Shown here in pieces: positions 1 through 64,000 of a stretch of 64,000 nt of DNA (the first letter of the stretch is position 1; every line of letters starts with the position of its first letter). The position numbers and the translations under genes were made by a program. A model generated the notes under the pieces. That model worked only from the letters and a program-made list of their open reading frames with translations, searched no databases and was not told where the DNA came from. The stretch is taken from IMG/VR virus record IMGVR_UViG_3300047508_000144, positions 1 to 64,000 of that record; one strand, given 5' to 3'. Source of the DNA: a virus.

Positions 1-134
1 TGTTTCTTGCGACGATCGATCAGCCCGCGTGGGCCGGTAGGACTTCTGGGAAAAACCACAGCCTTCTGCCAAGACCTGACAGCCTGAGCATAAGTCTGGA
101 TACGATTGAAGTTGCAGCGAATGGACCAAGCCAT
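1..134 (-). CDS. hypothetical protein, 3' end beyond window
   Basis: The frame opens at ATG (134-132) and stays open to position 1, giving 44 visible residues that begin MAWSIRCNFNRIQTYAQAV; the rest lies left of the window. A strong ribosome site (AAGGAGTGACTTACC before the ATG) matches the start motif shared by many genes here. The visible part is basic and has no motif I recognise. The 100-base spacer before it (135-234) holds a small hairpin (CCGTGG paired with CCACGG). Confidence 0.7.
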   Translation of the reverse strand, partial: MAWSIRCNFNRIQTYAQAVRSWQKAVVFPRSPTGPRGLIDRRKK

Positions 135-234
135 GGTAAGTCACTCCTTGGGTTAAGTAAGTTGAAAAGTGCTGGCGCCGTGGACCACTACACCACGGAC
201 TTACGACTCTTTATAGTGCTTCCGCCAGCTAGAG

Positions 235-564
235 TTAGATTGTACTGGACAGCAAGATGCGGCACAGCACTACGTGATGTTGCTCCTCCTTGAGGACGAC
301 CTGCGCCGGGCTGGGCCAGCCTTCAGGGATGACCTTGAGGATCGCGTCGATCGTGGTCATGGGCGACGGGATCATCACCCGGTCGTCCATCCACCACGGT
401 CGCTGGATGCCGGTCTGAATCCCTTCCGTCTCCAGCAACCGAGTCAACCTTGTCTCGATGCGGCGCGAGCGCTGGAGAATCTCCAGCAGGTTTGCCCGGT
501 CACCAGCTGAGAACGATGGTCCTCCAATGCCGGGCTGTGTGAGTAGTTTTTCTTTAAGCGACAT
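235..564 (-). CDS. hypothetical protein, 109 aa
   Basis: Start chosen at 564 (MSLKEKLLTQPG), preceded by AAAGGAGTACTGAGC. The longer reading from 591 has no such site. The N-terminal half is charged and likely helical (EILQRSRRIETRLTRLLETEG) and a proline- and tryptophan-containing middle follows. No family recognised. It lies just downstream of the DUF3150-like gene in the same direction and is probably co-transcribed with it. Confidence 0.75.
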   Translation of the reverse strand: MSLKEKLLTQPGIGGPSFSAGDRANLLEILQRSRRIETRLTRLLETEGIQTGIQRPWWMDDRVMIPSPMTTIDAILKVIPEGWPSPAQVVLKEEQHHVVLCRILLSSTI

Positions 565-620
565 GCTCAGTACTCCTTTGATGACGTGCACCCCGCACGG
601 GGTGCGGGGCGCAATGGTAG

Positions 621-1472
621 TTATCCTTTCATGTGTTCGTCGATGCTCTCCCTGATCTCCCTGGCTTCCTTCGCAGCGGCGGCACGCAAGTCACCGCCCT
701 TACGTAGATCGTCGGGCTGGTAGGACCCGATCGTATTCATGATCCGCTGACGTATCGCCTTGAGTTTCGGATCACCCGTAACGTTAAGGCCCGGCAGGAT
801 GTTCATCAAGTCGACGAGGTTGTTCACGGTGGAGTCCCTGAAGATCGCCTCGTCGTCGTCCATCTTCTCGATGTAGTGTTCGAGCAACTCAGCGATGCGC
901 AGCCACACGTCCTGCATGGCATCGCCAAGCCGACGATTGATAGACTCCTCCATCGTTTGTTTAAGTTGGTTCAACTCCTTCTCAGGCAAGGCGATGCGGA
1001 AATCTTCCGGCTCGGTGATGCCATCGATATCCAGGTCGACCCTGAACTTCTTGCGAAGCTCTTCGGGCGGCGGATAGTCCGTGTCGTTGAACAGATCACC
1101 CAAGCGGAAGGCAGCCTGATCCCGCACCGGCGGATACCTGACCGTGATGAACTCTTCGACAGCGTCATTGTACTGCCGTTCGAGTTCACCAAATCCTGAC
1201 ATGAACAACTCGAAGATGTTCCGCGTCATGATCCGCGGGCCCTTGTCGGACCACGGCAGGGTGTGCTTATCCCTGTGCGCCTTCAGCGCATTGTACGCCG
1301 TCGTGATGTCGGCGAGTGCCTCCTTGGGTACGACGCGCTTGGAGACGATTGCGCTGCCAGCTTGGGCGTTGGCTTCCCGAATCAGTTTGTTGCTGGCTTT
1401 CTGGTCGGTCTTGTAGCCGTTGTACCGGGATATGCGGACATCGACTATCATGCACTTTGTTGCGAGACTCAT
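621..1472 (-). CDS. DUF3150-like protein of a MoxR/VWA module
   Basis: 283 residues with a strong ribosome site (AGAGGAGCTGAAA). The N-terminus (VDVRISRYNGYK), a middle resembling MSGFGELERQYNDAVEEF, and length close to 300 recall the DUF3150 family, uncharacterised proteins found near a MoxR-type AAA+ ATPase and a VWA protein. Here both partners lie upstream on the same strand (4252-5334 and 1971-3170), which supports the call. The C-terminal 150 residues are charged, helical and likely coiled-coil. Function is unknown; a scaffold or substrate-side role beside the ATPase is inference. The assignment is from memory of the family pattern. Confidence 0.65.
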   Translation of the reverse strand: MSLATKCMIVDVRISRYNGYKTDQKASNKLIREANAQAGSAIVSKRVVPKEALADITTAYNALKAHRDKHTLPWSDKGPRIMTRNIFELFMSGFGELERQYNDAVEEFITVRYPPVRDQAAFRLGDLFNDTDYPPPEELRKKFRVDLDIDGITEPEDFRIALPEKELNQLKQTMEESINRRLGDAMQDVWLRIAELLEHYIEKMDDDEAIFRDSTVNNLVDLMNILPGLNVTGDPKLKAIRQRIMNTIGSYQPDDLRKGGDLRAAAAKEAREIRESIDEHMKG

Positions 1473-1493
1473 TTTCAGCTCCTCTGTTTTCAG

Positions 1494-1655
1494 TCAGTGA
1501 AAGTCACTCGTAGATTGTCTATGCCACTTCTTGTAGCACCAGTCCAGTAGAAGGAATGGTGCAGTGATTGGGAATAGCATAGAGAACCCCACTCTTTGGA
1601 AACCACAGTTAAGTAGGAAGATCGCAGCAGCGATCCACATCACGAGGAAGAGCAT
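1494..1655 (-). CDS. small membrane protein, 53 aa
   Basis: Starts at 1655 with GAGGAGTGACTGAAC ahead of the ATG. It begins MLFLVMWIAAAIFLLNCGF and has a second hydrophobic stretch (MLFPITAPFLLLDW) before a basic tail, so two membrane segments are likely. The ribosome site contains the stop codon of the upstream gene (1658-1834), so translation is probably coupled. No family recognised. Confidence 0.7.
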   Translation of the reverse strand: MLFLVMWIAAAIFLLNCGFQRVGFSMLFPITAPFLLLDWCYKKWHRQSTSDFH

Positions 1656-1657
1656 GT

Positions 1658-1834
1658 TCAGTCACTCCTCTTCCAATCACGCGGCAAGAAGCCACCGCGT
1701 GACAGCCACTGGTCCAACGCTTCGAATGCGTTAACCAATTCATCGAACGCAACGAGATCGTGGTCACCACGTTCGCCGTGCGCCCAATGCTCGCATGCTG
1801 CGCGAGCATCCTTAAGAGCTTGTTCAGGGTCCAT
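1658..1834 (-). CDS. hypothetical protein, 58 aa
   Basis: Starts at 1834 (MDPEQALKDARAACEHWAHG) after CAGGAGTAACTGAAC and stops inside the ribosome site of the next gene. Small, acidic and helical, with the pattern AFDELVNAFEALDQWLSRGG, a style common in phage early genes. Function unknown. The open frame on the same bases at 1609-1809 is a shadow. Confidence 0.7.
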   Translation of the reverse strand: MDPEQALKDARAACEHWAHGERGDHDLVAFDELVNAFEALDQWLSRGGFLPRDWKRSD

Positions 1835-1836
1835 GT

Positions 1837-1971
1837 TCAGTTACTCCTGTAGGTTGGACAGCCGGGTAACGGCACGATGGGACAATTCGCCTGCCCGTGT
1901 CCCCTGTCGTAGCTGATAGCCGCTAGCGCGAGGATCAGAACGGCAACAGCAACGCTGATAATCGTCCTCAT
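1837..1971 (-). CDS. small protein with N-terminal membrane segment and NCPIVP tail
   Basis: 44 residues: hydrophobic N-terminus MRTIISVAVAVLILALAAI, then a polar tail with NCPIVPLPGCP. The ATG overlaps the TGA of the VWA gene by one base, so translation is coupled. The same layout and tail motif occur in the gene at 9950-10102, so the two are paralogues. Two cysteines in the tail could form a disulphide outside the membrane (inference). Function unknown. Confidence 0.7.
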   Translation of the reverse strand: MRTIISVAVAVLILALAAISYDRGHGQANCPIVPLPGCPTYRSN

Positions 1972-3170
1972 CACTGTACCTCGATCCGTACTGTGCCAGC
2001 CCAATCCGGACACGGCGCATCAGTCGTGCACCCGATGATCAACGGGAACGGCGTCTCGATCTCGGGCCATGGCGTGTACCCGTCAGTGAGAAGCAGCACC
2101 ACCTCCGGCGAGTACTGCTCCGCGAACACCAACGGCTTGCGCATGTCGGTGCCGCCGCCGCCCTTAGGATGCAGCACCACCTCCGCGCCGTCCTCGAAGA
2201 CGTCGATGTTCTGCATGTCCTTGTCATCGGCCCACACCACGCGCACAGTCATCGGCTTGATGACGGTGACGATGTGGTTGACGGCGACCGCGACACGCTC
2301 GAACACTGACTTGGAGAACATCGAACCCGACGAGTCGGCAACGATGGTCATCTCATCCATGCCGTTGCTCTTATGCGATGGCAGGATTGCGTCGTGGTAC
2401 CGGCGGTTACGCCGGGACCAGTTCTCGTCCTGGTTCACACAAGCTGTCATGTAGTCTATGAGAACCTGCTCCCATGGCACCGGGTCCTCGTAGGTCCCGG
2501 CGACGATCGCTTCAAGTTCGCCCGGCATGACGCCGTGCTGCTTGGCAATGGCGGTTGCCCGCGCGATCACCTTGCTGATCGCGTGGTCGATCGCTGCAGC
2601 CTGCTCAGCTGTGGCAACAGGCACCGGACGCAGATCGCCGCCCAGACCGCCTTGCTCAGGCGCAGGCTTTGTCCCCGGCTGGGGCTGAGGCTGTCCCTGT
2701 CCCTGACCTTGGCCCTGACCCGGAGGGCCCTTGCCTTTGCCTTTGCCTCCCTGCTGCTCCTTCTCTCGCAGCGCATAGATTTGCTCCGCGGTCATGCCGT
2801 CATACGTGGGGTCGATCAGTGCGTACTGCCAAATGCTGAAGCCCAGCTTCTTGAGCATGATGTTGATGGCGTAGTCGCACGCCTTGTTCCATCTGCCCGG
2901 ATCACGGGAGCCACGGCGCAGCCCGTGCTTGAGCAGGATGTGCATCAGCTCGTGGATGATCACGAACTTGGCAGTCGGTACGTCCAGCCCTTCGATGAAC
3001 TCCGGGTTGTACCCGATCACGACCATGTCGGTCCAAGCGGTGTCGCATGTTGGGTCTTCGACGAATCTGGTTTGCAGCAACGCTGACGCAAAGAACATCA
3101 GCGCCTTGACCTTGACGAGACCGGCACGTGCCGTCTCGAAAGTAGAAAGTTGTTTTTGATGTCGTGCCAT
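1971..3170 (-). CDS. VWA-like / zincin-type metallopeptidase-like protein (DUF2201-like)
   Basis: 399 residues in two parts. Residues 1-130 carry a zinc-binding HELMH motif (H73, E74, H77) typical of the DUF2201 metallopeptidase-like domain. After a low-complexity Gly/Gln/Pro linker (about 138-180), residues 270-399 form a VWA-like domain with a MIDAS signature DSSGS (279-283), GGGGTD (337-342) and LTDG (361-364). Such proteins pair with MoxR ATPases, and one lies upstream (4252-5334). Ribosome site GGAGG lies 8 bases before the ATG. A 21-bp palindrome sits 17 bases upstream of the start. Substrate unknown; assembly, remodelling or proteolysis is inference. Confidence 0.85.
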   Translation of the reverse strand: MARHQKQLSTFETARAGLVKVKALMFFASALLQTRFVEDPTCDTAWTDMVVIGYNPEFIEGLDVPTAKFVIIHELMHILLKHGLRRGSRDPGRWNKACDYAINIMLKKLGFSIWQYALIDPTYDGMTAEQIYALREKEQQGGKGKGKGPPGQGQGQGQGQPQPQPGTKPAPEQGGLGGDLRPVPVATAEQAAAIDHAISKVIARATAIAKQHGVMPGELEAIVAGTYEDPVPWEQVLIDYMTACVNQDENWSRRNRRYHDAILPSHKSNGMDEMTIVADSSGSMFSKSVFERVAVAVNHIVTVIKPMTVRVVWADDKDMQNIDVFEDGAEVVLHPKGGGGTDMRKPLVFAEQYSPEVVLLLTDGYTPWPEIETPFPLIIGCTTDAPCPDWAGTVRIEVQ

Positions 3171-3187
3171 AAGTAAATCCTCCGTCT

Positions 3188-3208
3188 GGTGTTACACGAT
3201 GTAACACC
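3188..3208. promoter_or_regulatory. 21-bp palindrome, copy 1
   Basis: Arms GGTGTTACA and TGTAACACC around CGA, here with a centre differing from the common TCA/TGA form. It fits exactly between the stop codon of the gene at 3209 and the ribosome site of the VWA gene. It could be an operator or, in RNA, a 9-bp hairpin. Confidence 0.8.
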
Positions 3209-3478
3209 CTATGAGTGAGTGTATCCGTCCGTCTCAATGCCCAGCCACATCCCGGCCCACGGCACCATGACGCAGTCATCGCCGAAGAACGGCTGCACCG
3301 TCTTGCGAAAGCGGCGCCACTGTAGTGATGGCACCTTGACGATCTCCAGCGTGCTCCACTCGCCGCAATGCGGACAGCGTACGCCACCGTGGCGCGTGGT
3401 GACCGTGATCCAGCCGGGGAAATCCCGCTGGAAGATACGAAACAAAGCTTCACGTTGTTTACGAGTTGTCTTAACCAT
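3209..3478 (-). CDS. hypothetical protein with CPHC half zinc ribbon
   Basis: 89 residues starting at 3478 (MVKTTRKQREALFRIFQRDF) with an AGAGGGA ribosome site. A single CPHCGEW knuckle near residue 35 suggests half a zinc ribbon or a dimeric zinc site. The tail is rich in aromatic residues. Stops immediately before palindrome copy 1. No family recognised. Confidence 0.7.
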   Translation of the reverse strand: MVKTTRKQREALFRIFQRDFPGWITVTTRHGGVRCPHCGEWSTLEIVKVPSLQWRRFRKTVQPFFGDDCVMVPWAGMWLGIETDGYTHS

Positions 3479-3480
3479 GG

Positions 3481-3702
3481 TCAGTCCCTCTGTTGTGTCA
3501 GTGCAAATTCAAGTGCGTAACCCCAGTACCGGGCATCGTTCTCTTGCCCGGTTACCTTGTTGATGCGAGGCAAGGCAGGCTCGACGATCTGCTCGACGAC
3601 ACGCTTGTTGAATTCGCCGGGCTTACACTTACTGTACAACTTAGTCGCGGCCTTCAACTCAGCAGCGGTGAACAGTTCGCCGATAGAGATTTGTTTAGTC
3701 AC
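3481..3702 (-). CDS. hypothetical protein, 73 aa, GTG start
   Basis: Begins at GTG (3702-3700), MTKQISIGELFTAAELKAA, with GGAGGG upstream. The GTG overlaps the TGA of the preceding gene by four bases, indicating coupled translation. Mostly helical, with an NDARYWGYALEFAL segment near the C-terminus. No known family. Confidence 0.7.
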   Translation of the reverse strand: MTKQISIGELFTAAELKAATKLYSKCKPGEFNKRVVEQIVEPALPRINKVTGQENDARYWGYALEFALTQQRD

Positions 3703-3902
3703 GGTCTACCCTCCAACATTTTTTTCAGTTCCGTCTTGATGTACTCAAGGTCCTCAACACGCAGCTCGCCGCGGACCTCTCGTTGGTCGATGGATCGTTG
3801 CAACAGCACGAACGTCGTTAGCTGGTGCGTACGCAGAATGATTTGCTGGTCGATCAGACGCTTTATCCGATCGACCTTGTGACGACGTACCCAGCCAATC
3901 AT
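3699..3902 (-). CDS. small basic helical protein, 67 aa
   Basis: Starts MIGWVRRHKVDRIKRLIDQQ with GAGGAGG upstream and overlaps both neighbours by 4 bases. Strongly charged and helical, with a likely C-terminal coiled coil (VEDLEYIKTELKKMLEG). No family recognised; a binding or assembly role is possible but unproven. Confidence 0.7.
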   Translation of the reverse strand: MIGWVRRHKVDRIKRLIDQQIILRTHQLTTFVLLQRSIDQREVRGELRVEDLEYIKTELKKMLEGRP

Positions 3903-4060
3903 TCGTAATCCTCCTCATCCTCACCACGGCAGGCAGGGCAAGCCCAGGTCTCCAAGCCGCAGGTCGTCCAGCATTGCGTCAGCGTGCGATTGCGCTTGCC
4001 GCAACAATCGCACTCGCGTTCGTCGTCCGGACACATGAGCTTCCAATCATCGTATGTCAT
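3899..4060 (-). CDS. zinc-finger mini-protein, 53 aa
   Basis: Starts at 4060 (MTYDDWKLMCPDDERECDCC). Eight cysteines lie in the pattern C..CDCCGK..C..C..ACPAC, ending in a very acidic tail (GEDEEDYE). A double zinc-ribbon fold is likely. GAGGAGG precedes a first ATG that stops after six codons; the second ATG, nine bases on, opens the full frame. It is adjacent to another cysteine-rich mini-protein. DNA, RNA or protein contact is possible; function unknown. Confidence 0.7.
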   Translation of the reverse strand: MTYDDWKLMCPDDERECDCCGKRNRTLTQCWTTCGLETWACPACRGEDEEDYE

Positions 4061-4063
4061 GTG

Positions 4064-4237
4064 TCATTCCTCCTCGACAGGTTCGTCGGTCCAGTAGTCC
4101 GAGTCCATGAAGATGTCGGGTCGGAAGCCTGCACGCTTGGCGTCCTCACACTTGTCGCAGACGAACGTGCAGAAGATGCCGCGAGCATCTTTCAGCTCGC
4201 GACGCGGCTCACCTGAACCGCAGGGGCAAAGTCTCAT
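4064..4237 (-). CDS. zinc-finger mini-protein, 57 aa
   Basis: Starts at 4237 (MRLCPCGSGEPRRELKDARG) after AGGAGACTAACC. Two CxC/CxxC pairs (CPC and FVCDKCE) suggest one zinc site, followed by an acidic tail with DIFMDSDYWTDEP. I recall similar CPCGSGxPRREL proteins as widespread but uncharacterised phage early proteins. It precedes the other cysteine-rich mini-protein with a four-base gap. Confidence 0.75.
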   Translation of the reverse strand: MRLCPCGSGEPRRELKDARGIFCTFVCDKCEDAKRAGFRPDIFMDSDYWTDEPVEEE

Positions 4238-4251
4238 GGTTAGTCTCCTGT

Positions 4252-5334
4252 TCAGTTAGAGGTGTAGACTTCGCGATACCGCTTCACGTAGTCCATGTAC
4301 GCATCGGCATCGAACAACGTCGCATCGCGCGCCGTCGCCAGCTGCCACGCCATGACGACGAACTCCGCGGTGAAGCGCTTCAGGTAGGTGTGAAGCGCAT
4401 CCACGTTGCCCGTTGTCATCTTCTCGGACACCATCATGGCCGTTGCGTACTTGATCGAGAGTTCTTCGGGTACGGGATACGTATCCGGGTCCTTCTTGAT
4501 CCTGTCGATGTTCGGCAGGCTCTGCCAGACATCGACGTAAGCCAGAAACTGCACCGCCGGCCCTTCGCCGATGGCGCCGATCATGGCAGCCTCCTTGATC
4601 ACCGGGTCCAGCCGCTTGTCCTGCCACAGTTCGGCGGCGGAGAACCATGTGCGTGGCGTGGCCACGATGGCTTGCGTCTTCTTCGGATCGTAGGTGTTCA
4701 CGAGATCGGCGCAGAAATTCCAGAACGCCATGAACACCGATGGCACGCCTTGGCTCTGCGCGTAGACGCAGAAGTCCTCCAGCATATTGATTGCTTCGAA
4801 GTGAAGCAGACGGTTGTTGAGGGGCATGGGTAGCTTCTTCGCCAATGCCTGATCGTCCAGAAGATTGCCAGCGAGCAGCATCCGGACGTTCGGCTTCAAG
4901 ACATGCTCACCAACGCAACGATTCAACACGAGTTGCTGCATGACGGCGAACACATCATTCTTGGCGTCGGGTGCTTCGTCGAAGAACACCACGATCAACT
5001 TGTCATCTGGAAAACTATCATTCCCGATGAACGGCATCGTGCCCGGCGGGTACCAGATCGCGGAGCCGGTCTTCTTGTCGGCCTGCGGGAAGCCGCGCAA
5101 GTCCACGCTGTCGTACTGAGACAGACGGATGTCGACCAAGAGTGTGCCCGTGTAGGGACAGTCCTTGCCCAGCAGCTCTTTCAGGGCTTTGGGGTTGTCA
5201 AGCTCGTCAACAGCCTGCTCGACGCCTTGGCTCTTACCGATACCAAACCGACCTCTAATGATGATCGGCTTGTCGAGACGAACCACAACTTCTTTGACCG
5301 TGGTCTTGATCTGGGAAATAGAAAGCTTCTTCAT
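4252..5334 (-). CDS. MoxR-type AAA+ ATPase
   Basis: 360 residues. Walker A GRFGIGKS (28-35), Walker B VVFFDEAPD (D119, E120) and a sensor-1-like LLAGNLLDD (around 154-160) are all visible, as expected for a MoxR-family AAA+ ATPase. These ATPases work with VWA-domain partners as chaperone-like remodelling machines. Here the VWA protein and a DUF3150-like protein follow downstream on the same strand. Only small zinc-finger and helical genes lie between. Palindrome copy 2 sits 23 bases upstream of the start, so the module may be controlled through it. Confidence 0.85.
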   Translation of the reverse strand: MKKLSISQIKTTVKEVVVRLDKPIIIRGRFGIGKSQGVEQAVDELDNPKALKELLGKDCPYTGTLLVDIRLSQYDSVDLRGFPQADKKTGSAIWYPPGTMPFIGNDSFPDDKLIVVFFDEAPDAKNDVFAVMQQLVLNRCVGEHVLKPNVRMLLAGNLLDDQALAKKLPMPLNNRLLHFEAINMLEDFCVYAQSQGVPSVFMAFWNFCADLVNTYDPKKTQAIVATPRTWFSAAELWQDKRLDPVIKEAAMIGAIGEGPAVQFLAYVDVWQSLPNIDRIKKDPDTYPVPEELSIKYATAMMVSEKMTTGNVDALHTYLKRFTAEFVVMAWQLATARDATLFDADAYMDYVKRYREVYTSN

Positions 5335-5357
5335 GGTCAGTGTCCTTTTCAGTGAAT

Positions 5358-5378
5358 GGTGTTACATCATGTAACACC
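5358..5378. promoter_or_regulatory. 21-bp palindrome, copy 2
   Basis: Perfect copy with arms GGTGTTACA and TGTAACACC around TCA. It lies between the gene ending at 5395 and the ATPase start at 5334. Confidence 0.85.
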
Positions 5379-5394
5379 TTGAGGTTGAGGGCGG

Positions 5395-5661
5395 TTACTT
5401 GGAACGGGTGATCTTAATAGTTACTGTCGCCAGCTTGTTGTCCGGCGCCCAGCCATCCGGCGGGTAGTCGCGTTCGTCGGCATACATGACGAGACCGCGC
5501 CGCACTTCATTCAGCGGGTCTCTACCTGTAGCCTCTGCGCAATGACACAGATCGGCAATCAAGTCCGCGATGGCATCGCAATCGTCGGTGCCAGTATCGG
5601 AAATGAAAGTTTTGAGGGCATTGTGCGCCCATGCGGCGCGGTCTTCATTGGTTGCTGTCAT
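5395..5661 (-). CDS. hypothetical protein, 88 aa
   Basis: ATG at 5661 (MTATNEDRAAWAHNALKTF) overlaps the TGA of the upstream gene by four bases; a TTG two codons earlier is a possible alternative nearer the AAAGGAG site. Helical N-terminal half with DAIADLIADLCHCAE, then RDPLNEVRRGLVMYADE. I recall this layout in many small phage early proteins, without assigned function. Confidence 0.75.
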   Translation of the reverse strand: MTATNEDRAAWAHNALKTFISDTGTDDCDAIADLIADLCHCAEATGRDPLNEVRRGLVMYADERDYPPDGWAPDNKLATVTIKITRSK

Positions 5662-5852
5662 TTGCAAGTTGCTCCTTTCAGTAAGTCACGTGCTAATTTG
5701 ATTGGCCACGAAGTCTCGGGGCCAAGCTCTGCGTAGGTCTCCAGTGCACGCTGGATTACACGCACCTCGTCCACGGTCAGCCAGCCGAAGGCTTTGCGAT
5801 AGCGAAGCTCGCTCGACCGTGCAATCTCTTCCTTAGTTATCCTCGTCGTCAT
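5658..5852 (-). CDS. hypothetical protein, 64 aa
   Basis: Starts MTTRITKEEIARSSELRYRK with the exact shared start motif AAGGAGTGACTGAACATG. All-helical and mixed charge. Overlaps the next gene by ATGA. No family recognised. Confidence 0.7.
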   Translation of the reverse strand: MTTRITKEEIARSSELRYRKAFGWLTVDEVRVIQRALETYAELGPETSWPIKLARDLLKGATCK

Positions 5853-5892
5853 GTTCAGTCACTCCTTGTTGAGCTAGTATCAAAGCAAGGCC

Positions 5893-5911
5893 GCAAGGCC
5901 GCACGCCTTGC
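5893..5911 (-). terminator. weak hairpin after the 5930-6217 gene
   Basis: Stem GCAAGGC/GCCTTGC with a 5-base loop lies in the only sizeable gap of this cluster (5853-5929). The following leftward sequence is TTGCTTTG, so a U-tract is poor. It may be a weak terminator or simply a hairpin. Confidence 0.3.
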
Positions 5912-5929
5912 CAGCGTCCCGAGGACTGG

Positions 5930-6217
5930 TTAGTCCGTCCCTTGAAGAAATCGGGTAACAGGCAAATTCCAACTCTTACCGAGAAACCTCGCCACCTCAT
6001 CAGCAAGTGCACGTGTCTTGCAATCGGTGATGGCGTAGGCACAGCCGTCCGGCTCACGAGCATAGACCGTCCAGAATTCGGCGCGGTCGTCCGGCACAAG
6101 ACCTTCCGTCTCGCCATCATGGTCGATACAACCGGTTACTTCCAGCGAGACGAAGTGAGCGCGCTCCGCAGGTTCACGGTTGCCAGTGCAGCAATTAAAA
6201 AGAATATCGTTATTCAT
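5930..6217 (-). CDS. hypothetical protein, 95 aa
   Basis: Starts MNNDILFNCCTGNREPAERA with the exact shared motif AAGGAGTGACTGAACATG, which is itself read as codons by the upstream gene. Central segment FWTVYAREPDGCAYAITD looks like a small beta fold, followed by a helix (DCKTRALADEVARFLG). No known family. Confidence 0.7.
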   Translation of the reverse strand: MNNDILFNCCTGNREPAERAHFVSLEVTGCIDHDGETEGLVPDDRAEFWTVYAREPDGCAYAITDCKTRALADEVARFLGKSWNLPVTRFLQGTD

Positions 6218-6914
6218 GTTCAGTCACTCCTTCTTCTAAGTTAAATGTCAGCCAAGGATGCTCCTCCTTGACGATCGTGTTGAACCCAACCGTAGCAATA
6301 GCCATGCGATGCTCTGTCGTCAGCGCAGCAAATGACACGTCGACAAAATCCCCGACCTTCAAGTCAGGGTGCTGACGCTTACGTGTATCGAGATTAGGCT
6401 GCATCTGCATCCACACCTTGCTCGCATCCACAAGCTCCTTGATGTGTTCGCGTTGATAAGGCAGCAGCGGCTGCGGGTAATGCCGTATGATCGGCGCGCC
6501 GACAGGTACAGCGTCGGGCCCGGCATACCAAGCAGTGACGTTGTGATTGCCCTCAGTAAACCGCACTGGGACCAACGGCGCGTTGTCCTCGCTCAGCTCA
6601 GGGGAGAGCGACACCGCGCGCTTGTGATCGAGATCGAGCAGCAATGTCTGCTGCCCCTTGTGATTGAGATGCGACTTGAAAACTGGCTTGGTCGAACCGG
6701 GGATGTACAGCTTCGGGCACTCGTCATCGTCGGTCGCGACGATCTGGATGTGAAGCTCTGAGTAAACCTTGCGGTTCTCGGGACGCCACGAATTGTAGCG
6801 CACGACGAACTCGCCGGTGTCGAACTGAATGAAGGCGTGGTACTTGTGCTCGATGTGGAATGCGCGCCAGCTATCCCACTCCATCTTGGAGTGGTCGAAA
6901 GGAGGAAGTTTCAT
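6210..6914 (-). CDS. hypothetical protein, 234 aa
   Basis: Starts MKLPPFDHSKMEWDSWRAFH after AAGGAAACTGATC. Beta-rich, with repeated aromatic and charged strands (EFVVRYNSWRPENRKVYSEL, TLLLDLDHKRAVSL). Its last codons run through the ribosome site of the next gene and overlap it by 8 bases, so the two are coupled. No catalytic motif recognised. Confidence 0.75.
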   Translation of the reverse strand: MKLPPFDHSKMEWDSWRAFHIEHKYHAFIQFDTGEFVVRYNSWRPENRKVYSELHIQIVATDDDECPKLYIPGSTKPVFKSHLNHKGQQTLLLDLDHKRAVSLSPELSEDNAPLVPVRFTEGNHNVTAWYAGPDAVPVGAPIIRHYPQPLLPYQREHIKELVDASKVWMQMQPNLDTRKRQHPDLKVGDFVDVSFAALTTEHRMAIATVGFNTIVKEEHPWLTFNLEEGVTEHE

Positions 6915-6967
6915 GATCAGTTTCCTTGTTCAGTAAATTTATGAGTGAGCCTTTTTTTCCCTCATGC

Positions 6968-7108
6968 TCAGGAGGTCAGGTTAGCCGTCAACCTGCGACC
7001 GTCTGGTGCTTTGGTGTCGCCAGAATCACATCGGTTTCCCGTACCACCGATAAGCTTCCGTCGTGGTTGTCCGCTCTCAGTCACCACGACCGGCGTTGGG
7101 TGTCCGTC
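6968..7108 (-). other. possible small ORF directly after a TAA, same frame
   Basis: After the TAA of the gene at 7109-7465 the same frame stays open for 46 codons and reads, from a GTG, VTESGQPRRKLIGGTGNRCD and then a polar tail. The content looks protein-like, but there is no clear ribosome site. It could be a separate GTG-started peptide, a decayed extension or chance. Confidence 0.25.
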
Positions 7109-7465
7109 TTACGACGTTGCGGCCCAAGCTAAAACCTCACAATCCAGCGGCGTGCTGTCCCCGTCCTTCAGGGAGACCCAACCGTTCTCGATGCGGCTTA
7201 CCTGCTCTTTGCGGAAGATCAGCGAGCAGGGATTCAGCCCGACGTGCTTGCGGGCATACTCAAGTGAGGAGAATTCGTTCGCTTCGGAAGTGGCCCCGCG
7301 GAACGTCTGTACGATGTACGTCTTGGGTTCATCATGCTTGTACACGAAAACTCCATGCTCGTTCGGCACCATGTGTTTCTGGATGGCTCGATTGTGCTGA
7401 GGTGACCTGTAACCAAACTTTTTGGCAGCGGCCCAAACAATCGCGCGTCGTTCGTCTCTCGTCAT
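7109..7465 (-). CDS. hypothetical protein, 118 aa
   Basis: Start at 7465 (MTRDERRAIVWAAAKKFGYR) after AAAGGACGACCACG. The longer frame from 7510 begins inside the palindrome and is rejected. First leftward gene after a strong promoter (7547-7575) and palindrome copy 3, so it is probably expressed early. Basic N-terminal helix, then a beta-rich middle (HGVFVYKHDEPKTYIVQTF). No family recognised. Confidence 0.75.
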   Translation of the reverse strand: MTRDERRAIVWAAAKKFGYRSPQHNRAIQKHMVPNEHGVFVYKHDEPKTYIVQTFRGATSEANEFSSLEYARKHVGLNPCSLIFRKEQVSRIENGWVSLKDGDSTPLDCEVLAWAATS

Positions 7466-7490
7466 CGTGGTCGTCCTTTGTTCAGTAAAT

Positions 7491-7511
7491 GGTGTTACAT
7501 CATGTAACACC
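7491..7511. promoter_or_regulatory. 21-bp palindrome, copy 3
   Basis: Perfect copy (centre TCA). It lies in the leader of the promoter at 7547-7575, about 30-50 bases after the predicted start of transcription and 25 bases before the ATG at 7465. Confidence 0.85.
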
Positions 7512-7546
7512 TCCGTCCGGTGGACAGCTGATCCACCGTAACAAGC

Positions 7547-7575
7547 ATTGTACCATAAAACATGAGCAATGTCAA
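7547..7575 (-). promoter_or_regulatory. strong sigma70-like promoter, leftward
   Basis: On the minus strand: TTGACA (7575-7570), 17-base spacer, TACAAT (7552-7547). The -35 is perfect and the -10 matches 5 of 6. It drives 7109-7465 and probably the genes beyond. Confidence 0.85.
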
Positions 7576-7611
7576 TGGGTTACTGGGAGATTTATCCTGA
7601 AAATTCCAGCC

Positions 7612-7782
7612 TCAGATAAACTCTTTCTCCTGTGCCAATCGCTCTGGCATGGTGAAGGTGCCGTCCTCGTTATCCTGCGTCACCGACTTGGGCACCCACG
7701 CTTTGCGCACGCCGTCGAACAACAGATACGCCTTCTCAGTTTCGTGCACTATCTCTGCTGCGACCTCGATCAATCTGCTCAT
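7612..7782 (-). CDS. hypothetical protein, 56 aa
   Basis: Begins MSRLIEVAAEIVHETEKAYL after AGGGGAT. It reads as a small beta barrel-like domain (KAYLLFDGVRKAWVPKSVT), then an acidic turn and a helix (MPERLAQEKEF). Similar small proteins are frequent in phages, without function. It ends upstream of the promoter at 7547-7575. Confidence 0.75.
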   Translation of the reverse strand: MSRLIEVAAEIVHETEKAYLLFDGVRKAWVPKSVTQDNEDGTFTMPERLAQEKEFI

Positions 7783-7785
7783 GAC

Positions 7786-8043
7786 TTATCCCCTAGTTCT
7801 TTTGGCTGCGTTCTTTGCAAACCACGCCGCCACAGCGGCAGCCTTCGCGAGGTCCGCTTCATCCATGGGCGCAACGTACGCATCGAAGTTGCGCCAAGCC
7901 GTCGCTACTCTGTTCGCCTCCTCCTCGTCCACTCTGTCAGCGATGGCGTGCCACTTACGCCGCGCCTTGTCGCCGTCTGCCCGGCAGCGCGAGCAGTTGC
8001 CCCACGCGCAACAACCGATCATGACTTTGAAATTGCCGCGCAT
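7786..8043 (-). CDS. cysteine-motif protein, 85 aa
   Basis: Start at 8043 (MRGNFKVMIGCCAWGNCSRC) supported by TAGGAGTG; the longer frame from 8175 lacks a ribosome site. Cysteines CC..W.NC.RC near residues 11-20 suggest a metal or disulphide knot, followed by a long helix (WHAIADRVDEEEANRVATAW). The ATG overlaps the end of the upstream membrane peptide. Confidence 0.7.
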   Translation of the reverse strand: MRGNFKVMIGCCAWGNCSRCRADGDKARRKWHAIADRVDEEEANRVATAWRNFDAYVAPMDEADLAKAAAVAAWFAKNAAKRTRG

Positions 8044-8138
8044 CACAGCACTCCTACCATCACCAGCACGATGAACGTTATAGCCAGGACCAGCGTCACC
8101 ACGACAGCCAGTTGCGCCCAGACCGATGGTTTGTTCAT
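8043..8138 (-). CDS. 31-aa single-pass membrane peptide
   Basis: Reads MNKPSVWAQLAVVVTLVLAI and continues hydrophobic to the stop, so nearly the whole peptide is one membrane helix. Its start overlaps the upstream gene (ATGA). AGGAAG lies about 10 bases upstream. Function unknown; lysis or envelope roles are possible for such peptides. Confidence 0.6.
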   Translation of the reverse strand: MNKPSVWAQLAVVVTLVLAITFIVLVMVGVL

Positions 8139-8305
8139 GGAGGGGTAGCTTCCTGCGTTGCGTACTCCTGAGCAAGTCTTTCCAGCAGGGCTCGCATGCG
8201 AGCCCGCATCGTTTCGCGTTCCGTTACCGGCGCCATGTTGTGCAACAGCTGAAAACGCAAGTTATGGATTTCAGCCATTGCTTCGTGCCATTCTTTGTCG
8301 GTCAT
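8135..8305 (-). CDS. hypothetical helical protein, 56 aa
   Basis: Starts MTDKEWHEAMAEIHNLRFQL after GGGGAG; methionine- and arginine-rich helices (ETMRARMRALLERLAQEYAT) predict a coiled coil. Four-base overlaps or near-contacts on both sides place it in the operon from 8726. Confidence 0.7.
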   Translation of the reverse strand: MTDKEWHEAMAEIHNLRFQLLHNMAPVTERETMRARMRALLERLAQEYATQEATPP

Positions 8306-8511
8306 TTGATTTCTCCCCGTACTAGATGATAGGACCGCACGTTGTCGATCGCGTTGGCCAAGTGGCGCAGACTGATGCTCACTTGCTCAGCGTGATAGTT
8401 GACCTCGTCGAGGAACTCACGAACGACTTGCGTCTTTTTAGTCTGCTTGTCCTTCTCCTTGAAATACTTCTTGAGCTGCTTCTTGGCTTTGAGCTTCTTG
8501 GTTTTCTTCAT
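8302..8511 (-). CDS. lysine-rich helical protein, 69 aa
   Basis: Starts MKKTKKLKAKKQLKKYFKEK: an extremely basic N-terminal 30 residues, likely nucleic-acid binding or interaction-prone, followed by an amphipathic helix (FLDEVNYHAEQVSISLRHLA). Overlaps the upstream gene by ATGA. No known family. Confidence 0.7.
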   Translation of the reverse strand: MKKTKKLKAKKQLKKYFKEKDKQTKKTQVVREFLDEVNYHAEQVSISLRHLANAIDNVRSYHLVRGEIK

Positions 8512-8726
8512 GACTTCACCGCGCCCGCAAGCCCTGTCATCGGCTGCAGCTTGTTGATGAGCCGTTGCATGGCGCGCGCCTTCTTGTCGTGCTCCGCGCT
8601 GAGCTTTTTATTGAGCCGGGTCTCGTACCACTTGGCTTCGGACTCCTGACGCTTGGCCGCGCGCTGCAGGGCCTCTACAATCAGGCTGATCTCGGCATTG
8701 GCGAAAACGTGCTGATGGAATTGCAT
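8508..8726 (-). CDS. hypothetical helical protein, 72 aa
   Basis: Start at 8726 (MQFHQHVFANAEISLIVEAL) preceded by AAGGAGAACACAGCCC; the longer frame from 8762 is discarded because it begins within the promoter. Long charged helix typical of a coiled coil. First gene after the promoter at 8748-8775. Confidence 0.75.
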   Translation of the reverse strand: MQFHQHVFANAEISLIVEALQRAAKRQESEAKWYETRLNKKLSAEHDKKARAMQRLINKLQPMTGLAGAVKS

Positions 8727-8747
8727 GGGCTGTGTTCTCCTTGTGAG

Positions 8748-8775
8748 ATTATATCTGATCACATCTGATCATCAA
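8748..8775 (-). promoter_or_regulatory. sigma70-like promoter with direct repeats in the spacer
   Basis: Minus strand TTGATG (8775-8770), 16-base spacer, perfect TATAAT (8753-8748). The spacer contains two direct copies of TCTGATCA (read on the plus strand) 10 bases apart, a likely binding site on one DNA face. It separates leftward genes from the small rightward pair at 8795-9012. Confidence 0.65.
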
Positions 8776-8794
8776 TTGTCAAGGAAAAACTGAA

Positions 8795-8890
8795 ATGAAT
8801 TGGCGCGGGCAAAGAGAAATATATTGGGTGGTCGGAGTGACGGTCATCGCCATCGCACTGGTCCTCGTGCTGGCTTACGTGCTGGGATGA
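8795..8890 (+). CDS. 31-aa membrane peptide, rightward
   Basis: Starts at 8795 (MNWRGQREIYWVVGVTVIAI) with CAAGGA ten bases upstream. Short polar head then one membrane helix. Its stop overlaps the next ATG (ATGA). It lies against the transcription direction of the surrounding cluster. Confidence 0.6.
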   Translation: MNWRGQREIYWVVGVTVIAIALVLVLAYVLG

Positions 8891-9012
8891 GTTTAGATCG
8901 GGATCAAAGAGTTTTCTTCATTGGCGTCGGCGTCATGCTGGGCTTCCTGTTTGGCCTTGCAGCGTGGGGCTACATCACCGGCCTTTGGGACGTGCTGGGT
9001 CCGTATCCTTGA
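8887..9012 (+). CDS. 41-aa membrane protein, rightward
   Basis: ATG at 8887 overlaps the preceding stop. Reads MSLDRDQRVFFIGVGVMLGF with one glycine-rich membrane helix and an aromatic C-terminus. Together with the previous peptide it looks like a two-subunit membrane pair. The end overlaps the leftward gene at 8975-9178 by 38 bases. Confidence 0.6.
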   Translation: MSLDRDQRVFFIGVGVMLGFLFGLAAWGYITGLWDVLGPYP

Positions 9013-9178
9013 GCCTGTTACGCAGCTTGTCCGCCTTCCTCGCTGCGTACTCGACATGACCCAAGAGCCGGCGCAGCCGGGCGGCGAGGTATTCCAGCTC
9101 TTCCTGAATGCGCCCTGACTGGCGCAGGGCCTTGCGCGCACTACGCCGGGACCGATCATGACGCCGCGGTTCGTTCAC
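8975..9178 (-). CDS. arginine-rich helical protein, 67 aa, GTG start
   Basis: GTG at 9178 after GAAGGGAT; begins MNEPRRHDRSRRSARKALRQ and continues as a coiled-coil-like helix (IQEELEYLAARLRRLLGHVE). Overlaps the upstream gene by 23 bases and the convergent membrane gene at its end. Probably nucleic-acid interacting by charge; no family. Confidence 0.55.
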   Translation of the reverse strand: MNEPRRHDRSRRSARKALRQSGRIQEELEYLAARLRRLLGHVEYAARKADKLRNRLKDTDPARPKGR

Positions 9179-9371
9179 ATCCCTTCTCCGGTGTGCACGG
9201 GATCATCGGCGAGCAAAGCCCGTGGACGAACCAGCACCGCCCGCAGAGCAGCGTACCGATCTTTTCATCAAAGAACGGCTGTGGATGCTCGCAGTCGTAC
9301 GGACAGTGCGCGTGGCTGCAACCATGCAAGGCGTACCAATCCCTCACGCGGTCAGGTGCTTGATCGCCCAC
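9156..9371 (-). CDS. Cys/His-rich zinc-binding protein, 71 aa
   Basis: GTG at 9371 with GAGGAAG upstream. Motifs HGCSHAHCPYDCEHPQPF and LLCGRCWFVHGLC give many Cys and His ligands for one or two zinc ions. Similar small zinc proteins cluster in this early region. Overlaps the Acb2-like gene by 28 bases. Function unknown. Confidence 0.6.
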   Translation of the reverse strand: MGDQAPDRVRDWYALHGCSHAHCPYDCEHPQPFFDEKIGTLLCGRCWFVHGLCSPMIPCTPEKGCERTAAS

Positions 9372-9580
9372 ATCGTGGCTTCCTCGATCCGCGTTTGCGC
9401 GAGGCTGATCTCCCGGGATTTGCCAAGCTCGCCGACCAGCTTCCAGAACTCAAGCCCCTTGTCCTTGATCTCCCGCATCTGCTCCTTCTCGATCGGCGAA
9501 AGCACGCGGTACTCGTGCCGCATCACGTTGTTGACGACGCGCTCGTCCGACGTCGAGTCCACTGTCTTGCGAGAAGTCAT
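9344..9580 (-). CDS. Acb2/Tad1-like protein, candidate anti-CBASS sponge
   Basis: Internal start at 9580 (MTSRKTVDSTSDERVVNNVM) with CGGAGAG at good distance, 78 residues. The segment MRHEYRVLSPIEKEQMREIK, then SREISLAQTRIEEATMWAIK, matches my memory of the Acb2/Tad1 hairpin family, where Acb2 proteins bind cyclic nucleotides and block CBASS signalling. Tyr24 and Lys39 are 15 residues apart, the same spacing I recall for the ligand-binding Tyr11 and Lys26 of Acb2. Many family members are untested. The frame is open upstream, so a fused 169-residue form may also exist. Confidence 0.65.
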   Translation of the reverse strand: MTSRKTVDSTSDERVVNNVMRHEYRVLSPIEKEQMREIKDKGLEFWKLVGELGKSREISLAQTRIEEATMWAIKHLTA

Positions 9581-9853
9581 GGTTACTCTCCGATCTAAGC
9601 TTGTATCGGGATAATGCTTGATGTGTTCGAGGGTACCGTGTGGCCAGCTCTCGTTACCCTTGAGCCCATCCCATCGTATGACGATGCAGGCGCCGCCGGG
9701 GTGCGGCGTGTGCATCACAGTACCGCGCCGCGCCGCCCAGTCGGTAGTCACCTTCCGTCGTAATACACAATAGCCACGCAGTGCTTGCTGCGCCGCAGCA
9801 GCCGTCAGCCGCACGCGGTCGCCTCGCCTGAACCTGGTCAGGCACCGTGGCAT
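9344..9853 (-). CDS. SH3-like N-terminal domain in frame with the Acb2-like gene
   Basis: The frame from ATG 9853 runs 169 residues without a stop through the Acb2-like start at 9580. Residues 1-91 look like a small SH3/KOW-like domain (RRGDRVRLTAAAAQQALRG, then RRGTVMHTP and a WDG-containing strand, ending SWPHGTLEHIK). It may be a true fusion, or two genes whose separating stop codon is lost. The ribosome site at 9853 is weak, that at 9580 good, so both products are possible. Confidence 0.55.
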   Translation of the reverse strand: MPRCLTRFRRGDRVRLTAAAAQQALRGYCVLRRKVTTDWAARRGTVMHTPHPGGACIVIRWDGLKGNESWPHGTLEHIKHYPDTSLDRRVTMTSRKTVDSTSDERVVNNVMRHEYRVLSPIEKEQMREIKDKGLEFWKLVGELGKSREISLAQTRIEEATMWAIKHLTA

Positions 9854-9897
9854 CGACAGGAGCCCCGTGGGAGGTTTTCCGGGGCCGGAGGTTAACA

Positions 9898-9934
9898 GAG
9901 CCCGTCCATGCGTACAAACGCCATGGGCGGGCTC
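9898..9934. other. hairpin in the gap 9854-9949
   Basis: Inverted repeat GAGCCCGTCCATGCG / CGCCATGGGCGGGCTC with one mismatch, one bulge and a 6-base loop. No U-tract follows in either direction, so it is not a clear terminator; an RNA structure between two genes is likely. Confidence 0.45.
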
Positions 9935-9949
9935 CGTACGCTCAGCACG

Positions 9950-10102
9950 CTACCGTACAGGTGCGGGTGGACAGTCCGGTGCCGGCACGATGGGGCAGTT
10001 CGGCTGGGACTGCCAGCGGCCCATGGAATAGCCAAGGGCCGCCAGCGCAAACAGGAGCATGAGGACAGCAACGAAGACGACGATTGCTGCCCTGACCGCC
10101 AC
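9950..10102 (-). CDS. small protein with membrane segment and NCPIVP tail
   Basis: GTG at 10102, seven bases after the previous stop, 50 residues. N-terminal membrane segment (VAVRAAIVVFVAVLMLLFAL) and tail QPNCPIVPAPDCPP. It is a paralogue of the gene at 1837-1971 with the same NCPIVP.P.CP ending. No strong ribosome site, so translation may be coupled to the upstream gene. Confidence 0.6.
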   Translation of the reverse strand: MAVRAAIVVFVAVLMLLFALAALGYSMGRWQSQPNCPIVPAPDCPPAPVR

Positions 10103-10111
10103 GGCTACCGC

Positions 10112-10423
10112 TTAGGGTCGCTTGGGCTGTGGGCCACTCTGGGCAGGAACGAAGTACCACTGTATTTGGTCACCCTGCGCGGCGAGACCCCAGCCACCGG
10201 TCACCGGGGCGGGCTTGATGACGACGGCAAGGGCGGGCGGCGGCTGGTCCGGCGGCGGGTCGACCGGGATCGGTGGCGGGGTGTCCGGGATCACCGGGCC
10301 GCCGCCAACCGACAGTCCTGGGATGGAAGCGTAACCGATGAACACAGCCGGCACCGGCTTGTCGTCGGCACCTTTTCCTTTGGGCATCATCACGCCGTTG
10401 ATAACGACAGGTACTGCGGCCAT
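10112..10423 (-). CDS. proline-rich protein, 103 aa
   Basis: Starts MAAVPVVINGVMMPKGKGAD after AAAGGAGACTGAGC. A short beta-like start, a proline run (DTPPPIPVDPPPDQPPPALA), then a hydrophobic strand-rich end. It could be a small virion or envelope-associated protein; no family recognised. Palindrome copy 4 lies 37 bases upstream. Confidence 0.7.
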   Translation of the reverse strand: MAAVPVVINGVMMPKGKGADDKPVPAVFIGYASIPGLSVGGGPVIPDTPPPIPVDPPPDQPPPALAVVIKPAPVTGGWGLAAQGDQIQWYFVPAQSGPQPKRP

Positions 10424-10460
10424 GCTCAGTCTCCTTTGTTGTCAGGGGGTTAGTTCACGA

Positions 10461-10481
10461 GGTGTTGCATCATGTAACACT
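10461..10481. promoter_or_regulatory. 21-bp palindrome, copy 4
   Basis: Arms GGTGTTGCA and TGTAACACT around TCA: one change in the left arm and one at the last base of the right arm. It overlaps the stop codon of the HAD-like gene. Confidence 0.75.
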
Positions 10482-10940
10482 TTCTTGAGTAGCGAGATCG
10501 TCCCTGATCTCTTCCTTGATGACCCTTCCTTGCTGGTTCCACGGCTTGAACCTGAGCAGGGTCTCGGGATCGAGCTTCGACCAGTCGCCGTCGAAGCATA
10601 TAGCACGATCGTCGATGGTCAGGAACGCGCTTGGTTTCTCGCTGGCAAAAGTGACGGCATCCAAGAGTGCCTCCGCGGCTTCCCGCGGGAGTTCGCTGCG
10701 GGCGTGGAACTGGAGCCACATCCGCATGGCGGTGAGCGCCTCCGGGTCCTTGGAACGCGACGAGTAGACCACGAGGGTGAAGAGCCTAGAGGCGCGGTGC
10801 AGCCACTCCAAGGCGCCCGGCACCGGCGGATCAGGGATGATCGCCGCGCCCTTCCAGCCGCTGGTGTAGGAGTGGACCACGCCGTCCCAGTCCACACAAA
10901 GGATAGGCTTGTTCGTTCGTTGTTGTGCTTCGAATGTCAT
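10470..10940 (-). CDS. HAD-like phosphatase
   Basis: 156 residues. CVDWDGVVHSYTSGW near residues 15-29 gives the DxDG nucleophile motif of the HAD superfamily; LVVYSSRSKDP (about 56-66) fits motif II (S) and FLTIDDRAICFDGDW (about 105-119) the acidic motif IV. Small phage HAD proteins of this type may act on nucleotides or nucleic-acid ends; substrate unknown. The stop lies in palindrome copy 4 and the start overlaps the upstream gene by ATGA. Confidence 0.8.
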   Translation of the reverse strand: MTFEAQQRTNKPILCVDWDGVVHSYTSGWKGAAIIPDPPVPGALEWLHRASRLFTLVVYSSRSKDPEALTAMRMWLQFHARSELPREAAEALLDAVTFASEKPSAFLTIDDRAICFDGDWSKLDPETLLRFKPWNQQGRVIKEEIRDDLATQESVT

Positions 10941-11203
10941 GTTGCTCGGTCGGGTCTATCGGGCCGGAAGAACCACAGTGCGATCATGCTGAGAAAGACG
11001 TACATGGCGGCGCCTTGCAGCGCGCCGCGCCAGCCGCTGGTGAACCAGTAATAGGCCACGCAGAACACGAAGCCAATAGCGCTCAGCACGTCGAGGCGCA
11101 CGAGGTAGAGTTTTCCACGTTCCCAGACGATGACGTTGCTCCAGTCCTCGAAGCGATCCCAGCCGCGGAGGAACCATGCGGGGATCGGGATGCGTAGATT
11201 CAT
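10937..11203 (-). CDS. membrane protein, 88 aa
   Basis: MNLRIPIPAWFLRGWDRFED, then two hydrophobic helices (LSAIGFVFCVAYYWF and MYVFLSMIALWFF) and a basic tail. The start lies 8 bases after a terminator hairpin and shows no good ribosome site, so it may depend on readthrough or have its own promoter within the upstream gene. Holin-like topology, but no family match. Confidence 0.65.
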   Translation of the reverse strand: MNLRIPIPAWFLRGWDRFEDWSNVIVWERGKLYLVRLDVLSAIGFVFCVAYYWFTSGWRGALQGAAMYVFLSMIALWFFRPDRPDRAT

Positions 11204-11210
11204 GGCAATA

Positions 11211-11235
11211 GAAAAGGCGGGCTTGCGCCCGCCTT
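11211..11235 (-). terminator. intrinsic terminator after the secreted-protein gene
   Basis: Leftward AAGGCGGGC-GCAA-GCCCGCC followed by TTTTCT: 7-8 bp GC stem, GNRA-like loop, U-tract. It lies 12 bases after the stop at 11248, isolating that gene. Confidence 0.85.
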
Positions 11236-11247
11236 CCTCCTACGTGT

Positions 11248-11919
11248 TTACGCTACGAAGCCGTGATCCTGACGACGACGGCGGTAGCGACCAAGGCCAA
11301 GCAGCATCATGCTGGCCGCGATCAGTCCCGGCAGCCCGGCGCCGACGATCGGTCCGGGCACCGCTGCCAGTGTCCCGACGTCGATGCGGTAATGCTCGAA
11401 GTCGGTGATGTTGCCGCCGATATCGAGCAGCCTGATGTTCTGGATCAGCTCACCGTTGACTGCGGAGAACGTGAACCCGGACTGCGCGTTCAAGTCGATC
11501 GCGCCAAGACTAAAGGTCTTGATCGGCTCGACGTTACCGAACTGATCGACAGCCGTGACAAACGCTGTCACGTCGCCAGAGCCCTTCAAGCTGAACACGT
11601 CGGTCAGCGTGTATAGTTGGTTCGTTTCGTTGATGTTCTGGAACACGCTGAAACCAAGATTGGTAGTGTTCGCAATCTTGATGTCGTTGCCGTTCTGCGC
11701 ACCGACGAAGTTCGGGTCCAACGACAGGTCGCGGAAGAACACGAACCCTGTGTGCTGGCCATTAAACGAACCGATGACGAGGTTCGGTGTCAATTGATTG
11801 AACACCACGTTGTCGCCGGTACCGCTTAGCTTGGTGTCGAGGATCACGTCGGCTTTAGTTGGTGCCGCGCTCGCGAGTGAGAGTGCGATGGCGGCTGTCA
11901 TGAGAAGTAGTTTACTCAT
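11248..11919 (-). CDS. secreted PEP-CTERM-like protein (moron)
   Basis: Start at 11919 after AGAGGAGACACTTG; 223 residues. Signal peptide MSKLLLMTAAIALSLASAAP with a cleavage-like end before KADVILD. The body is beta-rich with asparagine-rich stretches. C-terminus VPGPIVGAGLPGLIAASMML then GLGRYRRRRQ: short motif, membrane helix, arginine tail, as in PEP-CTERM sorting signals. I recall this ending in many Bradyrhizobium secreted proteins, so transfer from a host is likely. It has its own terminator and a special palindrome upstream, and looks like an independent accessory cassette. Role unknown; surface modification or superinfection exclusion is speculative. Confidence 0.8.
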   Translation of the reverse strand: MSKLLLMTAAIALSLASAAPTKADVILDTKLSGTGDNVVFNQLTPNLVIGSFNGQHTGFVFFRDLSLDPNFVGAQNGNDIKIANTTNLGFSVFQNINETNQLYTLTDVFSLKGSGDVTAFVTAVDQFGNVEPIKTFSLGAIDLNAQSGFTFSAVNGELIQNIRLLDIGGNITDFEHYRIDVGTLAAVPGPIVGAGLPGLIAASMMLLGLGRYRRRRQDHGFVA

Positions 11920-11934
11920 CAAGTGTCTCCTCTA

Positions 11935-11957
11935 GAGGTGTTGAGGCTCAACACCTC
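11935..11957. promoter_or_regulatory. variant palindrome upstream of the secreted-protein gene
   Basis: Perfect inverted repeat GAGGTGTTGA-GGC-TCAACACCTC. The outer bases GGTGTT/AACACC equal those of the 21-bp palindromes but the centre is different. It lies 16 bases before the ATG and may answer to a related or the same regulator. Confidence 0.6.
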
Positions 11958-11989
11958 ATGCGTACACACTTAGAGGTAGAGGTCTACTG

Positions 11990-12175
11990 CTAAGCGCGTC
12001 TGTCCAAAAAATAACTGTGGTGATCCGGCATCGACGGCGGCACGCGGTACAGCGGCAGATCAATGTTGTCGTCTTGGCTCTCTTCATCTTCGTATTCATG
12101 CATCGGCTGCGGCTCGCACAGTTCGTCGCGCGGCCCGCGCGCGCCACAGCGTGCACATTCGTAGGTGGTGTGCAT
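11990..12175 (-). CDS. small zinc-ribbon protein, 61 aa
   Basis: MHTTYECARCGARGPRDELC: CARC plus a third cysteine near residue 20 suggest a one-zinc ribbon, followed by an acidic tail (EDEESQDDNIDLPLY). GAGGGATGAACC precedes the ATG. It lies just after the endolysin gene. Function unknown. Confidence 0.7.
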   Translation of the reverse strand: MHTTYECARCGARGPRDELCEPQPMHEYEDEESQDDNIDLPLYRVPPSMPDHHSYFLDRRA

Positions 12176-12178
12176 GGT

Positions 12179-12991
12179 TCATCCCTCAGTCCTGACATAC
12201 TGTGCACTACACCAGCCGTAGATCGCAACAGCGGGCCCGGTGTCTTCGCCGACGCGGAAGCGCAGCCACTTGGTGGACCCGTTCATGGCTTCGGCAACTA
12301 CAGTGAGCACGTCGCCGTTCTCGCACTCGCCAATGATCGGTGCAGATGAGGACGCGGTCGCACGAATGTTGAGCTTGTCACCACTGGCGACGCCGTGGAC
12401 GGTGCCGCGGGTAGGTGGCTTAGGTGGATCAGGATTGTGGTCGCCACCCTCTCCCATGCATTGCTGTACGCAATCGATGTAGCTGCCCTTCTTCATGTTG
12501 TTGCCCGGGCAGGCGTGATCGGTGTTGGGGTCCTCGTAATGAAACTTGAGACGCTCAGGGTCCCAGCCGAAGAACTCGCAGCATACAGCGCTCAGCTGGT
12601 GCCCCATCTCCTGCACCTTGGCGCCCATGCCTTCAGTTGCTGATTCAGTCTCGTAGTCGCCGACATGCTCGAAGCCCAGCATGCTGCCGTTCCAGCTTGG
12701 GCTGTGCACGCCCTTGATGTTGGGCGGCGTCATGCACCACCAGCTCTTGCCATCGATGAAGAAGTGCGGGCCGGCGCTCCAGCCCATGTCGTGCTCGTAG
12801 TAGTGCTGGAGGTTCTCCATGCGCTGCGCTGGAGGGACAGAGTGCCACCATTGGTGCAACGTCGGAGACGCGGTGTTGTGCACCACGAAGTTGGATGGGC
12901 GCCAGCTTGAATAGTTCAGGCCGCGTATGTAGGCGGCGACCTCGTCGATGGTCTTAAACTCTAAAGCTGGCGCGTTTCCTTTCCAGGTCAT
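12179..12991 (-). CDS. N-acetylmuramoyl-L-alanine amidase endolysin
   Basis: 270 residues. Amidase_2/PGRP-type domain (about 30-170): zinc ligands H38 (FVVHNT), H159 and C161 (TDHACPG); SAGPHFFID (73-81) and the GFEHVGDY strand (107-113) are typical. A C-terminal SH3-like wall-binding domain (about 196-270) includes SGDKLNIRATASSSAPIIGE. It should cut the amide bond between N-acetylmuramic acid and the peptide. No signal peptide seen, so a holin is probably needed. It is on the early strand, far from the second lytic gene at 40758. GAGGACC precedes the ATG. Confidence 0.9.
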   Translation of the reverse strand: MTWKGNAPALEFKTIDEVAAYIRGLNYSSWRPSNFVVHNTASPTLHQWWHSVPPAQRMENLQHYYEHDMGWSAGPHFFIDGKSWWCMTPPNIKGVHSPSWNGSMLGFEHVGDYETESATEGMGAKVQEMGHQLSAVCCEFFGWDPERLKFHYEDPNTDHACPGNNMKKGSYIDCVQQCMGEGGDHNPDPPKPPTRGTVHGVASGDKLNIRATASSSAPIIGECENGDVLTVVAEAMNGSTKWLRFRVGEDTGPAVAIYGWCSAQYVRTEG

Positions 12992-13256
12992 GGATCAGGT
13001 CCTCTCCTAGTGCAAACCGGTTACGGATGGCGAGCACGAGGTCGATGCCTTTGTTGGCCGCCATCCAGTCGGCGTGGATCACGATCTCGGCGAGAGCTTG
13101 TGCCAAGGTCTCATCGTCCAGCTTCTCCAACATGGAAAATCCGTTGCGGAGCGAAAGCGGGCTGGCCGGATTGTGGGGATGCATGAGGTTGGCAAGCCGT
13201 AGCTCCTCGAACGTCAGCGGCCCCGGTGGGACAATCGGCTTCGATGGTTGGGTCAC
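12954..13256 (-). CDS. hypothetical protein, 100 aa, GTG start
   Basis: GTG at 13256 after AAGGAGACAAGCAC. Starts MTQPSKPIVPPGPLTFEELR; helical with SMLEKLDDETLAQALAEIVI. Overlaps the endolysin start by 38 bases and the upstream gene by GTGA. No family recognised. Confidence 0.7.
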   Translation of the reverse strand: MTQPSKPIVPPGPLTFEELRLANLMHPHNPASPLSLRNGFSMLEKLDDETLAQALAEIVIHADWMAANKGIDLVLAIRNRFALGEDLIHDLERKRASFRV

Positions 13257-13480
13257 GTGCTTGTCTCCTTGGCGCGGCTTTCCAGTTCTGCGATGCGCAG
13301 CGCGATCGTGTCCATGGATATCCTAACATAGCCGGTGATCTTGCGTATAGCGTTAAGCTCCTGTTCGGCCTTGCCCATCGCTTCCTCACATCCGCGCTCG
13401 CGTGCTTTCAGCACGCGCTGCACTTCATTGAGTCCAACAAGTTCTTCTTTGGCGGCTTTGATCGGATCGAATGCGGTCAT
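13253..13480 (-). CDS. coiled-coil protein, 75 aa
   Basis: Start at 13480 (MTAFDPIKAAKEELVGLNEV) with AGAGAAACCAGC upstream; the extension to 13516 begins inside palindrome copy 5 and is rejected. Charged heptad-like helices throughout. The palindrome ends 16 bases before the ATG. No known function. Confidence 0.7.
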   Translation of the reverse strand: MTAFDPIKAAKEELVGLNEVQRVLKARERGCEEAMGKAEQELNAIRKITGYVRISMDTIALRIAELESRAKETST

Positions 13481-13496
13481 GCTGGTTTCTCTTTCA

Positions 13497-13517
13497 GGTG
13501 TTACATCATGTAACACT
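13497..13517. promoter_or_regulatory. 21-bp palindrome, copy 5
   Basis: Centre TCA, last base changed (GGTGTTACA / TGTAACACT). It fills the gap between the stop at 13519 and the start at 13480. Confidence 0.8.
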
Positions 13518-13518
13518 T

Positions 13519-13704
13519 TTAATCTGTGTGCGTGATTACCTCATTGATCACCAGTGCGATCGTTCGCAGCTTGAGCATGATGTTGGTCTTGTAGGGTCCA
13601 TCAGGGATCAACGCGCCGATAGCTTGAGCATAGACAGCTGCCGCTGCTTTAGCAGCCTCAATCCTTTGTTGCTGTTGTTCGGTTGGCGGGGTCACGTGGT
13701 GCAT
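13519..13704 (-). CDS. small helical protein, possibly Acb2/Tad1-hairpin related
   Basis: Start taken at 13704 (MHHVTPPTEQQQQRIEAAKA), 61 residues; a GTG three codons on is an alternative. Two helices joined by a proline turn (YAQAIGALIPDGPYKT, then NIMLKLRTIALVINEVI), an arrangement I associate loosely with the Acb2/Tad1 hairpin group and other unnamed phage proteins. The ligand-binding Tyr/Lys pair is not evident. Overlaps the upstream gene by 47 bases. Confidence 0.55.
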   Translation of the reverse strand: MHHVTPPTEQQQQRIEAAKAAAAVYAQAIGALIPDGPYKTNIMLKLRTIALVINEVITHTD

Positions 13705-13981
13705 CGTGTTGCTCTGCTGCTTCTTCGATGGCTTTGAGCAACGCATCGTTCGGCGGTTGCCTGCCGTAATCGGTTTCGCGCCACCAGCGCTGCCTGAGCT
13801 TGAGCGGTAGCTTACTCCATTGCTCGGGCCGCGGCACTCGGAAGTGTCCACGTTGTTCATTCATACGCTTGACCTCACGTAGAGCTTTAATGATCTCACT
13901 CATATCGGCTTCGGACAGGTGAAACCCCGGCGAGGCTTGTCCAAGCGCGTCGTGGGTTTCCAGTCGTTCAAGTAACGACAT
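13658..13981 (-). CDS. hypothetical protein, 107 aa
   Basis: MSLLERLETHDALGQASPGF, then a helix with MSEIIKALREVKRMNE and a tryptophan-containing stretch (PEQWSKLPLKLRQRWWRE). Begins right after the stop of the membrane peptide upstream. No catalytic motif seen. Confidence 0.7.
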   Translation of the reverse strand: MSLLERLETHDALGQASPGFHLSEADMSEIIKALREVKRMNEQRGHFRVPRPEQWSKLPLKLRQRWWRETDYGRQPPNDALLKAIEEAAEQHDAPRDPANRTTATKD

Positions 13982-14086
13982 TCATCGCTCGTCTTCTTCA
14001 TATCCAAGCAAGTGCCAGACGGTCAGGCCAAGCGTGGCTACGACGATGACACTTGCGATCAAGCCAATCCACCACACGATCGTCAC
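13982..14086 (-). CDS. 34-aa membrane peptide, GTG start
   Basis: GTG at 14086 overlaps the upstream TGA (GTGA). Reads MTIVWWIGLIASVIVVATLG and ends with an acidic tail (GYEEDER): one membrane helix, tail probably cytoplasmic. The stop is directly followed by the next ATG. Confidence 0.6.
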   Translation of the reverse strand: MTIVWWIGLIASVIVVATLGLTVWHLLGYEEDER

Positions 14087-14295
14087 TGGATTTGTTTGTT
14101 TTTGTCGAACAGTTCGTAGACGTCCTCCGCCAAGTCGACGTAACCCAGTTCCTCGCCTGCTTTGTCAGTGACGACGAGGTTCTCCACCTGATTAGTGGTA
14201 ACCCAGCTCCCGGCCGGCAGTCGGTTTAGAATATCCACGAGCTTGGTGGTCTGGATCGCTTTGCGAACGTTGTTTCGTCCAAAGGGCCAGAGCAT
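14083..14295 (-). CDS. hypothetical protein, 70 aa
   Basis: Start at 14295 (MLWPFGRNNVRKAIQTTKLV). SH3- or DNA-binding-like beta segment (PAGSWVTTNQVENLVVTD) followed by an acidic helix. The ATG lies close to the stop of the upstream gene, suggesting coupling. No family recognised. Confidence 0.65.
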   Translation of the reverse strand: MLWPFGRNNVRKAIQTTKLVDILNRLPAGSWVTTNQVENLVVTDKAGEELGYVDLAEDVYELFDKNKQIQ

Positions 14296-14297
14296 GA

Positions 14298-14537
14298 TCA
14301 ACCCGTGATGCGCTTGAGTTCATCTGTGAGCGCTTTGAAGCGTTGTTCCATCTCAGCGACTGCCTTGCGGAAGTCTTGTTGAATTTGCTCCATGGTGTCG
14401 CCGCGCTCGCGGTACTTCTGTGGGGCGAAGCTTTCAACGTTTGGGCTTGGTGTTCTTGCAGGTGTGGGCAGTCCTTGTAATTCCTGCTCGACGTTGCTCA
14501 GAACTTTGCTCATTGGTGTTGTGTCGCGATCGGCCAT
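14298..14537 (-). CDS. hypothetical helical protein, 79 aa
   Basis: MADRDTTPMSKVLSNVEQEL after CAAAGGAACCGACAC. Coiled-coil tail (MEQIQQDFRKAVAEMEQRFK). The whole 5' part overlaps the upstream gene by 104 bases in another frame, unusually long for this compact region. Confidence 0.65.
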   Translation of the reverse strand: MADRDTTPMSKVLSNVEQELQGLPTPARTPSPNVESFAPQKYRERGDTMEQIQQDFRKAVAEMEQRFKALTDELKRITG

Positions 14538-14922
14538 GTGTCGGTTCCTTTGTTGCTGATTTAGCTGCGTTACTCCATGTCGCGTGTGTCGGGTCCCTTG
14601 CTGCCAATTGCTTGTTAAACATAATCTCGCCCTTTTGATACCAATTGGTGCGCAACCAGTCCTGAAGTGTTTTCATCAGCGCTACCACTTCTGGGGTGAG
14701 TTGGTCTCGCGTGAGAGGCTGTAAATCCTTCGCGAGCATCAGGCGTTTATACTTGTAATGAATTGGTGTGCGAGGCTGCCATGCCTGTGCTGCCCGGTGC
14801 AGCCGTGGAAGCTGGGAGCTGGCTGTCACGCAGTGGATAATTGCGTTGCGGAGGAGATCGTGCTCATCGGCGATCTCGCGGCAGACAACGTTGAAAAAAT
14901 GGTCTAGGGGAATCTCAGCCAT
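14434..14922 (-). CDS. hypothetical protein, 162 aa
   Basis: Start at 14922 (MAEIPLDHFFNVVCREIADE) with TAGAGGGAG upstream. Helical to about residue 125; the last 40 residues, which overlap the next gene, are polar and low in structure (THGRSRHNTNEQSSEQRRAG) and may have been added by loss of a stop. First leftward gene after the promoter at 14998-15026. Confidence 0.7.
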   Translation of the reverse strand: MAEIPLDHFFNVVCREIADEHDLLRNAIIHCVTASSQLPRLHRAAQAWQPRTPIHYKYKRLMLAKDLQPLTRDQLTPEVVALMKTLQDWLRTNWYQKGEIMFNKQLAARDPTHATWSNAAKSATKEPTHGRSRHNTNEQSSEQRRAGITRTAHTCKNTKPKR

Positions 14923-14958
14923 GGTCTGTGCTCCCTCTAAGGAACAGATTGTGGTCAG

Positions 14959-14999
14959 GCAAGCCACGAGATGACGCTCTCGTGGCTTGCCGCATTTTT
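14959..14999 (+). terminator. long hairpin, rightward terminator / leftward leader stem
   Basis: A perfect 13-bp stem GCAAGCCACGAGA / TCTCGTGGCTTGC with a 6-base loop is followed on the plus strand by CGCATTTTT, an intrinsic terminator. No rightward gene precedes it. For leftward transcripts from 14998-15026 it would be a 5' leader stem ahead of the gene at 14922. Confidence 0.7.
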
Positions 15000-15026
15000 A
15001 TTATCAGGGGATAGGAGTAAGGTCAA
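14998..15026 (-). promoter_or_regulatory. leftward promoter, moderate
   Basis: Minus strand TTGACC (15026-15021) with GATAAT at 15-base or TAATAA at 17-base spacing. It would serve the leftward cluster beginning at 14922. Confidence 0.5.
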
Positions 15027-15067
15027 ACCAGCATGAGGGCGAGGGCTGGGCTCACGAGGGCCTCACC

Positions 15068-15202
15068 ATGCCTGAAAACTGGGATGACGACGATCCGCTC
15101 AGGTTCTTTCGCGGATTGCGCAACGGGTGCTTGGTCTCGGTTCCAATGTGGTGCGCGATCATATACGCGATCTGCCGCTTCGGTTTGTTCCACTGGAGTT
15201 GA
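15068..15202 (+). CDS. small membrane protein, 44 aa
   Basis: MPENWDDDDPLRFFRGLRNG, then one membrane helix (SVPMWCAIIYAICRFGLFHW). CGAGGG lies 8 bases before the ATG. An acidic DDDPLR head followed by one helix is, from memory, a frequent small phage membrane protein of unknown role. Its stop is followed after three bases by the next ATG. Confidence 0.7.
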   Translation: MPENWDDDDPLRFFRGLRNGCLVSVPMWCAIIYAICRFGLFHWS

Positions 15203-15205
15203 TAC

Positions 15206-15421
15206 ATGGATCAGGATTACGCCGCGACCAACGCGGCGGAGCGCGCGGCGTTCGCCAATGGCCAGCAATCGAGGCAAGGCGAGGTCGATGCTTTACTCGC
15301 TGCGCTATGTACGGTGCGCGCGATCCTCAACAGCAACGACAGATACAAGGCGCGCAGTGCACGGCTCTACCTTCAGGAGGTGTTACATGATGTAACACCT
15401 TCTAATTGCGGTACGAGCTAA
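15206..15421 (+). CDS. small helical protein, 71 aa
   Basis: MDQDYAATNAAERAAFANGQ with TGGAG upstream; helical to residue 50 (VDALLAALCTVRAILN). The end of the frame reads through palindrome copy 6 (VLHDVTPS). Probably translated with the preceding membrane protein. No family. Confidence 0.6.
   Translation: MDQDYAATNAAERAAFANGQQSRQGEVDALLAALCTVRAILNSNDRYKARSARLYLQEVLHDVTPSNCGTS
15379..15399. promoter_or_regulatory. 21-bp palindrome, copy 6
   Basis: Perfect copy (centre TGA) inside the 3' end of the 71-aa rightward frame, 60 bases before the iteron array. Confidence 0.85.
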
Positions 15422-15492
15422 GTCATTGATTGAGCGCATTGTTCCGTTGATTGAAAAGTCTGTGCCGTGAAAAGTTTAATGATATCAACAGT

Positions 15493-15517
15493 TTGTGCCG
15501 TTGTGCCGTTGTGCCGT
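15493..15517 (+). repeat. tandem 8-bp iterons, left arm
   Basis: Three head-to-tail TTGTGCCG units plus a final T. A single related unit lies at 15461. All point the same way. Confidence 0.85.
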
Positions 15518-15685
15518 GCAAAACAGCACCCCCCCCTAATCTTGATTCTGCCACAATTACTCTACATCCTATATCTTATATTATATTTTATTTACACGTA
15601 GTTAAATACAGTACTTGGCAGGGCTCACGGCTCAACCCGTTTGGATACTCAAAAAAGGGGGGGGGCCTGTTTTGGAGGGGCACAG

Positions 15686-15777
15686 ACGGCACAAAGGCAC
15701 ATGGTATTGAAATCATTGAACTTTTCACGGCACAAGGATTCCCAAACCACGGCACATGGCGCCTTTCAACGGCACAA
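15686..15777 (-). repeat. inverted iterons, right arm
   Basis: Four units ACGGCACAA/T at 15686-15694, 15727-15735, 15749-15757 and 15769-15777. Steps are 41, 22 and 20 bases, roughly whole turns of DNA, so one face would be bound. Confidence 0.8.
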
Positions 15778-15804
15778 AAAGAGCGTACATGGTAGCGCGT
15801 TGTA

Positions 15805-15845
15805 AGCGTTAACGCTAAAATCAGCCATCTGTTAGCATATGCTAA
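15805..15845. promoter_or_regulatory. two palindromes next to the iteron array
   Basis: AGCGTTAACGCT (15805-15816) and TTAGCATATGCTAA (15832-15845) are perfect palindromes of 12 and 14 bp. With palindrome copy 7 they form a dense cluster of twofold-symmetric sites. Confidence 0.6.
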
Positions 15846-15854
15846 TGCGAGATA

Positions 15855-15875
15855 GGTGTTACATTATGTAACACC
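15855..15875. promoter_or_regulatory. 21-bp palindrome, copy 7
   Basis: Both arms perfect, centre TTA. It lies in non-coding DNA between the iteron array and the terminators of the 16075-16728 gene. Confidence 0.85.
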
Positions 15876-15992
15876 TATTGGTATGGTGTACTGTAAACTT
15901 CCTTGTATTTAGATACCGTCGTTTTGCGTCACGTGCTAGCGCATTGGATTAGGTGACGGCGCGCCGCTCGCCCCTTGGCATAGGCGAGACGC

Positions 15993-16023
15993 AAAAAACC
16001 CCGCGCGGCTTTCGCCGCGCGAG
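15993..16023 (-). terminator. second tandem terminator of the 16075-16728 gene
   Basis: Leftward CGCGCGGC-GAAA-GCCGCGCG followed by GGGGTTTTTTGCG: GC stem with GAAA loop and U-tract. Confidence 0.9.
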
Positions 16024-16027
16024 GCAT

Positions 16028-16057
16028 AAAAAAACCCCGCGGCTTTCGCCGCGGGGC
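16028..16057 (-). terminator. first tandem terminator of the 16075-16728 gene
   Basis: Leftward CCCCGCGGC-GAAA-GCCGCGGGG followed by seven T: 9-bp GC stem, GAAA tetraloop, U-tract. It is nearly the same sequence as the second, suggesting duplication. Confidence 0.95.
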
Positions 16058-16074
16058 AGTAGGCTAGGCTAGGC

Positions 16075-16728
16075 TTAGCGCGGAGCGTTGGCCAGCCAAT
16101 CGCGCCACTCGGAACCACGATCGCCGACAAGCTTCGCGGCATACTTTTTCTGGATTGCCTTCATCGACAGGACAAGGCGATTCAGCGCGTCGAAAGCGTC
16201 GACGTCGTCCGGAGGATTGATAATCTCATCGGCCTTGATCAAGCGCTGCTCGTGCGCTTCCTTCTCCGCCTTGACTTGCTCCGCCTTAACGGCAGTCTCC
16301 GCCTTGGCCTCTGTGATCCCGGCCATACGCTTTGCCCGGGAGACTAGGACGCGCACTGCGGTCATAACCCGCTCTTGCTCCGCCGTACGGTTGTCGTCCG
16401 TGTTCTTGGCAGGGTTAAGCTGATTGTACTTTTTCAAGCCAATCACTCGCCTTGCCTCATCCCGGGCATAGCTAAGCTTCCGGACGAAATAGCCTTCCGT
16501 CAAAGCTTGGACCATGTCGCCGATAACCTTGTCGTTCGCCTTGAACGTGGTGAAGGCGACGGTCAAGGCGCCGTCCTGCCCTGCCATGGTCTGCCCATAC
16601 TCAAAGGCAATGTCGATAGCTTGGGCTGGCGTCATGGCCGTTGAACCATTGGCCTTAGCCTTAGCCTTGCCATTGGCCTTGGACACAACGGGAGCAACGG
16701 GAGTCACGATCGATTGAACGTTAGTCAT
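16075..16728 (-). CDS. isolated, strongly driven protein of unknown function, 217 aa
   Basis: Start at 16728 (MTNVQSIVTPVAPVVSKANG); upstream GTGACTGACACC resembles the shared start motif without a clear AGGAG. The N-terminal 35 residues are Ala/Lys-rich and flexible; the core is helical (MTPAQAIDIAFEYGQTMAGQ; KLSYARDEARRVIGLKKYNQ); the C-terminal part is a charged helix. It has its own promoter (16788-16817), palindrome copy 8 and two terminators, and borders the candidate origin. An abundant DNA-binding, initiator or regulator role fits this setting but is inference; no family recognised. Confidence 0.75.
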   Translation of the reverse strand: MTNVQSIVTPVAPVVSKANGKAKAKANGSTAMTPAQAIDIAFEYGQTMAGQDGALTVAFTTFKANDKVIGDMVQALTEGYFVRKLSYARDEARRVIGLKKYNQLNPAKNTDDNRTAEQERVMTAVRVLVSRAKRMAGITEAKAETAVKAEQVKAEKEAHEQRLIKADEIINPPDDVDAFDALNRLVLSMKAIQKKYAAKLVGDRGSEWRDWLANAPR

Positions 16729-16787
16729 GGTGTCAGTCACTTTCTGCCCTATGGGGCGTTGCACTGGCATCCCGTGCCAGCAAACAA

Positions 16788-16817
16788 ACAATAGCACGGT
16801 ACACAGCTTGATGTCAA
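16788..16817 (-). promoter_or_regulatory. strong extended -10 promoter, leftward
   Basis: Minus strand TTGACA (16817-16812), 18-base spacer ending TGC, then TATTGT (16793-16788). A perfect -35 plus an extended -10. Palindrome copy 8 lies 7 bases upstream of the -35, where an activator could sit. Confidence 0.75.
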
Positions 16818-16823
16818 ATCAGA

Positions 16824-16844
16824 GGTATTACATGATGTAACACC
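16824..16844. promoter_or_regulatory. 21-bp palindrome, copy 8
   Basis: One change (GGTATTACA / TGTAACACC, centre TGA on the plus strand). Directly upstream of the promoter at 16788-16817. The DNA from 16845 to 17089 shows no gene; it contains an A/T-rich run (about 17015-17060) but nothing else I can support. Confidence 0.8.
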
Positions 16845-17089
16845 TCATTCCACTCCCCCCTACCCTATGGAAGAATTCTTATCGGGCAGAGTAAGGGCAC
16901 CAAGGGGATCGCTCGCAGGTGCCTGCGCACCCTTGCCCATCGCCCAGATATTTTTCCTGAAAATCCCTCAAATCATCCTATACACCAGTACACAGCTTAC
17001 ACTGCAAGGCCAAATGGCGAAAAAAGATTTTTGTGCCTCGTAAGAGAAAATTTTTCTAAATTCCCGACCCCCACTAAGATTTAACCAAG

Positions 17090-17118
17090 TTTACCACGCG
17101 CACCCTCCGTGCTATAAA
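17090..17118 (+). promoter_or_regulatory. late promoter, rightward
   Basis: TTTACC (17090-17095), 17-base spacer ending TGC, TATAAA (17113-17118). It stands immediately before the first gene of the 36-kb late block. The predicted start of transcription falls at 17124-17126, on the ATG itself. Confidence 0.7.
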
Positions 17119-17125
17119 GCAACAC

Positions 17126-17581
17126 ATGAGCGCTAACCTCCCTGCTCAGTTCATGGACTTGACGGCTGATCCTGCCACGCTGGGTTGGCCGCCCTCTTTG
17201 CCGCTGGAACTCGCGCTCGCGCAGCAGCCGGTCAAGGACATTTGCCAGGCGTACGGCATCGACAAGTTCGAGTACGAGCGCCTGCGAGCTGATCCCGGCT
17301 TCCGCCGCGCGGTCGCCGAAGCGACCGAGACCCTCAAGGAAGACGGTGCGTCGTTCAAGCTCAAGGCGCGCGCCCAGTCGGAGGAGCTGCTCAAGACCTC
17401 CTGGGCTCTCATACACAAACCCCTGGATGAGGTCTCCGCGTCGGTGAAGGCTCAGCTCATCATGTTCACCGTTCGCTGCGCCGGCCTCGACGCCAGCGTC
17501 GAGCAGAAGGCCCGGGCCCAAGCCAATGCTTCCGCCGCAGCAGTTGCCGGGCTGACGATCAACCTGCACTTGGGTGATTAA
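17126..17581 (+). CDS. putative small terminase-like / DNA-binding protein
   Basis: 151 residues, first late gene. The segment PVKDICQAYGIDKFEYERLR (about 35-54) looks like a helix-turn-helix, followed by helices (FRRAVAEATETLKEDGASFK) and a C-terminal part with QLIMFTVRCAGLD. Size, fold and position ahead of the large terminase fit a small terminase subunit or phage regulator; this is inference. No ribosome site precedes the ATG, which nearly coincides with the predicted transcript start, so it may be translated leaderless. Confidence 0.6.
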   Translation: MSANLPAQFMDLTADPATLGWPPSLPLELALAQQPVKDICQAYGIDKFEYERLRADPGFRRAVAEATETLKEDGASFKLKARAQSEELLKTSWALIHKPLDEVSASVKAQLIMFTVRCAGLDASVEQKARAQANASAAAVAGLTINLHLGD

Positions 17582-17626
17582 ACACAAGCATGGTATACCC
17601 GACGTCTAGCAACGTCAGGTGATGCC

Positions 17627-18076
17627 ATGGGTGTGCTGGAAGAAGGCGTGAAGACTGCGGGCGGCGTGGTCGACGCGCTCCGCGCTAACCCGCTGGCGCT
17701 GGCCAACATCGTCCTCAACATCGCGTTTCTCATCTTCCTGTTCTATTACGTGTCGATCATCGCGACCCGCGCCGAGAAGACCGTGAAAGAACTGTTCACT
17801 GCGCAGGATAGTGTCTTCAAGCAGTGGGGCGTCATCGTCAAAGACCAGCAGAGCCTGACCGAAAAGGTTATGCATTGCATCCTGCCGGAGGATGCGATCA
17901 AACTCTTGCAGGCGCCGCCGCGGGTACAGCCCCAGAGCTGGCCACCGTTTTCAGTTCCGCGAATCACGCCACTACAGTTCTGGCCGCCAGTGCCTCCGGC
18001 TTTGCCGGACCTGAAGCCTGAAGCGAAGCCCGAAGAGCCAAAACCGCTGGAGCCGTCACAGCCGGAGGCCAAATGA
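17627..18076 (+). CDS. membrane protein with proline-rich tail, 149 aa
   Basis: MGVLEEGVKTAGGVVDALRA, a membrane helix (LANIVLNIAFLIFLFYYVSI, about 26-45), a charged helical region and a long Pro/Glu/Lys tail ([20 protein letters not shown]). AGGTGATGCC precedes the ATG. Holin- or envelope-spanning-like topology; no family match. ATGA overlap with the next gene. Confidence 0.65.
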   Translation: MGVLEEGVKTAGGVVDALRANPLALANIVLNIAFLIFLFYYVSIIATRAEKTVKELFTAQDSVFKQWGVIVKDQQSLTEKVMHCILPEDAIKLLQAPPRVQPQSWPPFSVPRITPLQFWPPVPPALPDLKPEAKPEEPKPLEPSQPEAK

Positions 18077-18339
18077 CCGACACACCTGGCAATCGACAGG
18101 TATCCGCATCGGCCTCATCGTCGGCGAGCATCTCGACGTCCTCCCACCCCCAAGCTCGATCTGAAATGCGCACGGTCGGCGCGCCGGTCGAGTACAAGGT
18201 GGTCGACCATCCCTGGTCCCCCATGGAACCCGACAACACCGAGGCGACGCTGACCGAGATTGGTCTTGAGGGTTGGCGGTTGGTCACCGTCTATCCGGAC
18301 CGGCAGCGTGAGAAGACCCGCTGGATTTTCTCAAGATGA
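18073..18339 (+). CDS. DUF4177-like stand-alone domain protein, 88 aa
   Basis: Ser/Ala-rich start, then [15 protein letters not shown] and [20 protein letters not shown]: a small alpha/beta domain resembling DUF4177. The same domain forms the N-terminus of the next protein ([33 protein letters not shown]), so the two arose by duplication. Overlaps both neighbours by ATGA-type junctions. Confidence 0.75.
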
Positions 18340-20069
18340 GTGACACGTCCGCACCCGACAAACCAACCCCGAAGAGCACACCGGTAACCTATCGGGTCAT
18401 CGACCATCCGTGGTCTCCTAGCGAACCGACTGGTTCCGAAGAAGGTCTGAACGTCGAGGGTCAGGAAGGATGGCAGCTGGTTGCTGTTTACCCAGACCCG
18501 CAGCGCGAGAAGACCCGTTGGATTTTCAGCGACGTCCCCACCGGCTCCGGCGGAGGAGGTGGCGGAGGAGGTATTCCCGAGGCTCCAGCCGATGGAGAGG
18601 TGTATGGACGAAAAGACGTTAGCTGGACCCCTATCACCTCAGGTGGCGGCACCGCCGGCCCTCCCGGCCCAGCAGGCCCCGCCGGCCCTGCCGGCCCACC
18701 CGGAGTGGGTGGAGATAGTGGTCCCGTGGGGCCAGAAGGCCCCCAAGGTAGTCCAGGGCAAGATGGTCCTCCCGGCCCCGCGGGACCCGCAGGCCCTGCA
18801 GGAGAACCCGGGCCTGCCGGAACACCCGGTGTGCCCGGTGTACCTGGTGAAATGGGCCCGCCCGGCCCGGCCGGAGCGGATGGAACACCTGGCGGACCGC
18901 CCGGCCCCGCGGGAGCGGATGGCCCGCCCGGCCCGGCCGGACCCGCAGGCGCGGAGGGACCAGCAGGAGTGGCTGGTCCAGCAGGAGCGGCTGGCCCGGC
19001 AGGAGAAGCTGGCCCAGCAGGCCCCGCGGGAGCCGTTGGCCCCGCTGGCCCCGCTGGCCCACAGGGAGACGCTGGTCCCGCCGGAACAGTGGGCCCCGCG
19101 GGCCCCGCCGGTGATGTCGGCCCCGTTGGCCCCGCCGGTGATGTCGGCCCAGCAGGTCCAGCAGGTCCATCTGGACCACCTGGCCAAGATGGTGTCCCCG
19201 GAGCAGCTGGACCGGATGGTAGCCCTGGTCCAGCGGGCCCGGCGGGGTCCATAGGACCCCAGGGCCCGGTAGGCGATCAAGGTCCTGCAGGCCCAGCAGG
19301 TTCGCAGGGCCCCACGGGCCCTGCGGGTCCGCAAGGACCGCAAGGCCCACAAGGCATCGTGGGCGTGCCCGGACAGGCAGGCCCTGCCGGACCTGCCGGA
19401 CCGGCAGGCCCAAGCGCAGTCAGCGCCAACGCTGGCAACCAAGCTGTTCTCGGGTCCGACAGTCTGATCTTCGTGCCGCATGACGCGGCCAAGTACGACG
19501 CTTCCAACCCGGTCGGCTACATCACCGCTGCCGCGGTGCCGGTCGGCTCCGGGTCTCTCCCTGCAATGGACGGCACCGCAGCCGCTGGAACCCAGTCTAG
19601 CTGGGCGCGCGGCGATCACGTTCATCCGACCGATACGAGCCGTGCACCGATCAAGGGTGTCATCGACGCCAGCAATGCTGCCGCCGGCAACGTCGGCGAG
19701 CAGCTGTCGACCCAGATCACCACGGCGGTCAACCTGACGCTCAACACACCCGTCAACATCGGGCAGCTCGTGCTAACGCCCGGCGACTGGGTCGTGGGCG
19801 GCAACGTCAACTTCGTCTCGCCGGCTACGGCCGGAACGCGCTACGCTGTGGCGATCAGCAATACTTCGAACACCTTGCCGACGCCCGCACAACTCGCTGC
19901 GGGCACCGGCACGCTGTTCGATCAGTCGTTGACCTACGGCAAGGCGGCGCAGAACTTCAACACCAGCCTGTGCCGGTTCAATGTCTCTGTTAATACAACG
20001 GTGTACCTGGTAGCGCTCGGGCCGGCGACGACGGCGACCGGCTACATCTCAGCGCGAAGAGTACGATGA
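18336..20069 (+). CDS. collagen-like fibre protein with DUF4177-like head
   Basis: 577 residues: DUF4177-like domain (about 17-67), Gly-rich linker (70-80), short bridge, about 85 Gly-X-Y triplets (about 105-359, mostly GPAG/GPPG), then a segment with [17 protein letters not shown] and [18 protein letters not shown] typical of tail and fibre proteins, and a beta-rich C-terminus. It should trimerise as a collagen-like rod on the virion and may bind the host. Location beside the terminase rather than with the other fibres is unusual. Confidence 0.8.
18651..19413 (+). repeat. collagen-like Gly-X-Y coding repeat
   Basis: About 250 codons of Gly-X-Y triplets with strong 9-base periodicity. It produces several long shadow frames on both strands, which should not be annotated. 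Confidence 0.9.
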
Positions 20070-20260
20070 CTTATGCGCCCATCATCTTCGAGCATCCGGA
20101 CTACGGCACGCTGGTCGTGATCCAGATGGTCGACGACGAGAGCATGCTGACAGATGATATCGAGCAGGCGACGTTCGTGCTGTGCCCGATGGTTAACGGC
20201 GGCATGCTGACCGCGTGCGCGTCGGAAGGTAAGCTTACGCGACTGAAGAGGCTGCACTGA
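20066..20260 (+). CDS. hypothetical protein, 64 aa
   Basis: [20 protein letters not shown], a compact beta-rich domain with two cysteines near the end. ATG overlaps the fibre stop (ATGA). Possibly a small virion or chaperone protein of the fibre (inference from position). Confidence 0.65.
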
Positions 20261-20436
20261 TGCCCAGCGAAAGCAAGAAACAACGTGGCGCTATGTTCGC
20301 CGCCAAAGCCGGAAAATCTACCTTGGGTATCCCGCCGAGTGTCGGTAAAGACTTCATCGAGGCCGACAAGAAAAAGAGCAAAACTGATCTCGCCAAGCTT
20401 CCTTTGCGCAAAGGCGCACCTCCAGCGAAGAAGTAG
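20260..20436 (+). CDS. lysine-rich small protein, 58 aa
   Basis: [20 protein letters not shown] then [20 protein letters not shown]. Very basic. I recall this [20 protein letters not shown] pattern in many phages, unnamed. The ATG overlaps the previous stop. Confidence 0.75.
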
Positions 20437-20496
20437 GAACAAAGGCGGAAGCTGAACGAACAGGGAATCCAAAATACACTAAAGCAGGAGAACAAA

Positions 20497-20694
20497 ATGT
20501 CACCTAAGAATAACAAGGTCCCGACCGCGACAACTCCTGAAGACAACGGCTATTGCCCGCAAGGTGGCGAATACGATCCCTGCTATTCGGGCGATCTCAA
20601 CGAGTTCGACAAGGAATTCGAGGAGCGTGATGCCCGCGTCGATGCTACACGCTCCGAGTTCCACAAGACACCTGCGTCCAAGGGCATCGACTGA
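20497..20694 (+). CDS. acidic small protein, 65 aa
   Basis: MSPKNNKVPTATTPEDNGYC with AGCAGGAGAACAAA upstream. Acidic helix (DLNEFDKEFEERDARVDATR). Two cysteines. No family recognised. Confidence 0.7.
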   Translation: MSPKNNKVPTATTPEDNGYCPQGGEYDPCYSGDLNEFDKEFEERDARVDATRSEFHKTPASKGID

Positions 20695-20696
20695 TA

Positions 20697-20921
20697 ATGA
20701 ACCCCGGCGTCACCGAGGAAGCTGGTGGCACGGCGCGCACGTTGATCCAGTCGCTTGCCTCGACACCGGTGATCCTGGCGTTGGTGGTGTTCAACCTGTT
20801 CTACATCGGCATGACGACCTACCTGCAGATCAAGCAGGGCGAGCGGTTCACCGAGAACCAGGCGACGTGGGAGAAAATGACGGAGAGCGCGCTGGCGGCT
20901 TGCACCGAGAAGAAGCCATGA
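20697..20921 (+). CDS. membrane protein, 74 aa (holin-like position)
   Basis: MNPGVTEEAGGTARTLIQSL, one membrane helix (VILALVVFNLFYIGMTTYLQ), then a charged coiled tail. Such single-helix proteins directly before terminase occur in many podoviruses and are sometimes called holin-like; function is unproven. No strong ribosome site at the start. Confidence 0.65.
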   Translation: MNPGVTEEAGGTARTLIQSLASTPVILALVVFNLFYIGMTTYLQIKQGERFTENQATWEKMTESALAACTEKKP

Positions 20922-20922
20922 A

Positions 20923-20938
20923 GGTTTCACGTGAAACA
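20923..20938. promoter_or_regulatory. parS-like 16-bp palindrome
   Basis: GGTTTCACGTGAAACA matches the bacterial chromosomal parS consensus TGTTTCACGTGAAACA at 15 of 16 positions, including a 14-bp perfect palindrome. It fills the gap between the membrane gene and terL, its last base being the A of the terL ATG. Confidence 0.65.
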
Positions 20939-22494
20939 TGCCAAGTATAATCGACTATCGACCTGCCCCTACGGTGCGGGCGTTCATCAAAGACTATCGC
21001 TCTCAAGGGCTTTTTTACACGTGGATCGTGGGGCCTGTCGGCTCTGCCAAGACCACTGCGTTATTCTTCAAGCTGATCTACATGGCGATGAGGCAGCAGC
21101 CGTCCCCTGATGGGATCAGACGGACGAAGGCCGTCATCGTCCGTAACACGCTGCCGATGCTCAAGGACACCACGCTGGCCAGCTGGGAGTACTGGTTCAA
21201 GGACGGTGTCGCCGGCAGCTGGAGCGCCACCGACAAGATTTTTATCCTGAGGTATGGCGACGTCGAGTGCACCGTCCTCTTCCGTCCATTGGACACACCA
21301 GATGACGTGCGGCGCGTGCTCTCGCTCGAAATCAACTTCGCGATCATCGACGAGTTCGTGGAAATCCCCAAGGCGATCGTCGATGCGCTGTCCGCGCGCC
21401 TAGGCAGATATCGCCAGCCGGACGGGACCCCCGTCACGATCTGGGGGATGTGGGGATCGTCCAACCCCGGTACGGAGGACGTCTGGTGGTACGATTATTT
21501 GCATGGTCCTGCTGTTCGCAGATACCGACGTCCGACTGGTGTTGCTGTTCCACAGCAGGTCCCGGATCAGATCGGTGCCGTGGCGATGTGGATCGGCGCC
21601 GCTCCCTCCCAGACGTCCATGGAACCAATTGCGTCCTACTACCACCAGCCCGGAGGGCTGTCGCCCGACGCCGAGAACCTGGAAAACCTCCCTGGTGGCA
21701 AACAGTACTACCTCGACGCGATCGCCGGTAAGAGCGAGGTCTGGGTCCGGCAGTTCGTCGACGCCGAGTGGGGCTTCTCGATCGCCGGCAAAGCGGTGGT
21801 TTCCGGCTTCCGCGCCGACTTGCACGTTGCCCTGCCTAACACCTTGCAGCCTAACCCTTATTTCCCATTGGTCGTTGGCCTCGACCCGGGGATCACCGGC
21901 TCGGCCATGATCGTCGGGCAGCAGGACTACGACGGTCGCGTCTACGTCTTCGCCGAACTGTGCCAGGAGGGCATGGGCGCGGAACGCCTCGTGCAGGAAC
22001 GGCTGCAGCCGCTTCTCCGGAACCGGTTCCCGCAGGCCACACGCATCATCGTCGCGGCCGACCCGGCGGCATCATCTCGCACGCCGACCGATGAGCGCAC
22101 GGTGGTGAAGATTTTTCGCCAGCACTACGACGTGGACGTGGAGACCAACAACCGGCTGCCGTTGCGGCTGGATGCCATCGACCACTACACCAACACCCTC
22201 ATCGAGGGGCGGCCGGCTCTCCAGATTGACCCCTCCTGTCAGATGCTGATCCGCGCGCTCAAGGGCGGCTGGCGCTACTCCGCCGATCTCAAGCGCGAGA
22301 CGCTCCGCGGCCACGAGCCCGAGAAGAACGCCTACTCTCATCCTGGGGATGGATTTGGGTACATGTGCAGGTTCTTCTATCGTGACCGCCAGCGCGAGAC
22401 ACGTTATCGTCTACCCGTGGGCAGCCTCGCAGCTCGGCGCCAGGGCGCGCCATGGCTGCGCCAGCCGGATCGCAACAGCTATCATGTGAGATAG
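20938..22494 (+). CDS. terL: terminase large subunit
   Basis: 518 residues. ATPase domain: Walker A GPVGSAKTT (32-40), Walker B IIDEF (D138, E139) and an STNPG-like coupling motif SSNPG (174-178). Nuclease domain begins at LVVGLDPGITGSA (D316) with further acidic residues in VAADPAASSRTPTDE. It cuts and pumps the genome into proheads with the portal. Upstream AAGG lies within the parS-like site, so that site and the ribosome binding site overlap. Confidence 0.95.
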   Translation: MPSIIDYRPAPTVRAFIKDYRSQGLFYTWIVGPVGSAKTTALFFKLIYMAMRQQPSPDGIRRTKAVIVRNTLPMLKDTTLASWEYWFKDGVAGSWSATDKIFILRYGDVECTVLFRPLDTPDDVRRVLSLEINFAIIDEFVEIPKAIVDALSARLGRYRQPDGTPVTIWGMWGSSNPGTEDVWWYDYLHGPAVRRYRRPTGVAVPQQVPDQIGAVAMWIGAAPSQTSMEPIASYYHQPGGLSPDAENLENLPGGKQYYLDAIAGKSEVWVRQFVDAEWGFSIAGKAVVSGFRADLHVALPNTLQPNPYFPLVVGLDPGITGSAMIVGQQDYDGRVYVFAELCQEGMGAERLVQERLQPLLRNRFPQATRIIVAADPAASSRTPTDERTVVKIFRQHYDVDVETNNRLPLRLDAIDHYTNTLIEGRPALQIDPSCQMLIRALKGGWRYSADLKRETLRGHEPEKNAYSHPGDGFGYMCRFFYRDRQRETRYRLPVGSLAARRQGAPWLRQPDRNSYHVR

Positions 22495-22495
22495 A

Positions 22496-25027
22496 ATGCC
22501 GATCGAGACTTCAGGGACGCCGCTGAATACGGCGAAGGCATATCCTGATCCGGCGCTCAAGCCGCCGGCTCTCGATATCCCTACGCCTACACCTACCAAG
22601 GAGGCGCCTGGTTCTGACTACACCGCTCCGATCAAGAAGATTTCCTCCGAGACGCTTCGCACGTTAGGTCAGCGCTTCAATCAGATATTCATGCAGTACA
22701 TCAGTGATCGCCGCATCGTTGAGCTGCGGTGGCTTGCAAACCAAAGACAGTATCTCGGGCTGTACGATCCTGAAGTCGAGAAGGCTATGAGCCCTAATCG
22801 ATCTAAGGCGTACCCCAAGATCACGCGAACAAAGTGCATTAGCGTGCTCGCGCGAATCATGAACCTGATGTTTCAGGGCAACGAGCGCAACTGGGAAATC
22901 CATGCTTCGCCGTGGCCGGACATCACCGTGAAAGAAGTTCGGGAGGCAATCCAGCTGGCTCAAGAGAAGGATCAGATGGCGGGTGTACCCTCACCTGACC
23001 CGTCTGATTCGTTTGCCTTCAACGGCTATGTGATGACGGCGCTTGAGCGTTACGCTGATTTGCGCGCCGACAAATTAGGTACGCTGATTGACGACCAGCT
23101 TCAGGAGTTGGGCGGACATCAGGCGCTCGACTACGTTGCGCTTAATCGCGCAGTGATCCGCTCCGGTATAATGTACGGGCTTGGCGTCCTGCGCGGTCCG
23201 TTTGTGCGCAAGTCGGAGAGCGTGACGTGGAAGGTGATACAGCCTCCGGCAGGTATACCCACAGGGTTGTCCCCAGCGCAGCTTGGGGCGCCTGGTCCAC
23301 CTAATCCGCCGGGATTACCCACAATGCGGGTGCCTGGCCAAGGGTTACCCACATCGGGTGCGCAGCAAATGAACGGTGGTGTGCCGCCACAAATGAATGG
23401 TGCGCCACCTACACCGACGCCGATCGTCAAGCCGATCAAGCAAACAGTCTTCAAACCTTATTTCGAGTTTCTCCCGGTTTGGGATTTCTACCCTGATCTG
23501 AGCGCCAAGACGTTGACGGGCATGGACGGGTACTTCGTGCGCCTTGTCATGAGCAAGACGCAGGTAAAAGAACTAAGTGGACGTCCTGATTTCTTTGCGA
23601 ATGTCATCGACTCCTATCTCACGCGCTACCCCGTGGGGAATTATCGCGCGCAGCAGTTCGAGCAGGAGCTGCGGGCGATGGGTGTCAAGGTCAACGTCAA
23701 CGAGATGAAAACGGAGACGATGAAGTATGAAGTCATAGTGTGGCATGGCTCAGTGGACGGCGCGCTGCTCCAGGAAGTCGGCGTCGAGGTTCCTGCAACC
23801 AAGCTCTCTGATTATATTGACGCGGAAATCTGGATGCTCGACGCCAACGTCATCGGCGCGCGGCTCAATCCCTGGGAAGAACTCGCCAAGGAGATGCCTT
23901 CGATACCGATACCGCGGATGATCCACACGTTCTTATTTGATGAGGACGACACCAGCCCAGTTGGTTTTGGTTTGCCGCAAGCGATACGCGACAGCCAGAT
24001 GATGGTTGCCGCCGCGACACGCATGCTGCTCGATAACGCGAGCGTCGTGTGCGGCCCTAACCTGGAACTCAACACTGACTTGCTGCGTCTTGATCAGGAC
24101 CTGTCTGCGATCGCTGCGTACAAGGTTTGGTATCGCGAAGGCTCCGGACCTGAAGCGCAGTGGCCGGCGGTGCGCAATATCCAGGTCGACGCCCACCTCG
24201 ACAGTCTTCTGAAGATCGTGGAGCTTGGGTTGAAGTTTGCCGACAGCGAAACCTTCGTCGGTCCGGCGACAGGCGGTGACACGGATAGGCAACCATCTGA
24301 GCCGCTACGTACCGCAGCGGGTGCCAGCATGCTCCGCGGCGAAGCGGCTCTACCTTTCAAAGATGTCATCCGGTCGTTCGATACTTTCACGCAAAGCGTC
24401 ATCAACTCCATGGTGCTGTTCAACCGGGTATTTAATCCGGACCAGGCACCCGATGGCGACTACGACGTGGTCGCGCGCGGCGCGACCAGCCTCATGGCCA
24501 AGGAGCTTCGCGGCATGCAGGCTGATTCGTTGGTGCAGACGCTCAAGCCTGAACAGATGATTCACGTCGACGAGCGCAAGCTCACCGAGGCCCAGGTCAG
24601 GGCCAGGGACATGGACGACATCCTGGTGACCGAGGACGAAGCGAGCCGGCGCCAGCAGTCTCAGGCTCAGGCTCAGCAGGATCAGCAAGAGCAGCAGAAG
24701 AAGCTCCTGGAAGCCAACCTGCGCAAGATACTATCCGATGCATTCAAGAACATCGCCCAAGGTCAAAAGAACACCGCCAATGCGGATGCGCAGCTGGTGG
24801 ATACGGCGCTGGGCATTTTAGAGAAGGGTATGCAGGATGAGCTTGCAGGAACCGCTGCCGCTGGAACCTCCCCCGCCCCAGCCCCCCAAGGCCCGCCAGC
24901 AGGAGGCGGACTTGCTGCGGCGCTTGCAACAGGCGCGCTCGGACCCGGTGCTGGCGGCGCTGCGCCAGCTCCTGTCGGTCCGCCTGAACCTATGCCAGAA
25001 CCGCCTAGTCAAGGCATCCCTCAATGA
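22496..25027 (+). CDS. portal protein
   Basis: 843 residues following terL. A proline-rich N-terminus, then a helical and strand-rich core (MSPNRSKAYPKITRTKCISV; FKPYFEFLPVWDFYPDLSAK; RAQQFEQELRAMGVKV) typical of podovirus portals, a Gly/Pro-rich insert (about 255-305), a Gln-rich coiled coil (RRQQSQAQAQQDQQEQQKKL) and a low-complexity Pro/Gly/Ala end. It should form the dodecameric ring of the head vertex. The low-complexity end overlaps the next gene by 191 bases. Confidence 0.85.
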   Translation: MPIETSGTPLNTAKAYPDPALKPPALDIPTPTPTKEAPGSDYTAPIKKISSETLRTLGQRFNQIFMQYISDRRIVELRWLANQRQYLGLYDPEVEKAMSPNRSKAYPKITRTKCISVLARIMNLMFQGNERNWEIHASPWPDITVKEVREAIQLAQEKDQMAGVPSPDPSDSFAFNGYVMTALERYADLRADKLGTLIDDQLQELGGHQALDYVALNRAVIRSGIMYGLGVLRGPFVRKSESVTWKVIQPPAGIPTGLSPAQLGAPGPPNPPGLPTMRVPGQGLPTSGAQQMNGGVPPQMNGAPPTPTPIVKPIKQTVFKPYFEFLPVWDFYPDLSAKTLTGMDGYFVRLVMSKTQVKELSGRPDFFANVIDSYLTRYPVGNYRAQQFEQELRAMGVKVNVNEMKTETMKYEVIVWHGSVDGALLQEVGVEVPATKLSDYIDAEIWMLDANVIGARLNPWEELAKEMPSIPIPRMIHTFLFDEDDTSPVGFGLPQAIRDSQMMVAAATRMLLDNASVVCGPNLELNTDLLRLDQDLSAIAAYKVWYREGSGPEAQWPAVRNIQVDAHLDSLLKIVELGLKFADSETFVGPATGGDTDRQPSEPLRTAAGASMLRGEAALPFKDVIRSFDTFTQSVINSMVLFNRVFNPDQAPDGDYDVVARGATSLMAKELRGMQADSLVQTLKPEQMIHVDERKLTEAQVRARDMDDILVTEDEASRRQQSQAQAQQDQQEQQKKLLEANLRKILSDAFKNIAQGQKNTANADAQLVDTALGILEKGMQDELAGTAAAGTSPAPAPQGPPAGGGLAAALATGALGPGAGGAAPAPVGPPEPMPEPPSQGIPQ

Positions 25028-25109
25028 TGTAGCTTTATTGCAAGGTGAGGCACGTTTCATCGAGAAGCTGTTGTCTGATCTATCCGGTGAACGTACGACA
25101 CCTGAGTAG
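24837..25109 (+). CDS. small helical protein overlapping the portal gene
   Basis: 90 residues in another frame: proline-rich start (MSLQEPLPLEPPPPQPPKAR), then strong helices (QEADLLRRLQQARSDPVLAA; DVALLQGEARFIEKLLSDLS). It extends 82 bases past the portal stop, where it is the only frame, so it is probably real. AGAAGGG lies upstream of its ATG. Function unknown; assembly is suggested by position only. Confidence 0.7.
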   Translation: MSLQEPLPLEPPPPQPPKARQQEADLLRRLQQARSDPVLAALRQLLSVRLNLCQNRLVKASLNDVALLQGEARFIEKLLSDLSGERTTPE

Positions 25110-25119
25110 GAGATGATCC

Positions 25120-26136
25120 ATGGCACGTGCTCCTCGTGCTGCCGCTACGGCGGCGCCTGTACCAGTTCCCGCACCTGCGGACGCAGCACCTGCGCCCGCA
25201 CCTGCGCCAGCCCCTGCACCAGAGGCTCCGGTAGCGGCGTCTTCGGTACCTGCTGATTTATTCGATACAGCCTTCAGCGAAGCTATAGCTGCCGAGGTGG
25301 ACGCAGGACCGACTGAGCCGGCTTCCGCTGCTGTTCCCAAGAAGCCGCCCGCGCCGGCTGAGCCGACGCCCGAGGCGGCATCAAAACCCGCCGAATCACC
25401 GGCGCCGGCTGCGGCTCAGCCGCCCGAGTCGCCGCCGGCAGAGCCGCCCGCGCCCGCGCCTGCGCCTACGCCGCAACCTCCGCCGCAGGCGGAGGCACAG
25501 CCGCAGCCTCCGCTCCAGCCGCAGCCACAGCCACAACCCCAGCAATATCAAGAACCGCCCCTTTTCAATGCTGAGGAAGTGACCCAGTTGCAGCAATTTT
25601 ATACTGATTGGCCAGATGTTGCCCGGGCTACCGAGACGATGATCAAAGGCATCATGACGCAAGCCACGCGGCGCATGTACGCGGACATGGCTGCGTCACT
25701 GGCGCCCTACCTGCAGACCGTCGACACCCTGGCGGACCGATCGCAGCTGTCTGAGCTGCAGGGGCAGGTACCCGACTATGAGACTGTCGTAAGTCAGCTG
25801 ACTTCCTGGACGGCGAAACAACCTGCATATTTGCGCTCAGCTTATGAGCATGTTATCAAATCAGGAACGGCGGCTGAGGTCGTCGACATGATCAACCGGT
25901 ACAAGCAGGACATGCAGTCCACTACGCCAGCACATAGCGCAGTGCCGGGGACTCAACCGGCGCCGGCTGCACCTGCCACTGCTGCTTCAGCTGCGCCGTC
26001 TCCGCCCGCACCTGTGAACCCTGCATTGGCTGCAGCCGCGGCGCGTCTCGCGCCGGTGAGCACCAAGCGGACCAACGTCGTCGCACCTCCAACTGACTTT
26101 GACAGTGCCTTCGCGGAGTTCGCTCGGGCGTCATAG
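25120..26136 (+). CDS. scaffold-like protein, Pro/Ala-rich
   Basis: 338 residues. Residues 1-145 are Pro/Ala/Gln repeats, probably disordered; a helical middle follows (about 150-260, EEVTQLQQFYTDWPDVARAT and QLSELQGQVPDYETVVSQLT), then another Pro/Ala linker and a short acidic helix at the C-terminus (DFDSAFAEFARA), which resembles a capsid-docking helix. Position between portal and major capsid genes is the classic place for a scaffold. Confidence 0.7.
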   Translation: MARAPRAAATAAPVPVPAPADAAPAPAPAPAPAPEAPVAASSVPADLFDTAFSEAIAAEVDAGPTEPASAAVPKKPPAPAEPTPEAASKPAESPAPAAAQPPESPPAEPPAPAPAPTPQPPPQAEAQPQPPLQPQPQPQPQQYQEPPLFNAEEVTQLQQFYTDWPDVARATETMIKGIMTQATRRMYADMAASLAPYLQTVDTLADRSQLSELQGQVPDYETVVSQLTSWTAKQPAYLRSAYEHVIKSGTAAEVVDMINRYKQDMQSTTPAHSAVPGTQPAPAAPATAASAAPSPPAPVNPALAAAAARLAPVSTKRTNVVAPPTDFDSAFAEFARAS

Positions 26137-26157
26137 CCTTAAGCCAGGAGTAGTTCC

Positions 26158-27225
26158 ATGCCTGCAGTTACAAGTTATGGCGATATCTCTCCTGCAGTAG
26201 CGGCCTATTCAGTCGTGCGGATGCTCAAGCGGGCGATGCCCTATCTGCACATTGAGAAGTTCGGCCAGACGTATCCCTTGCCGACCAATAGTACGCAGAC
26301 CGCCAAATTCAGGCGCTACTTCCTGCAAGGCGCGACCGGCACGGCTGGTCCAAATGCCGGAGGTACCAACGGCGCCGGGCAACCGTTCTTCATCCCATTG
26401 GCGCTGACGCCCCTGGTTGAGGGCGTGACGCCCGCGGGCTCCATGCTGGCGAACCAGGATTACACGGTTCAATTATACCAATACGGCGATTACATCACGA
26501 TTACTGACGTAATCGAAGACACCCACACCGATCCGGTGCTGCAGCAATCTACTGACATACTTGGTGAACAGGCAGCGGTGACGGTGGAGACACTGCGGTT
26601 CAACGTACTCAAGGCGGGCACCAACGTCTGGTACCAGAACCTGGTTGCGGGGCGCGCGAACGTTGCCGGTGTCCTCAGTCTGACCGACCAGCGCCGGGTG
26701 TCGACCGGGCTTAACCGACAGAACGCCAAGAAGATTTCCCAGGTCGTGGCGTCCAACCCAGACTTCCAGACCAAGTCGGTGGAAGCTGCGTATTTCGGGC
26801 TCGTCCATCCTGATCTGGAGACCGACATTCGCAACATGACCGGCTTCATCCCGGTCGCCAGTTACGGACCGCACACCAGTCCGTTCGAGGGCGAGATCGG
26901 CTCGGTCGAGCAATGTCGCTACCTGTCTTCGACGGTGATCGCGCCATTCCCCAACGCGGGCGCTGCGACCAGCGGCGGGACGACCTACCGTTCGAGCAAC
27001 GGCGTCAACTGGGATGTGTACCCTGTTCTGTACTTTGGCCGTGATGCCTTCGGTATGGTGCCGCTCAAGGGCAAGTCTTCGATGACGCCCATGGTGGTCA
27101 ACCCCAAGCCGGCAGCGGGCGATCCGCTGGCGCAGCGCGGGACTGTTGGTTGGAAATTGTACCAAGGGACCGTGATCTTGCAGGATGCATTCATGGCCCG
27201 TCTGGAAGTCACCGCCACAGCGTAA
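26158..27225 (+). CDS. major capsid protein, N4-gp56 family
   Basis: 355 residues. The N-terminal helix and KFGQTYPLPTNSTQTAKFRR, then YQYGDYITITDVIEDTHTDP with VTVETLRFNVLKAGTN, match the pattern of the N4-gp56 family (HK97-like fold). Good ribosome site CCAGGAG. It follows the scaffold and precedes a decoration-type protein, as expected. Confidence 0.9.
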   Translation: MPAVTSYGDISPAVAAYSVVRMLKRAMPYLHIEKFGQTYPLPTNSTQTAKFRRYFLQGATGTAGPNAGGTNGAGQPFFIPLALTPLVEGVTPAGSMLANQDYTVQLYQYGDYITITDVIEDTHTDPVLQQSTDILGEQAAVTVETLRFNVLKAGTNVWYQNLVAGRANVAGVLSLTDQRRVSTGLNRQNAKKISQVVASNPDFQTKSVEAAYFGLVHPDLETDIRNMTGFIPVASYGPHTSPFEGEIGSVEQCRYLSSTVIAPFPNAGAATSGGTTYRSSNGVNWDVYPVLYFGRDAFGMVPLKGKSSMTPMVVNPKPAAGDPLAQRGTVGWKLYQGTVILQDAFMARLEVTATA

Positions 27226-27267
27226 TTTTCCTGCTCTGCAGGAGATCGAGGTTAGAGGAGATTTCAG

Positions 27268-27741
27268 ATGGCTAAGTCTGATCCGCGCAGTGGCGAAACT
27301 CCGCAGAAGGTCGACCCTGCAACCCTGCCGTATGTGATTGCTCTTACACCTGAGCAGCACGAAGCTCGGCTTAGGCAAGCGGACGCACTAGCGGCGGCCA
27401 AGGACGCACCTCCTCGCCCGCAGATGGAGATGGGTGGCTCCGGGACTGCGAAGGCAAGCTTCAAGGACGCGGCTGATGGTGACGTCGCGATCACGTCAGC
27501 GGAGTGGTCTTCGACTGGCCCTGTAACGGTGGAGGCAGACAAAGACGACTCGACGAGTGCCAAGATAACCCCAACAGGGTTGGGGCCCGCGACCGTCACG
27601 GCGACCGTGCAAACTGCGAATGGTTCGGCGCAGGCATCTACTGATGTGATGGTGATCGAAAAGATTGGCGCGCCGGTCGCAGGCACGATCGAGATTACGG
27701 TTCAGCCTCCGGCAGCGCCAGAAACTCCACCAGTGGCGTAG
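27268..27741 (+). CDS. Ig-like head decoration protein candidate
   Basis: 157 residues: charged N-terminal helix (LTPEQHEARLRQADALAAAK), then a bacterial Ig-like (Big_2-type) domain of about 80 residues (DVAITSAEWSSTGPVTVEAD; NGSAQASTDVMVIEK). Ig-like proteins after the capsid gene commonly decorate heads. AGAGGAGATTTCAG precedes the ATG. Confidence 0.75.
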   Translation: MAKSDPRSGETPQKVDPATLPYVIALTPEQHEARLRQADALAAAKDAPPRPQMEMGGSGTAKASFKDAADGDVAITSAEWSSTGPVTVEADKDDSTSAKITPTGLGPATVTATVQTANGSAQASTDVMVIEKIGAPVAGTIEITVQPPAAPETPPVA

Positions 27742-27772
27742 TTGAAACATCGCGCGATCGTAGGAGTTCTCC

Positions 27773-28165
27773 ATGCCCACCCAGATCATTGATACCTCAC
27801 TGCACCTTCCGGCTTTCCCGCCGGCTTACACCGGGCCGGGGAATCTGATCGGCAACCCTGTGCAGTCTGGCGACGACACATCTGGTGTCTTCGGTTACTT
27901 CACGAGCGCTGGCAACGCGGTGCAGATCAACTGCGGGTTCGCGCCGAATGAGGTTGAAGTCACCGATGTGACCGGCGTGTTGGTGTGGAAGTGGTCACGG
28001 GGCATGCCGGCGACTAACAGCGTCAAGACAGCGACCGGCGCTACGACGATCGACACGACCAGCGGGATCACGGTCACCACCGACTTGGCCGGCAATGGTT
28101 ACGTGACTCTATCAGCTGCGTTGGTCGGCACCGGCAAGGTGATCAACTATCGCATTCAGGGCTGA
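27773..28165 (+). CDS. virion protein candidate, 130 aa
   Basis: MPTQIIDTSLHLPAFPPAYT, beta-rich and Gly/Thr-rich, with EVTDVTGVLVWKWSRGMPAT in the middle. AGGAG lies 9 bases upstream. It looks like a small surface or head protein; no named family. Confidence 0.7.
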   Translation: MPTQIIDTSLHLPAFPPAYTGPGNLIGNPVQSGDDTSGVFGYFTSAGNAVQINCGFAPNEVEVTDVTGVLVWKWSRGMPATNSVKTATGATTIDTTSGITVTTDLAGNGYVTLSAALVGTGKVINYRIQG

Positions 28166-28185
28166 TTCGTGCGGAGGTCGAGAGC

Positions 28186-28623
28186 ATGGCGATTGCTGGC
28201 GCAACCGAGACCGCGATCCTTCAGCTGATCTACAACGCCATCGCATGGGCAAACTACGCAGATAATGCGGCGGCATCACCCCAGACCAACATCGCGATCG
28301 CGTTGCACACGGCTGACCCGGGCACGGGCGGTAATCAGGCGACCAGCGAGGTCGCCTATACAGGTTACTCGCGCGCGAGCGTGGCGCGCACGGTAGGCGG
28401 ATGGACTGTGACGGGCGTTGGTCCCGCAAACTGTTCGCCTGTTTCCAACATCACGTTCCCTGCTGGTTCGGGTGGCACGGGCGTTGTGACCAACTTTTCC
28501 ACGGGTAAGACCGGCGGCGGAGCGGCCCCCATCCTTTGGTCGGGCACGGTTACACCGAACATCACCAGTGGGAGCGGAGTTACGCCGGTGTTGACCACGG
28601 CCACGACCATCACGTTGTCATGA
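28186..28623 (+). CDS. fibre-type protein, 145 aa (paralogue of 42716-43150)
   Basis: A helical start (LQLIYNAIAWANYADNAAAS), then ALHTADPGTGGNQATSEVAY, TGYSRASVARTVGGWTVTG and a beta-rich end. The same order of motifs occurs at 42716-43150 (LHTGDPSAGGAQTTSEATYG), so the two are duplicates of one phage fibre-associated family. Confidence 0.75.
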   Translation: MAIAGATETAILQLIYNAIAWANYADNAAASPQTNIAIALHTADPGTGGNQATSEVAYTGYSRASVARTVGGWTVTGVGPANCSPVSNITFPAGSGGTGVVTNFSTGKTGGGAAPILWSGTVTPNITSGSGVTPVLTTATTITLS

Positions 28624-28640
28624 ACCATTGTCATGAACCA
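28615..28640 (+). repeat. 13-bp tandem duplication at a gene junction
   Basis: TTGTCATGAACCA occurs twice head to tail across the stop of one gene and the start of the next. Both copies contain ATG; only the second opens the following gene. Confidence 0.8.
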
Positions 28641-29073
28641 TGCGGACGCTTTTCGTCGATGCCTAATTGATCTCGACGTTATCGGGATTTGCGATCTGTG
28701 GTTCCACGTTTGTCCGCATCTGCCTCAGCCGAAGAACAATGACGAAGCGCTAGCGACGATCCACTATGCGCGCACGCAGGCTGGGTCGATCCCCTTGAAG
28801 CTGCGTTGTTATTCGCATGCTTGGCTATGTGAGCGTGGGTTGCCGTCAGGTTTACCTGATCACTGGAAACCACGGGCAAGTCGTCTCTACCCGCATAAGG
28901 TCAAAGCTGTAGGCGTCTCCGTGATGGCGATGTCGGAGGCGAGCAAGCCACGCGCACGTGCGATCGAGAAGGCGATGTCGAACGCAGTGCTTGAGTGCTA
29001 CGCAGATGGCGTCACCGATGTCGATCGCATTCGGGATCGCATGAACGAGGCGCGACGTGACATTGAGCGATGA
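28633..29073 (+). CDS. hypothetical protein, 146 aa
   Basis: MNHADAFRRCLIDLDVIGIC, a segment with five cysteines and several tryptophans (WFHVCPHLPQPKNNDEALAT; SHAWLCERGLPSGLPDHW), then a basic helical end. Reads like a phage protein of unknown function placed among head-tail genes. The ribosome site is poor; the duplicated junction may have disrupted it. Confidence 0.65.
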   Translation: MNHADAFRRCLIDLDVIGICDLWFHVCPHLPQPKNNDEALATIHYARTQAGSIPLKLRCYSHAWLCERGLPSGLPDHWKPRASRLYPHKVKAVGVSVMAMSEASKPRARAIEKAMSNAVLECYADGVTDVDRIRDRMNEARRDIER

Positions 29074-30677
29074 CCGATGTACGCGCCACGCAGGTCGGGG
29101 TTGAAGAGTGGGCGTCAGTAGTCCCACCACAGCTTCGAGCCACTCAGGTCAGCGTCGAAGAGTGGACTAGCGTCCAACCGGGCTGGCCCGGTGCAGCGGC
29201 TGGCGTCGGTACTGCTGCGGCGACTGGGACTGGGCTGCTACTACGCCAGGGTCAAGCAAATGGCGTCGGTGGTGCTGCGGCGACTGGAGCTGCGCTGCTA
29301 ACAAGCCAGGGCCAGGCGGCCGGCGTCGGCGCTGCTTCTGCTGTAGGTCAGGCGCAAGGGGCGCCCCTGACACTAGCCACTGGCCGTGCTTCTGGTACAG
29401 GCGTCGCCTACGGTTCCAGCACCATCCTTGGCGGTAAGCCGAGGAAGATGAAGGGCCAGGCGAATGGCGTTGGTTCAGCACGAGCTTCATCTATCCGCGG
29501 GTCTGCGGGATTTGCCGCGGCGAGCGGAGATGGAAATGCTGAGGGTTCCGTCGCAGCCCCTACGGAGGCTGCTGGTGTGGCCTTCGGTACTGGTGAGGGC
29601 CACGCATCCGCGCCATCCATGTCCGGCGTGGGGGCATCCGCGATCGGCTTTGGCGACGCTATTGGCGTGTCCGCGTCCGGCGTGGCGGCGTCTGCGGCGG
29701 GGTTCGGCAGTGCGATTGCAGTGTCCGCGTCCGGCGTGGCGGCGTCCGCGGCGGGGTTCGGCAGCGCAGTTGCAGTGTCTGCGTCCGGCGTGGCTGGCGT
29801 TGCTGCCGGGTTCGGCAGTGCGGCTAGCGTATCTGCGGCTGGCGTGGCGGGCGTTGCTGCTGGATTTGGCAGCGCGGCTGGTGTGTCTGCGTCCAGCGTG
29901 GCGGGCGTCGCTGCTGGCTTCGGTAGTGCAGCTGGCGTGTCCGCGTCTGGCGTGGTGGCTATCTCTGCTGGCTTCGGTAGCGCCGCCGGGGTGTCCGCGT
30001 CTGGCGCGTCGGCCTTCGCTGCCGGGTCCGGCGGCGCGCATGGTGTCTCGGGCAACGCCACTGTTGCGATCGCCAGCGGCTACGGGAATGCATTTGCGGA
30101 GTATGCCTTCGAGGCAGAATCGACTGGCCGGGCAATCGGTTCTGGTGACGGCGTTGCGGCGATGCCCCAGGTCGGCGCGGGAGCGGCAGGCGGCGTCGGT
30201 AGCGCCCTTGGCAGCAGCTCGCCGATGTTTGCGGCGGTTGGGGCGGCCCAGGCAAGTGGTACTGCTGTCGGTGCAGCTTTTGGGGCGGTCACTGCCCGGG
30301 CGGGCGGGGATGGCGCGGCGGCAGCAGTCGGCGGGACGATTGTCCAGGCTGCAGGTCAGGCTGCGGGTGTTGGCGATTTGGTGGCCGGCGCTGGTTTTAT
30401 CGGTCAGGCTTCCGCGACTTCTGATGCGGCTGCGATCAGCTCGACCATCGGGGTGCGGTTCTCGTTCGGGCAGGCTAACGGTACCGGGCTCGCATTCGGA
30501 CATACAGAGCATAGCGAATTTGCGTACGGGTCAGCGGCCGGTGTCGGTGATGCGTACGGCAGCTCTCCATACCCCAAGCAAATCCTGTCGTTGTACGGGC
30601 GCCGGAGCGGTATGGTGCTTCAGGGGAGTGGTTCATCGTCTGGTGGGGATACCAGGCGCCTGGTAAGGTCGGGGTGA
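29070..30677 (+). CDS. glycine/alanine/serine-rich repeat fibre protein, 535 aa
   Basis: The N-terminus carries two copies of a short motif (ATQVGVEEWASVVPP and ATQVSVEEWTSV), shared with the protein at 44681-46558. Most of the rest is Gly/Ala/Ser repeats with an invariant small-residue pattern, including eight 18-residue units (GFGSA...VSASGVA). The structure may be an extended beta or glycine-rich rod. The C-terminal 40 residues are normal, ending in a Tyr/Arg-rich segment. Confidence 0.7.
   Translation: MTDVRATQVGVEEWASVVPPQLRATQVSVEEWTSVQPGWPGAAAGVGTAAATGTGLLLRQGQANGVGGAAATGAALLTSQGQAAGVGAASAVGQAQGAPLTLATGRASGTGVAYGSSTILGGKPRKMKGQANGVGSARASSIRGSAGFAAASGDGNAEGSVAAPTEAAGVAFGTGEGHASAPSMSGVGASAIGFGDAIGVSASGVAASAAGFGSAIAVSASGVAASAAGFGSAVAVSASGVAGVAAGFGSAASVSAAGVAGVAAGFGSAAGVSASSVAGVAAGFGSAAGVSASGVVAISAGFGSAAGVSASGASAFAAGSGGAHGVSGNATVAIASGYGNAFAEYAFEAESTGRAIGSGDGVAAMPQVGAGAAGGVGSALGSSSPMFAAVGAAQASGTAVGAAFGAVTARAGGDGAAAAVGGTIVQAAGQAAGVGDLVAGAGFIGQASATSDAAAISSTIGVRFSFGQANGTGLAFGHTEHSEFAYGSAAGVGDAYGSSPYPKQILSLYGRRSGMVLQGSGSSSGGDTRRLVRSG
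29620..30050 (+). repeat. 54-bp tandem coding repeats
   Basis: About eight units of 54 bp encode VSASGVAxxAAGFGSAxx with small variations. DNA-level similarity is high (gcgtccggcgtggcggcgtc recurs), so unit number is likely to vary by recombination. Confidence 0.8.
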
Positions 30678-30692
30678 ACAAGGATTAGACCG

Positions 30693-30962
30693 ATGAACAG
30701 CATACGCATCGAGCGGGCGCAGAACGGCTTCCTTGTCTGCATGGACGACCCGGCGATCGTCGCCAAGAACCAGAAATCCGATGGCCCGTATGTAGACCCG
30801 GAGCGGCAATTTGTTTTTGACGATGAGGCTGAGGTCATCGCGTTCATCACTAAGAACCTCGACAAGATCATACCGGCCAAGAAGGACGATTTTGCCTCTA
30901 GTTTCGATGCGGCAGTCGAAGAGAGTGACGAAGAGGAAAAGGCAGAGGAGAGTAGGAAATGA
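30693..30962 (+). CDS. hypothetical acidic protein, 89 aa
   Basis: MNSIRIERAQNGFLVCMDDP, a compact alpha/beta start (QFVFDDEAEVIAFITKNLDK) and a very acidic tail (AVEESDEEEKAEESRK). Such proteins are frequent before podovirus tail genes; role unknown. The ATGA overlap joins it to the next gene. Confidence 0.7.
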   Translation: MNSIRIERAQNGFLVCMDDPAIVAKNQKSDGPYVDPERQFVFDDEAEVIAFITKNLDKIIPAKKDDFASSFDAAVEESDEEEKAEESRK

Positions 30963-31297
30963 GCACGGTGCTCCCTGAAGACGACGAGCCGATGCCGCGT
31001 AATGCGAGGTCTAAACTATCAGATGTGAGAACCGACGCGCCACCTCCGGTGAAGACTGCCGCACGAATCAAGATCGTTCTCGAAGAAGACAGTGCGATCC
31101 CGCCGACCGGGTTGTACATTTCGGCGAACGGTAAGCCGTACTTGCTGATGGCTGGTGTTGAGGCGGAGGTGCCGCCGGAGGTGATAAGCGTCTTGAACGA
31201 CGCAGTGACCTCGGTGCCGGTCATTGATCCACAAACTCAGCGTGTGACGGGTTATCGTTCGCGGTTGAGGTTTGCCTACAGGCGTATTGATGGGTGA
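30959..31297 (+). CDS. hypothetical protein, 112 aa
   Basis: MSTVLPEDDEPMPRNARSKL, then beta-rich segments (ARIKIVLEEDSAIPPTGLYI; PYLLMAGVEAEVPPEVISVL). It could be a small head-tail or fibre-attachment protein. No ribosome site of its own; coupled to the previous gene. Confidence 0.7.
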   Translation: MSTVLPEDDEPMPRNARSKLSDVRTDAPPPVKTAARIKIVLEEDSAIPPTGLYISANGKPYLLMAGVEAEVPPEVISVLNDAVTSVPVIDPQTQRVTGYRSRLRFAYRRIDG

Positions 31298-31300
31298 CCC

Positions 31301-32080
31301 ATGCGCACCGATGAGCTGTTGTCTGAACTGCGGCATCACATACTGAGAGATGTATCGGACCAGGTTGCCGGTGCGAGTGACTATCTATGGTCTGACAATG
31401 GGCTGATCAGGTACATCAACGAAGGGCAGACCAGGTTTGCCCGGCAAACCAAGTGCCTACGTGATTCAGTGACGCCATCAATCTGTCGGTTCACGACAGT
31501 GGCTGATCAGGAATTCTATTCGCTCGATCCTCATATTGTCAGCGTAATATCGGTGCGGATGACCGGCGATAAGGCCGACCTGGCTCGTGCCGGGCATGCC
31601 GATCTCGATACCTACCATCAGCCGAACACCTACTTTTTCGATCCAGGTCAGCTTTCAAGCATGTCGCCGGGCAAGCCAGTGGCGTGGACGACGGATGAAA
31701 GTGTGGTCCAGGAGACAGGTGGTTCTTATAGAGCGATCCAGCTGCGGCTTTACCCGATACCAACAGCGCCGTACTCGGGCATCATCGGCAACATGCGCGT
31801 TGCGCGCCTGCCACTTACTGAGTTGAGCATTAGTAAGCCAGATGGTGTTCCTGAAGTCCCGACAGAACATCACATGGATATCTTAAACTGGGCGGCGTAT
31901 CTGGCGCTGCGCGGGGTCGACCTCGACGTTGCTGGTGGTGGTGCGTGGGATCGCGCCAAGGAGTTTCGGGCTGCGTTCGATGACGCAGTCAAGGACATGC
32001 AGAGGGACGCACAGTCCAAGATGTTCCGCCCGTTGCAATGGGCTTTCGGCCGCAATGGGTTTAGCTACGAGAGGTACTGA
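31301..32080 (+). CDS. head-tail connector-like protein, 259 aa
   Basis: Begins MRTDELLSELRHHILRDVSD with LWSDNGLIRYINEGQTRFAR; this helical start and a beta middle (EFYSLDPHIVSVISVRMTGD) are typical of tail adaptor proteins found after the capsid genes in podoviruses. A C-terminal helix (WDRAKEFRAAFDDAVKDMQR) follows. It should fill the portal-tail joint. Confidence 0.7.
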   Translation: MRTDELLSELRHHILRDVSDQVAGASDYLWSDNGLIRYINEGQTRFARQTKCLRDSVTPSICRFTTVADQEFYSLDPHIVSVISVRMTGDKADLARAGHADLDTYHQPNTYFFDPGQLSSMSPGKPVAWTTDESVVQETGGSYRAIQLRLYPIPTAPYSGIIGNMRVARLPLTELSISKPDGVPEVPTEHHMDILNWAAYLALRGVDLDVAGGGAWDRAKEFRAAFDDAVKDMQRDAQSKMFRPLQWAFGRNGFSYERY

Positions 32081-32082
32081 TC

Positions 32083-33084
32083 ATGGCAGCGCTTCGACGC
32101 GGTATAGCGCATTACCAAGGTGGTACGGAGAATGCGACGACTTCAGATGCGACGGCAGCTCCACCTGCAACTACATCGCTACCGGTGACTTTTTCAACAG
32201 CGCCACCACCTGCACCAGCGCAAGGCACGCTTAGTAGGATCGGGAGCCTGTTCACCGGTAATTTTGGAGGGGTCGCGGCAGACCCGAACGCATCGCCGTT
32301 CATGTCGTGGCTTGCTGGAATAAACCAGACTGCGCAAACCGACACACGAGCACGAAATCTTGCTAGTGGGCCGTCTCTTGCTGAGAAAGCGTATACCGGT
32401 CTTTTTGGCAATCAAGCTACTGACTGGCCTGCGCTTCAGCAACGTGATGCTACGGCTAAAGTGCTAGGTGATCCGGTGGTGCAGCACACTCTTCGGACCA
32501 ATCCTAGTATGTTGGCAAGAGCTGAACAGGACCCAGCTAAATTTGCGACAGTTGCTCAGCATCCAGATTTTCGTGCAGACATGGAGAAGGCGTTAGGAAT
32601 TTCTAAGGCGGCAGCAGCAAATCCAAAGGCAACTCCGGACGAGATTAAGCCGACTGTAGATAAAGCGACTAACGCCAATGTTCACCCGGACGTAGCACAT
32701 CAGGCTGTCGCGCCTCATAAATATACGAGAGAGGAGTTCATCAACACCTTCAGCAAGGTCCCGACAGAAACCTTCATGCAGTTATTTGGAAATCAACTTG
32801 CGCATGTTCGGACCCCGGAAGAGAAGGCAACGTCAATATTTTTTGACAAAATGCATGAGACGTACGCTGAGGCTAACCAGAAGGTTAAGGATATGGCGGC
32901 GGCAGACGCAGCAGCAAAGGAAAAAGGCCAACCTGCGATACACGATAGGTATGTGTTGTGGGGGAAGAATGCTTTCGATCAAGCAAAAGAAGAACGGGAC
33001 AAAGCAATGAATGCCATTACGGAGGCGTTGAAGGCGAAAGCCGGAATATCCCAGAAAGGGTACTACATTCCAGGCCAACCATAG
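32083..33084 (+). CDS. putative internal virion protein, 333 aa
   Basis: N-terminal Thr/Pro-rich flexible 45 residues, then helical segments (PSMLARAEQDPAKFATVAQH; FDKMHETYAEANQKVKDMAA). Directly precedes the 2189-residue protein, the usual place for ejection proteins. Lower GC and codon use than its neighbours is visible. No motif recognised. Confidence 0.6.
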   Translation: MAALRRGIAHYQGGTENATTSDATAAPPATTSLPVTFSTAPPPAPAQGTLSRIGSLFTGNFGGVAADPNASPFMSWLAGINQTAQTDTRARNLASGPSLAEKAYTGLFGNQATDWPALQQRDATAKVLGDPVVQHTLRTNPSMLARAEQDPAKFATVAQHPDFRADMEKALGISKAAAANPKATPDEIKPTVDKATNANVHPDVAHQAVAPHKYTREEFINTFSKVPTETFMQLFGNQLAHVRTPEEKATSIFFDKMHETYAEANQKVKDMAAADAAAKEKGQPAIHDRYVLWGKNAFDQAKEERDKAMNAITEALKAKAGISQKGYYIPGQP

Positions 33085-33093
33085 GTAAGAACG

Positions 33094-36000
33094 ATGGCTG
33101 GGTGGTTTGACACTTATACTCCGCGGTTTGACAGTTACCTGCCGCCGTCTGAGCCAGGTACGTCGGTGTTGCCGACGCGAACGCTGCCGGCCGAGGTTCC
33201 TGCGACTGGCACCGGTGACTGGTTCACCTCCGGTATCATGTCTGGCTTTCATGGAGCGCTCAAGGAAGGAGCACGCGCACTTCAAGCTGGGGCCCAGATG
33301 ACGGGTGCGTCTGATGTGGCCAAATCTCTTGCTGAATTTGCTGAAGCGCGCCACCGTGATGAGCAGTCGTATGCGCGCCCGGATTTGGAAGCTAGTCCTT
33401 GGTCGCCCACCGGGATCGCCTACAACATTGCGCGCATGGTGCCGATGGGGGTCACGGCGCTTGGTGGAAGCGCGATTGGAGCAGCATTGGCTCCAGAGGC
33501 TGCAGTGGGGGCAGCTGGAGCAGGGGCCGCAGCTTTAGCTGCCAGAGCAGCACCTGCGGTGTTGCCTCGTCTGTTGGGCGCTTCAGCAGCGACATATCCG
33601 TTTGTGACTGGTGCAAACGTCGAGCGGGAGATCAGTGAAACTGGCGAGCTTAAGCATCCAGGTAGGGCTGCGTTGCTTGGAATACCGGAAGCAGCTTTGC
33701 AAGGAGTGTTGCCTGGGAAGTTGCCATCGTTCTTTAAGGAAGGGATTTTATCAGGAGTTACGCATTCTGCAGCAGTGCAAGGCATTGCCGGTGGTGGAAC
33801 TGAAGCACTGACCCAATTCATGGGTGATCCGAATCGTGGATTTGCGGATCGGGCAGGTGCTGTTGTGCACTCGGCTTTGAGCGGTGCGGCGCTTGGTGGA
33901 ATCATTGGCGGTGCGTTTGGTGGTATGCGCGCGCTTACTGGAAAGCCAGCGGCACACGTAACTGATGAGGACCTAACTAAGAGTACTGATCAGGCGCTCA
34001 TTCCTGAGGAGCGACGATTACCGGCACCGCGCACAGTGTCGACGCCATTGTCAGAGCGACCGGTACCAGGAGAGCCGGTTGCTGCGGGTCCGCCGCTGCA
34101 GGAGCTATCGCCGACAGAGTTGTGGCAACGATTTAACAAGGTGCAAGAGTCTATAAAGATCAATCCGCAAGATGTTGATGCGTTGGATGCTTCCCGGCTA
34201 TTGGGGCAGGAGTTCACGCGGCGATCGGCGGAGATGGAGCCGGCACCTGCGATACCTGAACCGCCTAGGCAGATAGAATATCAGCCCGGTGTTGTCCCGC
34301 TCGAAATGCGAGGGCCGGTAAATGAGATACCGGCTGGTGAGATAGCTGGACGTATAGATGTCCTGAAGCCGCCGCGGACACAGGCAGAAGCCGAAGAACT
34401 TCGGCAGCTTGTGCAGGAGCAACAGCGACGTGCGGCTGAAGAAGCTGAAGCAGCTGCTGCGGCAACAGAGGCGTTGGGACAGCAACCAAAACAGCTACCT
34501 CCGCCTTCGCCTAAATCGGGGTCGCCGCCAGGGATTATTAAAGAAGGCGCGCCGCTGCATGAGATGGGCGCCACTGATCTAATGGGTCGGCTTCACTATG
34601 TGCAACAGTGGCTAGCTACTAATCCGGAAGACCCCAGAGCGTTACGAGCTAATGAGTTGTTGGGGCAGGAATTCTCGCGGCGAATGGAAGAGACGGCGAA
34701 GGCCGAACCTGCTGCGGCAGCTGCAGCTGAGCCTGCGGCAGCTGAGCCTGCAGCAGCTGAGCCTGCGGCAGCTGCAGCAGCTGCGGCAGTTGAACCTACA
34801 GTAGCTGAGCCTGCAGCTCCTGCGGCACCTCCTCCTGTATTGGATTTTACCAAGGGTGCGATCAAAGCAGGTAAAACATTGTACGACGCAGCAACGCCTG
34901 AAGCTAAGGCGACGATGCGTCAGCCGTTGATCGACGAGATTGTTAGGCGGGCAGGAGAGGGTAAAGACCCGACAAAGCTGCAGGCGAAATGGGCTGACAA
35001 ACTTGATATCTGGGATGAGGTAGAGAAGGCAGCTTTAGAGCGGCCACCTGAAACGCCGCCCGGTGTAGCGCCAGAGGCTCCGGCTACACCAGTGACTGAA
35101 CCCTTGGTTCCTCCAACATGGGAAACACCGGAGCGGGCAGCTCAACGAGAGCAACAGTCTGCCAGGGCTACGGAGGCTTTAGACAATTTAAGACAGACGC
35201 TGGACGAGACCAGGATTAAACCTCCACCACCCCCAGCTACTGCTGCTCCGATCAGGAGCGCAGAAGATCGTGCAACTGCGCTTAACGGAATTGCAGCGCA
35301 TATTGATGCGCTTCCTGATTCAGAGATCAAGACCAAGTCTGCTGCCGAAGCAGAGACTGTGATGCAGATGTTACCGCGCGTTGAGGCAAATCCCGGTTTG
35401 GCTTTGTCGCTTAATGTCCGGTTGACGCGGCTGCGTAACCAGGTCGAGGCGGCTGCGCAACGGCCTGCTGAGGCCGCGGCATCTCCGGACCTGGCACCAT
35501 CGCCGCTCGCCGAGGCGAAGCCTGCAGCGGTTGGCGATCTCGACGACCTAGCGACGAAGGCACAAGGTACGTTGTCTGGTTTGCGCAAGTTGTTAGGCCC
35601 CCGTGCAGCTGAGGCGATTGATCAGCACGAACAATGGTTAGCGTCTGCCAAGAAAGCGATAAGCCCGGAAGAGCAGGCTGAGGTTTTGAAGGCGGACCCA
35701 GAGAAGGATATCGACGCAGACAATCTTGGAGGTTTGACGCAACTTAGCCCGAAGATGCGGAAGCAAGTTGGTGACTATCTAGCGACACAGCATGAGGCAG
35801 TGCGCCAGGCGCTCCAGGCTGAATCTGGATCACGCGCGCGAGTGATCGCCTCACGTGATGGTCTGCCGGTGACACAGCTCGATGCCGATGTGGCGGACCT
35901 GCACCAGCGCGGTGTCCCGCTTACGGATGTCGCTGATCATATTATTGAGCACACTGCCGATCCGGAGCAGGCAGCGATCGTAGCGAAGCTCAGAGACTTT

Positions 36001-39000
36001 TTGCCGAAGGATGCGAAGACCGTTTTCCGGGATGGTGTTACCGACAAAGAAGGCGAGTACTTCACCAAGCAGAAGACTTCGGCGCTCTACAATGCGGCGG
36101 ATGCTGCAACGACCGCCGTCCATGAGATGGCGCACGCAGTAATGCACCGGGCCTTGGAGGGCGACAGTGCTGCGGCAAAAGCCATGCGAGGCATCTATGA
36201 TCAGCTCAAGGACAAGGGAGATCACGCCGGCATAACCGATGCGCATGAAATGGTGTCGGAGGCAATGGCCAATCCGACTTACCGTAGTTTCCTGAAGTCC
36301 CAGATGGTGAAGGGCACCAGTCTCTGGGATCGAATGATTGATACGGTGCGAGGTTTCATCGGCCTGGACCCTAGGCTGTACAATGCTTTCGATCGCATCA
36401 TGTCGCATGGCGACGACTTGATGAAGGAACAGAGGGCGTATCCGAATGAGTGGTTGGGACCTGACAGCTACGCCAGAGTGACGAATAATGCGAGCGGTAC
36501 TGCGGCAGCTGCTGCTGATGCGGGTGATAGGTCGTTAAGCGAAAAGCTTTTCAACGGCTCACTCAATGTCAAGGAGTTCTTGCGTGACATTGCACTTGGT
36601 TGGAATCCTGGTCAGTGGCTCGCTAGAAACCCGGAGTACAATAAACTCTCGCCTAATATACAGGCGCATGTTGATACGCTGTCGATGGAGGACCCTCGAA
36701 AAAAGCAGATAGGACGAGCGGCCATAGTTGCCGATCGACAATCGAGGGCGCTTCCTGCGGAAGGGCAGGAAGCTTTGAAGCAGCTCATGGCGGCGTCGAC
36801 CTCCTATGGGTTCCATCCAGATCAAGGGATTGCTCAGTACATCGACGACATCAAAGACAACCCGACACGGGTGCGACAATTCCAGGCCGTCAAGGATTTG
36901 TGGAATGCGGCTGGTAACATCCCAGGTGTTCGAGAAGCGTACAACACGTGGCGCTCGACCATGTCGATGCTGGGACAGATGACCGCCGTGCATAATCTAC
37001 AGGCATCAGAGCGCGCTGTTGGGTTGGCGACGGATGATGCGTTCAGGAAGTTCGACGGTCGTAGTGATCTGACCAACCAACCGAAAGAGGGCGAAAAATT
37101 CTGGCAGAAGGAATTGAACGACAGGATCGCAGCCAACAAGGAATTCAACAAACAACTGACTACTCAGAAGGCTGCGATAGATACACAGCTTTCTGAGATA
37201 GAGTTCAAAAAAGATTATCCGAAGGAGCTTGTACAGCAGCAAGCCAAGCTGGGGTCTCAGATCGAGACGCTTACTGAGGCGATTAAATTGGCGGAAGGCG
37301 AACAGAAGCGGATGCTCAAGGAGCCGTACTTCCACCTTGGGCGCAAGGGAGATTATTTTGCCACGGGCAAGCTGATTACGACGCCGGGCGTGGTTGACCC
37401 GGAAACCGGGAAGAGTAAGCCGGTAGTCGATCAAGCTGTGCTCGAAAAGTTCGCCGATCATTTGCAGAAGAACGGCATCAACGATGTGGCGATCATGCAG
37501 GGCAACCAGCATGGTACGTTCTACACGCGCGTGGAAACTCCTGCCCAGTTGGGTGCGCTACAAAAAGTGCTGGAGGCTGCACAGAGCGAAGGGTTGCTGT
37601 CAAAGACAGACCCGTTAAAAACCGGCAAGATATTCGACCCGCATGTTTTCAACAGAGTTGCCACACAAGCGACGCAAGATGTCATCGAGCGGCTGCGAGC
37701 AAACCGCCCGGTAGCTCCTGAGGGAACAGACCAGGCTGCATTGGATAAGGCACATTATGAGTCGATACAAGATTTGCAGCGTACGCTTTTGAGCATGACG
37801 CCCGAGACATCAATGAATCGGTTGATGGCGCATCGGCAGAATGTACAAGGCTTCAGCAAGGACATGCTGAAAAGTCAGGGATACGCGGCAGACGTTTCGG
37901 CGTTCAGTCTTGCTCGTCGGTCACTGTCGCATGAGGTCAGCGCAGCAGAAGCTGGCATGCTGAAAGATGTCGAGAAAGCCAACAGTACTGATGGTGTTCC
38001 TCTGAACACAAGGTTGGGTCTCGCGGATACGGTAGAGGAGTTGATGCGTGGGCAGCGGCTCAGGCAAACTTACGTACCCCCAGATTGGAAAAGTGGACTT
38101 CGTCAATTTACCAACTTCCTGCATATCGGGATGAGCCCGGCGTATGTTCCGATGCAGTTGAGCCAGCTGGCGATGACTGGCGCTCCGGAGCTTGCCAAGC
38201 TGCAGGGCTCCGGTCTTGCTGGTTACGGTCCAGCGTTTGCGGCAATGACGCGGGCAGTGGCGCCGACTATGAAGGCTCTTGCTGCAACAGTTCGAAGTCC
38301 GGATGGGCTGACGGCTGGGATCACACGCGAGGGTCTAGAAAAAAGTACGCTCACACCAGCGCAGATCGATACGATCATGGGGATGGAGCTGCGGGGGTCG
38401 TTGGGATCGTACACTGCGTCAGTAAGCGAGCATCCAGCATTGACCGGTACGATGCTGAAAGCGGCAAACACGCTGGGCACGTATGCCGATCTTGCTCCTA
38501 GAGTGATCATGGGCCTTGCTGCCGATGAGCTTTACACGGCGAAAGGTCACCCCACACTGTCGCGAGAACAATTCATCGACCGCGCGATTGGTGACAGCCA
38601 GGGTTATTACAGTGCGGCTCTTGGCGCACGGCAGATGGGTAGAGCCGGTTTCCTTGGTTCTTACACGCCGATGACCATGCAATTCCAGACGTGGAATATC
38701 AATCTGGCCAACAAGCTTTACCATGAGGTGTACGACGCATTCAAAGGCGATCCGCAGACGCGGAAAGATGCTCTTACGTGGCTGGGTGGTCATGCGGCAG
38801 CAACGACAATGTTGGCTGGTACGTTGGGGCTGCCGGCAGTGTCGGTAATGGCTTCAGTCTACGACAAGTTCATGAACTCGGTTACGGGCCGCGATGATCA
38901 CGACATAACGGCATCGTATCGTGGTTTCCTCGCAAACCTGTTCGGCAAGGACATGGGTGAGATCATCGCTCGTGGGTTGCCGCGTGCAGCAGGGATGGAC

Positions 39001-39663
39001 TTTGCGAACTGGGGTGAAGGAGAAATCATACCCGGTACGGCAAGTCTGAAAATCTTCACCGAGAAACGTAAGTGGGAAGATGTGGAGAAGGACTGGTTCA
39101 AGTCCATGGGCGGGCCAGCACTTGACCAAGGGTTTCAGCTGTTCAAAGCGGCAGGGGATATCATGAACGGCGATTTCCTCGAAGGCTTGGGCCGGATGGC
39201 GCCTGGACTGGTTAGCGGACCGATGAAAGCTTACAGGCTTGGTCGTGATGGATTTGTCGACAATCAAGGGCAGAAGCTGCCGATGAGTCCGAGTGCTCTC
39301 GACTACGCGCTGACCGCGATGGGTCTCAAGCCGCAGAAGCAGGCTGAGTACCAGGAGGTGGCTCGGGAAGAATCTGGACTGCGCGCCATGCGCCAGGCGA
39401 GTTCGGCGAACATCAGCCAGCATCTAAGGCAGGCGGTGGCGCAAGGCGACCAAGGGTCGTTCAACGAATGGATGGCTGAAGCGCAGCGGTGGCAGGTAGA
39501 GCATCCTGGCATGTTGCCGCCGCAGGCCAGCTTCATACGATCGCTTCAATTGCACCAGCAGCATCTCGCGCAGGCGCGATCGACAGGTCTACCGATTGGG
39601 GTACAGCCGCGGGATATCGCTGGTCGCGGGATGCTTCAGTACGGCAACATACCGATACAGTGA
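33094..39663 (+). CDS. giant internal virion / ejection protein with HExxH motif
   Basis: 2189 residues, the largest gene. Residues about 1-280 contain several small-residue hydrophobic helices (GVTALGGSAIGAALAPEAAV), which could insert in membranes. About 290-760 is Pro/Ala/Glu-rich linker. A zincin-type motif TTAVHEMAHAVMH (H1010, E1011, H1014) suggests a peptidase-like domain. The rest is helical, with glutamine-rich coiled coils (around 1330-1430) and hydrophobic helices near 1880-1960. It is probably injected to breach the envelope, like N4-type or other polyvalent ejection proteins. Related domain names were not verifiable here. Confidence 0.75.
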   Translation: MAGWFDTYTPRFDSYLPPSEPGTSVLPTRTLPAEVPATGTGDWFTSGIMSGFHGALKEGARALQAGAQMTGASDVAKSLAEFAEARHRDEQSYARPDLEASPWSPTGIAYNIARMVPMGVTALGGSAIGAALAPEAAVGAAGAGAAALAARAAPAVLPRLLGASAATYPFVTGANVEREISETGELKHPGRAALLGIPEAALQGVLPGKLPSFFKEGILSGVTHSAAVQGIAGGGTEALTQFMGDPNRGFADRAGAVVHSALSGAALGGIIGGAFGGMRALTGKPAAHVTDEDLTKSTDQALIPEERRLPAPRTVSTPLSERPVPGEPVAAGPPLQELSPTELWQRFNKVQESIKINPQDVDALDASRLLGQEFTRRSAEMEPAPAIPEPPRQIEYQPGVVPLEMRGPVNEIPAGEIAGRIDVLKPPRTQAEAEELRQLVQEQQRRAAEEAEAAAAATEALGQQPKQLPPPSPKSGSPPGIIKEGAPLHEMGATDLMGRLHYVQQWLATNPEDPRALRANELLGQEFSRRMEETAKAEPAAAAAAEPAAAEPAAAEPAAAAAAAAVEPTVAEPAAPAAPPPVLDFTKGAIKAGKTLYDAATPEAKATMRQPLIDEIVRRAGEGKDPTKLQAKWADKLDIWDEVEKAALERPPETPPGVAPEAPATPVTEPLVPPTWETPERAAQREQQSARATEALDNLRQTLDETRIKPPPPPATAAPIRSAEDRATALNGIAAHIDALPDSEIKTKSAAEAETVMQMLPRVEANPGLALSLNVRLTRLRNQVEAAAQRPAEAAASPDLAPSPLAEAKPAAVGDLDDLATKAQGTLSGLRKLLGPRAAEAIDQHEQWLASAKKAISPEEQAEVLKADPEKDIDADNLGGLTQLSPKMRKQVGDYLATQHEAVRQALQAESGSRARVIASRDGLPVTQLDADVADLHQRGVPLTDVADHIIEHTADPEQAAIVAKLRDFLPKDAKTVFRDGVTDKEGEYFTKQKTSALYNAADAATTAVHEMAHAVMHRALEGDSAAAKAMRGIYDQLKDKGDHAGITDAHEMVSEAMANPTYRSFLKSQMVKGTSLWDRMIDTVRGFIGLDPRLYNAFDRIMSHGDDLMKEQRAYPNEWLGPDSYARVTNNASGTAAAAADAGDRSLSEKLFNGSLNVKEFLRDIALGWNPGQWLARNPEYNKLSPNIQAHVDTLSMEDPRKKQIGRAAIVADRQSRALPAEGQEALKQLMAASTSYGFHPDQGIAQYIDDIKDNPTRVRQFQAVKDLWNAAGNIPGVREAYNTWRSTMSMLGQMTAVHNLQASERAVGLATDDAFRKFDGRSDLTNQPKEGEKFWQKELNDRIAANKEFNKQLTTQKAAIDTQLSEIEFKKDYPKELVQQQAKLGSQIETLTEAIKLAEGEQKRMLKEPYFHLGRKGDYFATGKLITTPGVVDPETGKSKPVVDQAVLEKFADHLQKNGINDVAIMQGNQHGTFYTRVETPAQLGALQKVLEAAQSEGLLSKTDPLKTGKIFDPHVFNRVATQATQDVIERLRANRPVAPEGTDQAALDKAHYESIQDLQRTLLSMTPETSMNRLMAHRQNVQGFSKDMLKSQGYAADVSAFSLARRSLSHEVSAAEAGMLKDVEKANSTDGVPLNTRLGLADTVEELMRGQRLRQTYVPPDWKSGLRQFTNFLHIGMSPAYVPMQLSQLAMTGAPELAKLQGSGLAGYGPAFAAMTRAVAPTMKALAATVRSPDGLTAGITREGLEKSTLTPAQIDTIMGMELRGSLGSYTASVSEHPALTGTMLKAANTLGTYADLAPRVIMGLAADELYTAKGHPTLSREQFIDRAIGDSQGYYSAALGARQMGRAGFLGSYTPMTMQFQTWNINLANKLYHEVYDAFKGDPQTRKDALTWLGGHAAATTMLAGTLGLPAVSVMASVYDKFMNSVTGRDDHDITASYRGFLANLFGKDMGEIIARGLPRAAGMDFANWGEGEIIPGTASLKIFTEKRKWEDVEKDWFKSMGGPALDQGFQLFKAAGDIMNGDFLEGLGRMAPGLVSGPMKAYRLGRDGFVDNQGQKLPMSPSALDYALTAMGLKPQKQAEYQEVAREESGLRAMRQASSANISQHLRQAVAQGDQGSFNEWMAEAQRWQVEHPGMLPPQASFIRSLQLHQQHLAQARSTGLPIGVQPRDIAGRGMLQYGNIPIQ

Positions 39664-40754
39664 TGGCACAACAACCCGGTGTTCCGCCCCCAGAAGTTGG
39701 CAAGGTCCTGAATAGTTGGACCGGGCTCAAGAATACGCTGCAGCCGGAACGACTGGACCCTAAGGATTTGGTCCGGGCCAGGAACGTCGTCTTGGATGAT
39801 ACCGGGCAGCCATCCCGGCGGCGCGGCTATAAGTTGAAGCTTCGTGGCAATGTGCACTCGTTGTTCACATCGTACCAGGGAGTTGTTCTTGGGGTGGTCG
39901 ACAGCGAACTTAGCGTCATCAACCCGGATTACTCCCACCAGCCGCTGGTGTTCATCGGCACGGACCCGGCCGCCGGCATGCTGCCGCTGGCTTATGCCCA
40001 GGTGGGTGATCTGGTCTATTACGTGGGTGAGATCGACCGTGGCCTGGTGAGCCTCCCTGAGCGCAGCTGGGGCCCGTGGGGCGATCCGGATGACCTCTGG
40101 CTCTCTCCGGTGGTCAACCCGACAGAGACGCTGCCAGCGATCGCCGGGCGGCTGCTGAAGCAGCCACCGCACGCGACCTGCATCACCTATTACAATGGTA
40201 GGCTCTATCTTGGCCGAGGCCGTACGTTGTGGGTGACTGAGTTGTATCTCTACAACTACGTTGATGCGACATCCGGGTACAAGCTGTTCGAGGCCGATAT
40301 CACCATGCTTGGGACGGTGACTGACGGCATCTACGTCGGGACAAAAGAAGGTCTTTGGTTCCTGACCGGGCCGACCTTTGCTGAGATGAAGCGTACACGG
40401 GCCATGGACTCAGGGGTGATCCCCGGCTCCATGGTGGACATCCCTAGTGAGCTTGCGAACCCGCCTCAAGTGCCGCTCATGGCAACGACACCGATCGAAT
40501 CAGGGATCATGTTCATGACGACCACGGGTGTTTGCATCGGGATGGACGCTGGCAAGACGGCTAACATGACGGAGACTAAGTACATTTTCCCGAATTCGGT
40601 GGGTGCTGCAGCGCTGTTCCGCCGGCAGGATGGGGTGAACCAGTACATTGCTGCATTGCAGAACGGAGGTTCGCCGACGCAGAATGCGGCGATCGGTGAC
40701 CACCTCGATGTCACGATCATCCGTGGTTCGGGGTTCCCGAACGGGAGACCATAA
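39663..40754 (+). CDS. tail tubular/nozzle-like protein, 363 aa
   Basis: Start at 39663 (MAQQPGVPPPEVGKVLNSWT), overlapping the previous TGA by one base; the longer frame is a shadow. The pattern GLKNTLQPERLDPKDLVRAR with NVVLDDTGQPSRRRGYK is what I recall from podovirus tail nozzle proteins, and the body is a beta-propeller-like sequence (HATCITYYNGRLYLGRGRTL; GVYVGTKEGLWFLTG-type blades). It should form part of the stubby tail. Confidence 0.75.
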   Translation: MAQQPGVPPPEVGKVLNSWTGLKNTLQPERLDPKDLVRARNVVLDDTGQPSRRRGYKLKLRGNVHSLFTSYQGVVLGVVDSELSVINPDYSHQPLVFIGTDPAAGMLPLAYAQVGDLVYYVGEIDRGLVSLPERSWGPWGDPDDLWLSPVVNPTETLPAIAGRLLKQPPHATCITYYNGRLYLGRGRTLWVTELYLYNYVDATSGYKLFEADITMLGTVTDGIYVGTKEGLWFLTGPTFAEMKRTRAMDSGVIPGSMVDIPSELANPPQVPLMATTPIESGIMFMTTTGVCIGMDAGKTANMTETKYIFPNSVGAAALFRRQDGVNQYIAALQNGGSPTQNAAIGDHLDVTIIRGSGFPNGRP

Positions 40755-40757
40755 ACG

Positions 40758-41753
40758 ATGGACCGACCTACGATTGGCGATGGCGACTATGGCTCACTGG
40801 TGCGGCTCGTGCAGGAGTGCCTGTTGTGCGAGTTGGATGGCTCGTTCGGCCCCGAGACCGAGAAGGCTGTGAAGCGGTTCCAGGACAATCATAATTTAGA
40901 CAATGATGGAATTGTCGGGCCGGCGACGTGGGCCAAGCTCACCGAGGTCTACGATCTGGGGCCTTATCCGGCGCCGATGCTTCGGCCGTTGCCGCCCTCT
41001 GTGATCGACGAGATCGAGACGACTGCGGCCGAGAGCGACGTCGCTGACCTGATCTGGGGTGGCCCAGAACCGCGAGGGGAAGCCCCGCTGGGCTACATCA
41101 AGGGCATGGCGCTGGCCTACGCCACGTGTGTTCGCAAGTTCCAACAGGGCGACATGACGGCGCACGAGATAGCCAAGGCTGAGACTGGCGACAGCGAGCA
41201 CGACGCGCTAGCGCTCTACCGCAGTCAGTTCCAGAAGATTGGCATGAGCAACGGCGTCGCCGGTCGTGGGGTTCTGCGATCGGTGTTCGTGTTCTTGCTC
41301 GGGCTCGGGATGCAGGAAAGCTCAGGCCAGCACTGCTGTGGCCGCGACCAGAGCGCGGGCTCGTCGTCGCAGTCTAGCGACACCTGTGAGGCCGGGCTGT
41401 TCCAGACCAGCTGGAATTACCGTGTCTGCGCCACCGACGCCGAGACGCTGTTCGACGAGTACTGTCATGCGTTGGAGCGGTCTGAGTCACAGTGTCAGCT
41501 GGCGGCGTTCGAGGACGACGTGAGCTGCGACGAGGACGACTGGGACAACTACGGCTCGGGTACGGGCGCGCAGTTCCAGGAGCTGACCAAGGTCTGCCCG
41601 GCCTTTGCAGTCGAGAGCGCGGCTGTCGGGATTCGTAATCTGAGGAAGCACTGGGGGCCGATTGGGCGCATGGAGGTCCAGATCATGTACGAGGCCAAGG
41701 TGCTGTTCATGGAGATCGATGAGATTCTAGGTGCCGGCGAAGCTGTCGCCTAA
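40758..41753 (+). CDS. peptidoglycan-binding, lysozyme-like virion protein
   Basis: 331 residues. Residues 8-62 form a PG_binding_1-type domain (DGSFGPETEKAVKRFQDNHN with GIVGPATWAKL). Residues 165-300 have a lysozyme-like pattern: GLGMQESSGQHCCGRD with E187 as candidate catalytic acid, then EAGLFQTSWNYR. Ten cysteines could form disulphides. Located among tail genes, it is more likely a tail-associated lysin for entry than the lysis endolysin, which is at 12179-12991. Confidence 0.8.
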   Translation: MDRPTIGDGDYGSLVRLVQECLLCELDGSFGPETEKAVKRFQDNHNLDNDGIVGPATWAKLTEVYDLGPYPAPMLRPLPPSVIDEIETTAAESDVADLIWGGPEPRGEAPLGYIKGMALAYATCVRKFQQGDMTAHEIAKAETGDSEHDALALYRSQFQKIGMSNGVAGRGVLRSVFVFLLGLGMQESSGQHCCGRDQSAGSSSQSSDTCEAGLFQTSWNYRVCATDAETLFDEYCHALERSESQCQLAAFEDDVSCDEDDWDNYGSGTGAQFQELTKVCPAFAVESAAVGIRNLRKHWGPIGRMEVQIMYEAKVLFMEIDEILGAGEAVA

Positions 41754-42127
41754 GCTACCAGGGAAATGCTAGGCGGAACTGGGAAGTTCACAAACTTGGA
41801 GGGGATGACGGTGATTTCGCCGATATTCTGGACGCTGACGGAGCCATCAGAAAGCATGGCCCGGACCTCGTACCGGTAAGTGGTTAGGGCCAACCCTGCC
41901 TGCTGGTCCGGGGTGATCTCGAACAGGTAGGTGCCCGCGGTGGGGGGTTGGAGGATCGCACCATCGGTTGGCGTTGTCAGGTCGAAGATCACCGAATTGC
42001 CCAGTGTGATGCGCAATTGTATGGTGGCTCCGGTGAGGTCTTCGATATTGCCGTTAGCGTCCCGGACGTAGCCGGAGATGACCCAGGTTTCGCCGATGTA
42101 GAAGGTACCGCTCTGCCACATGCTCAT
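41750..42127 (-). CDS. inverted Ig-like/BppU-like protein, 125 aa
   Basis: A leftward gene inside the rightward late block. GAGGTTAGACC precedes ATG 42127. Sequence MSMWQSGTFYIGETWVISGY, TGATIQLRITLGNSVIFDLT, TAGTYLFEITPDQQAGLALT resembles the N-terminal fold of baseplate upper protein (BppU)-type domains. The two plus-strand frames here are weaker. The stop overlaps the lysin stop. It needs its own promoter or antisense expression. Confidence 0.75.
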   Translation of the reverse strand: MSMWQSGTFYIGETWVISGYVRDANGNIEDLTGATIQLRITLGNSVIFDLTTPTDGAILQPPTAGTYLFEITPDQQAGLALTTYRYEVRAMLSDGSVSVQNIGEITVIPSKFVNFPVPPSISLVA

Positions 42128-42151
42128 GGTCTAACCTCAGGAGGGTTTCCG

Positions 42152-42703
42152 ATGTTGCCGATTCCTCGCGCACAGCCGCTGCTGGTTCCCGATCGGCGAT
42201 TGCTGGTACCTGTCCGGCAAGTCATCGGCGGGCGCTTCCTTGGGAAAATCATCCGGGACAAGCGGGTGATCGACGAGTTTGAGTGCAAGAACATCGTTGT
42301 CAACCAGGGACTTAACTACCTCCTGGGGGCTGCGCTTGGTTCTCAGTCGGTGGTGAACAACTGGTTCATCGGCCTGTTCTCCAATAATTACACCATTCTG
42401 GCGAGTGATACAGCGGCCACGATCGCGGCGAATTCCGGCGAGGTGACGCAGTACACCGCCGGGACCCGGCAATCCTGGCAGTCGGCGCCTCCGGCGAGCC
42501 AGTCAATTACCAACGCAACGAATCAGGCGTCGTTCACGTTCAACGCCACACTGAACGTCTATGGTGCGTTCCTGATCTCGTCTTCGGCGATCAACGGCAC
42601 CAGCGGCACACTGTTCTCTGGTGCACAGTTTGGCTCCCCCAAGTCGGTGGTCAGCTCGGACATCCTGCAACTGACGTACACCTTCACCGCGGCGTCTGCA
42701 TAA
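42152..42703 (+). CDS. tail fibre protein, 183 aa
   Basis: Start at 42152 (MLPIPRAQPLLVPDRRLLVP) after CAGGAGGGTTTCCG. Contains RVIDEFECKNIVVNQGLNYL and IGLFSNNYTILASDTAAT, common in small phage fibre or adhesin proteins, and a beta-rich Ser/Thr-rich end. Grouped with the next two genes. Confidence 0.7.
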   Translation: MLPIPRAQPLLVPDRRLLVPVRQVIGGRFLGKIIRDKRVIDEFECKNIVVNQGLNYLLGAALGSQSVVNNWFIGLFSNNYTILASDTAATIAANSGEVTQYTAGTRQSWQSAPPASQSITNATNQASFTFNATLNVYGAFLISSSAINGTSGTLFSGAQFGSPKSVVSSDILQLTYTFTAASA

Positions 42704-42715
42704 TAGGAGGCCACC

Positions 42716-43150
42716 ATGGCTGGCGGGAAAGGTTCGACGTTCGACAACGATCTTCTCAAGCTGATCTTCAACGGCGTCGGGATCGCCGGTATCGCAGACA
42801 ACGCGGGCTCGGCTCCGCTGACGAGCCTGTTTCTTTCGCTTCACACAGGTGATCCTAGTGCAGGTGGGGCCCAGACTACCAGCGAAGCGACTTATGGAAA
42901 CTATACTCGAATGCCGGTGACACGTAACTTGTCGGGCTTCACGGTGTCGGGCAACGCAGTGACGTTGACGGCGGCGGTGATTTTCCCGACCGCGAGTAGC
43001 GGTAGCGAGAATGAGACTTTTGCTGCGGTTGGCACAAACGTAACTGGAAGCGGTAAGATTTTGTACCGCGGGCCGATCACACCAGCTCTCAACATAACGA
43101 CCGGCATCGCGCCGCAACTCACAGCCGGGACGACCATCACGGAAAGCTGA
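42716..43150 (+). CDS. fibre-type protein, 144 aa (paralogue of 28186-28623)
   Basis: FDNDLLKLIFNGVGIAGIAD, FLSLHTGDPSAGGAQTTSEA, NYTRMPVTRNLSGFTVSGNA, then a beta-rich end. Order and spacing of motifs equal those of 28186-28623. Ribosome site TAGGAGGCCACC. Confidence 0.8.
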   Translation: MAGGKGSTFDNDLLKLIFNGVGIAGIADNAGSAPLTSLFLSLHTGDPSAGGAQTTSEATYGNYTRMPVTRNLSGFTVSGNAVTLTAAVIFPTASSGSENETFAAVGTNVTGSGKILYRGPITPALNITTGIAPQLTAGTTITES

Positions 43151-43167
43151 CGTGGGAGGATTGTGCA

Positions 43168-44676
43168 GTGTTTGCCTTCGGCGACAGCTTCGATCTTTAT
43201 ACAGCACCAGCTGACTTGGTGGCTGGCTACTGGGATGTTGGCGGCTCACAAGGTAGTTTGAGTTTTCCGCCTGGTCGTTTCGCTGGTGGTCAAGGTCTCC
43301 AGGTCTTTCCCAATAATTCGATCAGCAAAGTGTCTGGGTCGAACGATGCTGTACATCATTTCGTGCTCGCTTTTCAGCAGACGGTTGCCTTATCTGGTAC
43401 GACGTTAGGCTTTATAATCCAGTTAGCCGATGGCGCGACCAACCAGTGCTGCATCGTATTTCGTTCCGATGGAGCAATCCTGCTTACATCCGGGGCTTCG
43501 ACTGGGACGATACTCGCTACGTATGCAGGCGCGATAACAGCTGTCGGCCAATGGTTCGTGTTTGAGATTGAGGTTGTCATCAACAACACAACCGGTTCGG
43601 TCACGATCCGAAAGAACGGCAACACCGGTACGCCGGATTTCACAGCTACCAGTCTCAACACACGTAACAGCGCCAATAATTACGCGAACAAAATAACCAT
43701 CGGTGCTGGCACGACTTCAGTTAGCAACCATTTGGCTGATGACTTCCTCTGGCGCAGTGACCCGTCTTCGGTGCCGTGGGTTGGCGACATTCGCTGTTAT
43801 ACGCGGATGCCGGTGAGTGACCAGAGCGTGCAATTTACCAAAGCAGGGGCACCGTCACAAAGCATCAGTGGCACAATCGGGATATACAATGCTTGGGCGG
43901 CAAACGCTGCTCACTATTTTAGCTTTGTGCCAACTTACTCTGGTCAGATTGCTGGCGCGACTTGGAACACAGGTTCAGGATATAGCGGCACTGGTAACGT
44001 AAAATTCGCCATCTATGCTGACAATGGTGGCGTACCTGGAGCGTTGCTCGCAACGTCTTCCCAGATAACCAATCCAGCCGTTAATACCCAGGCAGTTACG
44101 TTCCCGTCGCCGGCAACTGTGGTCGCTGGACAAAAATATTGGTGGGGAGAGAACCAAGACTCTGCTTCTCTTAGCGCAGCTGTTCAGAATGTCTCAGGGA
44201 ATGAAAGCATCCAAGTTAATAACACTACCTACGCGGGCTGGCCAGCATCGAATCCCAGCATGAGCGGCGCCACCTTCAACAATAACCAGCACGGTTTTGT
44301 GGTCAATTTTACATTTGTCCTCAATGCTAACTGTGTATCCGAAGCCCGACAAGACGGTACCACCTCCTACGTTTTCGATAGTGTCGTCGGCGACAAAGAC
44401 TTCTACGGTATCGCTGCTCGTAACTCTCCTGCGCCGCCTGCCACAGTAGTTGCTGTCACTACTCGTGGCTTCATGCAGCGCTCCGATGCTGGTTCGCGCG
44501 TAGCAGCGGTGCAAGTCAAGTCAGGCGGCACTACAGTGCAATCAACACCGACTCAGCCAGCCAGCGGCAGCTTCTCATGGCTCTACCGTACTGATCTCAC
44601 CAACCCGAACACGAGCGCAGCATGGGCACCTTCGGCGGTCGATGCCGTTCAGGTCGGGCCATGCATTGTAAGCTGA
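43168..44676 (+). CDS. tail fibre / LamG-like surface protein, 502 aa
   Basis: GTG start with GGGAGG upstream. An N-terminal lectin-like region (GDSFDLYTAPADLVAGYWDV; QWFVFEIEVVINNTTGSVTI) about residues 1-210 resembles a LamG/concanavalin fold; a second beta-rich region (NVKFAIYADNGGVPGALLAT) follows, then a C-terminal beta domain. It is likely a receptor-binding or surface protein. Confidence 0.65.
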   Translation: MFAFGDSFDLYTAPADLVAGYWDVGGSQGSLSFPPGRFAGGQGLQVFPNNSISKVSGSNDAVHHFVLAFQQTVALSGTTLGFIIQLADGATNQCCIVFRSDGAILLTSGASTGTILATYAGAITAVGQWFVFEIEVVINNTTGSVTIRKNGNTGTPDFTATSLNTRNSANNYANKITIGAGTTSVSNHLADDFLWRSDPSSVPWVGDIRCYTRMPVSDQSVQFTKAGAPSQSISGTIGIYNAWAANAAHYFSFVPTYSGQIAGATWNTGSGYSGTGNVKFAIYADNGGVPGALLATSSQITNPAVNTQAVTFPSPATVVAGQKYWWGENQDSASLSAAVQNVSGNESIQVNNTTYAGWPASNPSMSGATFNNNQHGFVVNFTFVLNANCVSEARQDGTTSYVFDSVVGDKDFYGIAARNSPAPPATVVAVTTRGFMQRSDAGSRVAAVQVKSGGTTVQSTPTQPASGSFSWLYRTDLTNPNTSAAWAPSAVDAVQVGPCIVS

Positions 44677-44680
44677 TACG

Positions 44681-46558
44681 ATGGCAACGAACGCGAATGT
44701 AACGCAGGTTAGCGTCGAGGAATTCGCGTCGATCGTTCCGCCTCAGCTCTGGCTCACCCAGACCGCGGTCGAAGAATGGGCGATGGTGGTGACCTTGCGG
44801 TCGGCCATCGCCCAGATGGACGGCCAGTCCGATATGGCGGCCTCTGGCAACGTCTTCAGGACCATGAGCGCCGCCCAGATGGACGGCCAGGCGGATGTGC
44901 AAGCCGCTGGTGCCGCCCATGCCGTGGGCGCGGCCAGGATGGACGGCCAAGCCCAGATGCTGGGCGTCACCGTTGTTACGACCTCTGGTGCTGCCCAGAT
45001 GGACGGCCAGGCGGATATGCAAGCCGCTGGCGCCGGTCTAGCCGTGGGCGAAGCCAGGATGGACGGCCTGGCTCAGGCGGAATTCAACAGTGTCGATTTG
45101 GTGAAGGGCGCGGCCCAGATGGATGGCCGTGGCTCAATGGTTGCGATCAGTGTCGAAGGTGCTGGTATCGCTGAGATGGACGGCGAAGCTTCGGTAGCTT
45201 TTACTTCGCCGCATTATTTCACGGCTAATCTGTTCAGCGGCATTGTCGGCGGACAATCTACGTCGGTTCGCATGACCTACAATGTCGTTATGCCGCAAGC
45301 TTTTGTTGGCGGCGCGATTATGAAACCAAAGGTTCGTTACCACCTAGCTCTTAGCAATGCGCTTAATTGGTCTAGCGACATCAGCTTTAAGATGAGGTTT
45401 GTAAAGGTAATGCGGGAGGTCGCTATCATGCTGACCCCCAGCGTGGCGCCTCATACCCAGTTCCACTACACCTTTACTTTCCCGATCGGCGTGCAACCGA
45501 CGCTGACTTCGAAGTATCGTGTGGTTCGTAACCTGGCGCAGAATATAAACGTAAGCCAGACTACGCTTCCAAAGTTCATCTGGGGCCGGGCGCTGACGGA
45601 GGCGCTCAAGGTTTCTGCTTCCTTAGATGCGCACGGGATGTACAAGGCATCTTTGGCGCAGCTGCTCAAGCTTGGTGAACTCAAAGGTCTCAAGCTCCGT
45701 CATCCTGTCACCCTGAATCAGGAGATCGATCTATCCCATGTGCTGACTGGCGGGATCAGCCTTAAGCTGCTGCAGAAAATTCTGGCGACAGGCACGGCGT
45801 CGCCAGGGGTTGCTTATCATCTCGGGCTCACCAGTCGGGTACGTGTTGCTGATTTCATCGACAAGCTCTTCTTTGCAATACTGACACAGCTGTTCACTGC
45901 GCACGATGTTCCTACGCATGCGTTTACTGCGATCGGTTCTCTGGATCAGCTGCTCACCATTCACCCGACGTTCAATAACAAGCTGGTCTTGAAGCTCGTC
46001 GGAAACATCCAGGTGAGCCCCGAGCAGCTGATAAGCATGATCTATGCGGGCGACCCGCTCCTGGATGGGGTGCTCATTGACGCGCTCTACATCAGCCCTT
46101 CTGGAACGACGACAGCCTGGGCGGTGAACACCAGGACCGCGGCGGTCACTGAGTATCTCAACTATAATTTTAATTCGTTTGCGTTGTTGGGCGACCGGTA
46201 TGTTGCAGCTGGCCCCGATGGGCTCTATGAGCTGGACGGTGACACCGACGATGGCGCGCTGATCATTGCCGATCTGATGGGTGGGTACCTCCAACTCAAC
46301 GAAAAGAAGCTGTTCGGCATCAAGGGTGCGTATGTCGCGATCCGTGGCGGCGGTCGGTTCTATCTTAAATTGGTCGCGGGTGACGGGCGCGAATACGTCT
46401 ACGAACTTAGAGCCCAACCGAATCTGATGACAACGAAAGTCAAGGTGGGAAAAGGCATCAGCACGACTTACATGGCCTGGGAGCTTATCACCGAGGGCCA
46501 GGATTTCGACCTCGACTCGATCGAGTTCATCCCGATGACGAGAGGAAGGAGAGTGTGA
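44681..46558 (+). CDS. repeat fibre protein with TQVSVEEF start, 625 aa
   Basis: N-terminus ANVTQVSVEEFASIVPPQLW and TQTAVEEWAMVV matches the start of the 29070-30677 protein. Residues about 43-170 contain eight units of a QMDGQADM-type repeat. The remaining 450 residues are a normal beta/alpha mixture with no repeat. It may be a modular fibre with a shared attachment motif and different distal ends. Confidence 0.65.
   Translation: MATNANVTQVSVEEFASIVPPQLWLTQTAVEEWAMVVTLRSAIAQMDGQSDMAASGNVFRTMSAAQMDGQADVQAAGAAHAVGAARMDGQAQMLGVTVVTTSGAAQMDGQADMQAAGAGLAVGEARMDGLAQAEFNSVDLVKGAAQMDGRGSMVAISVEGAGIAEMDGEASVAFTSPHYFTANLFSGIVGGQSTSVRMTYNVVMPQAFVGGAIMKPKVRYHLALSNALNWSSDISFKMRFVKVMREVAIMLTPSVAPHTQFHYTFTFPIGVQPTLTSKYRVVRNLAQNINVSQTTLPKFIWGRALTEALKVSASLDAHGMYKASLAQLLKLGELKGLKLRHPVTLNQEIDLSHVLTGGISLKLLQKILATGTASPGVAYHLGLTSRVRVADFIDKLFFAILTQLFTAHDVPTHAFTAIGSLDQLLTIHPTFNNKLVLKLVGNIQVSPEQLISMIYAGDPLLDGVLIDALYISPSGTTTAWAVNTRTAAVTEYLNYNFNSFALLGDRYVAAGPDGLYELDGDTDDGALIIADLMGGYLQLNEKKLFGIKGAYVAIRGGGRFYLKLVAGDGREYVYELRAQPNLMTTKVKVGKGISTTYMAWELITEGQDFDLDSIEFIPMTRGRRV
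44811..45190 (+). repeat. MDGQA coding repeats
   Basis: Eight units around the core GCCCAGATGGACGGCCAG, about 45-75 bases apart and encoding AQMDGQADMQAAG and variants. High DNA identity favours slippage and recombination. Confidence 0.8.
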
Positions 46559-46559
46559 C

Positions 46560-46733
46560 ATGACAAAAGGTCTGTTGTTCTGGGTGATCTGGGTCATCTG
46601 TGTGCTGGTCTGGGCCGGTGTCAACTTCGGCGGCTTCGGCAACATGCGCCCCTATACCGGTGGCGGCGTGATCGAGTTCATCCTGTTCGGTTTGCTGGGT
46701 TGGCAGGTATTCGGTCCCGTCATCCGTGGGTGA
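46560..46733 (+). CDS. two-helix membrane protein, 57 aa
   Basis: MTKGLLFWVIWVICVLVWAG, a Gly-rich turn (VNFGGFGNMRPYTGGG), then a second helix (VIEFILFGLLGWQVFGPVI). Holin-like topology. GGAAGGAGAGTGTGAC lies upstream. Placed among the fibre genes; function unknown. Confidence 0.7.
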   Translation: MTKGLLFWVIWVICVLVWAGVNFGGFGNMRPYTGGGVIEFILFGLLGWQVFGPVIRG

Positions 46734-46736
46734 TCT

Positions 46737-47360
46737 GTGCCGGATGTTGAGCGACCGCCTGGATGGGTGCCGGTTGATCAGGGCGTCGGCCAGGTGCCGA
46801 TGTCAATCACCACGAGTGTCGACGCTAGTAATGTGGCGTCGCCGCAGGATGCCAATAAGCCGGCCACTGAAATAATCCGACAGAACCAACCGGTCATCAA
46901 CAGGTTCGTTTCAATTCAGCGGCAACAGATCGAGATTGGAGGGCTCGATATCCATAGCTCCATACTCCCCCTGAAAGACATGTCTGTTTACTACAGTTAT
47001 GTGCAGGGGCGGGAGAAGATGCACTATCACATCGCTCCGCAAGTTGAAGCAGCGCCAGAGATACCGCAACCGGAAGCACTACCGGAAGAAGCACCGAAGC
47101 CACCAACACCGGAAGAGCCGCCAGAAGTATCGCGACCACCAGACCTAGAGGCGAGAGTGCCGACGCCGGAGGGATCGCCAGCGGAGCCGGAAGTGGAGCT
47201 ACCGCCAGAAGAGAGGCCGCCGGAAGAGGAGAAGCCGCCAAAAGAAGAGGAGTTGCCAGAAGAGGAGAAGAAGGAAAAGAAGGAAGCGCCAGAGTTCCTG
47301 GAAATAGACATGCCGTGCTTCTTGCCGGTTGAGTTTGGTGATGGCGCTGGTGATCCGTAG
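46737..47360 (+). CDS. Pro/Glu-rich protein, 207 aa, GTG start
   Basis: GTG at 46737; ATG at 46800 (MSITTSVDASNVASPQDANK) is an alternative. A short folded head (NRFVSIQRQQIEIGGLDIHS) and then about 110 residues of Pro/Glu/Lys repeats (EELPEEEKKEKKEAPEFLE). Likely an extended, charged spacer protein. Confidence 0.6.
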   Translation: MPDVERPPGWVPVDQGVGQVPMSITTSVDASNVASPQDANKPATEIIRQNQPVINRFVSIQRQQIEIGGLDIHSSILPLKDMSVYYSYVQGREKMHYHIAPQVEAAPEIPQPEALPEEAPKPPTPEEPPEVSRPPDLEARVPTPEGSPAEPEVELPPEERPPEEEKPPKEEELPEEEKKEKKEAPEFLEIDMPCFLPVEFGDGAGDP

Positions 47361-47374
47361 GGAGTGGCCTGATC

Positions 47375-47557
47375 ATGGCTTGTGCTAGCTGTAAGGAACG
47401 CGCTGAGTTGCTCATGAGGGCGCGCGAAGCTTATCAACGTGGCGACATACCGGAAGCCCAGCGGCTTCTCAGGGAGATGTTTGGAACTGTAGTGAAGGAC
47501 GTGGACAAGCACGTCTCGATGGTTATCCACGGTCTGCTGTCAAACAAACCGAAGTAA
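47375..47557 (+). CDS. small Cys-containing helical protein, 60 aa
   Basis: MACASCKERAELLMRAREAY, a CxxC followed by a helical hairpin like a TPR unit (QRGDIPEAQRLLREMFGTVV). Ribosome site GGGAG ten bases upstream. Function unknown. Confidence 0.7.
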   Translation: MACASCKERAELLMRAREAYQRGDIPEAQRLLREMFGTVVKDVDKHVSMVIHGLLSNKPK

Positions 47558-47562
47558 CCGCC

Positions 47563-49080
47563 ATGAGTTATCTGACTACTCCAGACCTCCCAGAGTTCAG
47601 TAAGGCGGTCATCTCGTTCTGGTTCAAGGCACCGCAGGCGGCGCTAGATGCTGCGCAGGCGGAATCGGATCAGGACCTAGGAGACGCGGACCCGCCGCCA
47701 CTTTGGGGACTTGTACCGCTTCTTGTTTTTGGGAAGGAGGGGACAGGCAACAGCAAGGTCGAGTCGAGCAATTCAGCTGATCCGCACACGGAAGTCCATA
47801 GTTTACATTCATGCGCTACGGTCAACGCTACTCGTAGCGGCGGTTGGCCTACAGTTTGCGTATCTTGGGAGAATGAATGCTCTGATAGCTCTTACGAAAC
47901 CACCTGGAGCGACGTCACGGTTAGCTATTCGGCTACACCCGGTAAACCCACAAACCCTTCGTTCATCGCAATAGACGGAGGTGGGCGTCTACGAATTAAT
48001 TTCGAATCTACCAAGATGGGAGAGGTCTCGGGGTTCTGTGGTCTGACTAAGGGTTCGAGTGATCATACCACAGGTGGGCATTCTGATTTGTGTTGCCACT
48101 ACCCAATCACGGGTGGATGCGGAGGTGGCAGCGAGTGTGTCACCGATCCGTTGCCCGGCACTTTCTGGGGCATGATGTTTTGGGTTTTTGGGCTGATAGG
48201 GCTGGTAATGCTTACAGCAGTTGCTGACCAATGCGAACTTGGCGGCGGCGGTGGCGGCGAATTTGTTGAAGGGAAGTCTGAGTACGGACCTGTTCCTGTC
48301 GATTTTGGCACAGGCGCACTCAACGTCAGTCTGCCCAAAGAACAAGGAGACCAACCTTTAGCTGGTGATAAGTGGCATCATGTCTTGATTTCTGTCGACA
48401 TGACTGAGGGGGCTGTAGCGTCTGGTGGTGGCGGCATCAGCGCATCGTGCACCATGTATGTCGCCATAGACGATAAAAACTACAAGACAGGCAGCTACCC
48501 TCTTGAGGGCACCAACAAGGTCGTCCCCGGAGGTGCTGCAGCAGTTACTGGTATGCCTGGAGGGGAGAATTGTGGGCCGGGGAGCTACTCGCTCACCAGC
48601 ATGTCTGTGCCTTCCGCCCCGGTAGGCATCCCGTCAGTAGAAAAATACGTCGATCGCATTCGCAAGGTTCAGATGGCCGAGTTGCTGTTCTTCACGGGTG
48701 TCACGCTCGACACCAGCGAAGAGCAGAACCGTCGTCATTTCATCAGCGGGCCGGACAAGAACGGATTCCAGCGTCCGACCAACACACCGATGCTCATTGT
48801 ACCTATGCGTAAATTCGCCTTTGGTGATCCTGCGACCTGGGAACCTGGCGCTGACAACCCTGCCTGGGCCCCCCCGCTGTTCGACCCCAGCATCATGCCT
48901 ACCGGGATGAAGGGACTGGGTACGGCCGACATCGACTTCACAAAATGCCAATGGAACTGGCAGATGGGACTGAATCTGGGTACTCTTCGTGGCAAGGTTA
49001 ACAGGACCGGGAAAATCAAGGCGTTGGTTCCTCCAATAGATGAACAGCCTAAGATACAGGCCAGTGGAGGCGGAGCTTAG
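47563..49080 (+). CDS. LamG-like fibre/surface protein, 505 aa
   Basis: MSYLTTPDLPEFSKAVISFW starts a lectin-like (LamG-type) fold (ISFWFKAP). The middle (about 60-230) is Ser/Thr/Cys-rich and contains a membrane-like helix (FWVFGLIGLVMLTAVADQCE), odd for a fibre. The C-terminal half resumes lectin-like motifs (HHVLISVDMTEGAVASGGGG). Strand-rich, likely surface-exposed. Confidence 0.65.
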   Translation: MSYLTTPDLPEFSKAVISFWFKAPQAALDAAQAESDQDLGDADPPPLWGLVPLLVFGKEGTGNSKVESSNSADPHTEVHSLHSCATVNATRSGGWPTVCVSWENECSDSSYETTWSDVTVSYSATPGKPTNPSFIAIDGGGRLRINFESTKMGEVSGFCGLTKGSSDHTTGGHSDLCCHYPITGGCGGGSECVTDPLPGTFWGMMFWVFGLIGLVMLTAVADQCELGGGGGGEFVEGKSEYGPVPVDFGTGALNVSLPKEQGDQPLAGDKWHHVLISVDMTEGAVASGGGGISASCTMYVAIDDKNYKTGSYPLEGTNKVVPGGAAAVTGMPGGENCGPGSYSLTSMSVPSAPVGIPSVEKYVDRIRKVQMAELLFFTGVTLDTSEEQNRRHFISGPDKNGFQRPTNTPMLIVPMRKFAFGDPATWEPGADNPAWAPPLFDPSIMPTGMKGLGTADIDFTKCQWNWQMGLNLGTLRGKVNRTGKIKALVPPIDEQPKIQASGGGA

Positions 49081-49083
49081 ATC

Positions 49084-51300
49084 ATGCCGTACGTAGCACC
49101 GATCGTATGGGGCGACCCGTCGTACATGTTCCAGACGTCTGCGCAGCTGGTGAGCCTTGCCGAGGCGTACATCCAGTCACTTCAGGCGCAGGCTGGTCAG
49201 CTGGTGCCCCCCTCGATCAACGTGAACTTTCCGACCGTCACCACACCTCCGTTCCCCGGGCTCGCGGTTCCGCCCCCTCTGGTAGACGTGACCTGGACCG
49301 TTCCGAATCAGCCCCCGCCGTTCAACGGACAGGTGGACCTGTCCGGCATCACCATCCCGCCATTCACGGGCCAAGCACCGACGCTCAGTTTCGGCGCCGC
49401 CCCCGTGCCGTTCGCGGGCACTGTGCCCGACGCGCCGACCACCAACCTGGATTTCGTCTACCCAACCGTCTCGGTGGTGATGCCAACCCCGCCGGCATTG
49501 ATGACGCTTGGCACGGTGAACTTCCCGAACATCGTGATACCACCTTTCGTCGCGGACGTGCCGAGGTTCACCGCTGCAGAACCAGGGCCGTTCAACTACA
49601 TCCCGGTCGCGCCTTACACTTCGAAGCTTCTGGAGGACCTCGAAGAAGACCTCGATCTGGCGATCACCGCCGGGGAGTACACACATCTCAACAAGCAGGC
49701 CCAGCAGGCGTTGTGGGACGCCGGCCGCGAGCGCGAGTACAAGCAGCAGGCCGCGGCGCTCTCCGAGCTGAACAGGATGGAAGTGCTGGGCTACGCTTTC
49801 CCGCCCGGCGCGTTCGTCGACGCCAGAATCAAAATACAGACTGAGACAAATTATACGATCGCTGGCTTGTCCCGCGACATCATGACGAAGCAGGCCGAGC
49901 TGCAGCTCGCCAACATCGTCAAGGCGCGCGAGAACGCAACCACCCTGGAAGGCCAGCTGATCCAGTACGCCAACCAGAGCGCACAGCGTGCATTCGACGC
50001 TGCCAAGTACGCCACTGAAGCGGGGATCGCGCTCTACAATGCGAAGGTGCAGGCGTACACCGCCGCGCTGGAAGGGTACAAGACTCAAGCGCTGGTCTAC
50101 GACACCCAGATCAAGGGGATCATGGCGCAGGTCCAGATCACCCAGGCGCAGATCGAATACGAGAAGACCAAGGCCGAGATCAACACTGCGCTGGTCAAGC
50201 AGTACGAGGTCGAGGTCCAGGCTCAGATGGCGGTCCTGCAGATTTACAAGACGCAGGTGGAGATCATCCAGACCCAGGCGCAGGTCGAGAAGATCAAGGT
50301 CGAGATTTACGGCGAGGAGATCAAGGCGTTCGTCGGTCGGATCAACGCCTATACGGCCGAGGTCGAAGGCTACAAGGCCGGCGTGGAAGCGCAGGCTACG
50401 ATCGAGCAAGCATACAAGACATCAGTTGATGCGTACACCGCCGAGGTCAACGCCGGTGTGGCGCAGATCAACGCCCGGGTCGCCGTATTCCATGGCCAGG
50501 TGGAAGCTTTCCAGGCTCAATTAGCCGGCTACGATTCTGCCATCAAGGGCATGGTTGGTCAGGCTCAGGCTGCATCCGCGTTCAACACTTCCGAAGCGGA
50601 GGTGTTCAAGGCCCAGGTCGCGGCGATGCAGAGTTACAATGAGGTGCTGACCAAGCAATGGGAAGCGATCCTAAGCGAGCAGGTGCAGATCACGCAGCTT
50701 GGAGTGTCTACTGCCAAGGCCAACGGCGATCTCTACATCGCAGCACGCGGGCTCTCACTCGATGCTTCCAAGGTGGGTGCGCAGGTTTGTGCGCAGCTTG
50801 GTGCTGCTGCACTCGGGGCGATCAGCTGGCACAACAGCTCGCAGTGGTCGTCGAACATGCAGACCAGCGATGGCAACAACATCAACACCAACACCGGCTA
50901 CAATACCAACTTCAACACCAACACCGGCAACAGCCACACCACAAGCAGCAACCAGAACTTCAACCAAAACGATAGCAACAGCAACAGCAACGTAAATAGC
51001 AACTCCAATTCCAACTCCAACAGCAACGTCAACTCGAACACGAACTCGAACAGCAATGTGAATTCGAATTCGAACACCAACTCGAACTCCAACATCAACA
51101 GCAACACGAACTCGAACAGCAACATCAACTCGAACACGAACAGCAATTCGAACATTAACTCGAATACAAACGCGAACAGCAACGTCAACTCGAACACGAA
51201 CTCGAACAGCAACGTCAACTCGAACTCGAACAGCAACGTGAACTCGAATATCAATTCGACGTCCAACAATACCAACACCAACATGAACTCAAGCGTGTAG
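49084..51300 (+). CDS. long coiled-coil virion protein with Asn/Ser repeat tail, 738 aa
   Basis: Pro/Ile/Thr-rich start, then a helical middle with long coiled coils (AQVQITQAQIEYEKTKAEIN; VEIIQTQAQVEKIKVEIYGE). The last 130 residues are almost only Asn and Ser/Thr with NSNSNVNSN units, changing to NTNMNSS at the end. Rod-like rather than globular. Position suggests a tail fibre or internal rod; the repeat tail has no enzymatic meaning I can assign. Confidence 0.7.
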   Translation: MPYVAPIVWGDPSYMFQTSAQLVSLAEAYIQSLQAQAGQLVPPSINVNFPTVTTPPFPGLAVPPPLVDVTWTVPNQPPPFNGQVDLSGITIPPFTGQAPTLSFGAAPVPFAGTVPDAPTTNLDFVYPTVSVVMPTPPALMTLGTVNFPNIVIPPFVADVPRFTAAEPGPFNYIPVAPYTSKLLEDLEEDLDLAITAGEYTHLNKQAQQALWDAGREREYKQQAAALSELNRMEVLGYAFPPGAFVDARIKIQTETNYTIAGLSRDIMTKQAELQLANIVKARENATTLEGQLIQYANQSAQRAFDAAKYATEAGIALYNAKVQAYTAALEGYKTQALVYDTQIKGIMAQVQITQAQIEYEKTKAEINTALVKQYEVEVQAQMAVLQIYKTQVEIIQTQAQVEKIKVEIYGEEIKAFVGRINAYTAEVEGYKAGVEAQATIEQAYKTSVDAYTAEVNAGVAQINARVAVFHGQVEAFQAQLAGYDSAIKGMVGQAQAASAFNTSEAEVFKAQVAAMQSYNEVLTKQWEAILSEQVQITQLGVSTAKANGDLYIAARGLSLDASKVGAQVCAQLGAAALGAISWHNSSQWSSNMQTSDGNNINTNTGYNTNFNTNTGNSHTTSSNQNFNQNDSNSNSNVNSNSNSNSNSNVNSNTNSNSNVNSNSNTNSNSNINSNTNSNSNINSNTNSNSNINSNTNANSNVNSNTNSNSNVNSNSNSNVNSNINSTSNNTNTNMNSSV
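50966..51285 (+). repeat. AAC-rich Asn/Ser coding repeat
   Basis: Over 300 bases of near-tandem (AAC-AGC / AAC-TCG / AAC-GTC) triplets with a 6-base alternation, coding Asn-Ser/Val/Ile/Thr. The reverse strand appears as a long Leu/Val/Glu/Phe-rich shadow frame. Confidence 0.9.
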
Positions 51301-51311
51301 GGACGACTGCC

Positions 51312-53684
51312 ATGCCCTATTACGATCCCAGTTTCGAAGCAAAGCTGAATCGCAAGTACGACATCCTTGCCGAGGAAGCTGCGGCTAGAACCAAGTCAGC
51401 CAGTGCCGACTATATGCGAGCCGAGACTGACGCCAAGTCGTTGCCGCAGTATCGGGCAGACTTGGGTTACCATGCTCGCGGGGCGGGCCAGCTTAATCTT
51501 GAGCAAGCGGCTACCCTGGCTGCGAAGCGGTACATGGACCCTGATTTGCTGGGCCAGTTGTTTGACTCTGGGCGGCTACCTGGCCTAGGCGGGGCCAATG
51601 CAGCAACACCCGGCACAGGAGCGCCCGGTGCAGGAGGACAGCCCGGTGGAGTGCCTTCAACAGCAGGGCCTCCGCCGATAGTATTTCAAACGATGCCGGG
51701 TTCAGCAGCAGCAGCACAACCAGTAGTATCTCCGACATCTACAGCAGCATCTTCAACGGCTGCAGATACAGTCCAACCTGCGAGCGTTCTATCGCCAGAG
51801 TCGCTAGAGAACATGTCACCGGAAGAGTTGGCGACGTGGACGAAAACCGCAGCAACGCCGCAGGGAGTGCAAGGACCGACAGCACCAGCAGGAGCAGAAG
51901 CGCAGCGAAGATTAGCTGCAGCACAAGCTCGAATGCCGTCATTGGTAAGACCGACTTCGGTTACTACAACCAAAGCACCGGCGACGACTCCGCTTTACAG
52001 CACTGGCTTCCGAAGAGGTATTCCCGACGTCAAGCCGCGTGGCTACGCGGAGGGAGATGCGGATGTTCTCCTGCGGCGCCCACTGTTTGGTGTTCCAGCC
52101 CCACGCGGTGGCGTAGGCGGCGCTGGCGCGCCCGGCAGTACGCTGCCCGGCGGCACGCTGCCACCTGGCGGGCCCGCGCCTATGCCCATGCCAGCGCCCA
52201 TGCCCATGCCCGGGCCCGCGCCCGAGGGGCCCATGGCCGGGCCTCCGGCCGCGCTCGCTGGCCCCGGGGTTGGTACGCCCTGGAATCCAAATGCGGGGTA
52301 CGGCATAGAAAATCTTGGTGGAATTGTTGATGCGACTCTCAGGATGGTCAACCCGGAGAAGTTCAACGCGGCGCTTCAGACTTTTCGTCCTTCGGAGAAC
52401 ATCGAGGATCGCCGCTTCAATGATCCCACCCAAGGACCTCAAGGCGTCTTAGGCACAGCAGCCAATGTCGCTAGCGACATTGGCGGCCGAATTGCCAGCG
52501 GTGGCCAAGCGCTCGCCTCCGATATCTGGAAGGCGGTAGCTGGCGATCGCGCCGCTCCCGGCAGCTTGGCTGAACAGGCCGGCTACAACAGCCGCGACCT
52601 TCAAGGGGGGCAGCCCACCGCAGGCGGCATTGTAAGCCAGTTTATAAGCGGTCTGGGTAATCTGTTTGGCGGCGGCGCTACAGCAGCGCCCCTGACAGAA
52701 TCGCCGGTGTTTAGTGGTGGCGGCGGCTCGCTCCCCGGCGGTGATGTCGGATCAGAGGAGTACGGCTATCGAAAGGGCACCGCGAACGTCAAAGGCAAAA
52801 GCAAAGGCGACAAGGGTGGTGGCCCACCCAAAGGGCTTGAGGCGATACTGCCGCTCCTGGCTGCAATGCAGGGCGGCGGCGCCGGTGGACCGCCGGCAGG
52901 TCCGCCAGCAGGTCCGCGACCGGCTCCGGGGATGAAGAAAGGCTCTGCCGACGTCAAGGGCACCAAGGGCGCCAAGGGTCTCAAGAAAGGCTCTGCCAAC
53001 GTCAAGGGCAAAGGGAGCAAGGGAAGCAAGTCCGATGACCAGCCGCCTGAGGGGCTTGAGGCGATACTGCCAGCGCTCATGATGGCAGCGAAGGGTGGTG
53101 GTGCTGTCGGCCCGCAAGCGGGTCCGGGTCTCCCTCCGTCCATGGGACCGGGCGCCGCCGCGCCACCCGGCTTCGCATATGGTACGTCGAATGTGCGAGG
53201 ATATGCGGCAGGCGGAATGGTACCTCCGATGCCTGACACTACGCCTAATACAGGTCCTGGCTCTCTTCCATCTGCACCGGCAGTACCACTGCCTTATAGC
53301 CCGCAACAAGGTGCGGCTATGTCGAATGACGCGGGTGCTTCTCGAATCATGCCCAGCAACCCGGCAGCAGCACAACCACTGGGGACATCACCCTACGATC
53401 AGCAACGTGCATCACCATCAGCATTCGCGACTCAGGAGCTTGCCAGGGGTACACCCACCGTGCAGCCACATCCGAACTATCCGTTCGGCGCCGGCTATCT
53501 GTTCGGTGCGAACGAAGTACCGGGGCAGGGCACTGGGAAGACCGACACAGTACCGGCGATGCTGGCACCGCACGAGGCGGTGCTCAACAAGGCAGCTGCC
53601 GACATACTGGGGCGAGGTCTCATTGCGGCGCTGAATGCCCAAGGAGTGAAGCAGATGGGGATGGGCCGCGGCGCTACGTCTTAG
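51312..53684 (+). CDS. large glycine/proline-rich tail protein with GTANVKG motifs, 790 aa
   Basis: Helical N-terminus (YDPSFEAKLNRKYDILAEEA), a long Pro/Gly/Ala-rich stretch, and five copies of a motif like GYAEGDADVL, YRKGTANVKGKSKG, KKGSADVKG, KKGSANVKGKGSKG, YGTSNVRGYAAGG. The C-terminus DTVPAMLAPHEAVLNKAAAD with ILGRGLIAALNAQG is a known ending of phage minor virion proteins. Ends by overlapping the convergent primase gene by 11 bases. Confidence 0.7.
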   Translation: MPYYDPSFEAKLNRKYDILAEEAAARTKSASADYMRAETDAKSLPQYRADLGYHARGAGQLNLEQAATLAAKRYMDPDLLGQLFDSGRLPGLGGANAATPGTGAPGAGGQPGGVPSTAGPPPIVFQTMPGSAAAAQPVVSPTSTAASSTAADTVQPASVLSPESLENMSPEELATWTKTAATPQGVQGPTAPAGAEAQRRLAAAQARMPSLVRPTSVTTTKAPATTPLYSTGFRRGIPDVKPRGYAEGDADVLLRRPLFGVPAPRGGVGGAGAPGSTLPGGTLPPGGPAPMPMPAPMPMPGPAPEGPMAGPPAALAGPGVGTPWNPNAGYGIENLGGIVDATLRMVNPEKFNAALQTFRPSENIEDRRFNDPTQGPQGVLGTAANVASDIGGRIASGGQALASDIWKAVAGDRAAPGSLAEQAGYNSRDLQGGQPTAGGIVSQFISGLGNLFGGGATAAPLTESPVFSGGGGSLPGGDVGSEEYGYRKGTANVKGKSKGDKGGGPPKGLEAILPLLAAMQGGGAGGPPAGPPAGPRPAPGMKKGSADVKGTKGAKGLKKGSANVKGKGSKGSKSDDQPPEGLEAILPALMMAAKGGGAVGPQAGPGLPPSMGPGAAAPPGFAYGTSNVRGYAAGGMVPPMPDTTPNTGPGSLPSAPAVPLPYSPQQGAAMSNDAGASRIMPSNPAAAQPLGTSPYDQQRASPSAFATQELARGTPTVQPHPNYPFGAGYLFGANEVPGQGTGKTDTVPAMLAPHEAVLNKAAADILGRGLIAALNAQGVKQMGMGRGATS

Positions 53685-56586
53685 GTTTGAACTCGACGAT
53701 CCTCCTGGCGTCGTCAGGTCCAGGTACGTTTGGGACGGCGATCGGTGACGTCGTCTTTACCGGGATCACAAAGCAAGCGATTGGGTTGCTGAAATTTCGA
53801 GGCTCTGCGCGCATTCGCTTTTTGGTGGACGTGTGCGAGATGAGCCCGCTCGCCTTGAGGCGATTGAGTATGCCACTGTAATCGTGATGATGTTTGTTGC
53901 AGTATTCCCGGAATGGCCCGATGCGTACGTATACTTCTGTCTTGTTGATTTCGTACCGTGCCTTGATCTCAAAGTGAGGTGGCATGTACAGCACCTCAAC
54001 TTCACCCCTGGAATTTCGATCAACGCGGCACATGCTCGGATTGATCTCCTCCAGGTACTCATTGAGGATGGCGTCTGGTGTTGTGTGTTCTCGTTCGAGT
54101 TTGGCCGCGGCGCGCATGGCCGGTATCTGCACGTTGATCAACCACTCTCTCATGACCTTGTAGTCGAAGCGCCAGTACCCCAGTTTGTTGCCCAGCTTGA
54201 TCCCCAGTAGAGCGGTAGCTGCAGCAGCGGTCATGTAGCGTTCTTCCTGGCTGGCGTTGATGTCCCTTTCGAACTCCTCCAGGATTTCCAGGAACTTCTT
54301 GCCGATCGCTTCGGTGTGCGGCAAGCAACGACACAGGAAGTCTTCGCCGATCCAGCCGTAATTCTGAACAAGCAATCTCTTGAATGCGTCGGCTTCAGCC
54401 TTGGTATGAATCGTGTTCTGATCCACCTTGATCTCGAACACGCGCATGATGCCGGCCTGACCGCCGGAGCTGTCGTTGTTGACCATCTGCACCAGCGACT
54501 TGTTGCTGGTGCAGATAGTCAGGTTGGATTTGCGCCCGCCGCGAGGATGACGAAAGCTGCGATCGGACCTCAGGCCCTTCCATGTCCCAGGCTGAGTCGC
54601 CGCAAGAGCGATCTCGTGCGCTGTCTCGGGATCGAACCTTGTGATCTCATCGCACATAAAAGGTAGGTTACGATGCAGCATGCTGTATTCGAAACGCCCC
54701 TTGTCGGTGCCAGTCGAACGCAAACCGCTGATGGGGTAAAGCTCCGGATGTCCCCAGATGCTGGCAGCAGTATAGAGACCCGTGCTCTTTGACGCGCCAG
54801 TCTCTCCAAACAGACAAATCAGCATGCCGTATAAACCGGAGAACCTGAAGAACGGAGTCGCCAAGGATGCGCCAAGGGCAAACTGCTGGGCCATGTACGC
54901 TGGATGGTCGTAGAAACCCATGAGCGCAGTCTGCTGAGCCAACGTGCCCATGCGGCCCATGCAATCGAGTTGTGTATTCTGTGTCATCACACAGGGAACA
55001 ACCGAACCATCCGCGACTGAGATTTTCCGGCCGTACAGAATGAACCATTCCGGGGTTCCGAACTCTACCGGCTTCTCGATCTCGGTTGATTCCTGTTTGG
55101 GTACTTTCCACCCAAGCCAGTCAAACTGTTCAAGATCATCCACATGCCTTCGCAGTTCTTTGAGATACGCCGGCAGGAACGCCTGCATTGCCTTGAAGTG
55201 TTTCGGCGAGATGATGACGTCCTTGTTGCGAAGCGCCGCCCCAAGGCTTTGTATATTTAGATCGTCGTTCATGATCTCAACTATCCTCCAGCCATTGCGT
55301 GGAGACTTGACATACCAGCGCGAGAGGCAGCTCTCATTGGAGGTTGCGGTGACCCACTGTATGGGGAACATCGGGCAGTCACAAATCAGGCCCTTCTTTT
55401 TCTCCGTGATCCCGTAGGTCATGTCCAGTTTGTAGGGCGTCGGTGGGAGACATGGTGGCGTTGGGTCCGCTCCATTCGTAGAGGCCATGAACGCAGGCCC
55501 AGGCGCGGGCTGGTGCGTTTGCTGGTAAACCAGGTTGGCAATCAGGAGCGGGTTCTTCGCCAAGTCTTTGTGCGGGCAGCGCGCGCAGATCGCGGGGTCG
55601 CCGCTGTTGTGGTCGATCTTCTCGCAGCCGGGCGGCGGCAGGACCCAGGCGTCCAGCTTGGCTTGAGTCTCCGCCTCAGTGTACTTGGGATAGCCGCTCG
55701 ACCACTCGTGGGCCTTCTCCTCGCCGTCGTCGCAATGCTTGATGGTGCCGATGCCGGCGTGCCACTGCGGCTCTGACACGTTTCCCTGGCTGTCCCGGAA
55801 GTTCCGCATGTGCTCGCAGACATCGGCGACCTCGTCGGCCGGCGGGCGGCGCCCATCCCAGGCAACGGAGAGCGTGTCAATCCCCTTTATATTACCCGAT
55901 ATGCAGCGAACCGCTTCAGTGCGGACGTAGTCGACGGTCAAAATGTTGAGCTGATCCAAGAACTTATTGGTAGAAAGCGACTCAAACAGGACCTCTACTT
56001 TGCGGGGATTGCTGGAGTCTTTGTAGTTAAACGTGCCGGGGACGCGCAGCACGCTGCTCTGGTCCGTGGTGCGGGAGGGGTCGACATGCAGCTCGTGCTG
56101 CTGGGCCAGCCAGAAGAGTCTGGCAGCTGGTTCTTTCCAAGCCAGAGACTCGATCGGCGTGTCAATTATCCAGTAGACATGTATACCGTATCCTGAGTTT
56201 ACGATGATCGGGGATGGCAGGCCGGTCTCGAACAGGAACTTCTCCAGCGCATCGAAGATGTCCTGCACGGTGGCGTAGTGATCCTTTGGACCCCCGGTGT
56301 CGATGTCGAAGAAAAAGACGCAGGCTTCCTTCATGTTCGCGTGCGTCCGGAATGTCTGGAATTTCCCGGTGCTCGGATTCTCTTCGCGTATGACCTTCAG
56401 CGTATGCGCCGCAAAATATAAATCCTTCGATTGTTTCTTTGTCAGGACATAAGCGATCACATCGTCGAGGGTGTCGCACCCTCGATGCGCCATGACCGTT
56501 TCGCCATCGGGCTTCACCCACGGGGTGGCAATGCAGTAGGGGCCGTGCTGCGGCCATACCATGCTCAGGAATTTGCGCGTGTTCAT
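53674..56586 (-). CDS. primase-helicase (AEP-type primase with ATPase domain)
   Basis: 970 residues. N-terminal archaeo-eukaryotic primase-like domain: FFFDIDTG (D94, D96), SGYGIHVYW (131-139) and VDPSRTTDQSSVLRVPGTFN further on. A cysteine pattern (C..C..C..C around 320-345) suggests a zinc knuckle. C-terminal ATPase domain with Walker A GETGASKST (about 594-602), related to DUF927/VirE-like helicases. It should start and unwind at the phage fork. GAGCAGGAGCAGGGCTC lies before the ATG. Confidence 0.85.
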   Translation of the reverse strand: MNTRKFLSMVWPQHGPYCIATPWVKPDGETVMAHRGCDTLDDVIAYVLTKKQSKDLYFAAHTLKVIREENPSTGKFQTFRTHANMKEACVFFFDIDTGGPKDHYATVQDIFDALEKFLFETGLPSPIIVNSGYGIHVYWIIDTPIESLAWKEPAARLFWLAQQHELHVDPSRTTDQSSVLRVPGTFNYKDSSNPRKVEVLFESLSTNKFLDQLNILTVDYVRTEAVRCISGNIKGIDTLSVAWDGRRPPADEVADVCEHMRNFRDSQGNVSEPQWHAGIGTIKHCDDGEEKAHEWSSGYPKYTEAETQAKLDAWVLPPPGCEKIDHNSGDPAICARCPHKDLAKNPLLIANLVYQQTHQPAPGPAFMASTNGADPTPPCLPPTPYKLDMTYGITEKKKGLICDCPMFPIQWVTATSNESCLSRWYVKSPRNGWRIVEIMNDDLNIQSLGAALRNKDVIISPKHFKAMQAFLPAYLKELRRHVDDLEQFDWLGWKVPKQESTEIEKPVEFGTPEWFILYGRKISVADGSVVPCVMTQNTQLDCMGRMGTLAQQTALMGFYDHPAYMAQQFALGASLATPFFRFSGLYGMLICLFGETGASKSTGLYTAASIWGHPELYPISGLRSTGTDKGRFEYSMLHRNLPFMCDEITRFDPETAHEIALAATQPGTWKGLRSDRSFRHPRGGRKSNLTICTSNKSLVQMVNNDSSGGQAGIMRVFEIKVDQNTIHTKAEADAFKRLLVQNYGWIGEDFLCRCLPHTEAIGKKFLEILEEFERDINASQEERYMTAAAATALLGIKLGNKLGYWRFDYKVMREWLINVQIPAMRAAAKLEREHTTPDAILNEYLEEINPSMCRVDRNSRGEVEVLYMPPHFEIKARYEINKTEVYVRIGPFREYCNKHHHDYSGILNRLKASGLISHTSTKKRMRAEPRNFSNPIACFVIPVKTTSPIAVPNVPGPDDARRIVEFKPKT

Positions 56587-56912
56587 GAGCCCTGCTCCTG
56601 CTCCTGCAACATCGCTTTGAAAAGAATAAGATATACGATGAGGTCGTCACACCGACCTTTGAGACTCTCCATACGCGAGCGGTTCTTACCGGCGTGGACA
56701 TCGGCGCAGTACTGCGTGATGGCATCCCAGTGCTTGCCGGCGTAGACCGCCCAGATGATTTCCTTCGGCAGATTCAGGCGCGCGCCGTTGCGCTTGAAGT
56801 TCTCCAGGCGATCGTGGTCGCCAGCGTATTCCCCGCCCTTTTTCTTGCCAAGCTCGTTGATGGTCTCCCAGGTTTCAGCGACGATCTTGTCATAAGTGGT
56901 GTGGTCAATCAT
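56583..56912 (-). CDS. Nmad1-like (DUF1599) protein, 109 aa
   Basis: KKGGEYAGDHDRLENFKRNG, YAGKHWDAITQYCADVHAGK and MESLKGRCDDLIVYLILFKA match my memory of the DUF1599/Nmad1 helical family linked to nucleotide modification or handling. Overlaps the primase-helicase start (ATGA). The catalytic role is not established. Confidence 0.7.
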   Translation of the reverse strand: MIDHTTYDKIVAETWETINELGKKKGGEYAGDHDRLENFKRNGARLNLPKEIIWAVYAGKHWDAITQYCADVHAGKNRSRMESLKGRCDDLIVYLILFKAMLQEQEQGS

Positions 56913-56951
56913 GATGTCGGTACCCTTCGTTTTTCAGAGGGATAGAGGGTA

Positions 56952-56988
56952 CAACACCCCCCGCTCGTGGCTAGAGCGGAGGGTGTTG
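56952..56988. other. long hairpin between two replication genes
   Basis: 15-bp stem CAACACCC(T)CCGCTC / GAGCGGGGGGTGTTG with a 7-base loop lies between the SSB-like gene and the Nmad1-like gene. No U-tract; an RNA processing or stability element is plausible. Confidence 0.6.
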
Positions 56989-57027
56989 ATAGTGTGAAAA
57001 ACGCAGTGACTAAAGGCGAGCAGGAAC

Positions 57028-58146
57028 TCAGTCGTCGTCCCAATCCTTGAGGATGGTATCGAGGGGCGGCGATCCCGTGGTAGCGGGAGCAGAGGCAGGA
57101 GCCCGCTTTGCGACGGGCTCATCCTCATCGTCATCATCCAGTACCGCAGTCTTGCGCGCCGCGGCGGCAGCCGCAGCCGCTTCGGCCTTCTTCTGGGCCT
57201 TGCCCTTCCCGTTCGTAGGTGCAGCTGCAGCGGGAGCTGCTGCTGGTGCAGGCTTAGGCGCAGCAGCCTTCTTAGGAGCTGCAGGCGGCGCAATCTCCAA
57301 CGGAGATTCGTCCTCGTCAGTCTCTTCCTCGTCCGCTTCGGTGATGCCCGGCGGACGTGTACCGGCGAAGCCGGTGAAGTCAGTCTTGAGCAGATCATCG
57401 AGACTGGGCGACTCGGCGATCTCCGCACACGTTGCCATCTCCTCCTCGCTCAGCCAGCGGCCGGGCGAGAACCACAGCTTCGGGTACGACTTGGTATTGT
57501 CAAACCTGATCTTGGTGGTCAGCGAGTAGGTAAACGGCACCTGCTTCGACTTGAGGAAGTTGAGATAGTTCGTGAATGCGAACATCCCCTTGGCTTGTGC
57601 TTCCTTGTTGAGACCGTCGAAGTCACTGGTCTGTGGAATCTTGAGACGCAGCACCGGCGCCGCAGTGAGGTCGCGGCTCTTCGGCACGATTGCAAGGTTG
57701 CGGTGCACGGCGCACGCCGCAGCAGGCTTGCCCTGATCGGTCTGCCGCGAGCCCTTGATCGACTGCGGGCAGACGTTGCACTTCTCCGACTGCCGCTCGG
57801 ACGAGTTCGGGCTCGACGTGACCCCGTCGTTCGACCAGCAGACCGGCGCGTTCTCCGCGTTCGGATCATAGGCGCGCCCGCCGTAGTACGCACGCCCACG
57901 GTTCTCGTTGTAGGCGATGATGATGGCATCGAAAGTCTGGATCAGTTCTTCTTCGCCATCTGCATTGGTGCGCATCAGCGGCTTCTTGCTGCCGTCGATG
58001 ATCACCGTCCAGACCTTGCCGGGGAAGGTCAGAGCGTTGACCTGACTCCGGGTTACGATGTTGCTGGTCCCGGCCTCCTGCGCGGCCTTGACGTGTGCCG
58101 GCGTTTGGTTCGGGTCGAAGATTGCTAGCGGATTGTTGTTAGCCAT
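57028..58146 (-). CDS. candidate ssDNA-binding protein with acidic tail
   Basis: 372 residues. Beta-rich core (IVTRSQVNALTFPGKVWTVI; PVLRLKIPQTSDFDGL), a zinc-like cysteine set (VCWSND, KCNVCPQS, ACAVHR) and a long Ala/Lys linker ending in LDTILKDWDDD, the acidic C-terminal tip seen in ssDNA-binding proteins. Located among replication genes. Upstream are a 10-bp hairpin and palindrome copy 9. Assignment by features, not homology search. Confidence 0.6.
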   Translation of the reverse strand: MANNNPLAIFDPNQTPAHVKAAQEAGTSNIVTRSQVNALTFPGKVWTVIIDGSKKPLMRTNADGEEELIQTFDAIIIAYNENRGRAYYGGRAYDPNAENAPVCWSNDGVTSSPNSSERQSEKCNVCPQSIKGSRQTDQGKPAAACAVHRNLAIVPKSRDLTAAPVLRLKIPQTSDFDGLNKEAQAKGMFAFTNYLNFLKSKQVPFTYSLTTKIRFDNTKSYPKLWFSPGRWLSEEEMATCAEIAESPSLDDLLKTDFTGFAGTRPPGITEADEEETDEDESPLEIAPPAAPKKAAAPKPAPAAAPAAAAPTNGKGKAQKKAEAAAAAAAARKTAVLDDDDEDEPVAKRAPASAPATTGSPPLDTILKDWDDD

Positions 58147-58183
58147 TTCAATGTATCCTTAGTTTGCGTTCCAAGGTCAGTCG

Positions 58184-58213
58184 GGGTCCTGGGACGGAAC
58201 ACACCCAGGACCC
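58184..58213. other. 10-bp hairpin directly beside palindrome copy 9
   Basis: GGGTCCTGGG / CCCAGGACCC with a 10-base loop, abutting the palindrome at 58214. No U-tract follows leftward, so it is probably a leader structure of the SSB-like gene. Confidence 0.6.
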
Positions 58214-58234
58214 GGTGTTACACCATGTAACACT
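58214..58234. promoter_or_regulatory. 21-bp palindrome, copy 9
   Basis: Arms GGTGTTACA and TGTAACACT, centre CCA; the right end touches the stop codon of the upstream gene. The start at 58146 is 67 bases away, the longest such distance. Confidence 0.8.
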
Positions 58235-58632
58235 TATTTGCGGAGAACTTTGGCGATGTACTCTTTCACCACGGTGATCCCGGGCGGGAGTTCGTCCTTG
58301 TTATCCTCCATGAATTGCGTGATGAAGGATTTCTTGACGCGACGTTCGAGCGCATCGAACGCCTCGTTCTCGGCGATCCAGGCATAGAACGCATTCCAGT
58401 CTTCGCAACTGGGTTTGACATCGAGAGAACGATATATCGTTCCGTGCTTTGTGCGCGCGCTCTCGATACCCAAGTCCCGCAGCGTCTCCAGGAAGAAGCC
58501 CTCAATAGTATCGATCTGATCCTTCAGCTTGAGGTCTTCGGCCTCCCACGCTTTCTTCAATTCGGACCGCTTATCCCTGATCTTGACATAGGTTGCAGCG
58601 GCCTTGTCGAGCTTCACCTCTTGCTCAGTCAT
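58234..58632 (-). CDS. replication-associated helical protein, 132 aa
   Basis: Start taken at 58632 (MTEQEVKLDKAAATYVKIRD) with AAAGGA upstream; the ATG at 58671, overlapping the helicase stop, is an alternative adding 13 residues. Long coiled-coil start, then LETLRDLGIESARTKHGTIY with a beta end. I recall this type beside ssb or gam-like genes in phages. Function unknown. Confidence 0.7.
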   Translation of the reverse strand: MTEQEVKLDKAAATYVKIRDKRSELKKAWEAEDLKLKDQIDTIEGFFLETLRDLGIESARTKHGTIYRSLDVKPSCEDWNAFYAWIAENEAFDALERRVKKSFITQFMEDNKDELPPGITVVKEYIAKVLRK

Positions 58633-58667
58633 CGGCTTTCCTTTCAGTAAGATTTTCAGTTGGTCAG

Positions 58668-60224
58668 TCATTGGATAACCCTCTCGTACAGTTTCAGTAT
58701 ACTCTCCTGGTTAAGTGCCCGGCCATCGAGCAAGTTGTAGATGTCCTGCTCGAATGGACAGGCGGCGATACGAACGATGGTCATCTTACGGGTCTGCCCC
58801 GTACGATTAAATCGTTCGATTACTTGCGCGTATTCGTCGTGCGAATAGATCGGCGCATAGAAGATGGTCGTGTCGGCTTCTGTCAGATTGAGTCCATGAG
58901 CCATCACCTTGGGGTGGCATAGCAGCACGCGCGGGTCGGGCCCCGATTTGAAAGCACGAATGATCCGATTGCGTGCGCCGATGCTAACATCGCCGTTCAT
59001 CACCGCAAGGCTAAAATGCTTCGCGAGTTCAGTCTCCAGTGCACGGGTGATTCCCTTGAACGGAACGATCACAATCACCTTGGCCGAAGCCTCATTGATT
59101 GTATCGATCAATTCGTTGAGCCGGGCCGAGTGGTCAATGGTCTCGTACGTATCATCCCCGTTCTTCACTGCCCCGCAGCAGATTTGCCGGAGCTTGATAA
59201 GCGCATCTGCGGCGTTGACCGCGGTGATCCTCGTGGTCTTGGCTTGCAGGATCATGTAATCCCGCATGAGGTTGTATGCTTTCTCCTGCTCCGCCGTGAG
59301 CTTCGTGCGCCGGTTGGCAACAGTCAGCGGTGGCAGGCTGATGCAATCCTTCTTCTTGATGCGCCATGCCGGCTGCAGCGCATCGAACACGATCTGTTCG
59401 TGGCCGTTCACCGGGCGCCACTTGTACTGACCCACCTGCCGCATGGTCATGCGCTGGAACGTGCCGAAGAACTTGGGCACTCGCGCCGGACAGACCAGCC
59501 GCGCGAGCGCCCATGCGTCCGTTGGTGCATTAGGACAAGGAGTACCGGTCAGCAGCCATACCCGCTTCTTGTTCTCGGTAGCCCACGCAAAATACTTGTA
59601 CGAAATGTTGCGGCTGTTGCGAAAGAAGCTCGCCTCGTCGAGGATGATGAGGTCGATGTCTTTTCGTTTGCGTACCAGCTTGGCGATCTCCTGGTCTCTG
59701 ATCATGTCATGGTTGGCAATGTAGAAGTCCACGTCCATGCCGAAAGCATTAAGCCGGTACTCACGATCGCCATGAGTGACCACGCTCGACCGATGCATCA
59801 AGACATCGAAGATGTCTTGCTGCCACACAGTCTCCAGAATGGACAGCGGTGAAAGGATAAGCGCTCTCCTTACTATGCCGACTGACATGAGATAGTCCGC
59901 GGCCCACAGCGCCGAGAAGCTCTTGCCGACTCCCATCTCCGAGAGATTGAGACACTTGAGATTACGGACGTGGAAGTCCGTCATCGGTCGCTGATGTACG
60001 AACGGCGTGTACTTGCCCGGCCAGTTGTACTGATACTCGACAGGAGACGGCACGTCCTTGAACCCAAGCTCATTGAGTTTAAGCGTGGTCTCCAACGTGT
60101 GCTTGATTTGAACGTTGCCTTCGGCAGCGTTGATCAGGCGACTCTGTCTGGGAAAAAATGTGAGCACACGCGACGGATCGCGTAGCTTGAGCACGACGCT
60201 CTTGGTTGGTTGGTGTATCAACAT
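58668..60224 (-). CDS. SNF2-type DNA helicase
   Basis: 518 residues. Motif I NLSEMGVGKS (93-102, K101), motif II LDEAS (D196-S199), motif III LLTGTP, and motif VI QVIERFNRTGQTRK near residue 480 place it among SNF2/superfamily 2 helicases. It should remodel or unwind DNA in replication or recombination. GAGAGTGACTGAAC precedes the ATG, close to the shared start motif. Its own promoter lies at 60247-60275. Confidence 0.9.
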   Translation of the reverse strand: MLIHQPTKSVVLKLRDPSRVLTFFPRQSRLINAAEGNVQIKHTLETTLKLNELGFKDVPSPVEYQYNWPGKYTPFVHQRPMTDFHVRNLKCLNLSEMGVGKSFSALWAADYLMSVGIVRRALILSPLSILETVWQQDIFDVLMHRSSVVTHGDREYRLNAFGMDVDFYIANHDMIRDQEIAKLVRKRKDIDLIILDEASFFRNSRNISYKYFAWATENKKRVWLLTGTPCPNAPTDAWALARLVCPARVPKFFGTFQRMTMRQVGQYKWRPVNGHEQIVFDALQPAWRIKKKDCISLPPLTVANRRTKLTAEQEKAYNLMRDYMILQAKTTRITAVNAADALIKLRQICCGAVKNGDDTYETIDHSARLNELIDTINEASAKVIVIVPFKGITRALETELAKHFSLAVMNGDVSIGARNRIIRAFKSGPDPRVLLCHPKVMAHGLNLTEADTTIFYAPIYSHDEYAQVIERFNRTGQTRKMTIVRIAACPFEQDIYNLLDGRALNQESILKLYERVIQ

Positions 60225-60246
60225 GTTCAGTCACTCTCTACTTATA

Positions 60247-60275
60247 AGTGTATCATCTTATTAGGTATTTGTCAA
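60247..60275 (-). promoter_or_regulatory. leftward promoter for the helicase operon
   Basis: Minus strand TTGACA (60275-60270), 17-base spacer, TACACT (60252-60247). The -35 is perfect. It overlaps the 3' end of the nuclease gene. Confidence 0.8.
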
Positions 60276-60632
60276 GTTTTGCTGCCACTTCATCAGCTGG
60301 TGATGATGACTAGGTTTTACGATCTCTAAATCAAACATGAGTGTGGTGCGTAATACCTCGACATTGGTTTCGTCCACCAAGAAAGCATAGTGCCCGGCGT
60401 CGTGAATCATTTTGAGAAACTCAAGTTGTAGCTGCGTTGGTACGTCGTCGTACTTGGTCTCGATTGCCATGAATAGCGCGGGCTTCTTCACGGCAAGGAA
60501 GTCACTCACACCGACCCGACCAAACATACCGGAATTCGGCATCCAGCATTTCCACCCGGTGTCCTTAAGAATTAGTTTAACTTGTTTCTTGACCCACCAC
60601 TCACTCTGGTCAGCGGTCTTTGGTTTCCTCAT
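60261..60632 (-). CDS. VRR-NUC domain nuclease, 123 aa
   Basis: Start at 60632 (MRKPKTADQSEWWVKKQVKL), overlapping the previous stop by ATGA. VRR-NUC fold: NSGMFGRVGVSDFL (D44), AIETK (E58, K60), then Q67, the expected PD-(D/E)xK-type residues. A structure-specific nuclease in repair or recombination. Confidence 0.85.
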   Translation of the reverse strand: MRKPKTADQSEWWVKKQVKLILKDTGWKCWMPNSGMFGRVGVSDFLAVKKPALFMAIETKYDDVPTQLQLEFLKMIHDAGHYAFLVDETNVEVLRTTLMFDLEIVKPSHHHQLMKWQQNLTNT

Positions 60633-61303
60633 CGCTTCGGTCTCCAGTACTTGCAGCCAATCACAGGACACCACCCGTTGCAGAGTCCGGATTGGCGCAG
60701 CTGCCAGGTGTCAGTTCTAAAAGCTTCACGGTACTGACGCAGATCGCCAGTGAGTTCGCCCCATAGCGCGGGCACCTGTTCGCGGCTCCACCGCTTGACG
60801 GACGTGGTGCGATCCTTGGTCCAGTAGAACATGACGTCGATCGTGTCGAAGTAACCGAACTCCTGGAATGCCCACAGTGCATAGATGACCAGCTGGTTGA
60901 ACTTGTTGTATGGCTTGCCGGTCTTGTAGTCCACGATCCACCCGTGGCGCTCGCGTGCATCGATCTTCAGGTAGTCGATGATCATCCGGCACCACACGTT
61001 CTTGTCGCCCCATTCGCAAGTCTCCAGGTTCTTCGCCAGCGCCGCCTTGTGCTCGATGTACGCATTGCCGGATTGCGCAGCCAGGACCTGCATGAACGGT
61101 TCGTGAGTCGCTAAGTCAGGCGGCAGCTTCACACGCTTCGGTCTCTGCCTATCGGCGAACGCCTCATGTACGTACTTGCCATACACCTGCTCCTTACTAT
61201 CCTCCTCAGGTGGCAGGTCCTTGAGCACATAGCGATGGTGGTACTGCTCCGGGCAGTTCTTGAAAGTATCCAGCGCGCTTGGTGACCAAGGGAGTGGTTT
61301 CAT
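60629..61303 (-). CDS. Cas4/RecB-like PD-(D/E)XK nuclease with Fe-S cysteines
   Basis: Start at 61303 (MKPLPWSPSALDTFKNCPEQ). Cys17, H46, D110, D125 and K127 (WIVDYKTGK) fit the RecB-type nuclease core; Cys208, Cys212 and Cys217 (GLCNGWCPVIGCKYW) plus Cys17 resemble a Cas4/AddB 4Fe-4S staple. It should trim DNA ends. AGGACTACGCAC precedes the ATG. There is no CRISPR array here. Confidence 0.85.
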   Translation of the reverse strand: MKPLPWSPSALDTFKNCPEQYHHRYVLKDLPPEEDSKEQVYGKYVHEAFADRQRPKRVKLPPDLATHEPFMQVLAAQSGNAYIEHKAALAKNLETCEWGDKNVWCRMIIDYLKIDARERHGWIVDYKTGKPYNKFNQLVIYALWAFQEFGYFDTIDVMFYWTKDRTTSVKRWSREQVPALWGELTGDLRQYREAFRTDTWQLRQSGLCNGWCPVIGCKYWRPKR

Positions 61304-61905
61304 GTGCGTAGTCCTGTTAAGTCGGATGGTTGCCGTCTGGTCTTGACTGGGCCGTTGTCGAACAAGGTGGTCTCCTTGCCCCAGCTGGTCCAACCCGGGC
61401 GAGTGTTGCGACTGAACAATTCGAGATAGGGTCCAGCATAAAGTCGTTCGATATACTCGTAGGCAATCTCCGGCTTGCGAGAATGTTCGCGGCGCGGCGC
61501 AATGATCAACTCCGGGACATCATGAGCCAGCACTTTTGGTTTGCCGCGAACCGCAAGCAGGCAACGCTCCGGGTTGGCACGAGTAGAGTACCCGTTGCCG
61601 ATCGGGAAACGCTTGCCGTCCTTGGTGGTCTTGACATAGGTGAAGATGGTGCCCTTCTCGACGAAGCCCCAGCTGTCCAGCAGATCGGCGATGACGCGCG
61701 ACGGCAGCCAGCGTGTGACCCACAGCAGCAACGCACAATCCCTAGCAGTGAAGGTATCCAGCGTCCTGCGTAGCGCATGCAGCTGTACGAGACTCAGCGT
61801 GTCGTAATGCGAGACCGCGCTGCGGCCGGTGCCCTTGGCCGAGAACGTTTTGAACGACCACGGCGGGTCCGCATAGATGACGCTGAAGCGGCCGAGTTCT
61901 CTCAT
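61300..61905 (-). CDS. MT-A70-type adenine methyltransferase
   Basis: 201 residues. VIYADPPWSFKTF (DPPW at 13-16) is the catalytic motif of the MT-A70 family, and HYDTLSLVQLHAL, LLLWVTRWLPSRV and YELFSR-type segments fit. It probably makes N6-methyladenine in DNA. Overlaps both neighbours. It may protect phage DNA from restriction. Confidence 0.85.
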   Translation of the reverse strand: MRELGRFSVIYADPPWSFKTFSAKGTGRSAVSHYDTLSLVQLHALRRTLDTFTARDCALLLWVTRWLPSRVIADLLDSWGFVEKGTIFTYVKTTKDGKRFPIGNGYSTRANPERCLLAVRGKPKVLAHDVPELIIAPRREHSRKPEIAYEYIERLYAGPYLELFSRNTRPGWTSWGKETTLFDNGPVKTRRQPSDLTGLRT

Positions 61906-62474
61906 GTGAGCTTGATCCCAAGTTTGCGGACGATCTGGTTGGCGCGGATTGCCTGGTTCTCGGCATCAGCAAGCGCAGTATGCAGCGTGCCCAGATACTG
62001 TCCCTCCTCAATGGTCAACATGCTGCGCAACGTGCGGAAGCAGCGATCATGCCTAAAGCTCCAGGGCGTATCACGTGAAGCTATCTCGTACGCCTGTCTC
62101 AGGAGTACGTTGTCGAAGCCGGCGCCGTTGCCCCAGATACGCACGTTGGTGATCTGGAGACCTTGCACGATGATCTGGGGCAGTTCGTGAAGCCAGCCAC
62201 TGAACCCGTCCAGCGCCACGAGCGTCGTGACCTTGGGCATGTGCCACCACTCTCTACGTGCTTCGTCGCGCTCTCTGTCCATCCACCACATCAGGGTCTC
62301 GGCATCGACGCGCAGCCCGGTATTAGTCGGGGCGATCGCAACCTCGAACCGATCTGTGATGATCTTGTCTTGCTGTTCAGTGTAGGGATTGAACACACAA
62401 GCCCCGATCGAAATGATGGTGGAATAGGGAGAGGTCCCCCAGGTCTCCAGATCAAGCATTACATGATGTAACAT
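61902..62474 (-). CDS. DEDDh 3'-5' exonuclease (ExoVIII-like)
   Basis: Start at 62474 (MLHHVMLDLETWGTSPYSTI): AAGGGAAAATAAA precedes the ATG, which lies inside palindrome copy 10. D8 and E10 are motif I; WGNGAGFDN and TLHTALADAENQA give the further acidic and histidine residues. GLRVDAETLMWWM resembles ExoVIII-type proteins. Likely processes DNA ends with the neighbouring nucleases. Confidence 0.85.
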   Translation of the reverse strand: MLHHVMLDLETWGTSPYSTIISIGACVFNPYTEQQDKIITDRFEVAIAPTNTGLRVDAETLMWWMDRERDEARREWWHMPKVTTLVALDGFSGWLHELPQIIVQGLQITNVRIWGNGAGFDNVLLRQAYEIASRDTPWSFRHDRCFRTLRSMLTIEEGQYLGTLHTALADAENQAIRANQIVRKLGIKLT

Positions 62475-62475
62475 T
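62455..62475. promoter_or_regulatory. 21-bp palindrome, copy 10, over the exonuclease start
   Basis: AGCATTACA / TGTAACATT with centre TGA: core TTACATGATGTAA intact, outer bases degenerate. It contains the start codon of the exonuclease gene. Confidence 0.75.
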
Positions 62476-62769
62476 TTATTTTCCCTTGTTGATGCAATGA
62501 AGGTAGAAGCCAACGCGAACAGCCGTCGTCACGTCATAGATCAAGCGTTCGAGATTGTCCGGGTCCATGCCCTTTCTTCCCAGTATGATGCCAACTGCGG
62601 CAGTGACGACGCCAACAGTTTCGTTTCGCGAGTAGATAGCCCGATCAAGAAACTCCACCATCTTGGCGATGCGCGGATCGAGCCCCGTATCTCGTCCGTT
62701 AGCCTTACCTGTTTCCAGCATCTCTTTCAGGTAGTCGGGGTTAGGTAACGTGACCATCTTGCTGCTCAT
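62476..62769 (-). CDS. hypothetical protein, 97 aa
   Basis: MSSKMVTLPNPDYLKEMLET, then a helical body (RIAKMVEFLDRAIYSRNETV; VGIILGRKGMDPDNLERLIY). ATG overlaps the upstream gene. No family recognised. Confidence 0.7.
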   Translation of the reverse strand: MSSKMVTLPNPDYLKEMLETGKANGRDTGLDPRIAKMVEFLDRAIYSRNETVGVVTAAVGIILGRKGMDPDNLERLIYDVTTAVRVGFYLHCINKGK

Positions 62770-62935
62770 CTTTCTGGACGTATTGATAACCTAATTCCTT
62801 GAGCCTGGGCTTGTCGTACGGTTCGTCGAACACTCCGCCAGTCTCACCCCTAAGGGTTAACAAATTCTTGTCGCGATCGATCTTGATGATCTCGAACTTT
62901 CTTTTTGTTCGTGTGTTAACTAAGTAGCCAGTCAT
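62741..62935 (-). CDS. small beta protein, internal start, 64 aa
   Basis: ATG 62935 (MTGYLVNTRTKRKFEIIKID) preceded by TGGAGTGACCACC. Beta-rich with an acidic end. The same frame continues open upstream, so it can be read alone or as the end of the 181-residue frame. Confidence 0.55.
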   Translation of the reverse strand: MTGYLVNTRTKRKFEIIKIDRDKNLLTLRGETGGVFDEPYDKPRLKELGYQYVQKDEQQDGHVT

Positions 62936-63286
62936 GGTGGTCACTCCATTTTGGTATGTCGCACTGGATATTAAGCTTTGCCAAAGCATCATCGGCCTTC
63001 TATGGCATTGTGTTTGTGTGCTCTTTATCCAGCTGTTTGTGGTTACACAACAACCGAGGTTGCAAAGCTCCCGCATCAATGGACCAATAGCGCGCTTCTC
63101 ATGAGTGCGAGCATTAGGATGTCGTGATCGACATAGGCGGACTATATCGTCAGTTATAAAATAGGGTTTACGCTTAGCTATAATCTTGCCGCACTCCAGC
63201 ATGCATTGCCACCAATGAGCATTAGCCGCTTCTTGCGCTTGGTCCATACCTGCACGTTTGCCTCGTTCTCCACCGTCTTTACTCAT
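62741..63286 (-). CDS. HTH-like protein, possibly fused to the next small gene
   Basis: 181-residue frame from 63286 (MSKDGGERGKRAGMDQAQEA), AGGAGACAAACAATC upstream. Residues about 20-105 (PYFITDDIVRLCRSRHPNAR; RAIGPLMRELCNLGCC; QCHRRPMMLWQSLI) recall phage winged-helix-like proteins with such a WQSLI-type ending. The remaining 64 residues equal the gene at 62741-62935. The missing stop codon suggests a recent fusion. Confidence 0.55.
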   Translation of the reverse strand: MSKDGGERGKRAGMDQAQEAANAHWWQCMLECGKIIAKRKPYFITDDIVRLCRSRHPNARTHEKRAIGPLMRELCNLGCCVTTNSWIKSTQTQCHRRPMMLWQSLISSATYQNGVTTMTGYLVNTRTKRKFEIIKIDRDKNLLTLRGETGGVFDEPYDKPRLKELGYQYVQKDEQQDGHVT

Positions 63287-63310
63287 GATTGTTTGTCTCC
63301 TGTTTGTTAG

Positions 63311-64000
63311 TCACTTGAACTCGAACGGCTTCAGGTCGCCCCATGAAGGCCCCACCTTGACATCCCACGGAAGAGGGATCGGCGGCTTGAACCTCCACGT
63401 AGCTTCGTACGGAAGGTTATCCAGGATGTCCTTGATGTGGCGTGCAGCGTCCGGCACCTTCGGTGTCGGCACATAGAAGTACAATCCATCGTGCAGGTCC
63501 CACGCAAAGCGCGCGCCGATCCCGTTGACATATTCGCGCACACATCGCAGGGCGAGATACTTCTGCTCGGCGCCCGTGCCTTGCACAGGATAGTTGATAG
63601 CTGTGCCCTCCATCTGCCAACTCATGTTGCCGCCCCACTGACCGACAACGCGAACACGCCGTCCTGCAATAGTCTCCACGTACCCCTTGCTTTGTGCTGA
63701 CTGGATTTGACGGGCCCAGTATCTCGGAACTTCCGTGTAAGTGTTCAGGTAAATTTTATGGATGCGCTGCGCCTCTTCGAGTGAGATCGAGATGCCGTGG
63801 TCAACCACAGCAACTTGATGAAGTTTTTTATATCCGACACGATACTGGCACGACAGGTTCAGCACCTTGCCGCATTGGCGCAAGTGAGCTTCCCGTGAAC
63901 CGGAATTTTTAGCGTTGGTCTTGATCTGATCATACGAATAATGCGAGTCAATTCGCGAAGCCATGAAGGCATGTGGGTCCCGGCTCTGACCATAGACATC
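63311..64000 (-). CDS. family A DNA polymerase, 5' end beyond window
   Basis: 229 visible C-terminal residues. Motif B-like RQCGKVLNLSCQYRVG (motif normally R-x3-K-x6-YG), NYPVQGTGAEQKYLA and motif C WDLHDGLYFYV with the HD catalytic pair identify a DNA polymerase I-type enzyme. The upstream part lies right of the window. The phage therefore replicates with its own polymerase. Confidence 0.9.
   Translation of the reverse strand, partial: DVYGQSRDPHAFMASRIDSHYSYDQIKTNAKNSGSREAHLRQCGKVLNLSCQYRVGYKKLHQVAVVDHGISISLEEAQRIHKIYLNTYTEVPRYWARQIQSAQSKGYVETIAGRRVRVVGQWGGNMSWQMEGTAINYPVQGTGAEQKYLALRCVREYVNGIGARFAWDLHDGLYFYVPTPKVPDAARHIKDILDNLPYEATWRFKPPIPLPWDVKVGPSWGDLKPFEFK

Follow-up and report, generated by a model that had tools for sequence, protein, structure and literature searches.

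The replication origins of PICI/SaPI satellites (e.g., SaPIbov1 and EcCICFT073) always have two iteron sets, one on either side of an AT-rich region (PMC6092414). In 2018, this layout was ascribed to small phage satellites only. The origins are served by a self-loading Rep helicase, which is sometimes fused to a primase (PMC6092414, PMC7581432). The C-terminal domain of the SaPI Rep helicase recognises the iteron origin, and the protein is thought to bind as two hexamers; the DUF927 protein Cch is related to SaPIbov1 Rep (PMC7581432).

Other origins are comparable in part. The pRN1-type origin is an essential 100-nt stem-loop, conserved in structure and not in sequence, which is used by an AEP-SF3-winged-helix protein (PMC4234260); such an origin was also proposed for the Bordetella phages BIP-1/BPP-1. 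In OriS/OriL of herpes simplex virus, inverted initiator boxes face each other across an AT-rich spacer, which is opened by a viral helicase (PMC12543377). The lambda origin combines iterons with an AT-rich melting region (PMC5043065). At the oriV of RSF1010, an AEP primase acts at two single-strand sites, ssiA and ssiB, in bidirectional strand displacement (PMC6925257, PMC4234260).

Here we describe a mirrored iteron array from a full-size phage genome. The stretch that was analysed (the window) comes from an IMG/VR virus record of 65,750 bases and covers 64,000 of them. Very probably, DNA replication starts at this array in a family of uncultured soil phages.

Layout and surroundings of the array

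The array consists of an imperfect inverted repeat with iterons, enclosing an AT-rich core (Table 1). Its two arms align over 104 positions with 81% match (20 mismatches, 3 gaps; score 42). Such a match greatly exceeds what chance would give: the top score in 300 dinucleotide-preserving shuffles of the region was 13, and the runner-up inverted repeat in the window scored 14.5. Folded as single-stranded DNA, the element is predicted to form a long hairpin (z = -11.4). Within the core, at 15554, is the 60-nt stretch with the highest AT content in the whole 65,750-bp record. All eight copies of TGTGCCGT in the window are found inside 317 bp of the array, and every one faces the core, four on the plus strand to its left and four on the minus strand to its right. 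The C8 and G9 runs, which are adjoined by mirrored CAAAACAG/CTGTTTTG, are the only C or G runs of at least eight in the window.

Table 1. Features of the array, its surroundings and the candidate initiator gene
Feature	Position	Strand	Remarks
Small ORF, 71 aa	15206-15421	+	Runs toward the array from the left
Left flanking palindrome	15378-15400		AGGTGTTACATGATGTAACACCT
Whole array	15434-15777		Imperfect inverted repeat and iterons; inverted-repeat alignment and motif search
Left arm, 104 nt	15434-15537	+	Imperfect inverted repeat; iterons TGTGCCG face the core; alignment of the two sides
Outer iteron	15461-15468	+	TGTGCCGT, inside the 16-mer TGTGCCGTGAAAAGTT; motif search
Three tandem iterons	15493-15517	+	TTGTGCCG, 8-bp steps, starts 15493, 15501, 15509
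C8 run	15529-15536	+	Inner end of left arm
AT-rich core, 118 nt	15538-15655		Putative melting region; 65% AT overall, 78% in best 60 nt
Right arm	15656-15762	-	Imperfect inverted repeat; alignment of the two sides
G9 run	15657-15665	+	Inner end of right arm
Iteron	15686-15694	-	ACGGCACAA (TTGTGCCGT on the minus strand)
Iteron	15727-15735	-	ACGGCACAA; overlaps 15719-15734, the exact partner of the left 16-mer
Iteron	15749-15757	-	ACGGCACAT
Iteron	15769-15777	-	ACGGCACAA
Right flanking palindrome	15854-15876		AGGTGTTACATTATGTAACACCT
Two tandem intrinsic terminators	15998-16057	-	End leftward transcription ahead of the array
Neighbour gene, 218 aa	16075-16731	-	No known family; beside the array also in relatives
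Candidate initiator gene, 970 aa	53674-56586	-	Archaeo-eukaryotic primase (residues about 40-200) and DUF927 helicase; possible winged-helix C-terminus

The initial annotation had described a 16-mer with an exact inverted partner, three tandem 8-bp units on the left, four units ACGGCACAA/T on the right, C8 and G9 runs with inverted partners, and AT-rich DNA between the two sides. Each of these elements is present; the four units on the right are at steps of 41, 22 and 20. The element is, however, larger than was described: the arms extend beyond the named motifs and include mirrored copies of a AATGATATCA-like block which had been overlooked. Nor does the array stand alone, as 23-bp palindromes, AGGTGTTACATNATGTAACACCT, adjoin it on both sides. 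The statement in the initial annotation that the layout matches no named phage element is nearly correct as far as phages are concerned, but the layout itself is known from PICI/SaPI satellite origins (PMC6092414).

The array is intergenic. The flanking genes, the small ORF and the gene for the 218-aa protein, converge on it, which means that neither has its promoter region there; a search for sigma-70-like promoters inside the array found none. Near it, the genome switches from the leftward half, with the genes for replication, to the rightward half, with those for structure. The array precedes the first rightward ORF (17126) by about 1.3 kb and the gene for the large terminase by 5 kb.

Recurrence among relatives

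Forty loci from viral contigs were collected with the neighbouring protein and the large terminase as queries; one more (L102) came from a profile search. A survey of related phages had been named in the initial annotation as a check. By a scan for inverted repeats, this architecture was detected in at least seven other phage contigs, at an equivalent or compatible place. The arm matches range from 26 to 109 nt, and the AT-rich core from about 108 to 173 nt. Long arms were found in G013/L038 (109 nt, core 130, score 79), G003/L020 (104 nt, core 127, score 59) and G002/L017 (98 nt, core 131, score 83); matches are shorter in L102 (50 nt, core 173, score 35), G012/L035 (46 nt, core 115, score 33.5) and G005 (26 nt near the contig start, core 108, score 23.5). 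In G001/L013, the closest relative, the left arm is degenerate (score 20.5). The element adjoins the same 218-aa gene in G001, G013, G003, G002 and L102. This gene was not found in G012 and G005, where the element is located upstream of the terminase (in G005 only if the contig is circular). When about 10,500 positions in these and other contigs were scanned, the best four were arrays of the same kind. A core-motif scan of viral contigs gave 13 matches, and arms were present only in the known relatives.

The orientation of the iterons is conserved. In the arrays of six phages, all 40 copies of TGTGC[CA] face the core (19 on the plus strand to the left, 21 on the minus strand to the right). In L102, this applies to 8 of 10 copies, the exceptions being due to an internal palindrome in the arms. 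G005 has TGTGTC instead, in the same mirrored sense. To the right of the G005 array (L077, 480-640), there are near-repeats of ATCAATGACTTAGGTTTCAGCTTG, which were not seen in the other phages. C/G runs are also found at the equivalent place in G001, G013 and G003. A reading of the C8 and G9 runs as a mitochondrial CSB-like R-loop was rejected: the runs are shorter in G003 and nearly absent in G002.

A parallel arrangement, suited to bench tests, is found in the cultured Pseudomonas phage Rollin (OR577172.1). Eight of its nine TATGCAA motifs cluster in a 414-nt segment surrounding the phage's AT-richest 60 nt, and three of the eight follow each other at 9-bp steps. The iterons are mirrored, yet no matching arms were found. 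Positions 1-680 of the Rollin record contain a repeated palindrome of its own, AAAAGGTAGCAAGTTACTACCTTTT, near the TATGCAA iterons and the AT-richest stretch. A scan of Rhizobium phage RHph_TM27A for a mirrored repeat found none.

Equivalents of the flanking palindromes are present on both sides of the array in G001, G013 and G002 and on one side in G003 and L102. In the window, the 21-23-bp palindrome GGTGTTACATNATGTAACACC occurs at 3188, 5358, 7491, 10461, 13497, 15379, 15855, 16824 and 58214, with a degenerate copy at 62455. The copies recur in the leftward-transcribed half, mostly close to gene boundaries, and the one at 16824 is directly upstream of a TTGACA-18-TATTGT promoter on the minus strand. 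The palindrome is kept in relatives, with symmetric variants (e.g., GGTGTCACATTATGTGACACC in L102). It is likely a phage-wide operator or activator site.

A further conserved element, to the left of the array, is a hairpin at 14940-14991 (plus strand), which follows a conserved GATTGTGGTCAG block. Five of its base pairs are changed on both sides among relatives. The hairpin is also present in L102, and Rfam gives a weak match to SymR, under the cut-off. It is possibly a small RNA, a leader or a terminator.

Candidate initiator and probable origin function

The candidate for a protein acting at the array is the 970-aa primase-DUF927 helicase. Signatures of an archaeo-eukaryotic primase can be read in its sequence (FFFDID, SGYGIHVYW, VLRVPGTFNYK), and there is a weak match to the PrimPol AEP domain. 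The DUF927 domain is over the Pfam cut-off in all nine genomes (that of the window and eight relatives, including Rollin and RHph_TM27A), and the fusion of primase and DUF927 helicase is encoded by all seven near-complete genomes of the group. The Rollin protein is 27% identical to that of the window. A profile of seven relatives matches the solved SCCmec Cch helicase (structure 5dgk, E=4e-4), and NCBIfam weakly assigns the 970-aa protein to SCCmet_Cch1. An initiator of the Cch/SaPIbov1 Rep (DUF927) kind, as used by PICI/SaPI-type origins, is encoded.

The structure prediction for the full-length protein (pLDDT 41) was too poor for use. For a model of the C-terminus (pLDDT 64), Cch and SaPIbov1 Rep are among the top PDB fold matches by Foldseek, but their E-values are weak (0.03-0.2); taken alone, these matches would mean little, and the predicted fold hints only weakly at kinship with SaPIbov1 Rep itself. 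A scan of prokaryote genomes found no relatives of the primase-helicase, so that there is no host or provirus context for it. The phage also encodes a family A DNA polymerase and an SNF2-type helicase. With its own terminase, structural genes and DNA polymerase, the genome is not that of a helper-dependent satellite.

The array is probably a bidirectional, self-melting replication origin of the PICI/SaPI type in a full-size phage. Origin function, which the initial annotation had proposed with partition, terminus or control sites as further options, is the reading to which the sequence data point best: the layout recurs, the site is intergenic between convergent genes, it holds the AT-richest stretch, and an initiator-type primase-DUF927 helicase is encoded. 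From the layout and the presence of a primase-helicase of the SaPI kind, we infer that this protein binds the arms, melts the core and starts two forks. It would bind the TTGTGCCG iterons in each arm, probably via its C-terminal domain. With both arms occupied and the proteins facing each other across the AT-rich core, the core would melt. Each side would receive one helicase ring, the two rings being on opposite strands. Primers would then be laid by the fused primase, and two forks would leave toward both arms.

The array differs from PICI/SaPI origins in that it is found in full-size (about 65 kb) phages, its arms mirror each other over their whole length, beyond the iterons, and the flanking palindromes recur genome-wide. 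It is also not directly 3' of rep. The candidate initiator gene is about 25-38 kb from the array, whereas PICI origins are immediately 3' of rep, which counts against the origin reading. GC skew is uninformative to mildly negative: in all five genomes that were rotated to the array, the cumulative minimum is displaced to the right by about 11 kb, and the skew at four-fold sites has no switch at the array.

Other origin types fit less closely. The pRN1 origin is a single stem-loop directly downstream of the replication gene, while in the phage 100-nt arms with iterons enclose a 118-nt core at a long distance from the initiator gene. Both have an AEP primase-helicase, and in both the structure is kept while the letters change among relatives, G001 with its decayed left arm being the exception. 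The herpes origins have an unrelated SF2 initiator, a short spacer and few boxes. In lambda, the iterons are confined to one side, inside the O gene, and the helicase that is loaded is the host's DnaB; the phage array is two-sided and intergenic. RSF1010 has separate RepA, RepB' and RepC proteins, short ssi sites and iterons on one side.

The array links satellite and phage replicons, being found in full-size phages together with the fused primase-DUF927 helicase, and it bears on the source of the replication module of the satellites. It also marks a testable origin for a phage group which is known almost only from metagenomes.

Paired arms and alternative readings

The two arms of one phage give local-alignment scores of 23-83 (with the exception of G001, 18-20). 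Arms of different phages score 6-14 for G002, G003, G012 and G005, which is background; values above background were obtained only within the close trio of the window, G001 and G013. Against the arms of the window, those of G002 and G003 score 8-13, though their own left and right arms match each other at 83 and 59. There are thus four relatives whose arms have no detectable similarity to those of the window, but in each of which the two arms match. In a four-way alignment of the arms of the window and G013, nine columns have changed in parallel in both arms and nine in one sequence, and an arm-specific difference is kept in none. Judged by these alignments, each phage rewrote both mirror halves together.

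Either the arms convert each other or their pairing or symmetry is selected. It is possible, and we propose it tentatively, that an active process, either gene conversion between the arms or template switching at the origin, keeps them identical, or that selection acts on their pairing. The origin would then be recognised as a mirror structure, and its letters could change wholesale while initiation continues; a large phage family would thus have an origin that evolves fast but is conserved in structure. To our knowledge, an origin of this kind has not been described in phages. The paired rewriting is a natural data set for asking whether it is the letters of such an origin that are read or its symmetry.

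In a rather unlikely alternative, the initiator would read the fold-back of the arms (a hairpin or cruciform) instead of, or besides, the iteron letters, as proposed for pRN1. The pairing of arms within each phage while letters differ among phages, the parallel changes just described and the strong fold as single-stranded DNA are consistent with this, as is the precedent of the pRN1 stem-loop. However, with a loop of 108-173 nt, cruciform extrusion in duplex DNA is unlikely, and the iteron core TGTGC[CA] is still recognisable in most phages. G001 has kept iterons but lost most of the agreement between left and right outside them, so perfect symmetry is not essential, and Rollin has mirrored iterons without matching arms.

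The remaining readings do not involve an origin. If the terminase read the array as a packaging (pac/cos) site or a genome end, the position upstream of the first rightward ORF and the large terminase would be suitable, and the ends of some short contigs (L009, L021) fall within the array or close to it. This reading is nevertheless improbable. Near-complete contigs continue across the array, the circle of G002 is closed at another place (263-nt end overlap), and we know of no pac site which features an AT-rich core between mirrored iterons.

Intergenic RNAs exist in phages, and the long hairpin, although predicted by folding as DNA, might be taken for a non-coding RNA or a regulatory hairpin transcribed across the site. 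This is very improbable: the mismatches between the arms have no G-U lean in a plus-strand RNA (9 of 63) and no clear one in a minus-strand RNA (20 of 63, about what transitions give). In addition, the array has no sigma-70-like promoter and is closed off on its right side by terminators, and the sole Rfam match over it is to a eukaryotic miRNA model (33 bits, where the gathering score is 230).

A partition (parS-like) or transcription-control site could likewise have repeated binding sites, which the iterons putatively are, and palindromes of the operator type flank the array. There is little to recommend this option: a Pfam scan that covered a subset of the non-structural proteins found none like ParA/ParB, the genes on either side converge on the array, and the palindromes are separate from it and recur genome-wide. 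Finally, a unique core between inverted repeats might suggest an invertible or mobile segment, which is hardly credible, as the element is at a conserved place and the constant orientation of the core in alignable phages (forward scores 41-104, reverse 7-9) contradicts it.

Beyond the array and its replication proteins, two observations were made in the leftward part of the genome. The proteins encoded at 1971-3170 and 4252-5334 (both on the minus strand) are a DUF2201/VWA-like metallopeptidase-type protein beside a phage-family ATPase, a pair resembling MoxR/VWA modules. The protein encoded at 9344-9853 (minus strand) has an extra N-terminal part ahead of a C-terminus in which Pfam recognises the Acb2/Tad1 hairpin domain (E=2e-15). 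It is a candidate sponge against cyclic-nucleotide anti-phage signalling (CBASS/Thoeris).
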